Below are positions 1-35,642 of a DNA stretch of 35,642 nt, one piece after another (positions within the stretch are counted from its first letter, which is position 1; each line of letters opens with the position of its first letter). Source of the stretch: Clostridiales bacterium (GTDB taxonomy: Bacteria > Bacillota > Clostridia > Oscillospirales > Oscillospiraceae); NCBI GenBank assembly GCA_014799505.1, contig JAAVHV010000004.1:34980-70621 (forward strand), read 5' to 3'. The notes below the pieces were generated by a model that searched no databases, was not told where the DNA came from, and saw only the letters and a list, made by a program, of their open reading frames with translations. The position numbers and the translations under genes are program-made.

Positions 1-662
1 CCCTCCGCCTCGTCGGCCACCTTGAACCGGGAGGAGATCTTGCCGTAGAACACCCCGGAGGCGATGCCCGTGATGGGGATGAACGCCAGCGACACCAGGG
101 CCAGCCGCCAGTTCATGCGCAGCATGATAACGGTGTACAGCAGGATGAGGAACACCGTGCGGATCACCTCCATCAGCTGGTTGCAGACGAAGGTTCGGAT
201 GACCTCCACGTCGGAGGTACACCGCTGGATGATGTCGCCGGTGGCGTGGGCGGTGTGCCACTGGAAGCTGAGGCGCTGGATGTGGCTGTACAGGTTGTCC
301 CGGAGCGCCTTCACAAAGCCCTCAGAGCCCTTGGACAGGTTGATCCGCATCCCGTAGATGCACACGCCCCGCACAGCGGCGGCCAGCACCACCGCCCCCG
401 CCGCCAGCCACAGGAACGACCACGGATCCGCCCGGAGCTGATCCAGGGGCAGCAGCGCCTTGAGGAAACCGGGCAGCTTCGGATCCTTGCCGCCCAGCAC
501 CGAGTCCACGGTAAAACTGATGATCTGGGGCACCAGGGCGTTGCAGATGGTGTTCATCCAGGCCAGCAGGATGGCCCCGGCGAAGAAGCCCCAATTCCCC
601 CGCAGATGGCACAGGATCAGGTCAATCTTCTCCCGCCGGGACAGTTTCGTCTGTGATTCCAT
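1..662 (-). CDS. ABC exporter, membrane/ATPase half-transporter (5' part only)
   Basis: The gene runs off the left edge; about 220 N-terminal residues are visible. They form the membrane domain of an ABC exporter: hydrophobic segments near residues 24-48, 81-103, 163-182 and 186-206, and the family-typical GDIIQRCTSDVEVIR stretch near 142-156. The ATPase domain would lie outside the window. The ATG at 662 is preceded by AAAGGAG at good spacing. Such half-transporters work as dimers in the plasma membrane and usually export drugs, peptides or lipids; the substrate cannot be read from this part. A leader ORF and an intrinsic terminator lie between the promoter and this gene, pointing to inducible attenuation. 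Family call is firm, substrate unknown. Confidence 0.88.
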   Translation of the reverse strand, partial: MESQTKLSRREKIDLILCHLRGNWGFFAGAILLAWMNTICNALVPQIISFTVDSVLGGKDPKLPGFLKALLPLDQLRADPWSFLWLAAGAVVLAAAVRGVCIYGMRINLSKGSEGFVKALRDNLYSHIQRLSFQWHTAHATGDIIQRCTSDVEVIRTFVCNQLMEVIRTVFLILLYTVIMLRMNWRLALVSLAFIPITGIASGVFYGKISSRFKVADEAE

Positions 663-704
663 ACCGTTCTCCTTTCCTCTTAAACCCAAAATCAATACAA
701 AAAA

Positions 705-728
705 GCGTCCCTCTGGACAGAGGGACGC
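705..728 (-). terminator. Intrinsic terminator/attenuator before the ABC exporter
   Basis: Perfect 11-bp stem (GCGTCCCTCTG at 705-715 with CAGAGGGACGC at 718-728, two-base apex), followed on the minus strand by a run of six T. It lies between the leader ORF and the ABC gene, where it would stop transcription before the structural gene unless it is overridden. Confidence 0.82.
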
Positions 729-762
729 CGCGCAAACATATACACATTGAGGAAGGGAAAGC

Positions 763-852
763 CTATCCCACCCCAAAGGCGCGCGAAAATCCCAAGAGTC
801 CCATGCCCTTGCCATTCTCAAACCCAAATACGGTAAATACGGTCTTCAACAT
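763..852 (-). CDS. 29-residue leader peptide of the ABC exporter
   Basis: A 29-codon ORF starts with ATG at 852 and ends with TAG at 763-765. Its ribosome binding site is very strong (GAAAGGAGG, about 8 bases upstream), and it sits directly downstream of a near-consensus promoter. The peptide begins MLKTVFTVFGFENGKGMG and is rich in Gly and Phe, with no recognised domain. Its position before a hairpin terminator and a drug-exporter-type ABC gene matches the known design in which ribosome stalling on a leader controls read-through, as in Bacillus bmrB-bmrCD. A regulatory role is inferred from layout; the ORF itself is seen directly. Confidence 0.7.
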   Translation of the reverse strand: MLKTVFTVFGFENGKGMGLLGFSRAFGVG

Positions 853-890
853 ATCGCGCGCCTCCTTTCATGTTTTTTACAGCGTTGCCA

Positions 891-919
891 AGTATATCCC
901 TTTTGATGGGAGTTGTCAA
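891..919 (-). promoter_or_regulatory. Promoter of the leader/ABC transcript
   Basis: Minus-strand TTGACA (914-919) and TATACT (891-896) are separated by exactly 17 bases, about 40 bases upstream of the leader ATG. This is close to the vegetative sigma consensus, so initiation should be strong and control must act after initiation or through a factor not visible here. Confidence 0.85.
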
Positions 920-969
920 CCCCATGTTTGGGAAAATTTCGGGGTTTTTTCGCTTCGCGTTCATAAACA

Positions 970-988
970 GCGGGGAGGGCCTCCCCGC
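970..988 (-). terminator. GC-rich hairpin after the DUF2812 gene
   Basis: Inverted repeat GCGGGGAGG/CCTCCCCGC directly downstream of the DUF2812 stop codon. The tract that follows on the minus strand is only weakly T-rich, so it is a possible rather than certain terminator. Confidence 0.45.
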
Positions 989-1003
989 CGCGCTTAGAGT
1001 GGC

Positions 1004-2359
1004 TCAGCCGCCTAGCTTTTCGCCCACAATGGCCATCTGCTCCGGGGTGATGTCCCACTGGAAATCGAAGGTGATCTCTACGATACGGTCTTGATAGCAC
1101 AGCAGGAAGATACTCCTGCCGCCCTTTGTGGGCGACCAGCGGTACGCCTCCGCCGCCCCCCAGGGGGCGGGATCCACGGGGGCGTAGTCCCAGCGGCGGA
1201 GCAAGCTCTCCCTGCACAGGCCGTACAGGGCCGACACCTTCACCCGGATGATACGGTAGGACAGCTCCGGGACCGAGCCGTCATATTCCTCACCATACCG
1301 CTGGCCCTGGCGGATCACGTATTTGGCCGCAAACACGGACTCATCCACCTGCAGCTCCCGGATATAGCGGTCATAGCCCGGGCTCATCAGATCCTCCAGC
1401 GTCAGGGGCAGGTCGTCCTGATGATCCACATAGGTGCGCCCGTCCTCCTCATAGGCGGCGCAGCCGTCCCCGAACCAGTTGCGGTTCCTGCCCTCCTGCT
1501 CCAGCCAGAGCGCCGCCGTCATCACGACAACAGACAGGATGACGCAGCCCGCGAGGTAGAAGCGCCGGCTGGTGGAAGCGGGCTTCTTCTGGCGCTTGAG
1601 CAGCTGCGTGCCGCCGTAGATCAGAAACGCAATGGCGCAGCCGAGCACGGCGCGCACCCCGATGATCGCGGCGGTGAGCCTGGGGACGGACAGGAGGCTT
1701 GCTACCAAGGAGGCTACGATCCATAGATGCGCAATCCGATTCATCTGTGCGTGACCGGGGCCGGGCAGCAGCTCCCCCCACTCCGCCGCCCTTTTTGCCC
1801 TGGCGTGCCAGAGGAAATAGCGGCCCACATCCAGGGTGCACACCACTAAGAGCCCCAGCAGCGCGATACAGATCCAGAGCAGGCTGCCGTCGGCCAGGAC
1901 GCGGACGGGGTCCGTGTTCCACAGGTCGGCCAACAGAAAGCCGTACATCAGGATCGCCGCCATCACCGCAAAACGGTGGGGCAGGAAGCTCTTTTTCGCC
2001 ATGCGGTGGATGGAATCCACCGCGGTCACCGGGTCGGTCTCGATGGGGACGGGGTCAGGCCGCTCGTTATAAAACACCTGGAGCTGGGCGCTGACCGCCG
2101 CCAAGCTCCAGCCGGTCTGCCCGCAGAAGTCGTAAAAGGTCTGCTGTTCCTCCGAGGGTTCCGGGTCGAAGGACGACGCCTCAGGAAAATAACACACGGA
2201 GAAGGTCAGCTTTTTCGGCTCGATCCGGCGGTAGATCCAGAAAACCTGTCCGATCTCATCCAGCAGCCAGCCCTTTTCCGCCATTTTGGCCAGTTTTTGC
2301 TCCAGCCTGGTGCGGTGGAAAATCGAAAACATTTCATACCTGCGTTTTGTCTCTTTCAT
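1004..2359 (-). CDS. DUF2812 domain membrane protein
   Basis: The protein has 451 residues. The N-terminal region (about residues 1-110, beginning MKETKRRYEMFSIFHRTRLE, later KMAEKGWLL) matches the DUF2812 pattern seen in proteins encoded beside PadR regulators. About four to five hydrophobic segments follow in the middle, then a soluble C-terminal part. The start is ATG at 2359, which overlaps the PadR stop codon as ATGA; a longer reading frame upstream runs through padR in another frame and was discarded. The overlap implies translational coupling and one operon. The biochemical role of DUF2812 proteins is not established; the pairing suggests a membrane protein whose level is set by the PadR repressor. 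Confidence 0.75.
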   Translation of the reverse strand: MKETKRRYEMFSIFHRTRLEQKLAKMAEKGWLLDEIGQVFWIYRRIEPKKLTFSVCYFPEASSFDPEPSEEQQTFYDFCGQTGWSLAAVSAQLQVFYNERPDPVPIETDPVTAVDSIHRMAKKSFLPHRFAVMAAILMYGFLLADLWNTDPVRVLADGSLLWICIALLGLLVVCTLDVGRYFLWHARAKRAAEWGELLPGPGHAQMNRIAHLWIVASLVASLLSVPRLTAAIIGVRAVLGCAIAFLIYGGTQLLKRQKKPASTSRRFYLAGCVILSVVVMTAALWLEQEGRNRNWFGDGCAAYEEDGRTYVDHQDDLPLTLEDLMSPGYDRYIRELQVDESVFAAKYVIRQGQRYGEEYDGSVPELSYRIIRVKVSALYGLCRESLLRRWDYAPVDPAPWGAAEAYRWSPTKGGRSIFLLCYQDRIVEITFDFQWDITPEQMAIVGEKLGG

Positions 2360-2679
2360 GGGTACCACTCCTTTTCCATGTACCGGCGGTAGTCCTCCGC
2401 CTGGGCGCGGATGCGCTCGTACTCCTTGTCCAGCATCTCCCGGCCCTTTGCAGTGAGGAGATAGCTTCGTTTGCGGCCCTCCACATGGGTTTCCCGGATC
2501 ATGCCCGCCGCGCAGAACTGCTCCAGCAGGTTGTACAGCGTGCCCGAACCCACGCTGACCCGGCCGCCCGTCATGGCGGGCACCCGATCCAGGATGTCCA
2601 TGCCGCAGCACTCCTCCCGCAGGCACAGCAGGATGTAAAACATCTGCTCCGTCAAGGTCTGGAATTTCGCTCTGGGCAT
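2356..2679 (-). CDS. PadR family transcriptional regulator
   Basis: A 107-residue winged-helix protein. The PadR signature is clear: a first helix with LTEQMFYILLCL, GMDILDRV, GGRVSVGSGTLYNLLEQF (recognition helix), then GMIRE and GRKRSYLLTAKG (wing), and a C-terminal helix for dimerisation. Start: AAGGAGG overlaps the GTG at 2688, so the ATG at 2679, eight bases downstream of the site, is preferred. PadR proteins are usually ligand-responsive repressors of their own operon and of exporter genes. Two matching palindromes in its promoter support self-repression. A MATE exporter is transcribed divergently from the same intergenic region. Confidence 0.9.
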   Translation of the reverse strand: MPRAKFQTLTEQMFYILLCLREECCGMDILDRVPAMTGGRVSVGSGTLYNLLEQFCAAGMIRETHVEGRKRSYLLTAKGREMLDKEYERIRAQAEDYRRYMEKEWYP

Positions 2680-2695
2680 ATCCTGCACCTCCTTT

Positions 2696-2708
2696 CTCGA
2701 ATATCGAG
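2696..2708 (-). promoter_or_regulatory. Probable PadR operator 2 (downstream half-site)
   Basis: Inverted repeat CTCGAATATCGAG between the -10 box and the ribosome binding site of padR. It is nearly identical to the palindrome at 2729-2741, with centres 33 bp apart, about three helical turns. Confidence 0.65.
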
Positions 2709-2720
2709 ATTCATGCTCTC

Positions 2721-2749
2721 AGTATATTCTCGATATTCGAGTTTGTCAA
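2721..2749 (-). promoter_or_regulatory. padR-DUF2812 promoter with embedded operator
   Basis: Minus-strand TTGACA (2744-2749), a 17-base spacer and TATACT (2721-2726). The spacer contains the palindrome CTCGATATTCGAG (2729-2741), so a protein bound there would block RNA polymerase. The arrangement suggests PadR autoregulation. Confidence 0.8.
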
Positions 2750-2806
2750 GTCCCGACCAATAAAAATTGCTTTCAAGACATTCAGACGAAAAATCCCCCC
2801 TTCCCA

Positions 2807-2849
2807 TTGACAAAAAAATTCCTTTCCTCTATAATCACTAATTTGTGAT
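2807..2849 (+). promoter_or_regulatory. MATE gene promoter with downstream palindrome
   Basis: TTGACA (2807-2812), 17 bases, TATAAT (2830-2835), a consensus promoter. The inverted repeat ATCAC-TAATTT-GTGAT (2834-2849) begins inside the -10 box and covers the expected start point, which is typical of a repressor site. It differs from the padR palindromes, so a second regulator is possible. Confidence 0.8.
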
Positions 2850-2878
2850 AATGTGATTTTAGAAAAAGGAGGCGTTTT

Positions 2879-4276
2879 TTGTTGAACCACTCAGAAGGCG
2901 AAAACAAAATGGGCGTCATGCCGGTCAACCGGCTGCTTCTGAACATGGCCATCCCCATTATGCTCTCCATGCTGATCCAGGCCCTTTACAACGTGGTAGA
3001 CAGCTACTTTGTGTCCAAGATTAGTTTGGATCCCCAGATCAGCCAGAACGCGCTCAACGCGGTGTCCCTGGCCTTCCCGGTGCAGAACCTGATGATCGCG
3101 GTGAGTGTAGGCACCGGCGTGGGCGTCAACGCCCTGCTGTCCCGGAGCCTGGGCCAGGGCGATCGGGAAAAGGTGAACCGCTCCGCCGTCAACGGCATTT
3201 TCCTGGCCGGGGTGAGCTGTCTAGTGTTTATGGCACTGGGGCTGACCTGCACCCGACTGTTTTACTCCGTGCAGACCGATATCCAGGGCATCCTGGATTA
3301 CGGCACGGACTACCTGACTATCGTATGCGGGGCCAGCTTCGGCCTGTTTGGCGCGGTCATCATGGAGCGGCTGCTCCAGGCCACCGGCCAAACCTTCTAC
3401 ACCATGATCTCCCAGGCGGTGGGGGCGGTGACCAATATCATCCTGGATCCCGTCCTCATCTTCGGCCTGGGCCCCTTCCCCCGCATGGAGGTGGCGGGCG
3501 CCGCCCTGGCCACCGTGATCGGACAGATCCTGGGCTGCTGCGTGGGCATTTTCTTCAACGCCACCCGGAACCCGGAAATCAAGCTGACCTTCAAGGGCTT
3601 CCGGCCCCATCCCCAAACCATCCGGGAGATCTATTCCGTGGGCCTGCCCTCCATCGTCATGCAGTCCATCGGCTCGGTGATGGTGTTCGGTATGAACCAG
3701 ATCCTCATCGCCTTCACCGACACCGCCACGGCGGTGTTCGGGGTGTACTTCAAGCTCCAGTCCTTCTTCTTTATGCCGGTGTTCGGCCTGAACAACGGCA
3801 TGGTGCCCATCGTGGCCTACAATTACGGCGCCCGCAAGCCGGAGCGTATCATCAAAACCATCAAGCTCAGCGTGGTCTATGCTACCATCCTGCTGGCCAT
3901 CGGCTTTGCGGTATTCCAGATCTTTCCCAGCCAGCTGCTCTCCATCTTTCAAACCGAGGGCGACAATGTTGGTAATCTGCTGAAGTACGGCGTCCCGGCC
4001 TTGAAGATCATCTCCTTCAGCTGGCTGCTGGCCGGCTTCGGCATCGTGTGCGGCTCCGTGTTCCAGGCGCTGAACCACGGTATGCTCAGCCTGACCGTGT
4101 CTCTGGTGCGCCAGCTCATCGTGCTGCTGCCCGTGGCCTTCCTCCTCTCCCAGCTGTTCCACAGCCTGGACGTGGTGTGGCTGGCCTTCCCCATCGCGGA
4201 GCTGTTCTCCTGTGCGCTGTGCGCCATTTTCATACGCCGGGTATATCTGCGGGACATCCTGCCCCTGCGGAACTGA
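2879..4276 (+). CDS. MATE family multidrug efflux transporter
   Basis: A 465-residue integral membrane protein with about 12 hydrophobic segments and the MATE two-bundle layout. N-terminal NRLLLNMAIPIMLSMLIQAL and NVVDSYFVSKI, and later GLPSIVMQSIGSVMVFG, are characteristic of the MepA/DinF-like branch. It would export cationic drugs or metabolites with Na+ or H+ counterflow across the plasma membrane. The start appears to be TTG at 2879 (or the adjacent TTG at 2882), since AAGGAGG at 2866-2872 is spaced 6 or 9 bases from them; the first in-frame ATG at 2909 is too far away. It is divergent from padR, so shared control is possible but unproven. Confidence 0.9.
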   Translation: MLNHSEGENKMGVMPVNRLLLNMAIPIMLSMLIQALYNVVDSYFVSKISLDPQISQNALNAVSLAFPVQNLMIAVSVGTGVGVNALLSRSLGQGDREKVNRSAVNGIFLAGVSCLVFMALGLTCTRLFYSVQTDIQGILDYGTDYLTIVCGASFGLFGAVIMERLLQATGQTFYTMISQAVGAVTNIILDPVLIFGLGPFPRMEVAGAALATVIGQILGCCVGIFFNATRNPEIKLTFKGFRPHPQTIREIYSVGLPSIVMQSIGSVMVFGMNQILIAFTDTATAVFGVYFKLQSFFFMPVFGLNNGMVPIVAYNYGARKPERIIKTIKLSVVYATILLAIGFAVFQIFPSQLLSIFQTEGDNVGNLLKYGVPALKIISFSWLLAGFGIVCGSVFQALNHGMLSLTVSLVRQLIVLLPVAFLLSQLFHSLDVVWLAFPIAELFSCALCAIFIRRVYLRDILPLRN

Positions 4277-4308
4277 CCCAAAACTTTGCGCTTTTTCCCG
4301 ATTGCCCA

Positions 4309-4336
4309 TTGACAGCGGGACACAGCGTGGTATAAT
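4309..4336 (+). promoter_or_regulatory. metK promoter
   Basis: TTGACA (4309-4314), a 16-base spacer and TATAAT (4331-4336), about 25 bases upstream of the riboswitch aptamer. Confidence 0.85.
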
Positions 4337-4360
4337 AGCACCGTGAACAACTGCATAACC

Positions 4361-4495
4361 CTTATCAAGAGTGGTGGAGGGACCGGCCCGATGAAACCAC
4401 GGCAACCTGCTTTGCAAGGTGCCAAATCCGGCGGAAACGCGAGATGAGGAAAGACCTGACCATCCAAGCCCCGCCGAATTCCGGCGGGGCTTTTT
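4361..4495 (+). promoter_or_regulatory. SAM-I (S-box) riboswitch with terminator
   Basis: The aptamer at about 4361-4448 carries the conserved SAM-I blocks in order: CTTATCAAGAG, GGTGGAGGGACCGGCCC, GATGAAACC, GGCAACC, AAGGTGCCAAATCC, and closing GAGATGAG, which pairs with CTTATC to form P1. The expression platform holds an intrinsic terminator: GCCCCGCCG (4468-4476), loop AATTC, CGGCGGGGC (4482-4490), then five T. By established S-box behaviour, bound S-adenosylmethionine stabilises the aptamer and causes termination, so metK is switched off when its product is plentiful. Confidence 0.96.
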
Positions 4496-4537
4496 CAGCC
4501 TCTTTCCGTCCCAAAGAAAGAAAGGAGCAAACACATC

Positions 4538-5719
<1,182 letters not shown>

Positions 5720-5863
5720 GCGCTGTCCGGGGACCCCGCAAAGCCGTCCTTCAGGCTTTGTGGGGAGAGGAGCCACAGTGAAATGAACGAGCTTGCGCCG
5801 TAGGCGGAAGCGAGAGATATGGAGCTTGCGGCGACGAAGCAGCGCTGTAATTCTTTCCATATT
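5720..5863 (+). other. Non-coding structured stretch downstream of metK
   Basis: No credible ORF is present between metK and the terminator at 5864. Several inverted repeats occur in series: CCCCGCAAAGCC/GGCTTTGTGGGG (about 5734-5765, one G-U pair), GCTTGCGCC-gta-GGCGGAAGC (about 5791-5811), and ATATGGA (5817-5823) with TCCATAT (5856-5862) enclosing a further GC-rich part. Dense, nested pairing suggests either a folded RNA in the metK 3' region or a dispersed palindromic repeat. No known RNA family was recognised. Confidence 0.5.
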
Positions 5864-5902
5864 GAGATCCTGCCGCATAACCGTGCGGCAGGATCTCTTT
5901 TT
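5864..5902 (+). terminator. Intrinsic terminator of the metK transcript
   Basis: A 14-bp perfect stem (GAGATCCTGCCGCA at 5864-5877 with its complement at 5884-5897), a six-base loop, then TTTTT. A strong intrinsic terminator. Confidence 0.9.
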
Positions 5903-5943
5903 CGACTTTGCAAAATGTTAACAATCTTCTAAGACATTTTTTA

Positions 5944-5972
5944 TTGCAAAATCCGCCACGCTATACTATACT
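5944..5972 (+). promoter_or_regulatory. Promoter of the O-antigen-ligase-like gene
   Basis: TTGCAA (5944-5949), 17 bases, TATACT (5967-5972); an overlapping TATACT at 5962 gives a shorter spacer. About 75 bases of 5' leader follow. The rest of 5903-6043 shows no gene. Confidence 0.6.
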
Positions 5973-6043
5973 ATTTTAAGTTATCCTGTCAGCTACGCTG
6001 GAGCCCGCCCGTGAGCCGGCTCCGTTCACATATGGAGGTCTTT

Positions 6044-7489
6044 ATGGCAAATTTACGCACACGAATCCAGGATTCTTCCCGCACTTGGCTTCCCCCGGCT
6101 CTGGCCGTCTATATTCTCTGCCAGCCTTTGCTGGACGTACTCACCGGCCTGGCCGTTCAGGCGGGCATACCCATCACCGTTGGCATCGTGATCCGCTCCC
6201 TGTTCATGGGGTTCGCCTTCCTCTACGCCGTATTCATCAGCGATTTCCCGGGAAAAAAGCGGTGGATGATTTATGTCGGCGTGCTGATTGCCTATCTGGT
6301 GCTGTTCATGACCTATATGTTCTCTCTGGGCGGGCTGTCGCTGTGCGTGAGCAATATGAAGGACGTGGTAAAGACCTTCTTTATCCCCTTCGTGCTGTTC
6401 TTCTTCTGGGCCATCTACCAGCAGTACGGAATGCTGGTCTCCGTGCGGATCATCGCCTGGACGGGCGCGCTGTACGCCAGCGTCATCCCCATCTCCTATA
6501 TCACCAAGACCAGCTTTTTATCCTATGCCAACTCCGGCTACGGCGTGGGCGGCTGGTTCTACGCCGCCAATGAGGTGGGCTGCATCTTGGCCATCACCGG
6601 GCCGTTCACCATCCTCCACTGTCTGCGGGTGCTGCCCGACGTCACCAAAAAGACCTGGTGGAGGGGCGCCCTTGCGGTGTGGGGCCTGTTGGCGGTGTCC
6701 ATCAGCGCCAACTTCCTGGGCACCAAGATCATCTTTGGCTTCACCACACTGTACTGCGTTGCCGCCTTTGTCTGGACGCTGTGGGCCCTGCGCCGGGAGC
6801 CCGGCCGGGCGCGCAGGATCCAAGCCATTGCCGCGGGCGTCATGCTGCTGCTCATCCTGGTCATCTTCCTCATCAATTCCCCCCTCAAGCGGTATCTGGG
6901 CGAGGTCTATCTCCCCCTGCTGGACAACGATCCGGAGATCACCACCGCTTCTTGGAACGAGGAACTTCAGACGGCCTGCCGGGGCACCTGGCTGTATGAG
7001 TTCATCGACTCCCATGAAGTCATGAAGCGCATCGACCAGATCCTCAGCCGCCGTTTTATCAGCGCATCCCCCTCCGTCCAGGTCTACACTGACGGCGGGA
7101 TTGCGGCCAAGCTGTTGGGCATCGGCTACGCCGGCGTTCCCTCCTACAGCCGCAACGTCCACTATATGATCGAGATGGATCCCCTCTCCATCCTGATCCG
7201 CCACGGTATCCTGGGCTTTGTTCTGTATTATGTGCCCTACCTGGCCTTCATCGTCTATTCCATCATTCAGTTCTTCAAGCGGCCCGCCCAGCGGCTGGGA
7301 AACCTTTGCTGCTGCACCGCTCTGTACTGCACCCTGGCCGGCTGTGCCATCTCCGCCATCGCGGGCCACGTTTTGGTGGCTCCGGCGGTAGCTACCTTTA
7401 TCATTATTGTCGGGATGCAGTTCTGGGATCAGATCCAAACCCAGAACAAACTGCCGAAACCCACACAAAAAGTACCGCCGGTCCTGTGA
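6044..7489 (+). CDS. O-antigen ligase-like polytopic membrane protein
   Basis: A 481-residue protein with about ten to twelve hydrophobic segments and one large extracytoplasmic loop (about residues 295-370) between the later helices, the layout of the O-antigen ligase/Wzy polymerase group. In Gram-positive bacteria, relatives act in cell-surface glycan or teichoic-acid-like polymer assembly; no glycosyltransferase genes accompany it here, so the substrate is open. Start: GGAGG at 6034-6038 fits the ATG at 6044 better than the GTG at 6011. It is a single-gene unit with its own promoter and a terminator that overlaps its stop codon. Assignment rests on topology and general sequence character, not a decisive motif. 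Confidence 0.6.
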   Translation: MANLRTRIQDSSRTWLPPALAVYILCQPLLDVLTGLAVQAGIPITVGIVIRSLFMGFAFLYAVFISDFPGKKRWMIYVGVLIAYLVLFMTYMFSLGGLSLCVSNMKDVVKTFFIPFVLFFFWAIYQQYGMLVSVRIIAWTGALYASVIPISYITKTSFLSYANSGYGVGGWFYAANEVGCILAITGPFTILHCLRVLPDVTKKTWWRGALAVWGLLAVSISANFLGTKIIFGFTTLYCVAAFVWTLWALRREPGRARRIQAIAAGVMLLLILVIFLINSPLKRYLGEVYLPLLDNDPEITTASWNEELQTACRGTWLYEFIDSHEVMKRIDQILSRRFISASPSVQVYTDGGIAAKLLGIGYAGVPSYSRNVHYMIEMDPLSILIRHGILGFVLYYVPYLAFIVYSIIQFFKRPAQRLGNLCCCTALYCTLAGCAISAIAGHVLVAPAVATFIIIVGMQFWDQIQTQNKLPKPTQKVPPVL

Positions 7490-7504
7490 CCGGCGGTACT
7501 TTTT
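7471..7504. terminator. Bidirectional terminator between convergent genes
   Basis: A 13-bp perfect stem AGTACCGCCGGTC/GACCGGCGGTACT with loop CTGT; T-run after it on the plus strand and A-run before it (T-run for the minus strand). It contains the plus-strand gene's TGA and ends 17 bases before the MFS stop, serving both convergent genes. Confidence 0.92.
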
Positions 7505-7521
7505 ACGGCCTTATTTTCGTT

Positions 7522-8811
7522 CTACGTAAACTCGCTCCAGCGATATTTCCTCAGCACCCAGCCAAAGGCCAAACAGACAAGCACGCCGCACACGCCGATG
7601 ACGGCAAACAGCATGGCCGCGCCGGAGCCCTTTCCCGCGCCAAACAGGGATACCAGCGGGCTTCCCGCCCCCTGGGCCGCCATCAGCGGCTCGAAGACCC
7701 GGTCAGTCAGCGCCCCGCCCAGCAGGAAACCGATGGGAATGGTGAAAAATTGCAGGGTGTTCCGGCAGGCGTACACCCGCCCCTGCATCTCCAGCGGAAT
7801 GGTGGTGCGGAAGATCACGTCCATGTTGGCGTTCATCAGCGGGATGAACAGCCAGCCCAGCACCGCCCCCACGCACCAGGCCAGGGGTGAGCCGGTAAAT
7901 GCCAGGATGAAATTCTCCGTACTCATGGAGAACAGCAGGGCCAGGCAGATGGCCCGCACCCGGTTCTTCGGTGCGGGAAGAAACGTGACCAGCACGCTCC
8001 CCGCCAAGGTGGCAAGGCCCATGCAGGCGTTCACCATGCCCAGCGCCGTTTCGCCGCCGCTCTGCTTTGACAGCACCATGGCGGGCAGGGCGGCGTCATA
8101 GGTGGAGGCTACCAAGTTGATGGCGGCCAGGAACAGGATGAGGGTCAGGATCAGCGGGTTTCGCTTCAGCCAGCCCAACCCCTCTCCCGCTGCGGCAAGG
8201 AGCTTTTCCCGGGGCTTCTCCCCCCTCTCGGCCTCCGGGATGTCGATGAGCAGCCACAGCGTGAGAAAGGCGATTCCAAAGGTGGCCAAATCCACCGCAA
8301 TCACCCACCCCATGCCCGCGAAGGCAAACAGCGCCGTGGCAAGCACCGGGGTGAGGATGGAGTTCAGCGACTGGGAGAAAGACCGCAGGCCGCTGGTCTG
8401 CTGGTAGAGCTCCTTGGGAATGAGCAGGGTGGCCGCCACCTCCCCCGCGGGCTGCTGGACGGTGTTCATCAGGCCGTTGAGGGCGTTGAGCAGATACAGG
8501 TGCCAGGGCAGCAGGGCATCGGCGCGGATGAGAATCAGCACCGCCACCGTGCTGGCCGCCGCCAGCAGGTCGCACACCAGCATGGTGCGCTTTTTGTCCC
8601 AGCGGTCGCTGAGCGCCCCGGCGAACACGCTCATCACCACATAGGGGGCGTAGGAGCAGATGGACAGCAGGGCAGTTTGCAGGGCCGAGCCGGTGCGCAG
8701 ATACAGCCACAGCACCAGGGCATAGCTGGTCATGCCGCTGCCCAGGGCGGACAGGGTCTGGGTGCTCCAGAGCAGGAGATAGGGCTTGAGCTGAGTATAT
8801 TTTTTGTTCAT
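7522..8811 (-). CDS. MFS drug exporter (DHA3/Mef-like)
   Basis: A 429-residue major facilitator with 12 hydrophobic segments. The motif A loop between helices 2 and 3 is clear (GALSDRWDKKRTML), as is the N-terminal LLLWSTQTLSALGSGM typical of the DHA3 group that includes macrolide exporters. It would expel a drug or metabolite using the proton gradient. The start is ATG at 8811, nine bases after AAAGGAG; a longer frame to 8841 lacks its own site. The ribosome binding site is caught in a hairpin that can be opened by an alternative fold behind a 12-codon leader ORF, suggesting induction by a ribosome-targeting compound. The substrate is not deducible from the sequence. Confidence 0.88.
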   Translation of the reverse strand: MNKKYTQLKPYLLLWSTQTLSALGSGMTSYALVLWLYLRTGSALQTALLSICSYAPYVVMSVFAGALSDRWDKKRTMLVCDLLAAASTVAVLILIRADALLPWHLYLLNALNGLMNTVQQPAGEVAATLLIPKELYQQTSGLRSFSQSLNSILTPVLATALFAFAGMGWVIAVDLATFGIAFLTLWLLIDIPEAERGEKPREKLLAAAGEGLGWLKRNPLILTLILFLAAINLVASTYDAALPAMVLSKQSGGETALGMVNACMGLATLAGSVLVTFLPAPKNRVRAICLALLFSMSTENFILAFTGSPLAWCVGAVLGWLFIPLMNANMDVIFRTTIPLEMQGRVYACRNTLQFFTIPIGFLLGGALTDRVFEPLMAAQGAGSPLVSLFGAGKGSGAAMLFAVIGVCGVLVCLAFGWVLRKYRWSEFT

Positions 8812-8813
8812 TT

Positions 8814-8905
8814 GACTTTGCTCCTTTTGATTTTTTCTCAATCAAAGCGCAAAGTCTGAGGACTGGGGTCATCCTCCACGCGGCGTCCTCAAACTTCGCG
8901 TGGAG
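8814..8905 (-). promoter_or_regulatory. Translational attenuator of the MFS exporter
   Basis: Four segments on the minus strand can pair in two exclusive ways. Segment 1 (8897-8905) pairs with 1' (8874-8882) over 9 perfect bp. Segment 2 (8885-8899, GCGAAGTTTGAGGAC) pairs with segment 3 (8849-8863, GTCCTCAGACTTTGC) over 15 uninterrupted positions, two of them G-U. Segment 3 (8849-8856) also pairs with segment 4 (8814-8821, GCAAAGTC), closing a hairpin with an inner TTTGATT/AATCAAA stem that buries the ribosome binding site at 8821-8828. A ribosome halted on the leader would mask segment 1, free 2 to take 3, and expose the site. This is the erm/cat logic. Confidence 0.75.
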
Positions 8906-8927
8906 CGCAGGCAATGCAGAGCATCAT
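8889..8927 (-). CDS. 12-residue leader peptide (MMLCIACAPREV)
   Basis: A 12-codon ORF, ATG at 8927 to TGA at 8889-8891, with GGAAGG eight bases upstream. Codons 8-11 overlap segment 1 of the attenuator, and the stop lies in segment 2, as expected for a leader whose stalling ribosome rearranges the RNA. The peptide does not carry a stalling motif that I recognise. A 21-codon alternative in another frame (ATG at 8934) has its ribosome binding site too close. Confidence 0.65.
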   Translation of the reverse strand: MMLCIACAPREV

Positions 8928-8968
8928 ACTTCATACCTTCCTATATGTTTTTGCCTTGCGGCAGGGGC

Positions 8969-8997
8969 ATCATACCACAGCCCCGGCAAAAAAGCAA
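8969..8997 (-). promoter_or_regulatory. Promoter of the leader-MFS transcript
   Basis: Minus-strand TTGCTT (8992-8997), 17 bases, TATGAT (8969-8974). The -35 box overlaps the T-run of the preceding feoB terminator. Confidence 0.65.
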
Positions 8998-9025
8998 CCT
9001 CGGCAGGGAGCCCCCCCGCCGAGGT
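8988..9025 (-). terminator. feoB terminator
   Basis: Stem ACCTCGGC/GCCGAGGT (8997-9004 and 9018-9025) six bases downstream of the feoB stop, followed on the minus strand by TGCTTTTTT. Confidence 0.8.
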
Positions 9026-9031
9026 CATTTT

Positions 9032-10786
9032 TTACGCCAGCCCCAGAAGCCGGGCCGCAGTTGTCACACACAGGCACAGCCCCAGCCCCAGCGCCGTGGG
9101 CAGGGCGATGGCCAGCGCCGTCCACTTCACGCTGCCCGTCTCCTTGTAGACGGTCAGGCAGGTGGTGGAGCAGGGCCAGTGGAACAGAGAGAACAGCATG
9201 GTGCAAGCCGCCGTCAGCCAAGTCCAGCCGTGCTGGGCCAGAAGCTGGCCCAGGGCGGCGAGATTGTCGAACTCCACCAGGCTGCCGGTGGCCAGGTACG
9301 CCATGAGCATCACCGGCAATACGATCTCGTTGGCGGGCCAGCCCAGAATGAATGCCATCAAAATCACTCCGTCCAGCCCAAACAACCGGGCAAAGGGATC
9401 CAAAAAGCCGGTGCAGTGAGCCAGCAAGGAGGCGTCCCCCACGGTGACGTTGGCCATCAGCCAGATGATGACCCCTGCCGGGGCGGCCACCGCCACCGCC
9501 CGGCCCAGCACGAACAGGGTGCGATCCAGCACCGAGCGGACGACGACCTCTCCCACCCGTGGCTTACGGAACGGGGGCAGCTCCAGAGCGAAGGAGGAGG
9601 GCATACCCTTGAGTACCGTGGCGGACAGCAGCCGGGAGCAGGCCAGCGTCCCCGCCACTCCCAGCACCAACGTCCCCAGCAGAAGCGCCGCCCCCTCCAT
9701 CGAGGCCAGCAGTCCGCCCCGCCCGCCCACAAAGAATAGCGTGATGAGGGCAATGAGGGTGGGAAATTTGCCGTTACAGGGCACCAGGGACGAAGTCAGG
9801 ATGGCAATGAGCCGCTCCCGGGGGCTGTCGATAATGCGGCAGCCGGTAACGCCGCAGGCGTTACAGCCAATTGACATACACATTGTGAGACACTGTTTGC
9901 CACAGGCACGGCACTTTTGAAAGGCGTGATCCATGACAAAGGCCACCCGGGGCAGATAGCCCAGATCCTCCAGCAGGGTGAACAGGGGAAAGAAAATGGC
10001 CATGGGGGGCAGCATCACCGCCACCACCCAGGCGGTCACCCTATACACCCCGTCCAGCAGCACCCCGGACAGCCACGCCGGGGCGCTGGACAGCCAGCCC
10101 TCCAGCATCTCCCCGATCCAGGCAAACAGGGCGGTGAGCATGGCGGAGGGCACATTGGCCCCCGCCACCGTCAGCCACACCACCAGCCCAAACAGCAACA
10201 GCATGAGGGGGATGCCTGTGGATTTTGAGGTGAGCAGGCGATCCAGCCGCTGCTGGCGGCGCTGGCGATCCGCCTTTTCGCTGCGCACCACCTGGGCAGC
10301 ATACCGCTCCGCCAGGGTGACCCGCTCGCAGGGCGCCCGTTTGGGGGCGGCGGCGGCGTCCGCCTTGACAAGTCGGGCGATGGCGACTTTCAAATCAGTC
10401 AGCCCCTCCTGCCGTCCGGCGGCGGTGCCCACCACAGGCACCCCCAGCCGCTTTGACAGGGCGGGCAAATCAACTTTGATCCCCAGCCGCTCCGCCTCGT
10501 CCAACAGATTGACGCACACCAGCACATTACCCGTCAGCTCCAGCACCTGGAGCACTAAGATCAAATTGCGCTCCAGGCAGGTGGCGTCACACACCACCAC
10601 CACCCCGTCCGCCTGGCCGCTTTCAATGTAATCCCGGGCCACCGCCTCCTCCTGGGAGTGGGCCGCCAGCGAGTAAGTACCGGGCAGGTCAATGAGCTGG
10701 TACTCCTCCCCCTCAAACGTATACTGCCCCCGGGCGGTGGCCACCGTCTTACCAGCCCAGTTTCCTGTTGGTTGATATATTATTGG
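9032..10786 (-). pseudogene. feoB: feoB, ferrous iron transporter B, 5' end missing (split by prophage)
   Basis: The remaining frame of about 585 codons covers FeoB from the TGNWAGKTV stretch on: G3 DLPGTYSL, G4 NLLDEAE, a G5-like GTAAGRQEG, then the membrane domain with GCNACGVTGCRIIDSPRER and VPCNGKFPTL gate-like stretches and about eight helices. FeoB imports Fe2+ through the plasma membrane, driven or gated by its N-terminal G domain. Here the frame meets TAG at 10787-10789 about ten codons upstream of TGNW, and no P-loop (GNPNVGKST type) exists upstream in the window. The only sensible start, GTG at 10744, has no ribosome binding site. Phage late genes begin at once beyond the break. The piece is therefore probably not functional unless the element excises. 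Confidence 0.88.
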
Positions 10787-10790
10787 CTAA
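10745..10790. other. Probable prophage attachment junction in feoB
   Basis: This is the point where feoB homology ends and phage-side sequence begins. Codons just inside feoB (ACA GGA AAC TGG GCT GGT) use A/T third bases, unlike the G/C-ending host codons that follow, suggesting that part of the core derives from the phage arm. The exact core cannot be set without the other junction. Confidence 0.6.
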
Positions 10791-10799
10791 ATGGGGGGA

Positions 10800-10823
10800 G
10801 GGTCGGGGAATGATCCCCGGCCC
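10800..10823 (-). terminator. Hairpin at the end of the prophage late operon
   Basis: A 10-bp stem (GGGTCGGGGA/TCCCCGGCCC with one G-U pair) and a 4-base loop between the last phage gene and the junction with feoB. There is no T-run on the minus strand, so termination is plausible but weak. Confidence 0.45.
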
Positions 10824-10845
10824 TTCCTATTCCCTCGGGGCGCCC

Positions 10846-11058
10846 TCAGGCCGTCTGCGGCGTCCTCTGGTGCGCCCTGACGGGCTCCTCGTGGTGCTCG
10901 TGGCCCTCGGTATGCGTTTCCCTGCTGGCCAGACACAGCGCCTTGTACGCTCCCCTCAGCGTGGCCAGGTCGCGGATGCTGTCCGGCGACAGCTCCTCGT
11001 GGGCGAGCTGCTCCATCATCTCGAACAGCTCTTCCTTGTTTTTCTCAAGCTGGTTCAT
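10846..11058 (-). CDS. Small hydrophilic phage protein, unknown
   Basis: A 70-residue protein starting MNQLEKNKEELFEMMEQL. The first half is predicted helical and charged; the tail is His/Glu-rich (HTEGHEHHEEP). Start: ATG at 11058, six bases after AAGGAGG, one base beyond the stop of the upstream gene, so it is coupled. It is the last gene of the phage late operon, beside the attachment junction, a place where accessory genes often lie. No family was recognised. Confidence 0.65.
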   Translation of the reverse strand: MNQLEKNKEELFEMMEQLAHEELSPDSIRDLATLRGAYKALCLASRETHTEGHEHHEEPVRAHQRTPQTA

Positions 11059-11059
11059 G

Positions 11060-11407
11060 TCATGCCTCCTTGATGTACGTTGCCAGTCGCTCCAGATCCT
11101 CGGCAAAGAAGGTCAGCTCCCCCAGGATGGGAACGGTGACCGGGAAGCCGTCCGCGGGGACAGTGCCCCGCGCCGCCTCCAGGATGCCGTCAAGGTCGAT
11201 GTTCCCCTTCTCGTCCACAGCGCCCAGCTGGGCCAGCATGGGGTGTCCGGCGTACTGGTGAACGTTCTTGCGCACGGCGTAGGCCGCGCCGGCCAGGAAC
11301 GCGATCTTCTTCAGCTGCCCGTTGGGCACGTTAACCGGAATCTTCGGGGCGATCTCGGCGTCGATGTACTTCGCCGCCCCGGCCTCAATTTGATTGATAG
11401 TTACCAC
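11060..11407 (-). CDS. Conserved-looking phage protein, unknown
   Basis: A 115-residue soluble protein without signal peptide or membrane segment; the sequence opens VTINQIEAGAAKYIDAEIAP and has a regular globular composition. Start GTG at 11407, with AGGAGG eight bases upstream. It follows a long hairpin (11426-11461) and is tightly coupled to the 70-residue gene. The downstream position relative to lysin suggests a late or accessory role; no function can be assigned. Confidence 0.7.
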   Translation of the reverse strand: MVTINQIEAGAAKYIDAEIAPKIPVNVPNGQLKKIAFLAGAAYAVRKNVHQYAGHPMLAQLGAVDEKGNIDLDGILEAARGTVPADGFPVTVPILGELTFFAEDLERLATYIKEA

Positions 11408-11425
11408 AGCGAATTCCTCCTATTG

Positions 11426-11461
11426 AATAGGGCATGGGGCGTCTGCGCCTCATGCCCTATT
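11426..11461 (-). terminator. Long hairpin between two late genes
   Basis: Nearly perfect inverted repeat: AATAGGGCATG at 11426 pairs with CATGCCCTATT ending 11461, continued by GGGCG/CGCCT with one G-U. It lies between two co-directional phage genes. No T-run follows on the minus strand, so RNA processing or partial termination are both possible. Confidence 0.5.
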
Positions 11462-11470
11462 ATGCGCGGC

Positions 11471-12055
11471 TCAGGCGGCAGGCGTCGTGGCGATTTCGGG
11501 GGTGACCTTCACCGCCCCCCAACCGGGACACACGCTGGTATTGGGGATCACCAGTTTAGTCATCCCCTGGAGAGCGGCCACCTGGCTCTGGACGCAGCCG
11601 ATCGTCGCGGAGTTGGTGGCGTTATAGGCCACCTGCTGCATATTCACGCCGGTTTGCTCGTCCTTGTTCTTGCGGACCTCCGCCGCCAGGTCCTTGATCT
11701 GGCCCATCAGATAGGCCGTCACTTCGGTGAGCTTCTGGTCCGTGTACTTGTCTGCTTTCAGCAGGCCGATTTCTGCATCTTTCCCGGCAATGGTCTGCGC
11801 CTGGGTCAGTTCGTAGCGGGTCACCGGCGTATTTTCGCCACAGGTCTCGGGGCGAGACTGGCCCCGCATCATCTCTGTGGTGAGCAGCGCCGTCAGAACG
11901 TCGTTCTGCGCCGCGGTGGAGCGATTGCCAAACAGGCCGGTCAGGCCCGCCAGACCGCCCATGGAGTTGAGCACGCCCAGGGACAGGCCGGCAATGCCGG
12001 TGCCCAGACCAGCGCCGGCAACGCCCTTGCTGGCATATTCCGGATTGAGATTCAT
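11471..12055 (-). CDS. Gly-rich N-terminus, coiled-coil phage protein, unknown
   Basis: A 194-residue protein. Residues about 10-45 are Gly/Ala/Leu-rich (GAGLGTGIAGLSLGVLNSMG, then GLAGLTGLFG), suggestive of membrane insertion or self-association; residues about 80-135 are Lys/Glu/Gln-rich and likely helical; the C-terminus has two Cys and CPGWGAVKVTPE. Start ATG at 12055 after AGGAGG. It is encoded directly downstream of the lysin, where a role in lysis, the virion or lysogenic conversion could all be imagined. No family was recognised. Confidence 0.65.
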   Translation of the reverse strand: MNLNPEYASKGVAGAGLGTGIAGLSLGVLNSMGGLAGLTGLFGNRSTAAQNDVLTALLTTEMMRGQSRPETCGENTPVTRYELTQAQTIAGKDAEIGLLKADKYTDQKLTEVTAYLMGQIKDLAAEVRKNKDEQTGVNMQQVAYNATNSATIGCVQSQVAALQGMTKLVIPNTSVCPGWGAVKVTPEIATTPAA

Positions 12056-12104
12056 AAAATTACCTCCTATATTTTTTGATTTTTTGCGTTCAGCCCCGCC
12101 GGGC

Positions 12105-12116
12105 TTACCTGCACAT
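12105..12116 (-). other. Three-codon ORF (MCR) with a strong ribosome binding site
   Basis: AAGGAGG (12125-12131) is followed after eight bases by ATG TGC AGG TAA, then a GCCC/GGGC mini-hairpin and an A-rich stretch before the next gene's ribosome binding site. It could be a minimal translated leader or the remnant of a lost gene. Confidence 0.35.
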
Positions 12117-12148
12117 GGGAATCACCTCCTTTCAGTGGTGCAGCCTCA

Positions 12149-13459
12149 TCAGCCCTGCATCCCCCGCACCATCATAACTTCCACCTCCTGGCGGGTGGCA
12201 TAGCTCTGGGGGCGCTTGCCGTCAGTGATGCCTTTGGCCATCGCCGTGGCCACTGCCTCCTCTGCCCAGGGCGCCACGGGCAAGGCCGCCCGTTCTGCCT
12301 CGATCACAGCAAGCTCGTCCCGCACAATCTTACGCACCTGTTCCTCGGTCATGTCGTTATCCTCCTCGTTGATTTTCTCCTCCGCGGAATAATCCACCCA
12401 CGGCAGTTTTCCATGCTTAGTCCATGATCTGACGCCCACAGTAAACAAGAGCTGCTCCCTAGATGCATTGAGGCAGGTGGAGCACTGAACGCCGCCAAGC
12501 CATTGGGGCGTGGCTTCCACCACCGCACCATCACCCACATAGATGCCGATGTGGCCGTCCATCCACACGGCCTCGCCGGGGACGATCCCGGAAAAGTCAG
12601 TGGATACCTCCCGGCAGCTGTCGATCATCTTCTTGGCGTCATAGTCGGGAACACCATTGCAGGCGTAACCCGCGCCGCCATAGGTGCGGGTCAGGTCGCC
12701 GCACCAGCCCCACAGAATGCCTTTGATGAGGCCCACGCAGTCAAACAGGAAGCCCTTCCCCTTGATGGCGTTGGCGTAGGATAGCCACTGTTTGTTGGTC
12801 TGCGCGTTGGAGCCGTTGGTGGTGGCCCTGGTAATCATTTTGTCGTTGGCGGGCCACCCCCAGGGGCCCAGCATATAACTTGTTTTGTAATTCCTCGCGA
12901 TGTCTAGCGCCTGGGCGCAGAACGCCGCGGCGGTCATGATGTAATTCATGCTTGTCCCTCCCGCGAATTTTTCATAAAACTCCTGGGCAATTGCCGCCCG
13001 ACGGGCGCAGTTTTCCGCGCTCCGGTCGGCGGGGCGCTCGAACTGGAGCAGCACCGCGTCGGACACCTCCCGGACACTGCTGGTGGTGCGGAGCTTGTCC
13101 AGCACCGAGGGAAACAGGTTCCGCAGCTCCATGAGCAGATAGGATACCTGCATATCCAGGTCACCGATGGACGCACCCCGCGCCCGCGCAAAGGCCAGCA
13201 GCGCCGCCTTACGGGCGCTGTACGTCCACTGAGCCAGACCATACCCGGCGCAATCCTTGGCAAAGTTGGTATAGGTGCCGTTGTCCACCGCCACCGTGTA
13301 ACCCGCGTCGGTGAAGCCCAGCTTTGCCTCATAGGTGTTCTGAAGGTTCTGGGGATTCAGCCCGCTTTCGGCGTACAGGTTGCCCAGGAGCCCCGCCGCC
13401 CCCGCCGGGGTGAAGCCGGCGGCGATGAGCTTGTCCCAGATAATCTTATCATTGCTCAT
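12149..13459 (-). CDS. Multi-domain endolysin: tail-lysozyme fold, NlpC/P60-like, SLH-like
   Basis: A 436-residue peptidoglycan hydrolase. Residues 1-165 resemble the phage tail-lysozyme domain (GLLGNLYAESGLNP, probable catalytic Glu31; later GYGLAQWT). From about 170 to 350 lies an NlpC/P60-type peptidase with FDCVGLIKGILWGW (nucleophile Cys) and DGHIGIYVGD (His). Residues about 370-436 contain WAEEAVATAMAKGI and TRQEVEVMMVRGM, similar to an S-layer-homology wall-binding repeat. Start ATG at 13459 overlaps the holin stop by 11 bases. Strong internal ribosome binding sites precede Met codons at 12949 and 12352, exactly at domain borders. It degrades the wall at the end of infection, after the holin opens the membrane. 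Confidence 0.88.
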   Translation of the reverse strand: MSNDKIIWDKLIAAGFTPAGAAGLLGNLYAESGLNPQNLQNTYEAKLGFTDAGYTVAVDNGTYTNFAKDCAGYGLAQWTYSARKAALLAFARARGASIGDLDMQVSYLLMELRNLFPSVLDKLRTTSSVREVSDAVLLQFERPADRSAENCARRAAIAQEFYEKFAGGTSMNYIMTAAAFCAQALDIARNYKTSYMLGPWGWPANDKMITRATTNGSNAQTNKQWLSYANAIKGKGFLFDCVGLIKGILWGWCGDLTRTYGGAGYACNGVPDYDAKKMIDSCREVSTDFSGIVPGEAVWMDGHIGIYVGDGAVVEATPQWLGGVQCSTCLNASREQLLFTVGVRSWTKHGKLPWVDYSAEEKINEEDNDMTEEQVRKIVRDELAVIEAERAALPVAPWAEEAVATAMAKGITDGKRPQSYATRQEVEVMMVRGMQG

Positions 13460-13928
13460 CGCCGTCACCGCTGAGCTTGTCCCCCGCGCTGTCCACAGCA
13501 TTCTTGCTCATGGCCAGCAGCTTCACCAGCCACTGGGGTACCGGCGCGCCCATGGTTGCGGCGTTCTCCGCCATGCTCCCCAGCTCCGTCACGATGTACC
13601 AGACCAGCACCACCGGGCACACCAGGCCCGGATATTGGATGGGCAGATCCAGCACAGGCAGGTTGGCCAGCACCAGGGAGATCAGCATATCCGCCCCGGC
13701 GGCAACCATGACCACCACGATCATCCCGCCCTTGTGCCAGATGCCCTCCCGGGCCTTGCCGCTGGACCAGTCCCCTTCCTTGGCCGCCGCCAGCGACCCG
13801 GTGAGGTAGTCCAGGGCCATGCAGCAGATCCAGCCCACCACCAGCCAGCCCAGCCAGCCCCACAGGCCGGTGAGCAGGCCAAAGACCGCGAGTGCCGCCG
13901 CCTTGAAGTTGTCGATCGTCTTATCCAT
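13449..13928 (-). CDS. Phage holin (toxin secretion/phage lysis type)
   Basis: A 159-residue membrane protein: helix near residues 10-25, a second at 26-45 (LVVGWICCMALDYLTGSLAA), then KARE GIWHKGGMIVVVM and a third at about 70-95, and a further hydrophobic stretch near 100-120. The LDYLTG and G-x-x-HK motifs are typical of the Bacteriophage_holin_4 family. It forms membrane lesions that release or activate the endolysin, whose start overlaps its stop. GAGGAGG within the end of the upstream gene serves as its ribosome binding site. Confidence 0.88.
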   Translation of the reverse strand: MDKTIDNFKAAALAVFGLLTGLWGWLGWLVVGWICCMALDYLTGSLAAAKEGDWSSGKAREGIWHKGGMIVVVMVAAGADMLISLVLANLPVLDLPIQYPGLVCPVVLVWYIVTELGSMAENAATMGAPVPQWLVKLLAMSKNAVDSAGDKLSGDGDEQ

Positions 13929-13930
13929 GA

Positions 13931-14359
13931 TTATACCTCCTCATAAATTTCCCACCCCTGGGGGTAGGCGTCCGGGCTCCACACGTTGCCGTCAATGGTG
14001 GAGCGGTACAGTGTGCCGTTGTAGTCCACGATGTCCCCGGTGTTGTAGGCGTCGTGCGCCCCGGCGGGCTGGCTCCAGACCGGGTAACCATCCTCGGTGA
14101 GGCCGATCGGCGTGTACAGCGCCGGGATCGTGCCAGGAACCCATTCCGTCTGACTGGTATGGGCCTGGGCCACTTTGTACAACTGGGGGTCACCCACGCC
14201 GTTGACGCCATAGGTCAGGTACTCCCCTTCCGCATAGGCCCGATCCGGCGCCCAGGCCGGGTAGACGGACGGGATCTCCAGCGCGGCCTCCTCATCCAGC
14301 GAGGCGGCGAACATCTGGAGGGCCCGCCGGAGCTGGGCCGTCGCTTGCCGCTTATCCAT
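13931..14359 (-). CDS. Tail-associated carbohydrate-binding-like protein
   Basis: A 142-residue protein with an N-terminal helix and two consecutive aromatic-rich units of about 45 residues: YPAWAPDRAYAEGEYLTYGV...LYKVAQAHTSQTEWVPG and PVWSQPAGAHDAYNTGDIV...LYRSTIDGNVWSP. The pattern W-x(4-8)-Y-x-x-G-x-x-V-x-Y-x-G-x-L-Y-x matches chitin-binding-like CBM5/12 modules often found beside phage tail fibres. It may bind surface or wall glycans. It overlaps the 57-residue gene by 8 bases and supplies the holin's ribosome binding site. Confidence 0.75.
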   Translation of the reverse strand: MDKRQATAQLRRALQMFAASLDEEAALEIPSVYPAWAPDRAYAEGEYLTYGVNGVGDPQLYKVAQAHTSQTEWVPGTIPALYTPIGLTEDGYPVWSQPAGAHDAYNTGDIVDYNGTLYRSTIDGNVWSPDAYPQGWEIYEEV

Positions 14360-14525
14360 TCTCGTTCACCCCCAGCAAAATGTTCAGCAATTCGTCGGCG
14401 GAGGGTTCCGGTGCGGGCTCATCCTCCAGCAGCACCCCGGTGACGGCATTGCGGTAGCGCCGCACACCGCCCACCTCCACCTCTACATAGCCCGCCTTGG
14501 GCGGCAGCTCAGGCCTTGTAATCAT
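14352..14525 (-). CDS. Small phage protein between tail fibre and CBM protein
   Basis: A 57-residue ORF: ATG at 14525 after TAAGGAGGAG, TAA at 14352-14354. It begins MITRPELPPKAGYVEVEVGG, with an acidic, Pro-rich middle and LLNILLG near the end. The ribosome binding site overlaps the fibre gene's stop codon and its end overlaps the next start, so it is embedded in the operon. Short proteins in this position are common in siphovirus tail modules (compare the XkdX group), but no clear match is seen. Confidence 0.75.
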   Translation of the reverse strand: MITRPELPPKAGYVEVEVGGVRRYRNAVTGVLLEDEPAPEPSADELLNILLGVNENG

Positions 14526-14537
14526 CTGTACTCCTCC

Positions 14538-15866
14538 TTATCTGGCTTTGACATAGGCGTAGCAGCTGGGAATGCTAATTTTTGGAGCCGCGGTGATTGG
14601 GATAGACGCAATCCCTTTGACTGCGGCCACGAAAGCCACGCATACGCAGTCGTTTGCGACAAACTGCGCACAATATTGGGTGGTGTATTGCGTCAGCGTT
14701 GTTGTGCATTTTTTCCAACTGGCTGGATTCTCCGGGTCTTTTGACACAAAAAAGGTTTTTGTGTTGCAGAATATTACAAATTCTCCGTTTCCCGCATCCA
14801 GAATTTCGGAATTAAGCATAAGTACATCACTGCCGGTGCCCGCGATGCTGGACAGGTCGATGACGCTTACGCCGCCGGTCTCAATGCCCGCGAGGCAGAC
14901 CAACCCCGCAAAGCGGGTGCTTGTAGTGCTGGCCCAGAATACTTTCCCGTTGTGGTAAAGAGGCTGCGCAAATTCCGTGCTTGCTTGAGACACGGCTGCG
15001 GTCATGCTGACAGATCTCACCTGGTAGCCTGACGCTGGAGAGCTGGACCAGCAGACCTTGGAAAGCTTTGAGCTAGTCCAGCCGAAAAACACAAACTTGT
15101 CGTCCGCCCTCAGAAATTGCACGTACGCCCCGCTTGATGCTCCGACGGTCTCGCGGGTGGCGTTGCTGAAATCCGACGAATCCGAGCGAAAGACCAGGGC
15201 AGAACCGGCGGAGTCAACGCAAAACGCATAATACCTTCCGTCAAAATACTCTACATGGAACACGTTTCTAATGTAATTGGACGACAATGAATCGGTACTT
15301 ACACTCAAAGCCCCGCCCTTGGTGAAAGATCCCGTGATTGGCGTATCGCACGTATAAACGCTGATGGACGGATTGTTATTAAACAGCGGAATGGCAATCC
15401 AGTATCCATTTGCGAAAAATACAGGTACATTTGTGGAGGTCATTCCGAGCTTTTTCCCTATGCTGGTTTTGAAGTTGTCCGTTGACCAATATACCGTGTC
15501 GGCACGGCTGCCGTCTGTTGCATACATCCCAATCAACTGATTGGTCCCGTCCGTTGCATAATACCTCGGGAACAGGTTGTTGCCCCAATCGACAGCGTCA
15601 ATTGTCATTTTTTCTGCCATCGCCCCAATCCCGACAAGCTTTTCAGATAGCTCCGGGTACTCCTTCGGGTCAAAAGACTCCCCATTACACAGCATCCAGT
15701 CATCACCCAGATCGGTGCGGAGGGTGTACAAAATATCCCCTACTTTGAATGTCTCGGCAATCTGGGCAAAATCGTCCAGTTTTTTAAAGTTCTCGCTTAG
15801 CTTGGACACTTCCAGCGGGTCGGTGTCCGAAGGAAGCCAAAGCTTTAGGTTTTTAGTTTTTTCCAC
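14538..15866 (-). CDS. Tail fibre / receptor-binding protein
   Basis: A 442-residue protein. The N-terminal part is helical, with LKLWLPSDTDPLEVSKLSEN, a phrase typical of phage tail-fibre starts, followed near residues 40-70 by VGDILYTLRTDLGDDWMLCN, a tail-collar-like motif. The rest (about 90-430) is rich in Ser, Thr, Phe and Tyr in a repetitive beta-like pattern, resembling a bladed or beta-helical receptor-binding head. Start GTG at 15866 with AAAGGA upstream. The coding DNA is clearly richer in A/T than its neighbours, a sign of recent exchange. It probably decides host surface recognition. Confidence 0.75.
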   Translation of the reverse strand: MEKTKNLKLWLPSDTDPLEVSKLSENFKKLDDFAQIAETFKVGDILYTLRTDLGDDWMLCNGESFDPKEYPELSEKLVGIGAMAEKMTIDAVDWGNNLFPRYYATDGTNQLIGMYATDGSRADTVYWSTDNFKTSIGKKLGMTSTNVPVFFANGYWIAIPLFNNNPSISVYTCDTPITGSFTKGGALSVSTDSLSSNYIRNVFHVEYFDGRYYAFCVDSAGSALVFRSDSSDFSNATRETVGASSGAYVQFLRADDKFVFFGWTSSKLSKVCWSSSPASGYQVRSVSMTAAVSQASTEFAQPLYHNGKVFWASTTSTRFAGLVCLAGIETGGVSVIDLSSIAGTGSDVLMLNSEILDAGNGEFVIFCNTKTFFVSKDPENPASWKKCTTTLTQYTTQYCAQFVANDCVCVAFVAAVKGIASIPITAAPKISIPSCYAYVKAR

Positions 15867-15867
15867 G

Positions 15868-16458
15868 TCAATCGTCCTTTCTCAGCGATGCCGCCTCGCC
15901 CCATGTCAAAGGCTTCGCGCCGCCCCAGGTGTGTTTCTTTGCTCGCGCAAGGCCCCAGGTGGCCCGGGCGCGGAATAGCAGCATGGTTTGCCCGTCCCCG
16001 TACAGACGCAGACCATCTGGCTCCCAGTTCAGGTTTTCCCCGGCCAGCCGCACGGCAATATCCGCGTCGCCTGTGGAACTGATAATGAGCTGGCGCAGCG
16101 CCGCGTTGGCGTTGGAGACGTTGGACTCCGTCATGGTGTAGACCAGGACGCCCGGGGCTTCCTTCCTCCACCCATTGCCCCGCCAGGTGATGTTCTCCAG
16201 GCCATCCCCGGTGAGCAGCACCAGCAGACGGGGGAGGTAGCGGCATTCCGTCACCTCAACGCCCAGCGCGGGGGAGGCGGTCTCGTCCAGTTGGAGGTAG
16301 CCATAGCTGCCGATGCTGGGCAAACGCTGCTTGCTGTCAAACACGGGCCAGGCCAGGATGAGCGCGGCCAGATTCGCTTCAATGGCGTTGGCACTGTCAG
16401 TGGTCAGCGGATCTCCCGGAAACGGAAGATAGGGAACTCCAAAGGATACGTCGATCAT
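15868..16458 (-). CDS. Baseplate/tail-tip protein with TWG repeats (short)
   Basis: A 196-residue protein starting MIDVSFGVPYLPFPGDPLTT. Start ATG at 16458 overlaps the upstream stop as ATGA. A beta-rich body is followed by a C-terminal repeat: ATWGLARAKK, TWGGAKPLTWGEAA. The upstream gene ends with nearly the same repeat, and the DNA encoding it is 38/41 identical. It lies between the large tail protein and the receptor-binding fibre, so a connector or baseplate role is likely. No named family was recognised. Confidence 0.7.
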   Translation of the reverse strand: MIDVSFGVPYLPFPGDPLTTDSANAIEANLAALILAWPVFDSKQRLPSIGSYGYLQLDETASPALGVEVTECRYLPRLLVLLTGDGLENITWRGNGWRKEAPGVLVYTMTESNVSNANAALRQLIISSTGDADIAVRLAGENLNWEPDGLRLYGDGQTMLLFRARATWGLARAKKHTWGGAKPLTWGEAASLRKDD

Positions 16459-17285
16459 ACCGGCCCCCCTCTCGCCGCCTCGCCCCAGGTCAGCGGCTTC
16501 GCGCCGCCCCAGGTTTGATACAGATTCCGCGCCTCGCCCCAGGTCATGAAGGGCGACCAGCGCACCGCGCACGTCCCGGCGGTCACGCCGTAGTCATAGC
16601 GCAGGGTGGCGGACAGGGTGAATGTGGCGTCGGTCACCGCGTCCGCGCCGCAGGATATTTTCAACGCTGACAGCGCGTTGCCAATGTCGGGATATGGCCC
16701 GCCGGCGTAGTCCAGCCGCGCCGTCCAGCCGGTGTCCGATTCGGACACAATCCAGGCCACGCCCTCCGCCCTGACGCCCGGGGGGCAGACGGCGGTGACG
16801 CGCAGCTCCAGCAGGCCCACGCTGTCCAGCACCGTGCAGAAATCCCCCGGGCTGATCTCCCGCTCGGGCGGTATGTATCCGTTCCCGTCCGGGTCGTATC
16901 GGGCCAGGACTGCCGCCCGGAAGCGCCGCGCTGCCGCCCAAAGGCGGTTGATGTTCGGCAGATAGATGTCCGGTCCCACGTAGTCGCTCGGGACGGTGAC
17001 CACGTCCCTCCAATGCTTCCACGCCTCCCCGTTGTATTCGGCGTGGTCGATGGGCACGGGTTTCACCACGCTGTCACGCTTGGCGTCCACCATGAGACGG
17101 TCGATGTACTCGATGGCTTCCCGCACCCGGTTCATATCCGTGGGGCCGTAAGCGCCTTTTAAGCCGCCTAGAAACGACGCCCGCTCGGCCTGGGTCATCT
17201 TATCCCAGCCCTTGGCGCAAATGTCCCTGGCCAGCCTGGTGTCCTCCGGGACGCGGTCTGTGATGAGGGTGTCAAGTATCGTCAT
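16455..17285 (-). CDS. Baseplate/tail-tip protein with TWG repeats (long)
   Basis: A 276-residue protein. The N-terminal region (DTRLARDICAKGWDKMTQ, then NRVREAIEYIDRLM) is of a type found in Clostridia phage baseplate proteins. The middle is beta-rich. The C-terminus ends MTWGEARNLYQ, TWGGAKPLTWGEAARGG, shared with the next gene. It overlaps the upstream 749-residue gene by 14 bases and the downstream gene by ATGA. Probably part of the tail tip linking the tail tube to the fibre; exact role not deducible. Confidence 0.7.
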   Translation of the reverse strand: MTILDTLITDRVPEDTRLARDICAKGWDKMTQAERASFLGGLKGAYGPTDMNRVREAIEYIDRLMVDAKRDSVVKPVPIDHAEYNGEAWKHWRDVVTVPSDYVGPDIYLPNINRLWAAARRFRAAVLARYDPDGNGYIPPEREISPGDFCTVLDSVGLLELRVTAVCPPGVRAEGVAWIVSESDTGWTARLDYAGGPYPDIGNALSALKISCGADAVTDATFTLSATLRYDYGVTAGTCAVRWSPFMTWGEARNLYQTWGGAKPLTWGEAARGGPV

Positions 17286-19521
17286 TGTCGATCACCTCCG
17301 GCGGGTCCCAATAGATGATGACGCACCCGGTTGCGCCCGCGGCTCCCGGCTTACCATCGGTGGGATGGCGCTCCACAAACGACTCACGCTCCCAGTGGCC
17401 GGGGGTGTCGTGGCCGGGGTCGACGCCCCATCCGCCCTCGCTGGTGCCGGGGTAGACGTATCCGTCATCGTAGTACCAATGGCCCACGACATACCAAGAG
17501 CCAGCCTGACCGCCCGCGCCGCCCTCGCCGCCGTCCCCGGAACCCGGCGCCGGATTTCGCACCCCAGTGCGCCCATACACATCCCCGGTGGCGATATCGG
17601 TGAAGCCGTTTGGGTACTGCTTCCCGTCGCCGCTGGAATACTTTCCAAAAACGGTATGCCCACCATCCGGCGGCACGGACACTTGAAATACCTGGCCCGG
17701 GTTGACGTCGATGATGCCCTCCCACACCATACCGCCGGCACCGGGGGATCCGTCTACCCCGTAGCCGCCGTTTGGGGCCTGCGTGAAGATATGTTCGCCC
17801 ATAAACTGGTTCCTGTGGTTGTTCCACGTCCCATCCGTCCCTGGACGCCCTGACCAACCGTGCCCCACAAGGATGACCCGCAGCCGCCACACGCCCTCCG
17901 GCACAACGAATTCGCCGCTCTCCAGGATCTGCACCCGCTCCTGGAACAGGAACAGACCGTCACCCCGGACAAAGGTGCTGGAGCAATTCTTCAGGACGCC
18001 GCCGGATATGGAGAACTCCTGCTTAATCCGGCGGGCGGCGGTGGCATTGCCCTCCGCAAGCCATATCGTGTCCACATCGCCAATTTCGCTGGATGGGTCG
18101 CCCCGGCCCACCGTTTCCAGCCTGTTCCCGCCGTAAAAGGCCAGCAGGGCGCGGGCACGCTCCAGCCGCTGCGCACTCGGGATACACGGGTTTTCGATCT
18201 CCAATGTATTCCCGCAGGCCGGGGCGGTGCCGTCAATGGTGTAGCCGTTAACGGTCACCGCCGCCACATCGCCGTTAGCGGACATGGTGGGATATTTATT
18301 GAGGTTGCGCAGGGTGAGCTTGTTGCCCTCGTTCCACGTCGGCTCGGCGGCGAGATATCCCGTGGTCTGATCCGCCCGGGGCCATGTCCCGGTGGCCATG
18401 CATACATGGCGCAGGATCTCACCGCAAGTCATTTTTTCGGCTTCCTTATCAGGGATGGCCACGGGCAAATCTGCGTAGTCGGGATCTACGCGGACACGGT
18501 GGACAAAGCTCTCCCCCAACTGCCCCGCCAGGGCCTCCAGCCAGCCCTTCAGCGTGGTGGGCGGGTCTCCCTTCGGCATATACGTCCGGTTGACCAGCAG
18601 CCCGATGATGTCCACCAGATCCCATCGCATGGTGATGGCGTTGTTGCCGGTCATCCATCCGCCGTTGGCCTGGTAGAACACACCCAGCTTTTTGTATTCC
18701 ACCGTGCCGTCCGGCAGCTCCGGGCCCATGTAAAGCTCGATACCCTGCCGGTCCTCCAGCATGAGAAAAATGCCGTCCTTGGTGCGGGGGTCGAAGCGGC
18801 GGCTCTCGTTATCCATGGTGATGGAGGCCGTGCCATAGGGCAGGGTCACGCAGGACGGGTCGCCCTGCATCTTCACGGTGAGCCCGGACTTTTCGATTTC
18901 CCGGCCTGTCCAGATCTCATATACGCCGGGGACGATCTCCACCACCCGCATCCGCCGCCCTGGGAGGCTCCACCTGGTGACGGTCACGCGGATAGTATCC
19001 GGGCGATTCACCCGGAAGCCGATGATGGAGACATGGGACTTTGTGTTGCCCGTCACGGTCGTGGTGTGATAGGCCACGCCCTCGGAGATGACCTCCACCG
19101 TGAAATCAACCGCTACGCCGTCCTCCAGGCGGTCGGAGAACGCCACGGCGCAGGCTTGCAGGACGCCCACGTTTTGGAAATCGATCTGCGCCCACTGGGG
19201 TACGGGGAACACACCGTCCTCCCCGGACAGCACCGCCCCCACAAGACCGGCCTCCCAGTCCCGTGTGGCGGCGTCCTCTGGCCGGAGAATGTACGAGCCG
19301 TCCAGGATCCAGCGGTTGGGCTCCATGCTGGCGTAGTGGGCATTGAGGGCAAAGTTCTTGTCCCACACCTGTTCCGGCCTGGATATCCCCGGCTCCTGCT
19401 CGACGCTGGTGACCTCTCCCTGCACCATGTCGGGATCCTCGATGTCCACCACGGCCTTGACGTGCATCCGGCGTCCGTCCGCTACAATGGCCTCTTGGTA
19501 GGTGTCGCTGGACTTAATCAC
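17272..19521 (-). CDS. Large tail-tip/baseplate protein with Gly-rich C-terminus
   Basis: A 749-residue protein. The start (V/M)IKSSDTYQEAIVADGR resembles phage tail proteins encoded after the distal tail gene. Residues about 60-200 look like a galactose-binding-like beta domain (DGSYILRP, VGVLQACAVAF, IIGFRVNRPDTIRVTVTRW). The middle includes EIWTGREIEKSG and a baseplate-hub-like region. The last 200 residues are Gly-, Asp- and Tyr-rich (GSGDGGEGGAGGQAG), like Gly-rich fibre tips. Start GTG at 19521 overlaps the preceding stop by 8 bases; the longer frame to 19557 is not needed. Probably adhesion or tail-tip structure. Confidence 0.75.
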   Translation of the reverse strand: MIKSSDTYQEAIVADGRRMHVKAVVDIEDPDMVQGEVTSVEQEPGISRPEQVWDKNFALNAHYASMEPNRWILDGSYILRPEDAATRDWEAGLVGAVLSGEDGVFPVPQWAQIDFQNVGVLQACAVAFSDRLEDGVAVDFTVEVISEGVAYHTTTVTGNTKSHVSIIGFRVNRPDTIRVTVTRWSLPGRRMRVVEIVPGVYEIWTGREIEKSGLTVKMQGDPSCVTLPYGTASITMDNESRRFDPRTKDGIFLMLEDRQGIELYMGPELPDGTVEYKKLGVFYQANGGWMTGNNAITMRWDLVDIIGLLVNRTYMPKGDPPTTLKGWLEALAGQLGESFVHRVRVDPDYADLPVAIPDKEAEKMTCGEILRHVCMATGTWPRADQTTGYLAAEPTWNEGNKLTLRNLNKYPTMSANGDVAAVTVNGYTIDGTAPACGNTLEIENPCIPSAQRLERARALLAFYGGNRLETVGRGDPSSEIGDVDTIWLAEGNATAARRIKQEFSISGGVLKNCSSTFVRGDGLFLFQERVQILESGEFVVPEGVWRLRVILVGHGWSGRPGTDGTWNNHRNQFMGEHIFTQAPNGGYGVDGSPGAGGMVWEGIIDVNPGQVFQVSVPPDGGHTVFGKYSSGDGKQYPNGFTDIATGDVYGRTGVRNPAPGSGDGGEGGAGGQAGSWYVVGHWYYDDGYVYPGTSEGGWGVDPGHDTPGHWERESFVERHPTDGKPGAAGATGCVIIYWDPPEVIDNDDT

Positions 19522-19936
19522 TGGGCTCCACCTCCCGCAGCGCCAGGGAGAATTCACCCCACAGAGGTACGCGTGTGCCGTCGTGTGTTTTCTTACTCCA
19601 AGCGAACTTGGGGTAATTAAACTTCGTGACCCAGAACCGAGAGCGGATCAGCGCTCCGTCCGAATCCGGGGGGAGAAACGCGCAGGTGATGGGCGTCCGC
19701 CTGCCCTTCTCGCAGGCGGCGATCACCCGGTTTTTCATTTCCGTCTTAAAATAGCCGTATTCGTAGCTCAGCGTCCACACATTGCCCCGCAGCTCCCGCA
19801 CCAGCCGCCCGGTGACCATTTCCACGTCCTCGCTCAGCGGAGTGAGCTGCGCGGAATATCCGTCTTGCCAGCTCTCCGGCAGGATCAGGTTGTCGCCGTC
19901 CACGTCCAGGATCAGCTGTGTCAGGCCCATTAACAC
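19514..19936 (-). CDS. Distal-tail-type protein
   Basis: A 140-residue protein immediately after the tape measure, the normal place for a distal tail (Dit) or tail-adaptor protein. It opens with LTQLILDVDGDNLILPESWQ and contains VTGRLVRELRGNVWTLSYEY and RFWVTKFNYPKFAW, a beta-rich pattern. It is shorter than usual Dit proteins (about 220-300), so it may be an N-terminal-domain-only version. Start GTG at 19936 with AGGAGG nine bases upstream; ATG at 19930 is the alternative. Confidence 0.6.
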   Translation of the reverse strand: MLMGLTQLILDVDGDNLILPESWQDGYSAQLTPLSEDVEMVTGRLVRELRGNVWTLSYEYGYFKTEMKNRVIAACEKGRRTPITCAFLPPDSDGALIRSRFWVTKFNYPKFAWSKKTHDGTRVPLWGEFSLALREVEPSD

Positions 19937-19942
19937 GGGAGA

Positions 19943-22900
19943 TCACCTCCAAGGATTCGAAGGATTTACAATTGGGGTCCCATTGGCGTCGCCGTAGTCT
20001 ACGAGATCGTCAAATGTCGTTTCCGCCAGCACCCGCCCGTCCGGCACCATCACTTTGGTAACGATGATGGGGCGCTGTCCGTTGTTTGCCGCGCTGAAAA
20101 TGGCGTTGACCATGTCGGCGCCGAGTGATTCCATATGATGCACCAGCCCCTCGGACGCCGACGGCACTTCCAGGGTGGAGGGCAGGTGTCTGGCCTGGGC
20201 GACCAGCATCTCCTGGGTCGCGGCCTGATACGCGGCGGCAGATGCCTGGCTGTTCGCCGCCTGCTCGGCCTGGATCGCCAGCCTGCTCTGGGCGATAAAC
20301 GCCTCATGCTTCGCGTTGGTGACGTCCCGAATGGAATCAAGGAGATCCTCATAGGCTAGTTTTTCTTCCAGCAGGGCCTTTTGATACTCGTAACTCTCCG
20401 CCGCGCCCTCGCCGTACTGGGCAACAGCGGCCTCGTAGGCGGCGTTGGCGGCCTTTACGAGCTCCTCCTGGTCCGTCTGCTTCTGGGACAATAGCTCCAG
20501 CTGCTTGGCGTACTTATCCATATCGGACGCCCACCTGCCATCCGTGCGCTCCCATAGCTGGTATTCCAGGTCGCCCACTTCGGCCCTCAGCGAATAGAAC
20601 GAGCTGAGGGACTTGGCCTTCTCATCGAACTCGGCCATGGCCTGCGCGACCGCGTCAAAATTCTTGCGCATACCGTCCGCGTAGCTCTCTATTGACAGAG
20701 CGGCCAGGCCCTCGTAGGCGGCGGCAAGCTCGGCCTTTTTTGCCTCTGCGCCCTCGATCAGACCCTGAATGTCGTAGCTGCCCGCTTTCGCGAATTCCTT
20801 CGAAGGGGAATGTTGATCCACCGCCGCCTTGTATGCCGCCAGGGCGTCATTGGCCATTGCTATGTATTCGTCCACAAGGGCCTTCCGCAAGCTTGGATCT
20901 GCCGTTCCCTCGATTAGCCCTCGGACATTGTTCTGACCGATCTCATATGTCTTGTCCTGCAAATCCATTTCCTGGATTGCATCGCCGAGATCTGTGACGA
21001 TCTCGCCCATTTTTTTGTCGAAGTCCGTCTCCATCTGGGCTACGGAATCAGCAAACGTTTGTTTGCCCTCCTCCACTTTGGCGAACTCCGCATTGAGGGC
21101 CGCAATATCATCTTCGCCGCCCTTCACAATGGCGGCGAGGATCTGAGCCGATTCCTCCTTGCCGTCAGACAATTTGGCAATCAGGCCCTCATCCACCCCC
21201 ATCTCCATGGCCCGCTGGAGGTTGGCGGCGTAGGTGTCCATGTAGTCCACCTGGCCCTGGAGGGTTGCAATCAGGTTATCAATAGAGGTCTTGGCCGTCC
21301 CGTCCAGCTCATTGAATAAGCCCAACTGGCTGTCGATACTCGCATATGCGGCATCATAGCTCTCCTGATAGGATGCCTGAAGCTCTTCCATCTGGGCTAC
21401 GAGCCCGTCCACCCTGGACGTCATAGCGGCGACCTGGGCCTCCGCCGCGCCCTGTCCCTGGTTGTAGGCGTCGGTCGCGGCCTCCAGCTCGGCGATCTGG
21501 GCGGCGTTGTCCGCCTCGGCGGCGGTCAGCCTTTCGATGGTGGCCCGCAGCGACGCCGCCAGCTCCTCCTGCGTCTGCATCGGGATCCCGGCTTCCTCGT
21601 AGGCGGCGGCGACCCGCTCCATCATGTCGGCGTCATTAGCCTCCACACCAGCAAGCTGCTCCTTGGCTGCCGCCAACCGCTTAGAAATCTCCGCCCTCTC
21701 ATCCTGGAGCTCATTCAGTCGGGCCGCCTGAGCGTTATACTCCTCATGCTTGGCCGTCCGATCCAGCATGGCGTCGATGTCCTCGGTGGTCTTTTTCACA
21801 CCGTCATCATAATTGATGATGGAGTCCGTCGCCTCGTCGTAGGCCAGGGACAGCCCAGGGACCGCCTCGTTGAGCTCATCTATTGTCTTTTTGATGCGGT
21901 CCTTCGTCGTGACGGACTTCTCCTCCGTCGACATCAGATCTCTCAGCCGATCCGCCAGCGTGGCGATGGACGCATGCTCCTCCTCCATGGAGGACATCAG
22001 GTCGTCGTAGGCCGCTTTGGCATCCCGGAGGGACTGATAGAAGCTATTTGTGGCCTCCTGGCCGGCCTCCGCGGCGGTCACATAGCTGTAAACCGCCGCC
22101 GTCAAGCCTGCTGCGGCCGTGGCTATCAGCAACAGGGGATGGGCGCTGAGAAGATCCAGCGCCGCCTTCAGCGCGGTCGCGCCCGCGGTCACCGCGGCTA
22201 TCCCGCCGGCCAAGACCCCAAACGCAACTGTTAGCCCGGTGATGGCGCTCACCACCCACGGGTTCGCCTCCACAAAATCTGTCGCCCAGGTAAAGGCATT
22301 CGCACCGGTCTCGTACAGATCTTCCAACACCGGGTTCAGCTGGTCGCCGATGGCGATGCGAAGATTCTCCGCCGCGTTGGTCATGCGCTGCTGGGCGAAC
22401 TCGGTCGTATCCGCCATGATCTGGAAATTCCGATCCACAGCGCCGGAGCTGTTTGCCATGACCGCCAGCGTGCGGTTAAACTCCTCCGCCCCGCTGTTGA
22501 GCAGGGACAGGGCAGCTTGTCCTGCCGTGGTGCTGCTCCACAGGTTGGAGAACGCGGTGGCATCGCCGTCCACGCTGTCCGCCAGGATCTCCATCACCCG
22601 GCCCAGGTTCTCCCCGTCATCCATCAGCTCGGCAAAGCTCTTGCCCGTCTGCTCCTTCAGCACGTCCGCCACCGTGGAGCCATCCTTGGCCAGCTCGTTA
22701 AACATAGCCGACAGGTTAGTGGTGGCGATCCGGGTGTTGGTACCGTTTTTGGTGAGCAGGGCGTAGGAAGTATTCAGATTTTCCAGGCTCACGTTATAGG
22801 CCGCGGCCACCGGGATGATCCGGCCCATGTTCTGGGCCAGCTCGCCCACCGAGGTTTTGCCTTCATCCTGGGTCTTGACCAGCATGGAGGCCACCCGCTC

Positions 22901-24103
22901 GGCCTCAGAGCCCTCCAGCTTGTAGGCGTTGAGCGCGGTGGTCAGCACGTCCACAGCGGTGGCGGAATCGGTAAAGCCCGCCACGGAGGTCTTGGTGGCG
23001 GTGGACACGAAACTGATTACATCGGCGGCGTCCACGCCCGCCGACCGGGCCTGATAGGCGGCCTCGGCCAGCGCACCCACCGCCACGCCCGTCTCGTTGG
23101 ACAGCTCCAGCAGCTGGGCCTTGATGCCCTCCATGGGATAGACGCTGGTATCGATCAGGGTGGACAGCTTGGCCAGGGCAGTCTCAAATCCTGCCGCCGC
23201 GCCGGCGCACGCCATCAGCTCAGCTGAAATCTCCTTGACCGTCGCGGCCACGCCGGCGGCCGCCAGGGCGGCGGCAAGCTGCTCAATGCCGGCTTTGGAC
23301 TGCTCGGCGCCGGCGGCGAACTCCTCAGAGGACTTACCGGCCTCCTTGACCTCTTTCCCGTACTGGTCGATGGAGGTGGCGCACTTGTCCGCGCTCTTTT
23401 CAGCTTCGCGGAGATACTGGTTGTTTTGCTCGATCTCATCAGACAGACCGTTGAGCTCAATCTTTGCGCTGTTCAGCTGTTTTTCCCAGCTGTTCGCCCC
23501 TCGTGTGGCGGCATCCAGGTATGCACTGTTTTTTTCGAATTCAGCACTTAGCTGCTTATTTTCCTGAAGAAATTTCCCAACCTGACGGGCGGCACCATTC
23601 GTTGATGTCTCCAACCGCTCAAGTTCGGCGCGTGCTTTGGCAATGGTAGCTTCCAGCTGCGCCTGCTCGGATGATGTATCCCCAGACTTCCGCTTTAACG
23701 CTTCCAGAGCGCTTTCGCTCTTTTTGAGCTCATCAGCGTACTTGGCCCACTGTTCCCCGGCCTTTTTGGTGGTCTCATCAAAGGCACTAATAGCTTGGAT
23801 ATTGGCATCGAGCTTCGTCTTGAGATCGGCCTGCTTCTCGGCGTATGCTGCCACAGCGTTCCGGGCATTCAGCAGCGCGGTCTCCAGATTAGCGACCTTC
23901 TCCAGCTGCTTATCGTACACAGCGCCCAGCGCTGTACCCTTGGCCGCCAGGGCGGCCATACTGTTGGCGTTATTCCGGAACTCACTTTCCACCAACGTCA
24001 GGTTGGATTTCAGCGCGGACAGCTCGGAGTTACACGAGGCAACCGCCTGTTTATATTGAGCCTCGCCCTCAATAGCGAGCTTGGTCGATATGGTTCTTGC
24101 CAC
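19943..24103 (-). CDS. Tail tape measure protein
   Basis: A 1386-residue protein, the longest gene in the window. Residues about 1-270 are coiled-coil (SCNSELSALKSNLTLVESEF). About 290-560 match the TP901-type tape-measure core (FETALAKLSTLIDTS, AEAAYQARSAGVDAADVISF, VGELAQNMGRIIPVAAAYNV). Hydrophobic helices follow near 620-690 (AHPLLLIATAAAGLTAAVYS), then long coiled coils to the end. It sets tail length and helps DNA entry; at about 0.15 nm per residue it predicts a tail near 200 nm. Start: GTG at 24103, eight bases after AGGAGG; the GTG at 24112 overlaps that site. Confidence 0.93.
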   Translation of the reverse strand: MARTISTKLAIEGEAQYKQAVASCNSELSALKSNLTLVESEFRNNANSMAALAAKGTALGAVYDKQLEKVANLETALLNARNAVAAYAEKQADLKTKLDANIQAISAFDETTKKAGEQWAKYADELKKSESALEALKRKSGDTSSEQAQLEATIAKARAELERLETSTNGAARQVGKFLQENKQLSAEFEKNSAYLDAATRGANSWEKQLNSAKIELNGLSDEIEQNNQYLREAEKSADKCATSIDQYGKEVKEAGKSSEEFAAGAEQSKAGIEQLAAALAAAGVAATVKEISAELMACAGAAAGFETALAKLSTLIDTSVYPMEGIKAQLLELSNETGVAVGALAEAAYQARSAGVDAADVISFVSTATKTSVAGFTDSATAVDVLTTALNAYKLEGSEAERVASMLVKTQDEGKTSVGELAQNMGRIIPVAAAYNVSLENLNTSYALLTKNGTNTRIATTNLSAMFNELAKDGSTVADVLKEQTGKSFAELMDDGENLGRVMEILADSVDGDATAFSNLWSSTTAGQAALSLLNSGAEEFNRTLAVMANSSGAVDRNFQIMADTTEFAQQRMTNAAENLRIAIGDQLNPVLEDLYETGANAFTWATDFVEANPWVVSAITGLTVAFGVLAGGIAAVTAGATALKAALDLLSAHPLLLIATAAAGLTAAVYSYVTAAEAGQEATNSFYQSLRDAKAAYDDLMSSMEEEHASIATLADRLRDLMSTEEKSVTTKDRIKKTIDELNEAVPGLSLAYDEATDSIINYDDGVKKTTEDIDAMLDRTAKHEEYNAQAARLNELQDERAEISKRLAAAKEQLAGVEANDADMMERVAAAYEEAGIPMQTQEELAASLRATIERLTAAEADNAAQIAELEAATDAYNQGQGAAEAQVAAMTSRVDGLVAQMEELQASYQESYDAAYASIDSQLGLFNELDGTAKTSIDNLIATLQGQVDYMDTYAANLQRAMEMGVDEGLIAKLSDGKEESAQILAAIVKGGEDDIAALNAEFAKVEEGKQTFADSVAQMETDFDKKMGEIVTDLGDAIQEMDLQDKTYEIGQNNVRGLIEGTADPSLRKALVDEYIAMANDALAAYKAAVDQHSPSKEFAKAGSYDIQGLIEGAEAKKAELAAAYEGLAALSIESYADGMRKNFDAVAQAMAEFDEKAKSLSSFYSLRAEVGDLEYQLWERTDGRWASDMDKYAKQLELLSQKQTDQEELVKAANAAYEAAVAQYGEGAAESYEYQKALLEEKLAYEDLLDSIRDVTNAKHEAFIAQSRLAIQAEQAANSQASAAAYQAATQEMLVAQARHLPSTLEVPSASEGLVHHMESLGADMVNAIFSAANNGQRPIIVTKVMVPDGRVLAETTFDDLVDYGDANGTPIVNPSNPWR

Positions 24104-24127
24104 AGACGGCACCTCCTGTCCCCGGGA

Positions 24128-24663
24128 CTAATCGTCCTCCGTTTTCCGCTTCACCCCATGGGCCCTCAAATACAGCTCCCAAAGGTCGCCCACCTCCCCC
24201 GGGCAGGAGAGGAGGACTTCCTTTTTGGACAACCCGTTGGCCGTCCCCATCCAAATGTAGTGGGCGCGGGTCAGCGTGTTTTTTTTTGCGCCCTTATCTC
24301 CGCCAGGCCCACGTCAATTTCGTCGTTCTCCGGCACGACATCCCGGCCATACCCCAAAGACACGGTCTGAGATATGGCCAGCTTCAGCGCAGTCACATCG
24401 CTGGGCATCATGCTTGCCATGATCTCGTCCGCGCTCACGATGGGCTCCGGGTCATAGCCCAGGCTGCGCCGGGCAAGCTCCCCCTGCTCCGCCAGGATGG
24501 CCGCAGCGCGGCAGGCGGCGGAGAAGCCATCCCGCCCACTGGCCTGGATCGCGTCTATCAGCCCATGCACGTTGCCGAACACCTCCTCCACCTGGAACAT
24601 GGCTTCCACAGTGTAGGATAGGTAGCACGTCCGGCCCGCCAGATCAAATTTGACCACTTTCAT
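24128..24663 (-). CDS. Tail assembly chaperone GT fusion (by -1 frameshift)
   Basis: Reading 24663 in frame 0 to the slippery heptamer A AAA AAA (24280-24286, inside a run of nine A on the minus strand), then shifting -1, adds 50 residues (N T L T R A H Y I W M G ...) before TAG at 24128-24130. The added part has the G-L-S-x-x-E-V-L-x-x-P-x-E-V-x-x-L look of tail chaperone T domains. The heptamer is in the correct phase for simultaneous tandem slippage. Such G/GT pairs assist tape-measure folding, as in lambda; the tape measure follows 24 bases later. Confidence 0.8.
24271..24663 (-). CDS. Tail assembly chaperone G
   Basis: A 130-residue frame-0 product, starting MKVVKFDLAGRTCYLSYTVE and ending RAQKKTR. 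The N-terminal strand, central helices (GLIDAIQASGRDGFSAAC, LAEQGELARR) and position between the major tail protein and tape measure fit the siphovirus G chaperone. ATG at 24663 follows the upstream stop by one base; an in-frame ATG at 24684 lies inside the preceding gene. Most ribosomes should make this product, a minority the GT fusion. Confidence 0.8.
   Translation of the reverse strand: MKVVKFDLAGRTCYLSYTVEAMFQVEEVFGNVHGLIDAIQASGRDGFSAACRAAAILAEQGELARRSLGYDPEPIVSADEIMASMMPSDVTALKLAISQTVSLGYGRDVVPENDEIDVGLAEIRAQKKTR
24280..24286 (-). other. Programmed -1 frameshift site
   Basis: A AAA AAA in frame with the G chaperone codons (CAA AAA AAA ACA), six bases of frame-0 sense left before the TGA at 24271-24273. 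GC-rich sequence downstream can fold, though no specific pseudoknot was worked out. Confidence 0.75.
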
Positions 24664-24664
24664 A

Positions 24665-25279
24665 TCATCCAGCCGCCTCGACATCGGGATTGTCGCCCGA
24701 CTCCTCGCCGCTGTCCGATTTGGCTCCGGCCAGCATCTTATCTACCCACGCCACCGCCTCCGCTTCGGTAGCGAATGTCCCAGTAATCTTCCACTCCCCG
24801 GCATTGCAGGCGAGGAGCTTGAACTTCGTTTTCGTGGTGCTGAATGTAATGGTGTCCGTGCGGGTCTTGGCAGAGTCACTGCCCAGCGTCGCCTTGGCTC
24901 GCGGATGGAATATCCCCTGAAAATATGGCACGCCCCGCCGAATTTTATTTTTATAGTAGGCCAACCCGCCCTCCGGGGGCACATCGCCGGACTTGTAGTG
25001 AACCAGGCCGTCCACTACTTCACACCCGTAAATCGTGGATGCGATCTCATCCAACATGTCGTCAGTTTCCAAATCCAAATCGGCATAGGCAAACATAGAC
25101 AGATTCTCCGCCAGTTCATTTCCAGCATACAGCGAACCCTCGGCCATATGAGGAGCCGTTTCGGTTCCCACCAGGTTTCCCAGTTCCACGGGTCCCTCAT
25201 CCCGGTACACGGGGAACTTACCCTCCGGCTGCTCCTTGATCGGAGAAAATTTGATATATTTGGCTCCAATATCAGCCAT
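24665..25279 (-). CDS. Major tail protein (phi13-like)
   Basis: A 204-residue tail-tube subunit. Family features: MADIGAKYIKFSPI start, GNLVGTETAPHMAEGSLYAG, a DxxxE loop (DLDLETDDMLDEIASTIYG), and RRGVPYFQGIFHPRAKATLG near residue 118. Length and strand-rich pattern fit phi13-type tube proteins of Gram-positive siphoviruses. ATG at 25279 is preceded by AAAGGAGG, a strong site suited to a highly expressed structural protein. The last 30 residues are acidic and Ser-rich. Confidence 0.88.
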   Translation of the reverse strand: MADIGAKYIKFSPIKEQPEGKFPVYRDEGPVELGNLVGTETAPHMAEGSLYAGNELAENLSMFAYADLDLETDDMLDEIASTIYGCEVVDGLVHYKSGDVPPEGGLAYYKNKIRRGVPYFQGIFHPRAKATLGSDSAKTRTDTITFSTTKTKFKLLACNAGEWKITGTFATEAEAVAWVDKMLAGAKSDSGEESGDNPDVEAAG

Positions 25280-25300
25280 TTGTAAAGCCTCCTTTTGAAT

Positions 25301-25735
25301 TTACAGATTTTTACTGTCCAGATAGGCGTGGTAAACCTTTTCTCCGGCCTCCACCGCCTGCTCTTCGCTTTTCGCATTTGCCACACTGATAGCGGGACGG
25401 GCTGCGATCCCACGCCCCGGGGCCCCGTACTCATTGATGAAGGCGATTTCCGCGTTGCGGACGCTCTTGCCGCCTCGCTTTCGGGTGCCCTGGGGGTAGA
25501 TGTAGATAGCGCCCCCATCCGGCGTCTTTTTGACCTCGCCTTTTTTGACGGACTCAGCGGAAATACCCTCAGAGTACGGGCCGCTCCAGCGATTTTTGAT
25601 CTCCGACCGTTGCGCCGGAACGACCACATCCGCCTCGGCGTTGAGGATCCCCTCGACCACACTGTCCGGCAGATCGGCCAGCGCCGCCAGGTCGTCCATA
25701 AGCGCATCCAGGCCGCTCACAGTCATATCGGCCAT
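25301..25735 (-). CDS. HK97 gp10-like tail completion protein
   Basis: A 144-residue protein. GLDALMDDLAAL at the start, then KRGGKSVRNAEIAFINEYGA and ARPAISVANAKSEEQAVEAGEKV toward the end are the HK97 gp10 family pattern (helix, basic middle, NEYGA, RPF-like segment). Such proteins cap or connect head and tail tube. ATG at 25735 overlaps the upstream stop as TGATG, seven bases after AGGAGG. Confidence 0.82.
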   Translation of the reverse strand: MADMTVSGLDALMDDLAALADLPDSVVEGILNAEADVVVPAQRSEIKNRWSGPYSEGISAESVKKGEVKKTPDGGAIYIYPQGTRKRGGKSVRNAEIAFINEYGAPGRGIAARPAISVANAKSEEQAVEAGEKVYHAYLDSKNL

Positions 25736-26085
25736 CACTCATCCTCCTCAATGGGCTGCGCGGTCTCGCACTCAAAGACAAAGTGCTGGCCATCCTGATC
25801 GGTGGCGTCCGTCACCTCCGGCCAGGTAAAGCCCGCCGCGAACAGCGCCTTTTGGGTCTTCCGCACCTGCTGAAAACAATTGTGATCCAGCGGCGCGAAG
25901 AGGTGGATGTGTGCCAGGAAGCGCTCGCACCCGGGCGCATTGTCTCCGAAGGCAGCCCCGAAAGAATCACAGGAAAATGTGTAGTACCGGGGCGGGTGGT
26001 CTTTTGCCGCCGCGTCCAGCACAGATTTTTCCACCGGGGCTCCGAACACGTCCAACGCCGCCTTGACCCGCGCTTCCGCGCTCAT
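25735..26085 (-). CDS. Tail terminator-like protein
   Basis: A 116-residue protein. The order helix, YYTFSCDSFGAAFGDNAPG, HIHLFAPLDHNCFQQVRKTQKALFAAGFTW, then HFVFECE resembles tail terminator/tail component proteins (DUF3168-like) of siphoviruses. ATG at 26085 overlaps the upstream stop as ATGA. In related phages the gp10-like gene normally precedes this one; here the order is reversed. Family call is by pattern only. Confidence 0.6.
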   Translation of the reverse strand: MSAEARVKAALDVFGAPVEKSVLDAAAKDHPPRYYTFSCDSFGAAFGDNAPGCERFLAHIHLFAPLDHNCFQQVRKTQKALFAAGFTWPEVTDATDQDGQHFVFECETAQPIEEDE

Positions 26086-26465
26086 CGCGCCGCCTCCCTT
26101 CTGCCCACCTTGACCTCCAGCCATTGCTGGCGGTTCTCCACATCGTTGATGCTGATGATCTCCCAGGGCTCCGGGTCGCCCACCTTATAGATCAGCTGGT
26201 CGATCTGGATCTTCGGCGAGTACCGCATGGTCAGCGTGGCCGACTCCCGCAGCTGGAGCTGCTTGGCGGAAAACACCTCAGAGCCGTAGGCGTTGACCCA
26301 TTTGCAGTGATACATGATCTCCCGGCCATGGGCGTCATGCCCGATGGCGCTGGTTTCCGTTTTCGCGGATGAGACACCCTCGCTGTCTGTGGTCCTGCTG
26401 ACGCTGTGGATGTAGATCCGGGTGCGCAGCTCCCCGGCCCTTGCCTGCCTAGCCAAGGGAGCCAT
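26082..26465 (-). CDS. Phage head closure protein
   Basis: A 127-residue beta-barrel type protein with the head-tail joining pattern: GELRTRIYIHSVSRTTDSEG near residues 11-30, then KWVNAYGSEVFSAKQLQ, ATLTMRYSPKIQIDQLIYKV and EIISINDVENRQQWLEVKV. The usual length is 100-130. It closes the capsid channel after packaging. ATG at 26465 overlaps the previous gene by 17 bases. Confidence 0.85.
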   Translation of the reverse strand: MAPLARQARAGELRTRIYIHSVSRTTDSEGVSSAKTETSAIGHDAHGREIMYHCKWVNAYGSEVFSAKQLQLRESATLTMRYSPKIQIDQLIYKVGDPEPWEIISINDVENRQQWLEVKVGRREAAR

Positions 26466-26769
26466 CTCCCTCCGTCAGCTTCAGCTGAAGCAGATACTGT
26501 CGGAACATGGGATTTTCCGCTATTACGGTGGCCGCTACGGTAGTGTCCCGCTGATCCCAGGCATTGGCTACCATGTAGTTGACACACAAGTCGTACAGGG
26601 CCGCCCGAGTTGTGCCCGATTCGGGCACATTGATCCCGGCGTTCTCCATGTATCCCACCGATGCCTCGTACATCACCGGGATCAGCGCCTGCACCTCCGG
26701 GTCGTCCGCCAGCTCGGTGAGCTTGCAATAGGCAAGCAGGGAAGCCCTGCGCTCCTCACTCAGCGCCAT
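26449..26769 (-). CDS. Head-tail connector (gp6-like)
   Basis: A 106-residue all-helical protein: LLAYCKLTELADDPEVQALI, MYEASVGYMENAGI, ALYDLCVNYMVANAWDQRD, and PMFRQYLLQLKL. This is the gp6/YqbG-like connector pattern; the protein forms a ring below the portal. ATG at 26769 overlaps the SH3 gene by 14 bases, suggesting coupled translation. Confidence 0.85.
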   Translation of the reverse strand: MALSEERRASLLAYCKLTELADDPEVQALIPVMYEASVGYMENAGINVPESGTTRAALYDLCVNYMVANAWDQRDTTVAATVIAENPMFRQYLLQLKLTEGDGSLG

Positions 26770-27073
26770 TGTCCAGCTCCGGCAGCGCCAGCCGCTCCAG
26801 GAACTCGTCCTTCACCCAGCCGAACAGCCGCCCGGTGAATACCTGCCGCCAACCGTTCTCGGCGGGGCTGGCACTCCCGAGCACACCCACCCCACAGGGC
26901 AGTTCTGTGATGATGGGGGCGTCCGGGCTGGGCTCCGCCCGCAGACGCAAGCGCTTGCACCCCGCCACCGCGTAATCAATGAGCTCGGCCCCCTCCAGGA
27001 CGGCCTGGGGCACCGTCTGAAGCGCCTGGTCGGGCTCAGTGGCCGTCTCAACGGGTTTCCTCGTTGTCGCCAT
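26756..27073 (-). CDS. Phage protein with SH3-like domain
   Basis: A 105-residue protein. Residues 1-40 are polar and probably flexible. Residues about 45-98 form a bacterial SH3-like unit: KRLRLRAEPSPDAPIITELP, GVGVLGSASPAENGWRQVF, GRLFGWVKDEFLE, matching the N-R-x-x-P... and GW-x-V...G-x-x-GWV pattern. SH3b domains usually bind cell wall or peptides; here the gene sits between capsid and connector genes, so a capsid decoration or connector role is conceivable. ATG at 27073, GAGGAGG eight bases upstream. Confidence 0.75.
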   Translation of the reverse strand: MATTRKPVETATEPDQALQTVPQAVLEGAELIDYAVAGCKRLRLRAEPSPDAPIITELPCGVGVLGSASPAENGWRQVFTGRLFGWVKDEFLERLALPELDNGAE

Positions 27074-27086
27074 TGTCAGTCCCTCC

Positions 27087-28289
27087 TCAGCCTGCGGCCT
27101 CGCCGCTGTCGGCAACGGTACCGGCGGCGATGTAGCCGTTGATGAAGGCCCCGTCATCCCACACAGTGCAGTCGTCCCGCAGGGAGCCGCGCCAGATGGT
27201 CATGTCCTGCTCAAAGGCGTTAAACTCGCCGACAACGGCGGTATCGGACACCTGCACCGAGAACGTCCGACGGTCCCAGTACGCCACGCCCTCCTTCAAG
27301 TCGCCCAAAATCATGGGGATCTTGCCGTCCTTGGTGGGGATGGTGCCGTTGTCATAGGTCTTGACGGGCAGCGTGTAGGGGCCCACACACAACCGCAGCT
27401 GCTTGGGATCGGCGGGGTTGGGCGTGAGCAGATACCGCCCGTTGCCGTCCTTGAGGGTGCCCAGCCACAGCAGGCCGTCATCGTTGGTAATCAGCTTGCT
27501 GGTGGAGCGGAACGCAGACCCGAGGCGCACCCACGTCTTGAGGATGCCATCCAGGTTCTTCAGGTCCTGGGGCGTCTTGGCCTGGATTACGGCCAGGATT
27601 TCATTGTTGGCGGTGACCCGGGCCTCGTCGCCCAGCCACTCCACAGCGACAGCGGCAATATTGTTGTCGCTGTCCTCCAGCAGCTCGTTGGTGACAGGCA
27701 GATAGCCGCCCCGCTTCTTGATGTTGTACTCCAGCACAGTGAACTGGGGCGTAGCCGCCTTGCCGAATTTGGCCGCCTCCGCCACCGTGGCAAAGCCCTG
27801 GTGCTGGCCGCGCTTCTTGATGGTGCGCTTGCCGCTCTTAGTGGTCACCGGGATGACCCGCACCTCGCCCAACAGGCTCTCTTTGGCATCCCGCAGGTTG
27901 ATGATCTTGGTGGAGATGTCCTGGGGCACGGTGTAGCCGCCGTCGGGGTCTACGCCTTCCGACATAAAGTCGCCGGCCGCCTTGGTCTTGGGGAAACCCG
28001 CTCGGGCCGCCGCCGCGAAGGATTTTACCGCCGCGTCATATCCCTTGGCCTCATGCTCCTGCTCCGTATGGGGGACGCCGCCCGCCGGGGGCTCCTGAGC
28101 ACCGAAACGCTCCTGCTCCTCCAGCAGCTTCTCCACCCTGTCGATCTGGTCGTTGAAGCCCTTGACCTTGACCATCTCGGCGTCGTGATCCTCCGTACGG
28201 CCCTCGTCCAAGGCGGCCTCCGCCGCCTTGACCGCCTCCGCCCGGTCAGACTTCAGCTGATAGAGCGTCTGCTTGTTGATCTTGTCCAT
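27087..28289 (-). CDS. Major capsid protein, HK97 family
   Basis: A 400-residue protein. Residues 1-65 are a charged coiled coil (delta-domain-like scaffold), then a linker, and from about 110 the HK97 fold: GGYTVPQDISTKIINLRDAK, FATVAEAAKFGKAATPQFT, LPVTNELLEDSDNNIAAVAV, ending with FNAFEQDMTIWRGSLRDDCT. The N-terminal part would be cut by the protease encoded just upstream. Start ATG at 28289 with GGAGGGAA upstream. It assembles the icosahedral head. Confidence 0.93.
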   Translation of the reverse strand: MDKINKQTLYQLKSDRAEAVKAAEAALDEGRTEDHDAEMVKVKGFNDQIDRVEKLLEEQERFGAQEPPAGGVPHTEQEHEAKGYDAAVKSFAAAARAGFPKTKAAGDFMSEGVDPDGGYTVPQDISTKIINLRDAKESLLGEVRVIPVTTKSGKRTIKKRGQHQGFATVAEAAKFGKAATPQFTVLEYNIKKRGGYLPVTNELLEDSDNNIAAVAVEWLGDEARVTANNEILAVIQAKTPQDLKNLDGILKTWVRLGSAFRSTSKLITNDDGLLWLGTLKDGNGRYLLTPNPADPKQLRLCVGPYTLPVKTYDNGTIPTKDGKIPMILGDLKEGVAYWDRRTFSVQVSDTAVVGEFNAFEQDMTIWRGSLRDDCTVWDDGAFINGYIAAGTVADSGEAAG

Positions 28290-28291
28290 GT

Positions 28292-28981
28292 TCAATTCCC
28301 TCCGTATCTGATTTTTTCCAGCTCCAGCCGGGCCTTTGCCTGTTGGAGCGATTTGGAATCCTCCTGGGGCGGCTCCTGTCCGCCGTAGCGCTTGGATTTG
28401 ACCACTCCAGCCTGTCTCTGGGCAGGCACCGCCACGAAAGACCATTCATAGGCGTCCTGCGCCCCGGTCAGCACACCGTGGCAGATCTTACCGTCGTAGA
28501 TCTGCCCCTTTTCATGGGGGCAGTCCCACAGATCCCGCCCGCAGATAGAGCACGTCACATGCTCCACCGCGCAGCCCACGCTCACTTCCCGCTTGATACC
28601 GCCGTCAATCTCGGCAATGAGGGGTGCGTTTTCCTCGGTCCGCATCATGTAGGCCCAGCCCTTCAGATAACGGTAAGGCCGTCCGTCCGCGGTGAGCTCT
28701 CCCGGCGCCTTCATCACCTCGGTGCGGTATAGCCGAGCCGTCTGCCCCTTGGCGGACCAGCAGTGGTCGAAAATGCCTGGCGCGCCCAGGAACAGCCCCG
28801 CCAGCTCCTCCAGGGTCTGATCGTCGAACCTCTCGAAGTCCCGGTCAACCTCGTTGTCGCACAGCAGGATGGCGAAGGTGTACACCTCATCCGCCCCCAA
28901 CTCCCGCATGGCCATGGCGTTGATGAGGGTCATGTCATCAGGGCCTGGAGCCGCCGCTTTGAAAACCCACTCCACGTCCAT
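28292..28981 (-). CDS. Prohead protease (HK97-type) with Cys-rich insert
   Basis: A 229-residue assembly protease. Features: FDHCWSAKGQTARLYRTEV (catalytic His region), KREVSVGCAVEH (Ser), and AYEWSFVAVPAQRQAGVVKS. Between the Ser and the last block is CSICGRDLWDCPH, a CxxC...CxxH-like group that could hold zinc. It cleaves the capsid delta domain during maturation. The C-terminal 40 residues are charged and helical. Start ATG at 28981 forms TGATG with the portal stop; a GTG one codon earlier is possible. Confidence 0.85.
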   Translation of the reverse strand: MDVEWVFKAAAPGPDDMTLINAMAMRELGADEVYTFAILLCDNEVDRDFERFDDQTLEELAGLFLGAPGIFDHCWSAKGQTARLYRTEVMKAPGELTADGRPYRYLKGWAYMMRTEENAPLIAEIDGGIKREVSVGCAVEHVTCSICGRDLWDCPHEKGQIYDGKICHGVLTGAQDAYEWSFVAVPAQRQAGVVKSKRYGGQEPPQEDSKSLQQAKARLELEKIRYGGN

Positions 28982-30300
28982 CACTCCTTCCCTGTTTCTT
29001 TCTGCCCTTGCAAGGCCCGCAAGCGGCTCAGCTCCCGCCAGTCCTCCAGCGGCACGCTGTCCAGGCGGGCACTGCGACTATCCCCGCCAGGGACTTTTTC
29101 AAGATCTTCCAGCGCCCTGATATCGTCCACCGAGTACGCACCGATTTCCCGCATACCCTTGTACAATGCGATTTGCGCGGCAGTGTCTCCCCGGAGCAGC
29201 TGCTTGGGCTCCCGTTTGATCCGCAGGCCGTTCGCCCGCTCTCGAGGCAGCAGCAGTTTCCAGGTGTCCTCCTGCTCCCGCTGGACGATGATAGGCAGCA
29301 TGGTGTGCTTTACAAAGTCGATGCTGTTCTGCTCGTTTGAGCTGTACGCCTGATTTCCAGCATTCAGCAGGTAGAGCGGCACCCCGAAAAATCGGGCCAC
29401 ATCCGCCACCCGGTACTCCTCGGACTCCACAAACTGGGCCTCGGAGTTTTTCATTGCCGTTTGGGTGTAGGTCACCCCTTTGGGCAGTACCGCGATCCGA
29501 AAGTTCTTCCCCGGGCCCGAATGGATCTTCTCCCACTCCCGGCGTAGTCGCTCGGTCTTGGTGATGAGTTCCTTCTGCCCTTCGGCGTTGGTCAATTCGA
29601 TAGTGCCGCCGATATCGGTTTCCGTCAGGAGAACCCCGGATGGTTGGCCACCGTTGGCGTAAAAATCCGCCTGGTACTGCTGGGCGGACAGCCCTGTGGA
29701 AATGGCCAGCGACGCCCGACGCAGGATGGAAATGCCGCTGATGCCGTCGGTGCTGTACGCCTTGTAGTGGAGTACATCCGCTGGGGCCAACCGGGTCATT
29801 TCCCCGGTACGGGGATCGGTGTAGATGTACCACAGAGACCCGGTCTGATCCACATAGGGGGTGACGCTGTCAGGCATTAGCGGGATCAGCTCCACCGGGC
29901 GGCCTGTCCGGCTGTCCCGGTTGATCCAGGCGTAGGCGTTGCCGCACAAATCCAGATTGCATTGCATAAGCCGCTCATAGTCAAACCTGGTCATCACCTC
30001 ATTGGGCGGCCCCCACAGCAGCCGGCCCAGGGGATGGTCAGTCAACCGTTTTTTGGTGTTCTCTTCCATGAGGTACACCGGCAGCATGGCAATGGCGTTT
30101 GCCCGCAGCTCAACGCATCGGGACACCGTGGACAGTTTCATGGCCTTGTCGCGGCTCAGAGCCATCGCGTCCTGGGCTGTAAAGCCTTTCCATCCCACCG
30201 GGCTGTCCAGTGACAGCATGTCAACCGTTTTATATGGAGCGAGTTCCTTCAGAAGTTCGCTGGGTTCGCTGCGCTTCCGCAGCGCCTTATCAAAAATCAC
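28981..30300 (-). CDS. Portal protein (HK97 family)
   Basis: A 439-residue protein. The HK97-type portal pattern is plain: VSRCVELRANAIAMLPVYL near residues 60-78, HPLGRLLWGPPNEVMT, LMQCNLDLCGNAYAWINRD, GGQPSGVLLT, and the late VADVARFFGVPLYLLN and NEQNSIDFVKHTMLPII. Twelve copies form the DNA entry ring at one capsid vertex and dock the terminase. Start GTG at 30300 overlaps the upstream stop as GTGA. Confidence 0.94.
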   Translation of the reverse strand: MIFDKALRKRSEPSELLKELAPYKTVDMLSLDSPVGWKGFTAQDAMALSRDKAMKLSTVSRCVELRANAIAMLPVYLMEENTKKRLTDHPLGRLLWGPPNEVMTRFDYERLMQCNLDLCGNAYAWINRDSRTGRPVELIPLMPDSVTPYVDQTGSLWYIYTDPRTGEMTRLAPADVLHYKAYSTDGISGISILRRASLAISTGLSAQQYQADFYANGGQPSGVLLTETDIGGTIELTNAEGQKELITKTERLRREWEKIHSGPGKNFRIAVLPKGVTYTQTAMKNSEAQFVESEEYRVADVARFFGVPLYLLNAGNQAYSSNEQNSIDFVKHTMLPIIVQREQEDTWKLLLPRERANGLRIKREPKQLLRGDTAAQIALYKGMREIGAYSVDDIRALEDLEKVPGGDSRSARLDSVPLEDWRELSRLRALQGQKETGKE

Positions 30301-30593
30301 GGGCCATCACCACCCTTGCCCTTGGCCCAGAGAACGCCACCGGCAATCAGGAGGACACCCGCCGCAATCAGCCCGGCAGGAGGATATATCCATCCCACTC
30401 CGGTAGCAACGCACCCTGCGCCACACACCAGCAATAGATCCACACCCCAGTTTTCCGCCCAGCGGGCGAAGCAGCCCCCGGACCTCTGGAAATCCTGCGA
30501 CATCGTCTCGTGTTCGTCTTTTGGCGCACCTTCCCCTGACGACCTGCGGGACGGCACAGGAGGATATGGCCCTTTAGTCCATCTGATACTCAC
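30297..30593 (-). CDS. Small membrane protein between terminase and portal
   Basis: Up to 98 residues from GTG at 30593; a shorter version from ATG at about 30503 (MSQDFQRSGG) is possible. Two hydrophobic segments (GVDLLLVCGAGCVATGVGWI and PPAGLIAAGVLLIAGGVLWA) are separated by a Pro turn, with a positive C-terminus. It resembles small two-helix proteins encoded near portals in Clostridia prophages; role unknown. It overlaps the portal start by four bases. The 155 bases upstream (30594-30748) hold no clear gene, only palindromes at 30609-30629 and 30711-30731. Confidence 0.6.
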   Translation of the reverse strand: MSIRWTKGPYPPVPSRRSSGEGAPKDEHETMSQDFQRSGGCFARWAENWGVDLLLVCGAGCVATGVGWIYPPAGLIAAGVLLIAGGVLWAKGKGGDGP

Positions 30594-30608
30594 AACTCAC
30601 TTCCTTCC

Positions 30609-30629
30609 CGGTGTCCGAATCGGACACCG
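30609..30629. repeat. 21-bp perfect palindrome after terL
   Basis: Arms CGGTGTCCGA and TCGGACACCG around a single central A, in the non-coding gap between terL and the small membrane protein. Related palindromes lie inside genes at 16732-16748 and 26612-26628. Confidence 0.6.
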
Positions 30630-30748
30630 CTTCAAAGTCCGGCCCTCTGGCGGACACACAGGGAGAATTGACGAACCCCCGTGCGCAGGCTGAAAGGATT
30701 GTCACACAGTCGGGCGCTGCCCATGCGCCCGGCAGAGGGCCGGAACAG

Positions 30749-32491
30749 TTACAGCGAAAAATCTGCCCGTGCCAAAATCTCGTCCAAGTCCGGCGGTACA
30801 TTTCTGCGCTGGATGGCCGTCGCCATGGCGATGATCCAGGCCACGGTGACGTCGATCCGCCCGATGGAACGGTTCTTCATGGGCTTAATGTTCTCGTTGC
30901 CGTCCACCGTACACCGCACATTGCCGAAGTTCCACCGGGCGCAGGTGTTGTGCACGTGAAGCATTTCATGCTTACGGATCAGCTGCTCCAACTCCTTCAT
31001 TGCAGGCGACATCCCAAACATAGTCTGAGGGATAGCAATGATCAAAATGCCTTCGTCCTGGAGCGCTGGGGTAATGGTCGACGTCAGATGCTGGTCTACC
31101 CCCAATGCCTGGAGGTTATAGAGCTCCTTTGCTTCCAGCACCGCCGCGATCACATCTCGGTAGTCCACCATGTCCCCGTCACACAGCGTCAAGAACCCGG
31201 CCCGTTCCCAGTCCCGGTATGGCACATGATCCCGCTGCTCCGCCTCAAGCACAGTATCCTTTGGCCGCCATGCCCGGAACAGCGCCACCCAGGTGTCCAA
31301 CCCATCCTGGGGAGGAAACAACAGTACAAAGGCGGTCAAGTCGGTGGTTTTGGACATATCCAGCCCTCCGTAGCAGATCTTTCCTTTCAGGTGCTCCCGC
31401 ACCCACAGCTCCCGCTCGACCCTCTTAGACGGGCCGATCTGGGTCTTGTCGTACAGCGTCAGCGGCAACCAACCCACCGCCTTCACCGAGATCCACTGGT
31501 TCAGTCTCAGCCAACGGAAGGTGCGCTCCGCGCTCTCGCTCTGCTTGGCTGCCCGGGCCTCCGCCCGGAACTTCCTAGCCCGCATGGTTATCCCATAGGA
31601 GGGGTTGCAGGCTTTCCACAGCTCCTCATCGTAGATGTCCAACTCGGCAATCTTGTCCGGGTCGTCACCAGTGAGGACAGAGATGCCGTACATCACCGGC
31701 AGCCATTCCGTGTCGTCCGCATCCAGCGGGTCCTCCGGGGTTCCCCGCCTCCAGGCTAAAATCTTGCGGCATTTTTCGTGGATTTCCCAGCCGATGGATG
31801 TCCGATCCGGATCGTCCCCGGCGGTGGTGAGCACCAGCACCGTCTGTTGCCGTCGGGCGGCGTCCGAGCCGGAGGTCAGCACCTCCCAACGGGCTTTCCC
31901 TGCCCGTCCCGTCCAGGCGTGGAGCTCGTCGCAGATAATTGCGGAGAATGACGGGCCGTGCTTATTTTCCACGTCGCTGGAATACACTTTCAACAGACCG
32001 CCAAACCGTGTTCGGATCTCCCGCACGCTGTCCCGGCACCAGACCAGGGGCCGGTGGGCAGGCTGGCTCAGGGCGGTATGCTCCACCATGTACTTGGCGC
32101 ACTTGTAGACGATGTCCGCGTTCTGCTTGTCCACGGCGAAGACACCCACGTTAGGCATCTTCTCCCCATCGGCCAGCAGGTGGTATAGAGCCAGTCCGGC
32201 GGCCAACTCACTTTTGCCGTTCTTTTTGGGAATCTCGTTGTAGAGAAAACGTCGGTAACGTACCCAGGCGCCGTCATCATCCTGCACCTGAACGCCGTAG
32301 AACAACTGGATCAATTCCGTCTGCCAAGGCAACAGCTCGAAAGGCTTACCCGCCCACTCGTTCTGGCCAAACACCAGCAGGCTGAAAAACGTCAGGACTT
32401 GATCCACAGTGCCCTGGTTATACCGCAGCGCCGCCCCGTCCTCCGGAGCAGGCACCGAGATAGTAGGCGTCAGCCAAACGACGTCAGGCAC
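30749..32491 (-). CDS. terL: Terminase large subunit
   Basis: A 580-residue packaging motor and nuclease. Walker A variant PKKNGKSE at 88-95, Walker B AIICDE at 184-189 with the following LHAW, coupling motif LTTAGDD near 221-227, and the nuclease domain opening with GGLDMSKTTDLTA at 375-387 (catalytic Asp378), later GVDQHLTSTITPAL. This is the Terminase_1/HK97-like group. It cuts the concatemer and pumps DNA into proheads with ATP. Start GTG at 32491 overlaps the terS stop by 8 bases. Confidence 0.95.
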   Translation of the reverse strand: MPDVVWLTPTISVPAPEDGAALRYNQGTVDQVLTFFSLLVFGQNEWAGKPFELLPWQTELIQLFYGVQVQDDDGAWVRYRRFLYNEIPKKNGKSELAAGLALYHLLADGEKMPNVGVFAVDKQNADIVYKCAKYMVEHTALSQPAHRPLVWCRDSVREIRTRFGGLLKVYSSDVENKHGPSFSAIICDELHAWTGRAGKARWEVLTSGSDAARRQQTVLVLTTAGDDPDRTSIGWEIHEKCRKILAWRRGTPEDPLDADDTEWLPVMYGISVLTGDDPDKIAELDIYDEELWKACNPSYGITMRARKFRAEARAAKQSESAERTFRWLRLNQWISVKAVGWLPLTLYDKTQIGPSKRVERELWVREHLKGKICYGGLDMSKTTDLTAFVLLFPPQDGLDTWVALFRAWRPKDTVLEAEQRDHVPYRDWERAGFLTLCDGDMVDYRDVIAAVLEAKELYNLQALGVDQHLTSTITPALQDEGILIIAIPQTMFGMSPAMKELEQLIRKHEMLHVHNTCARWNFGNVRCTVDGNENIKPMKNRSIGRIDVTVAWIIAMATAIQRRNVPPDLDEILARADFSL

Positions 32492-32981
32492 TATTCTCTG
32501 CCCCTCCTTGGATCAGCTGGAGGAACGGATTATCATCCTCCCCACTCTGCTTGGCGATCTCCGGCACCACCAGCCGGCACCGGCTGGTGACGGTGAGCCC
32601 CATATCTGTGGCAGAGTTCCGAGACTGCTTGAAATACCGCTCCTGCACCCGGCCCCAGGCGTCCGCCCGTTCCAGATCTGGGGGATTCGCCGCCAAGGCC
32701 GCCTCTGCCTGCTGGGTGGCGATCAGCCACTGGTGCTGGGCCACCAGGTAACGGCCCAAAGTGTCAGCGTCTAGGTTGGTATAGATGCCGGCGGCGATCA
32801 GCCGCTTGCCCAGGGTGCGGAAATCCTTTTTCAGTTGCTCCGGCAGCCACTTGGGCGGCGTGGCCGTTTTGGCCTTATCCACCTTGGGCTCACGCCTGCG
32901 CCGCTCCGCCTCCTCGGCTTTGCTCAGATGCTTGCGGCCGTTGGCTAAGATCACATCCGTCGGTTGTCTCGGCCCTGGCAT
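32484..32981 (-). CDS. terS: Terminase small subunit, P27 family
   Basis: A 165-residue protein. MPGPRQPTDVILANGRKHLS start, basic region (EERRRREP-like), PKWLPEQLKKDFRTLGKRLI, then DADTLGRYLVAQHQWLIAT and a C-terminal MGLTVTSRCRLVVPE block are the P27 terminase pattern. It binds the packaging site and brings the large subunit to DNA. Start ATG at 32981 after GGGAGGTGA; a longer frame to 33191 is not needed and overlaps the next gene. Confidence 0.9.
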   Translation of the reverse strand: MPGPRQPTDVILANGRKHLSKAEEAERRRREPKVDKAKTATPPKWLPEQLKKDFRTLGKRLIAAGIYTNLDADTLGRYLVAQHQWLIATQQAEAALAANPPDLERADAWGRVQERYFKQSRNSATDMGLTVTSRCRLVVPEIAKQSGEDDNPFLQLIQGGAENSA

Positions 32982-33000
32982 ATCGCTCACCTCCCAAAAT

Positions 33001-34341
33001 TCATTTGTCCCGGCCCAGCGCCTGCACCAGTTGGCGCTCCCGGTCGGACAGCTCCCATTTGATGGGTGCCGCACGTTCAGCCGCCGCACGTTCAGCTGCC
33101 GCACGCTCAGCCGCCGCATCCTTCGACAGGATAAACCCGCCGCCAAAGATAGTTTTCTTTTCCGCCCGCTGGGCATCCAGCGCTCGGACAAAAACGGTGT
33201 CCTCCGCCCGTATCCGCAGGGTCTGGCCGCATTTCGCCAATCGGTACGCAGCGGGTATCAGCACTTCTGGCGGATAGACATATCCTGGCAGCTCCGCAGC
33301 CGCCTCGTGCCGGTTTTCATCGTCTGCCGACTTCACCAGTTGATACAACTCCGGGGCGGTCTCAATCTTCCACTCACCAAGATTTGTCACAAAAGACGTA
33401 CTCACTACCGCGCCATTTGCATAGGTCACGCCCACACCGGCCAGTACGTAGTTGCAGCTGCCAGCGGCAATGGAGAAGAGAGTCAGCGTCGGAGCGAAGA
33501 GAAAATACGGAACATTCCGTTTGTCGTAAAACCGGCAAATCTCCGACAGAATGGAGAAGGGCGGATTGTCGATCACCACGCACCCCTCCGGGTATTCCAC
33601 GTTCTGGTAATCACCACCGGGATAGAAGGGCCGCAGCACCTCTCTGCCTTCTAGTCCGTAGTGCTCCACCGCCCAGTCCTTCACGCACTGGTAAATATTC
33701 TCCGGGGTATAGCAGTCGTCGGTGGTCAGTTTGTGCTTGAACTTGTCCACGAATTGACGGTACTCCTCGGTTTCTTCCGGCTCCACCGCGCCTTCGCCAG
33801 CTCCAGGGGCGGCGCTCGCGTGTGAGCTGTCCTGCACAGGTTTCTTCGCTGTCCCGAATTGCAGGGAGTCCACGGCCGCCGCATCAAAGCCAATAACGCC
33901 CGTGTCGAAGCTGAGCGCCGTCAGGCCCTCCAGCTCCAGCTTCAACAGCTGCGGATCCCATGCCCCGGTCTCGCTCAGCCGGTTGTCGGCCAGAATATAG
34001 GCTTTGCGTTGAGCATCGGTGAGGTTACTGACCAGCACACAAGGCACCTCGGTCATCCCCTCCGCCCGCGCGGCTTCCACCCGGCCATGGCCGGCGATGA
34101 TGTTGTTGTCAAAGTCGATCAGCACAGGGGTCACAAAACCGAACTCTCGTAGGCTGGCCCTGATCTGGGCGATTTGCGCTTTGCTGTGCACCCTGGCGTT
34201 ATTGGCATAGGGCACCAGGTCATCGACAGGAACCAACATCAGCTGTTCCGCCGCCACTTGCACCGTCAAACCGTCGCCCACAGGTGCCGGATTAATCCCG
34301 CCCTTTCCAACGGCCCCACCGGGCCCCTTTTGCTTGCTCAT
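33001..34341 (-). CDS. ParB-domain / DNA adenine methyltransferase-like fusion
   Basis: A 446-residue protein. Residues about 35-125 are a ParB/Spo0J-type nuclease-like domain (LVPVDDLVPYANNARVHSKA, FGFVTPVLIDFDNNIIAGHGR, IIAGHGR at 81-87, ILADNRLSE). After a low-complexity linker, residues about 205-360 resemble an N6-adenine methyltransferase: DDCYTPENIYQCV and catalytic DNPPF at 258-262. The C-terminus has an AAAER repeat (three copies of 15 bp at 33076-33120). Start ATG at 34341 with AAAGGAGA. Encoded next to the terminase; it may modify phage DNA. Methylation is inferred from motifs only. Confidence 0.8.
   Translation of the reverse strand: MSKQKGPGGAVGKGGINPAPVGDGLTVQVAAEQLMLVPVDDLVPYANNARVHSKAQIAQIRASLREFGFVTPVLIDFDNNIIAGHGRVEAARAEGMTEVPCVLVSNLTDAQRKAYILADNRLSETGAWDPQLLKLELEGLTALSFDTGVIGFDAAAVDSLQFGTAKKPVQDSSHASAAPGAGEGAVEPEETEEYRQFVDKFKHKLTTDDCYTPENIYQCVKDWAVEHYGLEGREVLRPFYPGGDYQNVEYPEGCVVIDNPPFSILSEICRFYDKRNVPYFLFAPTLTLFSIAAGSCNYVLAGVGVTYANGAVVSTSFVTNLGEWKIETAPELYQLVKSADDENRHEAAAELPGYVYPPEVLIPAAYRLAKCGQTLRIRAEDTVFVRALDAQRAEKKTIFGGGFILSKDAAAERAAAERAAAERAAPIKWELSDRERQLVQALGRDK
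33076..33120 (-). repeat. 15-bp tandem repeat, three copies, coding
   Basis: Copies at 33076-33090, 33091-33105 and 33106-33120 differ at a few positions and encode successive AAAER-type units near the C-terminus of the ParB/methyltransferase protein. Such in-frame repeats can change copy number without breaking the gene. Confidence 0.85.
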
Positions 34342-34356
34342 GCTGTCTCCTTTCAA

Positions 34357-34533
34357 CCCAATCGCCCATGGGGAAAAAATCTTTCACGGAGGAGGCCACA
34401 CGGTCTCCAGCCCTCGCCCCGAAACTTTTTCGGGGTGGGGGGGAGGGCCAAGATGAACCGGCGCGGGCGTCGCGCGAACTAAAACCGCGCGCGCCCAAAG
34501 CTGGCCACGATCCCGCAAAATCTCACCGCAAAA
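34357..34533. other. Non-coding gap with strong palindromes (possible packaging site)
   Basis: Between the HNH gene and the ParB/methyltransferase gene. It contains CCCCGAAA-ctt-TTTCGGGG (34417-34435, extended by GCCCTC/GAGGGC-like flanks) and GGGCG-t-CGCGCG / CGCGCGCGCCC (34465-34496, one bulge). No credible ORF. In phages with an HNH gene beside the terminase, the cos site is often near here; no direct proof in the sequence. Confidence 0.4.
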
Positions 34534-34902
34534 TCAGCCCCGTTTTTTGCGCATTTCTTGCCACCGATCGCCCATGGTTTTGCGGGAGTGGCAGCGGTGG
34601 CACAGGCTTTGCAGATTTGCCCGGTCTGTGAACACAGCCCAGTCGCCCTTGTGATCCCGGATGTGGTCCACATCGGTGGCCTTGGTGCGGACGCCACGCC
34701 GGGCACACTCCCGGCAGAACGGCTCCCGCAACAGCTGGGCGGGGCGAAGGTCATCCGTCCACACCGGCAGGCTATACCAGCCATGCCATGCGGCGGACTC
34801 CTTACGGGGAGCCTGCTTGGGCTTGTGCTTGGCGCACCAGCCGTCCCTGGTCAGCTCCGGGCAGCCAGGGTGGCGGCATGGCCGCAGCGGCTTTTGTGCC
34901 AT
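34534..34902 (-). CDS. HNH endonuclease (phage packaging type)
   Basis: A 122-residue protein. N-terminal Cys/His cluster (CRHPGCPELTRDGWCAKH) and a classical HNH core at about 68-110: CRECARRGVRTKATDVDHI, then NLQSLCHRCHSRKT. The two CxxC pairs hold structural zinc, DHI carries the catalytic His. In siphoviruses an HNH protein next to the terminase is needed for cos cleavage together with terminase and portal, which suggests cos packaging here. Start ATG at 34902 with GGAGG nine bases upstream. Confidence 0.9.
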   Translation of the reverse strand: MAQKPLRPCRHPGCPELTRDGWCAKHKPKQAPRKESAAWHGWYSLPVWTDDLRPAQLLREPFCRECARRGVRTKATDVDHIRDHKGDWAVFTDRANLQSLCHRCHSRKTMGDRWQEMRKKRG

Positions 34903-34935
34903 GGGCTATTACCTCCAAGGCGGGCAAAGACCGCC

Positions 34936-34969
34936 GGGACAGTCGTTCGGCGAAGCCGAATGACGTCCC
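34936..34969. other. Stem-loop upstream of the HNH gene
   Basis: GGGAC-a-GTCGTTCGGC-gaa-GCCGAATGAC-GTCCC: a 15-bp stem with one bulged base and one G-U. It lies between the KTR terminator and the HNH ribosome binding site. No T-run follows on either strand, so it is not a simple terminator. Confidence 0.5.
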
Positions 34970-34973
34970 CAGG

Positions 34974-35035
34974 CAAAACAAAAACGCCAGCGTCCACAAC
35001 GCAACCTTCCGGTTGTGTCATGGGCTCTGGCGTTT
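34974..35035 (-). terminator. Terminator overlapping the end of the KTR gene
   Basis: AAACGCCAG/CTGGCGTTT (34982-34990 and 35027-35035) encloses an inner hairpin (CAAC...GTTG); TTTTTGTTTT follows on the minus strand. The 5' arm lies inside the last codons of the KTR gene. Confidence 0.75.
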
Positions 35036-35233
35036 AACGCTCTGGCCTCTCTCGATATTCAGGATCACTTCACTGCGACACGTTCGGCAGTACACTGGGA
35101 GCCCTGTCGCTTCGGTTTCCGGCTCGATCCGAATCAGGCGATGGTTCCGCTTGCAGACGGGGCAAGTCACCCATCCGTCCTTCACTGTCAGTTTACCACA
35201 TTCCCGCTGATCTTGCAATGCCTTTTCCCTCAT
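35018..35233 (-). CDS. Cysteine-rich KTR domain protein
   Basis: A 71-residue protein with a zinc-ribbon pattern: GWVTCPVCKRNHRLIRIEPE then ATGLPVYCRTCRSEVILNIE. Two CxxC pairs about 30 residues apart and the LPVYC..C..E..INI ending match the cysteine-rich KTR family found in Clostridia mobile elements. Role unknown; a nucleic-acid-binding or regulatory role is possible. ATG at 35233 after AAGGGG. Its 3' end is built into a terminator, separating it from the late operon. Confidence 0.82.
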   Translation of the reverse strand: MREKALQDQRECGKLTVKDGWVTCPVCKRNHRLIRIEPETEATGLPVYCRTCRSEVILNIERGQSVKRQSP

Positions 35234-35272
35234 TTCTATTCCCCTTCCCAGTTATTAAGACTTGTTTCAAGG

Positions 35273-35642
35273 TCAAAAATTATTAGGACTATTTGATTTT
35301 CGCCCTTTGGCGTAACTATACGCTGGAGGATCCTCCGCTTCAAATAATAAGTATCGCGCACCTATGCAGTCCGCGAAGCCGTAGGGATTGCGCTCGGAGA
35401 ACTGCACATAGTCCACCGCGCCCTCCGGCGGGGCCAGGGTCACACCGTCCAGCGGGATCTCGATATACTCCACCTCATACGGTTTGAGGTTCCGGCTGGC
35501 TCGCCACGTCCTCTCCCCCGGTTTGGCCCGCCCGAACTCCCGGGCCTCCTTGGTCAGATACTTGGCCAGCTCCCGGTAGTAATGAACGTCCACCGGCTCG
35601 ATCCGAACGTAGCCGCCGCCTGGCCACAGGCTGCGGATCTCC
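35273..35642 (-). CDS. Rolling-circle Rep-like protein (C-terminal part)
   Basis: The frame is open to the right edge, giving about 122 residues of the C-terminal part: EIRSLWPGGGYVRIEPVDVH, YYRELAKYLTKEAREFGR, RTWRASRNLKPYEVEY, and a polar end. LWPxGxVxIEP followed by LAKYLTKE resembles the region around motif 3 (Y-x-x-K) of rolling-circle replication-associated proteins, where the Tyr nicks DNA. Motifs 1 and 2 would be outside the window. Identification is by pattern and tentative. It stands upstream of the KTR gene, at the early-gene side of the prophage. Confidence 0.5.
   Translation of the reverse strand, partial: EIRSLWPGGGYVRIEPVDVHYYRELAKYLTKEAREFGRAKPGERTWRASRNLKPYEVEYIEIPLDGVTLAPPEGAVDYVQFSERNPYGFADCIGARYLLFEAEDPPAYSYAKGRKSNSPNNF

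Follow-up and report, generated by a model that had tools for sequence, protein, structure and literature searches.

How is the gene for a Mef-like MFS exporter in a gut Clostridia bacterium switched on? The gene and the RNA element ahead of it (8811–8941, minus strand) lie in a 35,642-nucleotide stretch of contig JAAVHV010000004.1, referred to here as the window. The initial annotation of this DNA proposed an erm-like translational attenuator. Conservation of the element, constraint on its leader and the modelled effect of ribosome position all support that proposal, the modelled effect being weak when the SD bases alone are used as the measure. It is very probable that the exporter is controlled by a translational attenuator that reads the position of the ribosome on a 12-codon leader. 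The best reading of the element is as part of a widespread, uncatalogued clostridial family of such ribosome-position attenuators, similar in working to those of ermC, cmlA and fexA. Its parts are as follows.

8992–8997, minus strand: possible −35 box TTGCTT, found by eye, 17 nt 5' of TATGAT
8969–8974, minus strand: possible −10 box TATGAT, found by eye
8936–8941, minus strand: leader ribosome binding site GGAAGG, read in the sequence; an SD is present in 79 of 81 loci
8889–8927, minus strand: leader ORF of 12 codons, MMLCIACAPREV, plus TGA; ATG at 8927, TGA at 8891–8889
8897–8905, minus strand: segment 1, CTCCACGCG, inside leader codons 8–11; from pairing and covariation
8885–8899, minus strand: segment 2, GCGAAGTTTGAGGAC, containing the leader stop codon; from pairing and covariation
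8874–8882, minus strand: segment 1', CGCGTGGAG, partner of segment 1; from pairing and covariation
8849–8863, minus strand: segment 3, GTCCTCAGACTTTGC, partner of segment 2 or 4; from pairing and covariation
8814–8821, minus strand: segment 4, GCAAAGTC, immediately behind the exporter SD; from pairing and covariation
8821–8826, minus strand: AAGGAG, the ribosome binding site of the exporter, unchanged at 61 of 61 loci in the alignment
7522–8811, minus strand: MFS exporter, 429 aa, TIGR00900/Mef-like, ATG at 8811; from Pfam and NCBIfam profile matches

The leader and its overlap with segment 1 are where the initial annotation had placed them. The candidate promoter boxes are weak, since a strict promoter scan of 8750–9100 found none.

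The exporter protein matches Pfam MFS_1 (E 3.9e-28) and, both under the curated cut-offs, TIGR00900 (4.5e-52) and Mef(A) (8e-30); the profile scan started at an upstream TTG, giving a 439 aa version. With a Mef(A) score of 104 bits against a cut-off of 675, the protein is related to mef(A) and not a member. A search of solved structures by sequence (E 0.001) gave no match. The gene is likely to encode a drug exporter.

Long exporter matches (59–95% identity) were found in five of 60 related genomes searched, besides the window's own genome. A wider contig search gave 576 exporter loci, of which the best 80 were kept. Upstream regions were examined in the window and 83 other loci (the best 80 of 576, plus L004–L006), and the element was present at 81 of these 84; none was found upstream of the exporter at the other three (L005, L039 and L042). 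Element-bearing exporters found later reach down to 37–43% identity (L147, L149, L186, L190 and L191). Three loci (L146, L198 and L199) have exporter and attenuator on contigs classed as viral in IMG/VR, a hint that the pair is mobile. Of two plasmid matches, H1 was without annotation, and H2 was rejected as plasmid-borne – it is surrounded by cell-wall and division genes and looks chromosomal.

The helices of the proposed four-segment switch are complete in the window: 9 of 9 pairs in 1:1', 15 of 15 continuous pairs in 2:3 with G-U counted, and 8 of 8 in 3:4, in which segment 4 pairs with the 3' half of segment 3 beside the exporter's AAGGAG. The RNA folds 4.5 standard deviations below dinucleotide shuffles, none of 200 being equally stable, which agrees with the initial view that the pairings are beyond chance. 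Two details of that view stand in part. The off fold was described as 1:1' with 3:4, and both helices can form in full, but the unconstrained minimum-energy fold consists of 2:3 and a 5-bp pairing of GCUCC in segment 1 with GGAGC at the exporter. Helix 3:4 was said to bury the exporter's ribosome site; it does adjoin AAGGAG, but most of the site, by eye, lies incompletely paired in a bulge next to the helix. Hiding of the site follows from its position and from the modelled cost of opening it, with the SD partly in the bulge. The CUCC of segment 1 (8905–8902, minus strand) is complementary to the exporter SD (8825–8821, minus strand), and the two are paired in the minimum-energy fold. This pairing may be secondary, since L073 and L102, by eye, keep 1:1' and weaken CUCC:SD.

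The three helices, with 2:3 exclusive of the other two, are backed by covariation. An alignment was made of 61 of the 81 cores (60 distinct rows); the 20 omitted mostly have longer inserts. Over the 60 distinct rows, 97.8% of cells were paired in 1:1', 97.9% in 2:3 and 99.4% in 3:4, and both sides had changed in 5 of 9, 6 of 15 and 5 of 8 pairs, respectively. The paired percentage and covariation score of all three helices were reached by 0 of 500 shuffles, as were the observed values of 13 of the 15 covariation measures; the exceptions were 'further pair types' in 1:1' (17 of 500) and in 3:4 (2 of 500). Slid partners, used as a control, were paired in 19–54%. Changes in 60 of the 61 aligned loci were also placed on a tree built from 80 exporter proteins, L006 having yielded none, and the same pairs changed recurrently: 10:26 (AU/GC) three times, 7:29 four times, 21:72 three times and 79:132 twelve times.

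The pairing, whose loss in relatives had been named at the outset as grounds to refute the attenuator, is preserved: 80 of the 81 loci keep at least 8 of 9 pairs in 1:1', 79 keep at least 13 of 15 in 2:3, and all 81 keep at least 7 of 8 in 3:4. When partners were exchanged at random among the 81 loci, the observed mean pairing was never reached in 2000 trials. Here and in the counts just given, segments 1' and 3 were placed at their best-pairing position, which favours the observed side. The covariation check suggested for segments 2, 3 and 4 gave compensatory changes in 2:3 and 3:4, some of them three-way: in L058, L066 and L068 segment 3 is altered and still pairs with both segment 2 (14 or 15 of 15) and segment 4 (8 of 8). 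These changes are telling, as one segment has to fit two partners in turn. In segments 1 and 1' the window carries CGCG in place of the TGCA of most loci, and its leader peptide therefore ends in APREV, not APCKV.

The stop codon of the leader, which the initial annotation had placed inside segment 2, is a TGA at the identical place in 81 of 81 loci. Outside this set, the leaders of L124 and L184 end in TAA. An SD match of at least four bases precedes a start codon in 79 of the 81 leaders (none in L031 and L041), and the consensus peptide is M-x-L-C-I-[AV]-x-A-P-C-K-V. Over codons −11 to −6, which lie outside segment 1, and in sequence pairs differing at one to seven bases, pN/pS was 0.54 in frame (742 pairs); the two remaining frames gave 1.44 (859 pairs) and 1.16 (1127 pairs). 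By this measure the leader frame is under amino-acid constraint.

The APCKV at the end of the leader is largely set by the RNA; the LCI[AV] at codons 3–6 is not. Those four residues are the best kept outside segment 1 and lie around the modelled stall site. They are not invariant, with C4 in only 50 of the 81 loci and I, A, T, M or E elsewhere, but LCI[AV] is all the same the likeliest candidate for a peptide signal. IFVI is the macrolide stall motif of ermC-type leaders. It had been reported missing from the window's peptide, and neither IFVI nor RLR was found as a string in the candidate leaders of the 81 loci; RLR is the stall motif of the mef(E)/mel leader MTASMRLR (PMC4335068). In a literature search, the string 'APCKV' was found only in two dengue papers.

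The effect of ribosome position was modelled by forcing a footprint of −15 to +15 around the first P-site base to be unpaired and computing the energy needed to open the exporter start region. Over the 81 loci, the median opening energy was 8.2 kcal/mol with no ribosome, 7.0 at codon 3, 4.8 at codon 4, 4.2 at codon 5, 8.6 at codon 6 and 11.2–12.5 at codons 7–13. Codon 4 or 5 gave the easiest opening in 74 of the 81 loci. The values for the window were 8.5 kcal/mol with no ribosome, 3.9 at codon 5 and 9.6–13.3 at codons 7–13. The median gain was 4.2 for real elements vs 1.6 for those with shuffled middles (three shuffles each), which had less to gain because of a lower starting cost (5.3 vs 8.2). 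The best codon shifts with the assumed edge of the footprint: 6 at +12, 5 at +14 and 4 at +18 (30 of the 81 loci).

A simpler measure, the unpaired probability averaged over just the SD bases, gave a weak peak: its median was 0.20 in the absence of a ribosome, rose to 0.41 with one at codon 4 and stood at about 0.32 for codons 5–13; in the window it rose to 0.43 at codon 6 and did not fall afterwards. It was judged a poor read-out, and the opening energies given above were computed after it. In the model, the switch stands out clearly only if opening of the entire start region is required: a ribosome near the leader end is predicted to close the exporter and one held at codon 4 or 5 to open it, while the bare RNA is predicted to be closed.

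The proposed mechanism would work as follows. In normal translation of the leader, ribosomes would run on to the final codons and to the stop within segment 2, and there block 2:3; segment 3 would then pair with 4 next to the ribosome site of the exporter, which would be off. Given the fixed stop codon within segment 2, normal termination would be a repressing event. With no ribosome the RNA would also be closed, through 1:1' and 3:4 or through the pairing of segment 1 with the SD. A drug-bound ribosome would stall with codon 4 or 5 (C4 or I5 of M-x-L-C-I-A) in the P site, where it would cover segment 1 and leave segment 2 free to pair with 3; formation of 2:3 would release segment 4 and the SD, and the exporter would be made and presumably remove the inducing drug. 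Position-dependent opening and the fixed leader stop together give a precise, testable stall site.

Related elements are found before genes other than exporters. A covariance model (R1, from A1), built on the 1:1' and 3:4 fold only, gave 27 matches in 25 of 391 class genomes: 19 before exporters of this family, 3 before genes of the CD3324 family, 2 before Cfr genes, 1 before a CatA-like acetyltransferase gene (L141, leader MKRGLDAAPCEA) and 2 that were rejected, one a repeat tract by eye (L140) and the other the element of the window read in antisense (L145). Taken by themselves, the non-exporter matches are weak (E 0.0003–0.009, rough values). Exact 1-2-1' patterns in the CARRG form matched in 4 of 58 and 2 of 398 genomes, and those in the CAARG form in 11 of 225 and 0 of 22 genomes, plus 4 viral contigs. 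All 21 pattern stretches precede genes of these kinds – 10 exporters, 6 Cfr, 4 CD3324 and 1 DUF4037 – with three of them (L151, L194 and L195) repeating loci of the R1 model.

Genes for the Cfr 23S rRNA methyltransferase follow a related element at L142, L143, L187, L189 and L192–L195, with the identity of Cfr confirmed by HMM in the first two and assigned by similarity in the others; the Cfr loci beyond the R1 model came from the pattern matches. A separate Cfr family search of 291 genomes at E 1e-120 gave 0 matches, and its control was likewise unmatched. An Lsa-like ABC-F gene lies just upstream at L142.

CD3324-family small proteins follow related elements at L138, L144, L150, L152, L154, L164, L178–L180, L196 and L197. 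A motif search found the element at 9 of 29 CD3324 loci examined, and it is thus not a general feature of this gene. The proteins are weakly Mor-activator-like, under the Pfam cut-off, and are possibly drug-triggered transcription activators of Clostridia. At L144 (2051–2920) a SpoU-type rRNA methyltransferase gene, with NshR/TsnR similarity below the cut-off, lies behind the CD3324 gene. A DUF4037 protein (L148, 430–1410) is preceded by a related element.

The leader frame was checked at 26 loci with a four-base SD required. Four of the 6 Cfr loci tried have leaders in a frame other than that of APCKV, and the other 2 (L143 and L193) have none passing. At 10 of 15 CD3324 loci, leaders occur only in the other frames; the remaining 5 (L150, L152, L155, L157 and L180) use the frame of APCKV as well, or mainly. 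The leaders of exporter L186 and of L148, the DUF4037 locus, are in a different frame from APCKV.

Folding was tested in 17 non-exporter elements (13 CD3324, 2 Cfr, 1 DUF4037 and 1 CAT-like). Against shuffles, 1:1' stood out in 15 of them, with at most 4 of 300 equally good, and 2:3 did so in 13. The weak cases are CD3324 loci L153 and L157 for 1:1' (equalled by 55 and 36 of 300 shuffles), L153, L155 and L157 for 2:3 (29, 25 and 18 of 300), and the CAT-like locus L141, in which 1:1' is clear and 2:3, taken as one 10-base helix, was matched by 275 of 300 shuffles; by eye this 2:3 splits in two. In 12 of the 17, opening is easiest with the P site at, or directly beside, an offset of −13 to −10 ahead of segment 1. 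These include both Cfr elements tested, with falls from 10.3 to 5.8 and from 9.9 to 4.2, and 10 of the 13 CD3324 elements, L153, L154 and L179 by at most 2 kcal/mol. Another ribosome position was equal or better for opening in L144, L164, L180, L148 and L141.

One RNA module, spread by descent or by capture, might sense early ribosome stalling in Clostridia whatever the leader frame, standing before exporters, Cfr, the acetyltransferase and CD3324/Mor-like putative transcription activators; this wider idea is less likely than not. If true, the placement before CD3324/Mor-like genes would make the element the trigger of a clostridial ribosome-stress regulon, with a role comparable to actinobacterial whiB7. 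Where one RNA core serves an exporter, putative regulators and Cfr, a multi-drug methyltransferase, contact with a single ribosome drug would be predicted to prime resistance to others.

Other explanations of the element differ in what they require of the leader. The closest is a variant of the attenuator and not an alternative to it: a general sensor of translation stress, in which any slowing or stalling of a ribosome early in the leader, by several drug classes, would open the exporter. In its N-terminal half the leader is highly variable (LCIA, LLIND, RRCVV, KRTVA, NCSD), with the RNA and the distance from stall site to segment 1 kept; the elements before Cfr, many of those before CD3324 and one before an MFS gene use another frame, and the opening minima of the non-exporter elements mostly hold their place all the same. 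The toiL leader of E. coli responds to several drug classes (PMC12121999). The general sensor is somewhat less likely than not. Against it, L-C-I-A/V persists at codons 3–6 through synonymous changes, which points to a stall that depends on the peptide, at least in the majority class. The common LCI at codons 3–5 could also point to amino-acid starvation, with ribosomes waiting at leader codons for Cys, Leu or Ile. This is very improbable: those residues are replaced in many loci, as at C4, the downstream genes are for exporters, Cfr, CAT-like, CD3324 and DUF4037 proteins with no amino-acid genes among them, and a ribosome waiting at the Cys of codon 10 would, in the model, mask segment 2 and so shut the exporter off.

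A leader peptide with a terminator controls mef(E)/mel (PMC4335068), and the exporter here is Mef-like, so attenuation of transcription has a precedent. It is very improbable, since the sole terminator-like site in a scan of 8750–9100 is a hairpin at 9027–8995, behind feoB, which sets the exporter apart from the upstream gene, and none lies between leader and exporter; helix 3:4 lies right against the SD and start codon, and inspection by eye shows no U-run. Control is most likely at the level of translation for this reason. A strongly conserved structure with alternative folds would also be expected of a ligand-binding riboswitch or a protein-bound leader, in which the short ORF would be incidental. 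An in-frame leader whose stop is fixed in all 81 loci, coding constraint in that frame only and the nearly universal leader SD make such an RNA highly unlikely, and it has no Rfam match. With gathering and loose thresholds, Rfam gave only weak, chance-like hits near the element in the window, scoring far under the gathering thresholds, and no match at the element in 7 exporter loci and 9 other loci. The only match in the window that passed is a SAM-I riboswitch at 4359–4450 (plus strand, 79.6 bits) before metK (4538–5719), an ordinary pairing. The translational attenuator remains the preferred reading, and 'erm-like' is an apt name for its manner of working, the RNA itself matching no Rfam family.

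No report of the element was found among the literature titles and abstract openings listed, a scope that does not prove its absence from print. With this element, gut and rumen Clostridia, in which the regulation of intrinsic resistance is, in our judgement, little studied, gain a sizeable family of putative ribosome-position switches that Rfam lacks. What seems new is the RNA, with its nested 1/2/1' layout, a leader stop that falls within segment 2, and repeated use ahead of unrelated resistance genes; the logic is the same as in systems already described.

CmlA and FexA are both MFS proteins with leader peptides, and the ermC attenuator follows a four-segment logic. Translational attenuators of export genes are already known: an RNA attenuator governs translation of the chloramphenicol export genes cmlA and fexA (PMC5418344, Table 1). 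The element would likewise be a translational RNA attenuator of an export gene, but the exporter here is Mef/TIGR00900-like. In ermC, a ribosome stalled on the leader alters the fold and exposes the ribosome binding site (PMC5418344), and the same refolding is proposed here; the element differs in that segment 2 lies between 1 and 1' and overlaps 1, the leader stop is within segment 2, the IFVI and RLR motifs are missing and the controlled gene is an exporter. The mef(E)/mel attenuator, with its leader MTASMRLR, controls a Mef-type MFS exporter through a leader peptide, as is proposed here, but it is transcriptional and has a terminator (PMC4335068), whereas the element has a different leader and no terminator between leader and gene. 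The uORF toiL of E. coli topAI, on which stalled ribosomes free a downstream start and which several drug classes induce (PMC12121999), would be a parallel in another host, with another target gene, for the proposed release of the exporter start by ribosomes stalled on a short upstream ORF.
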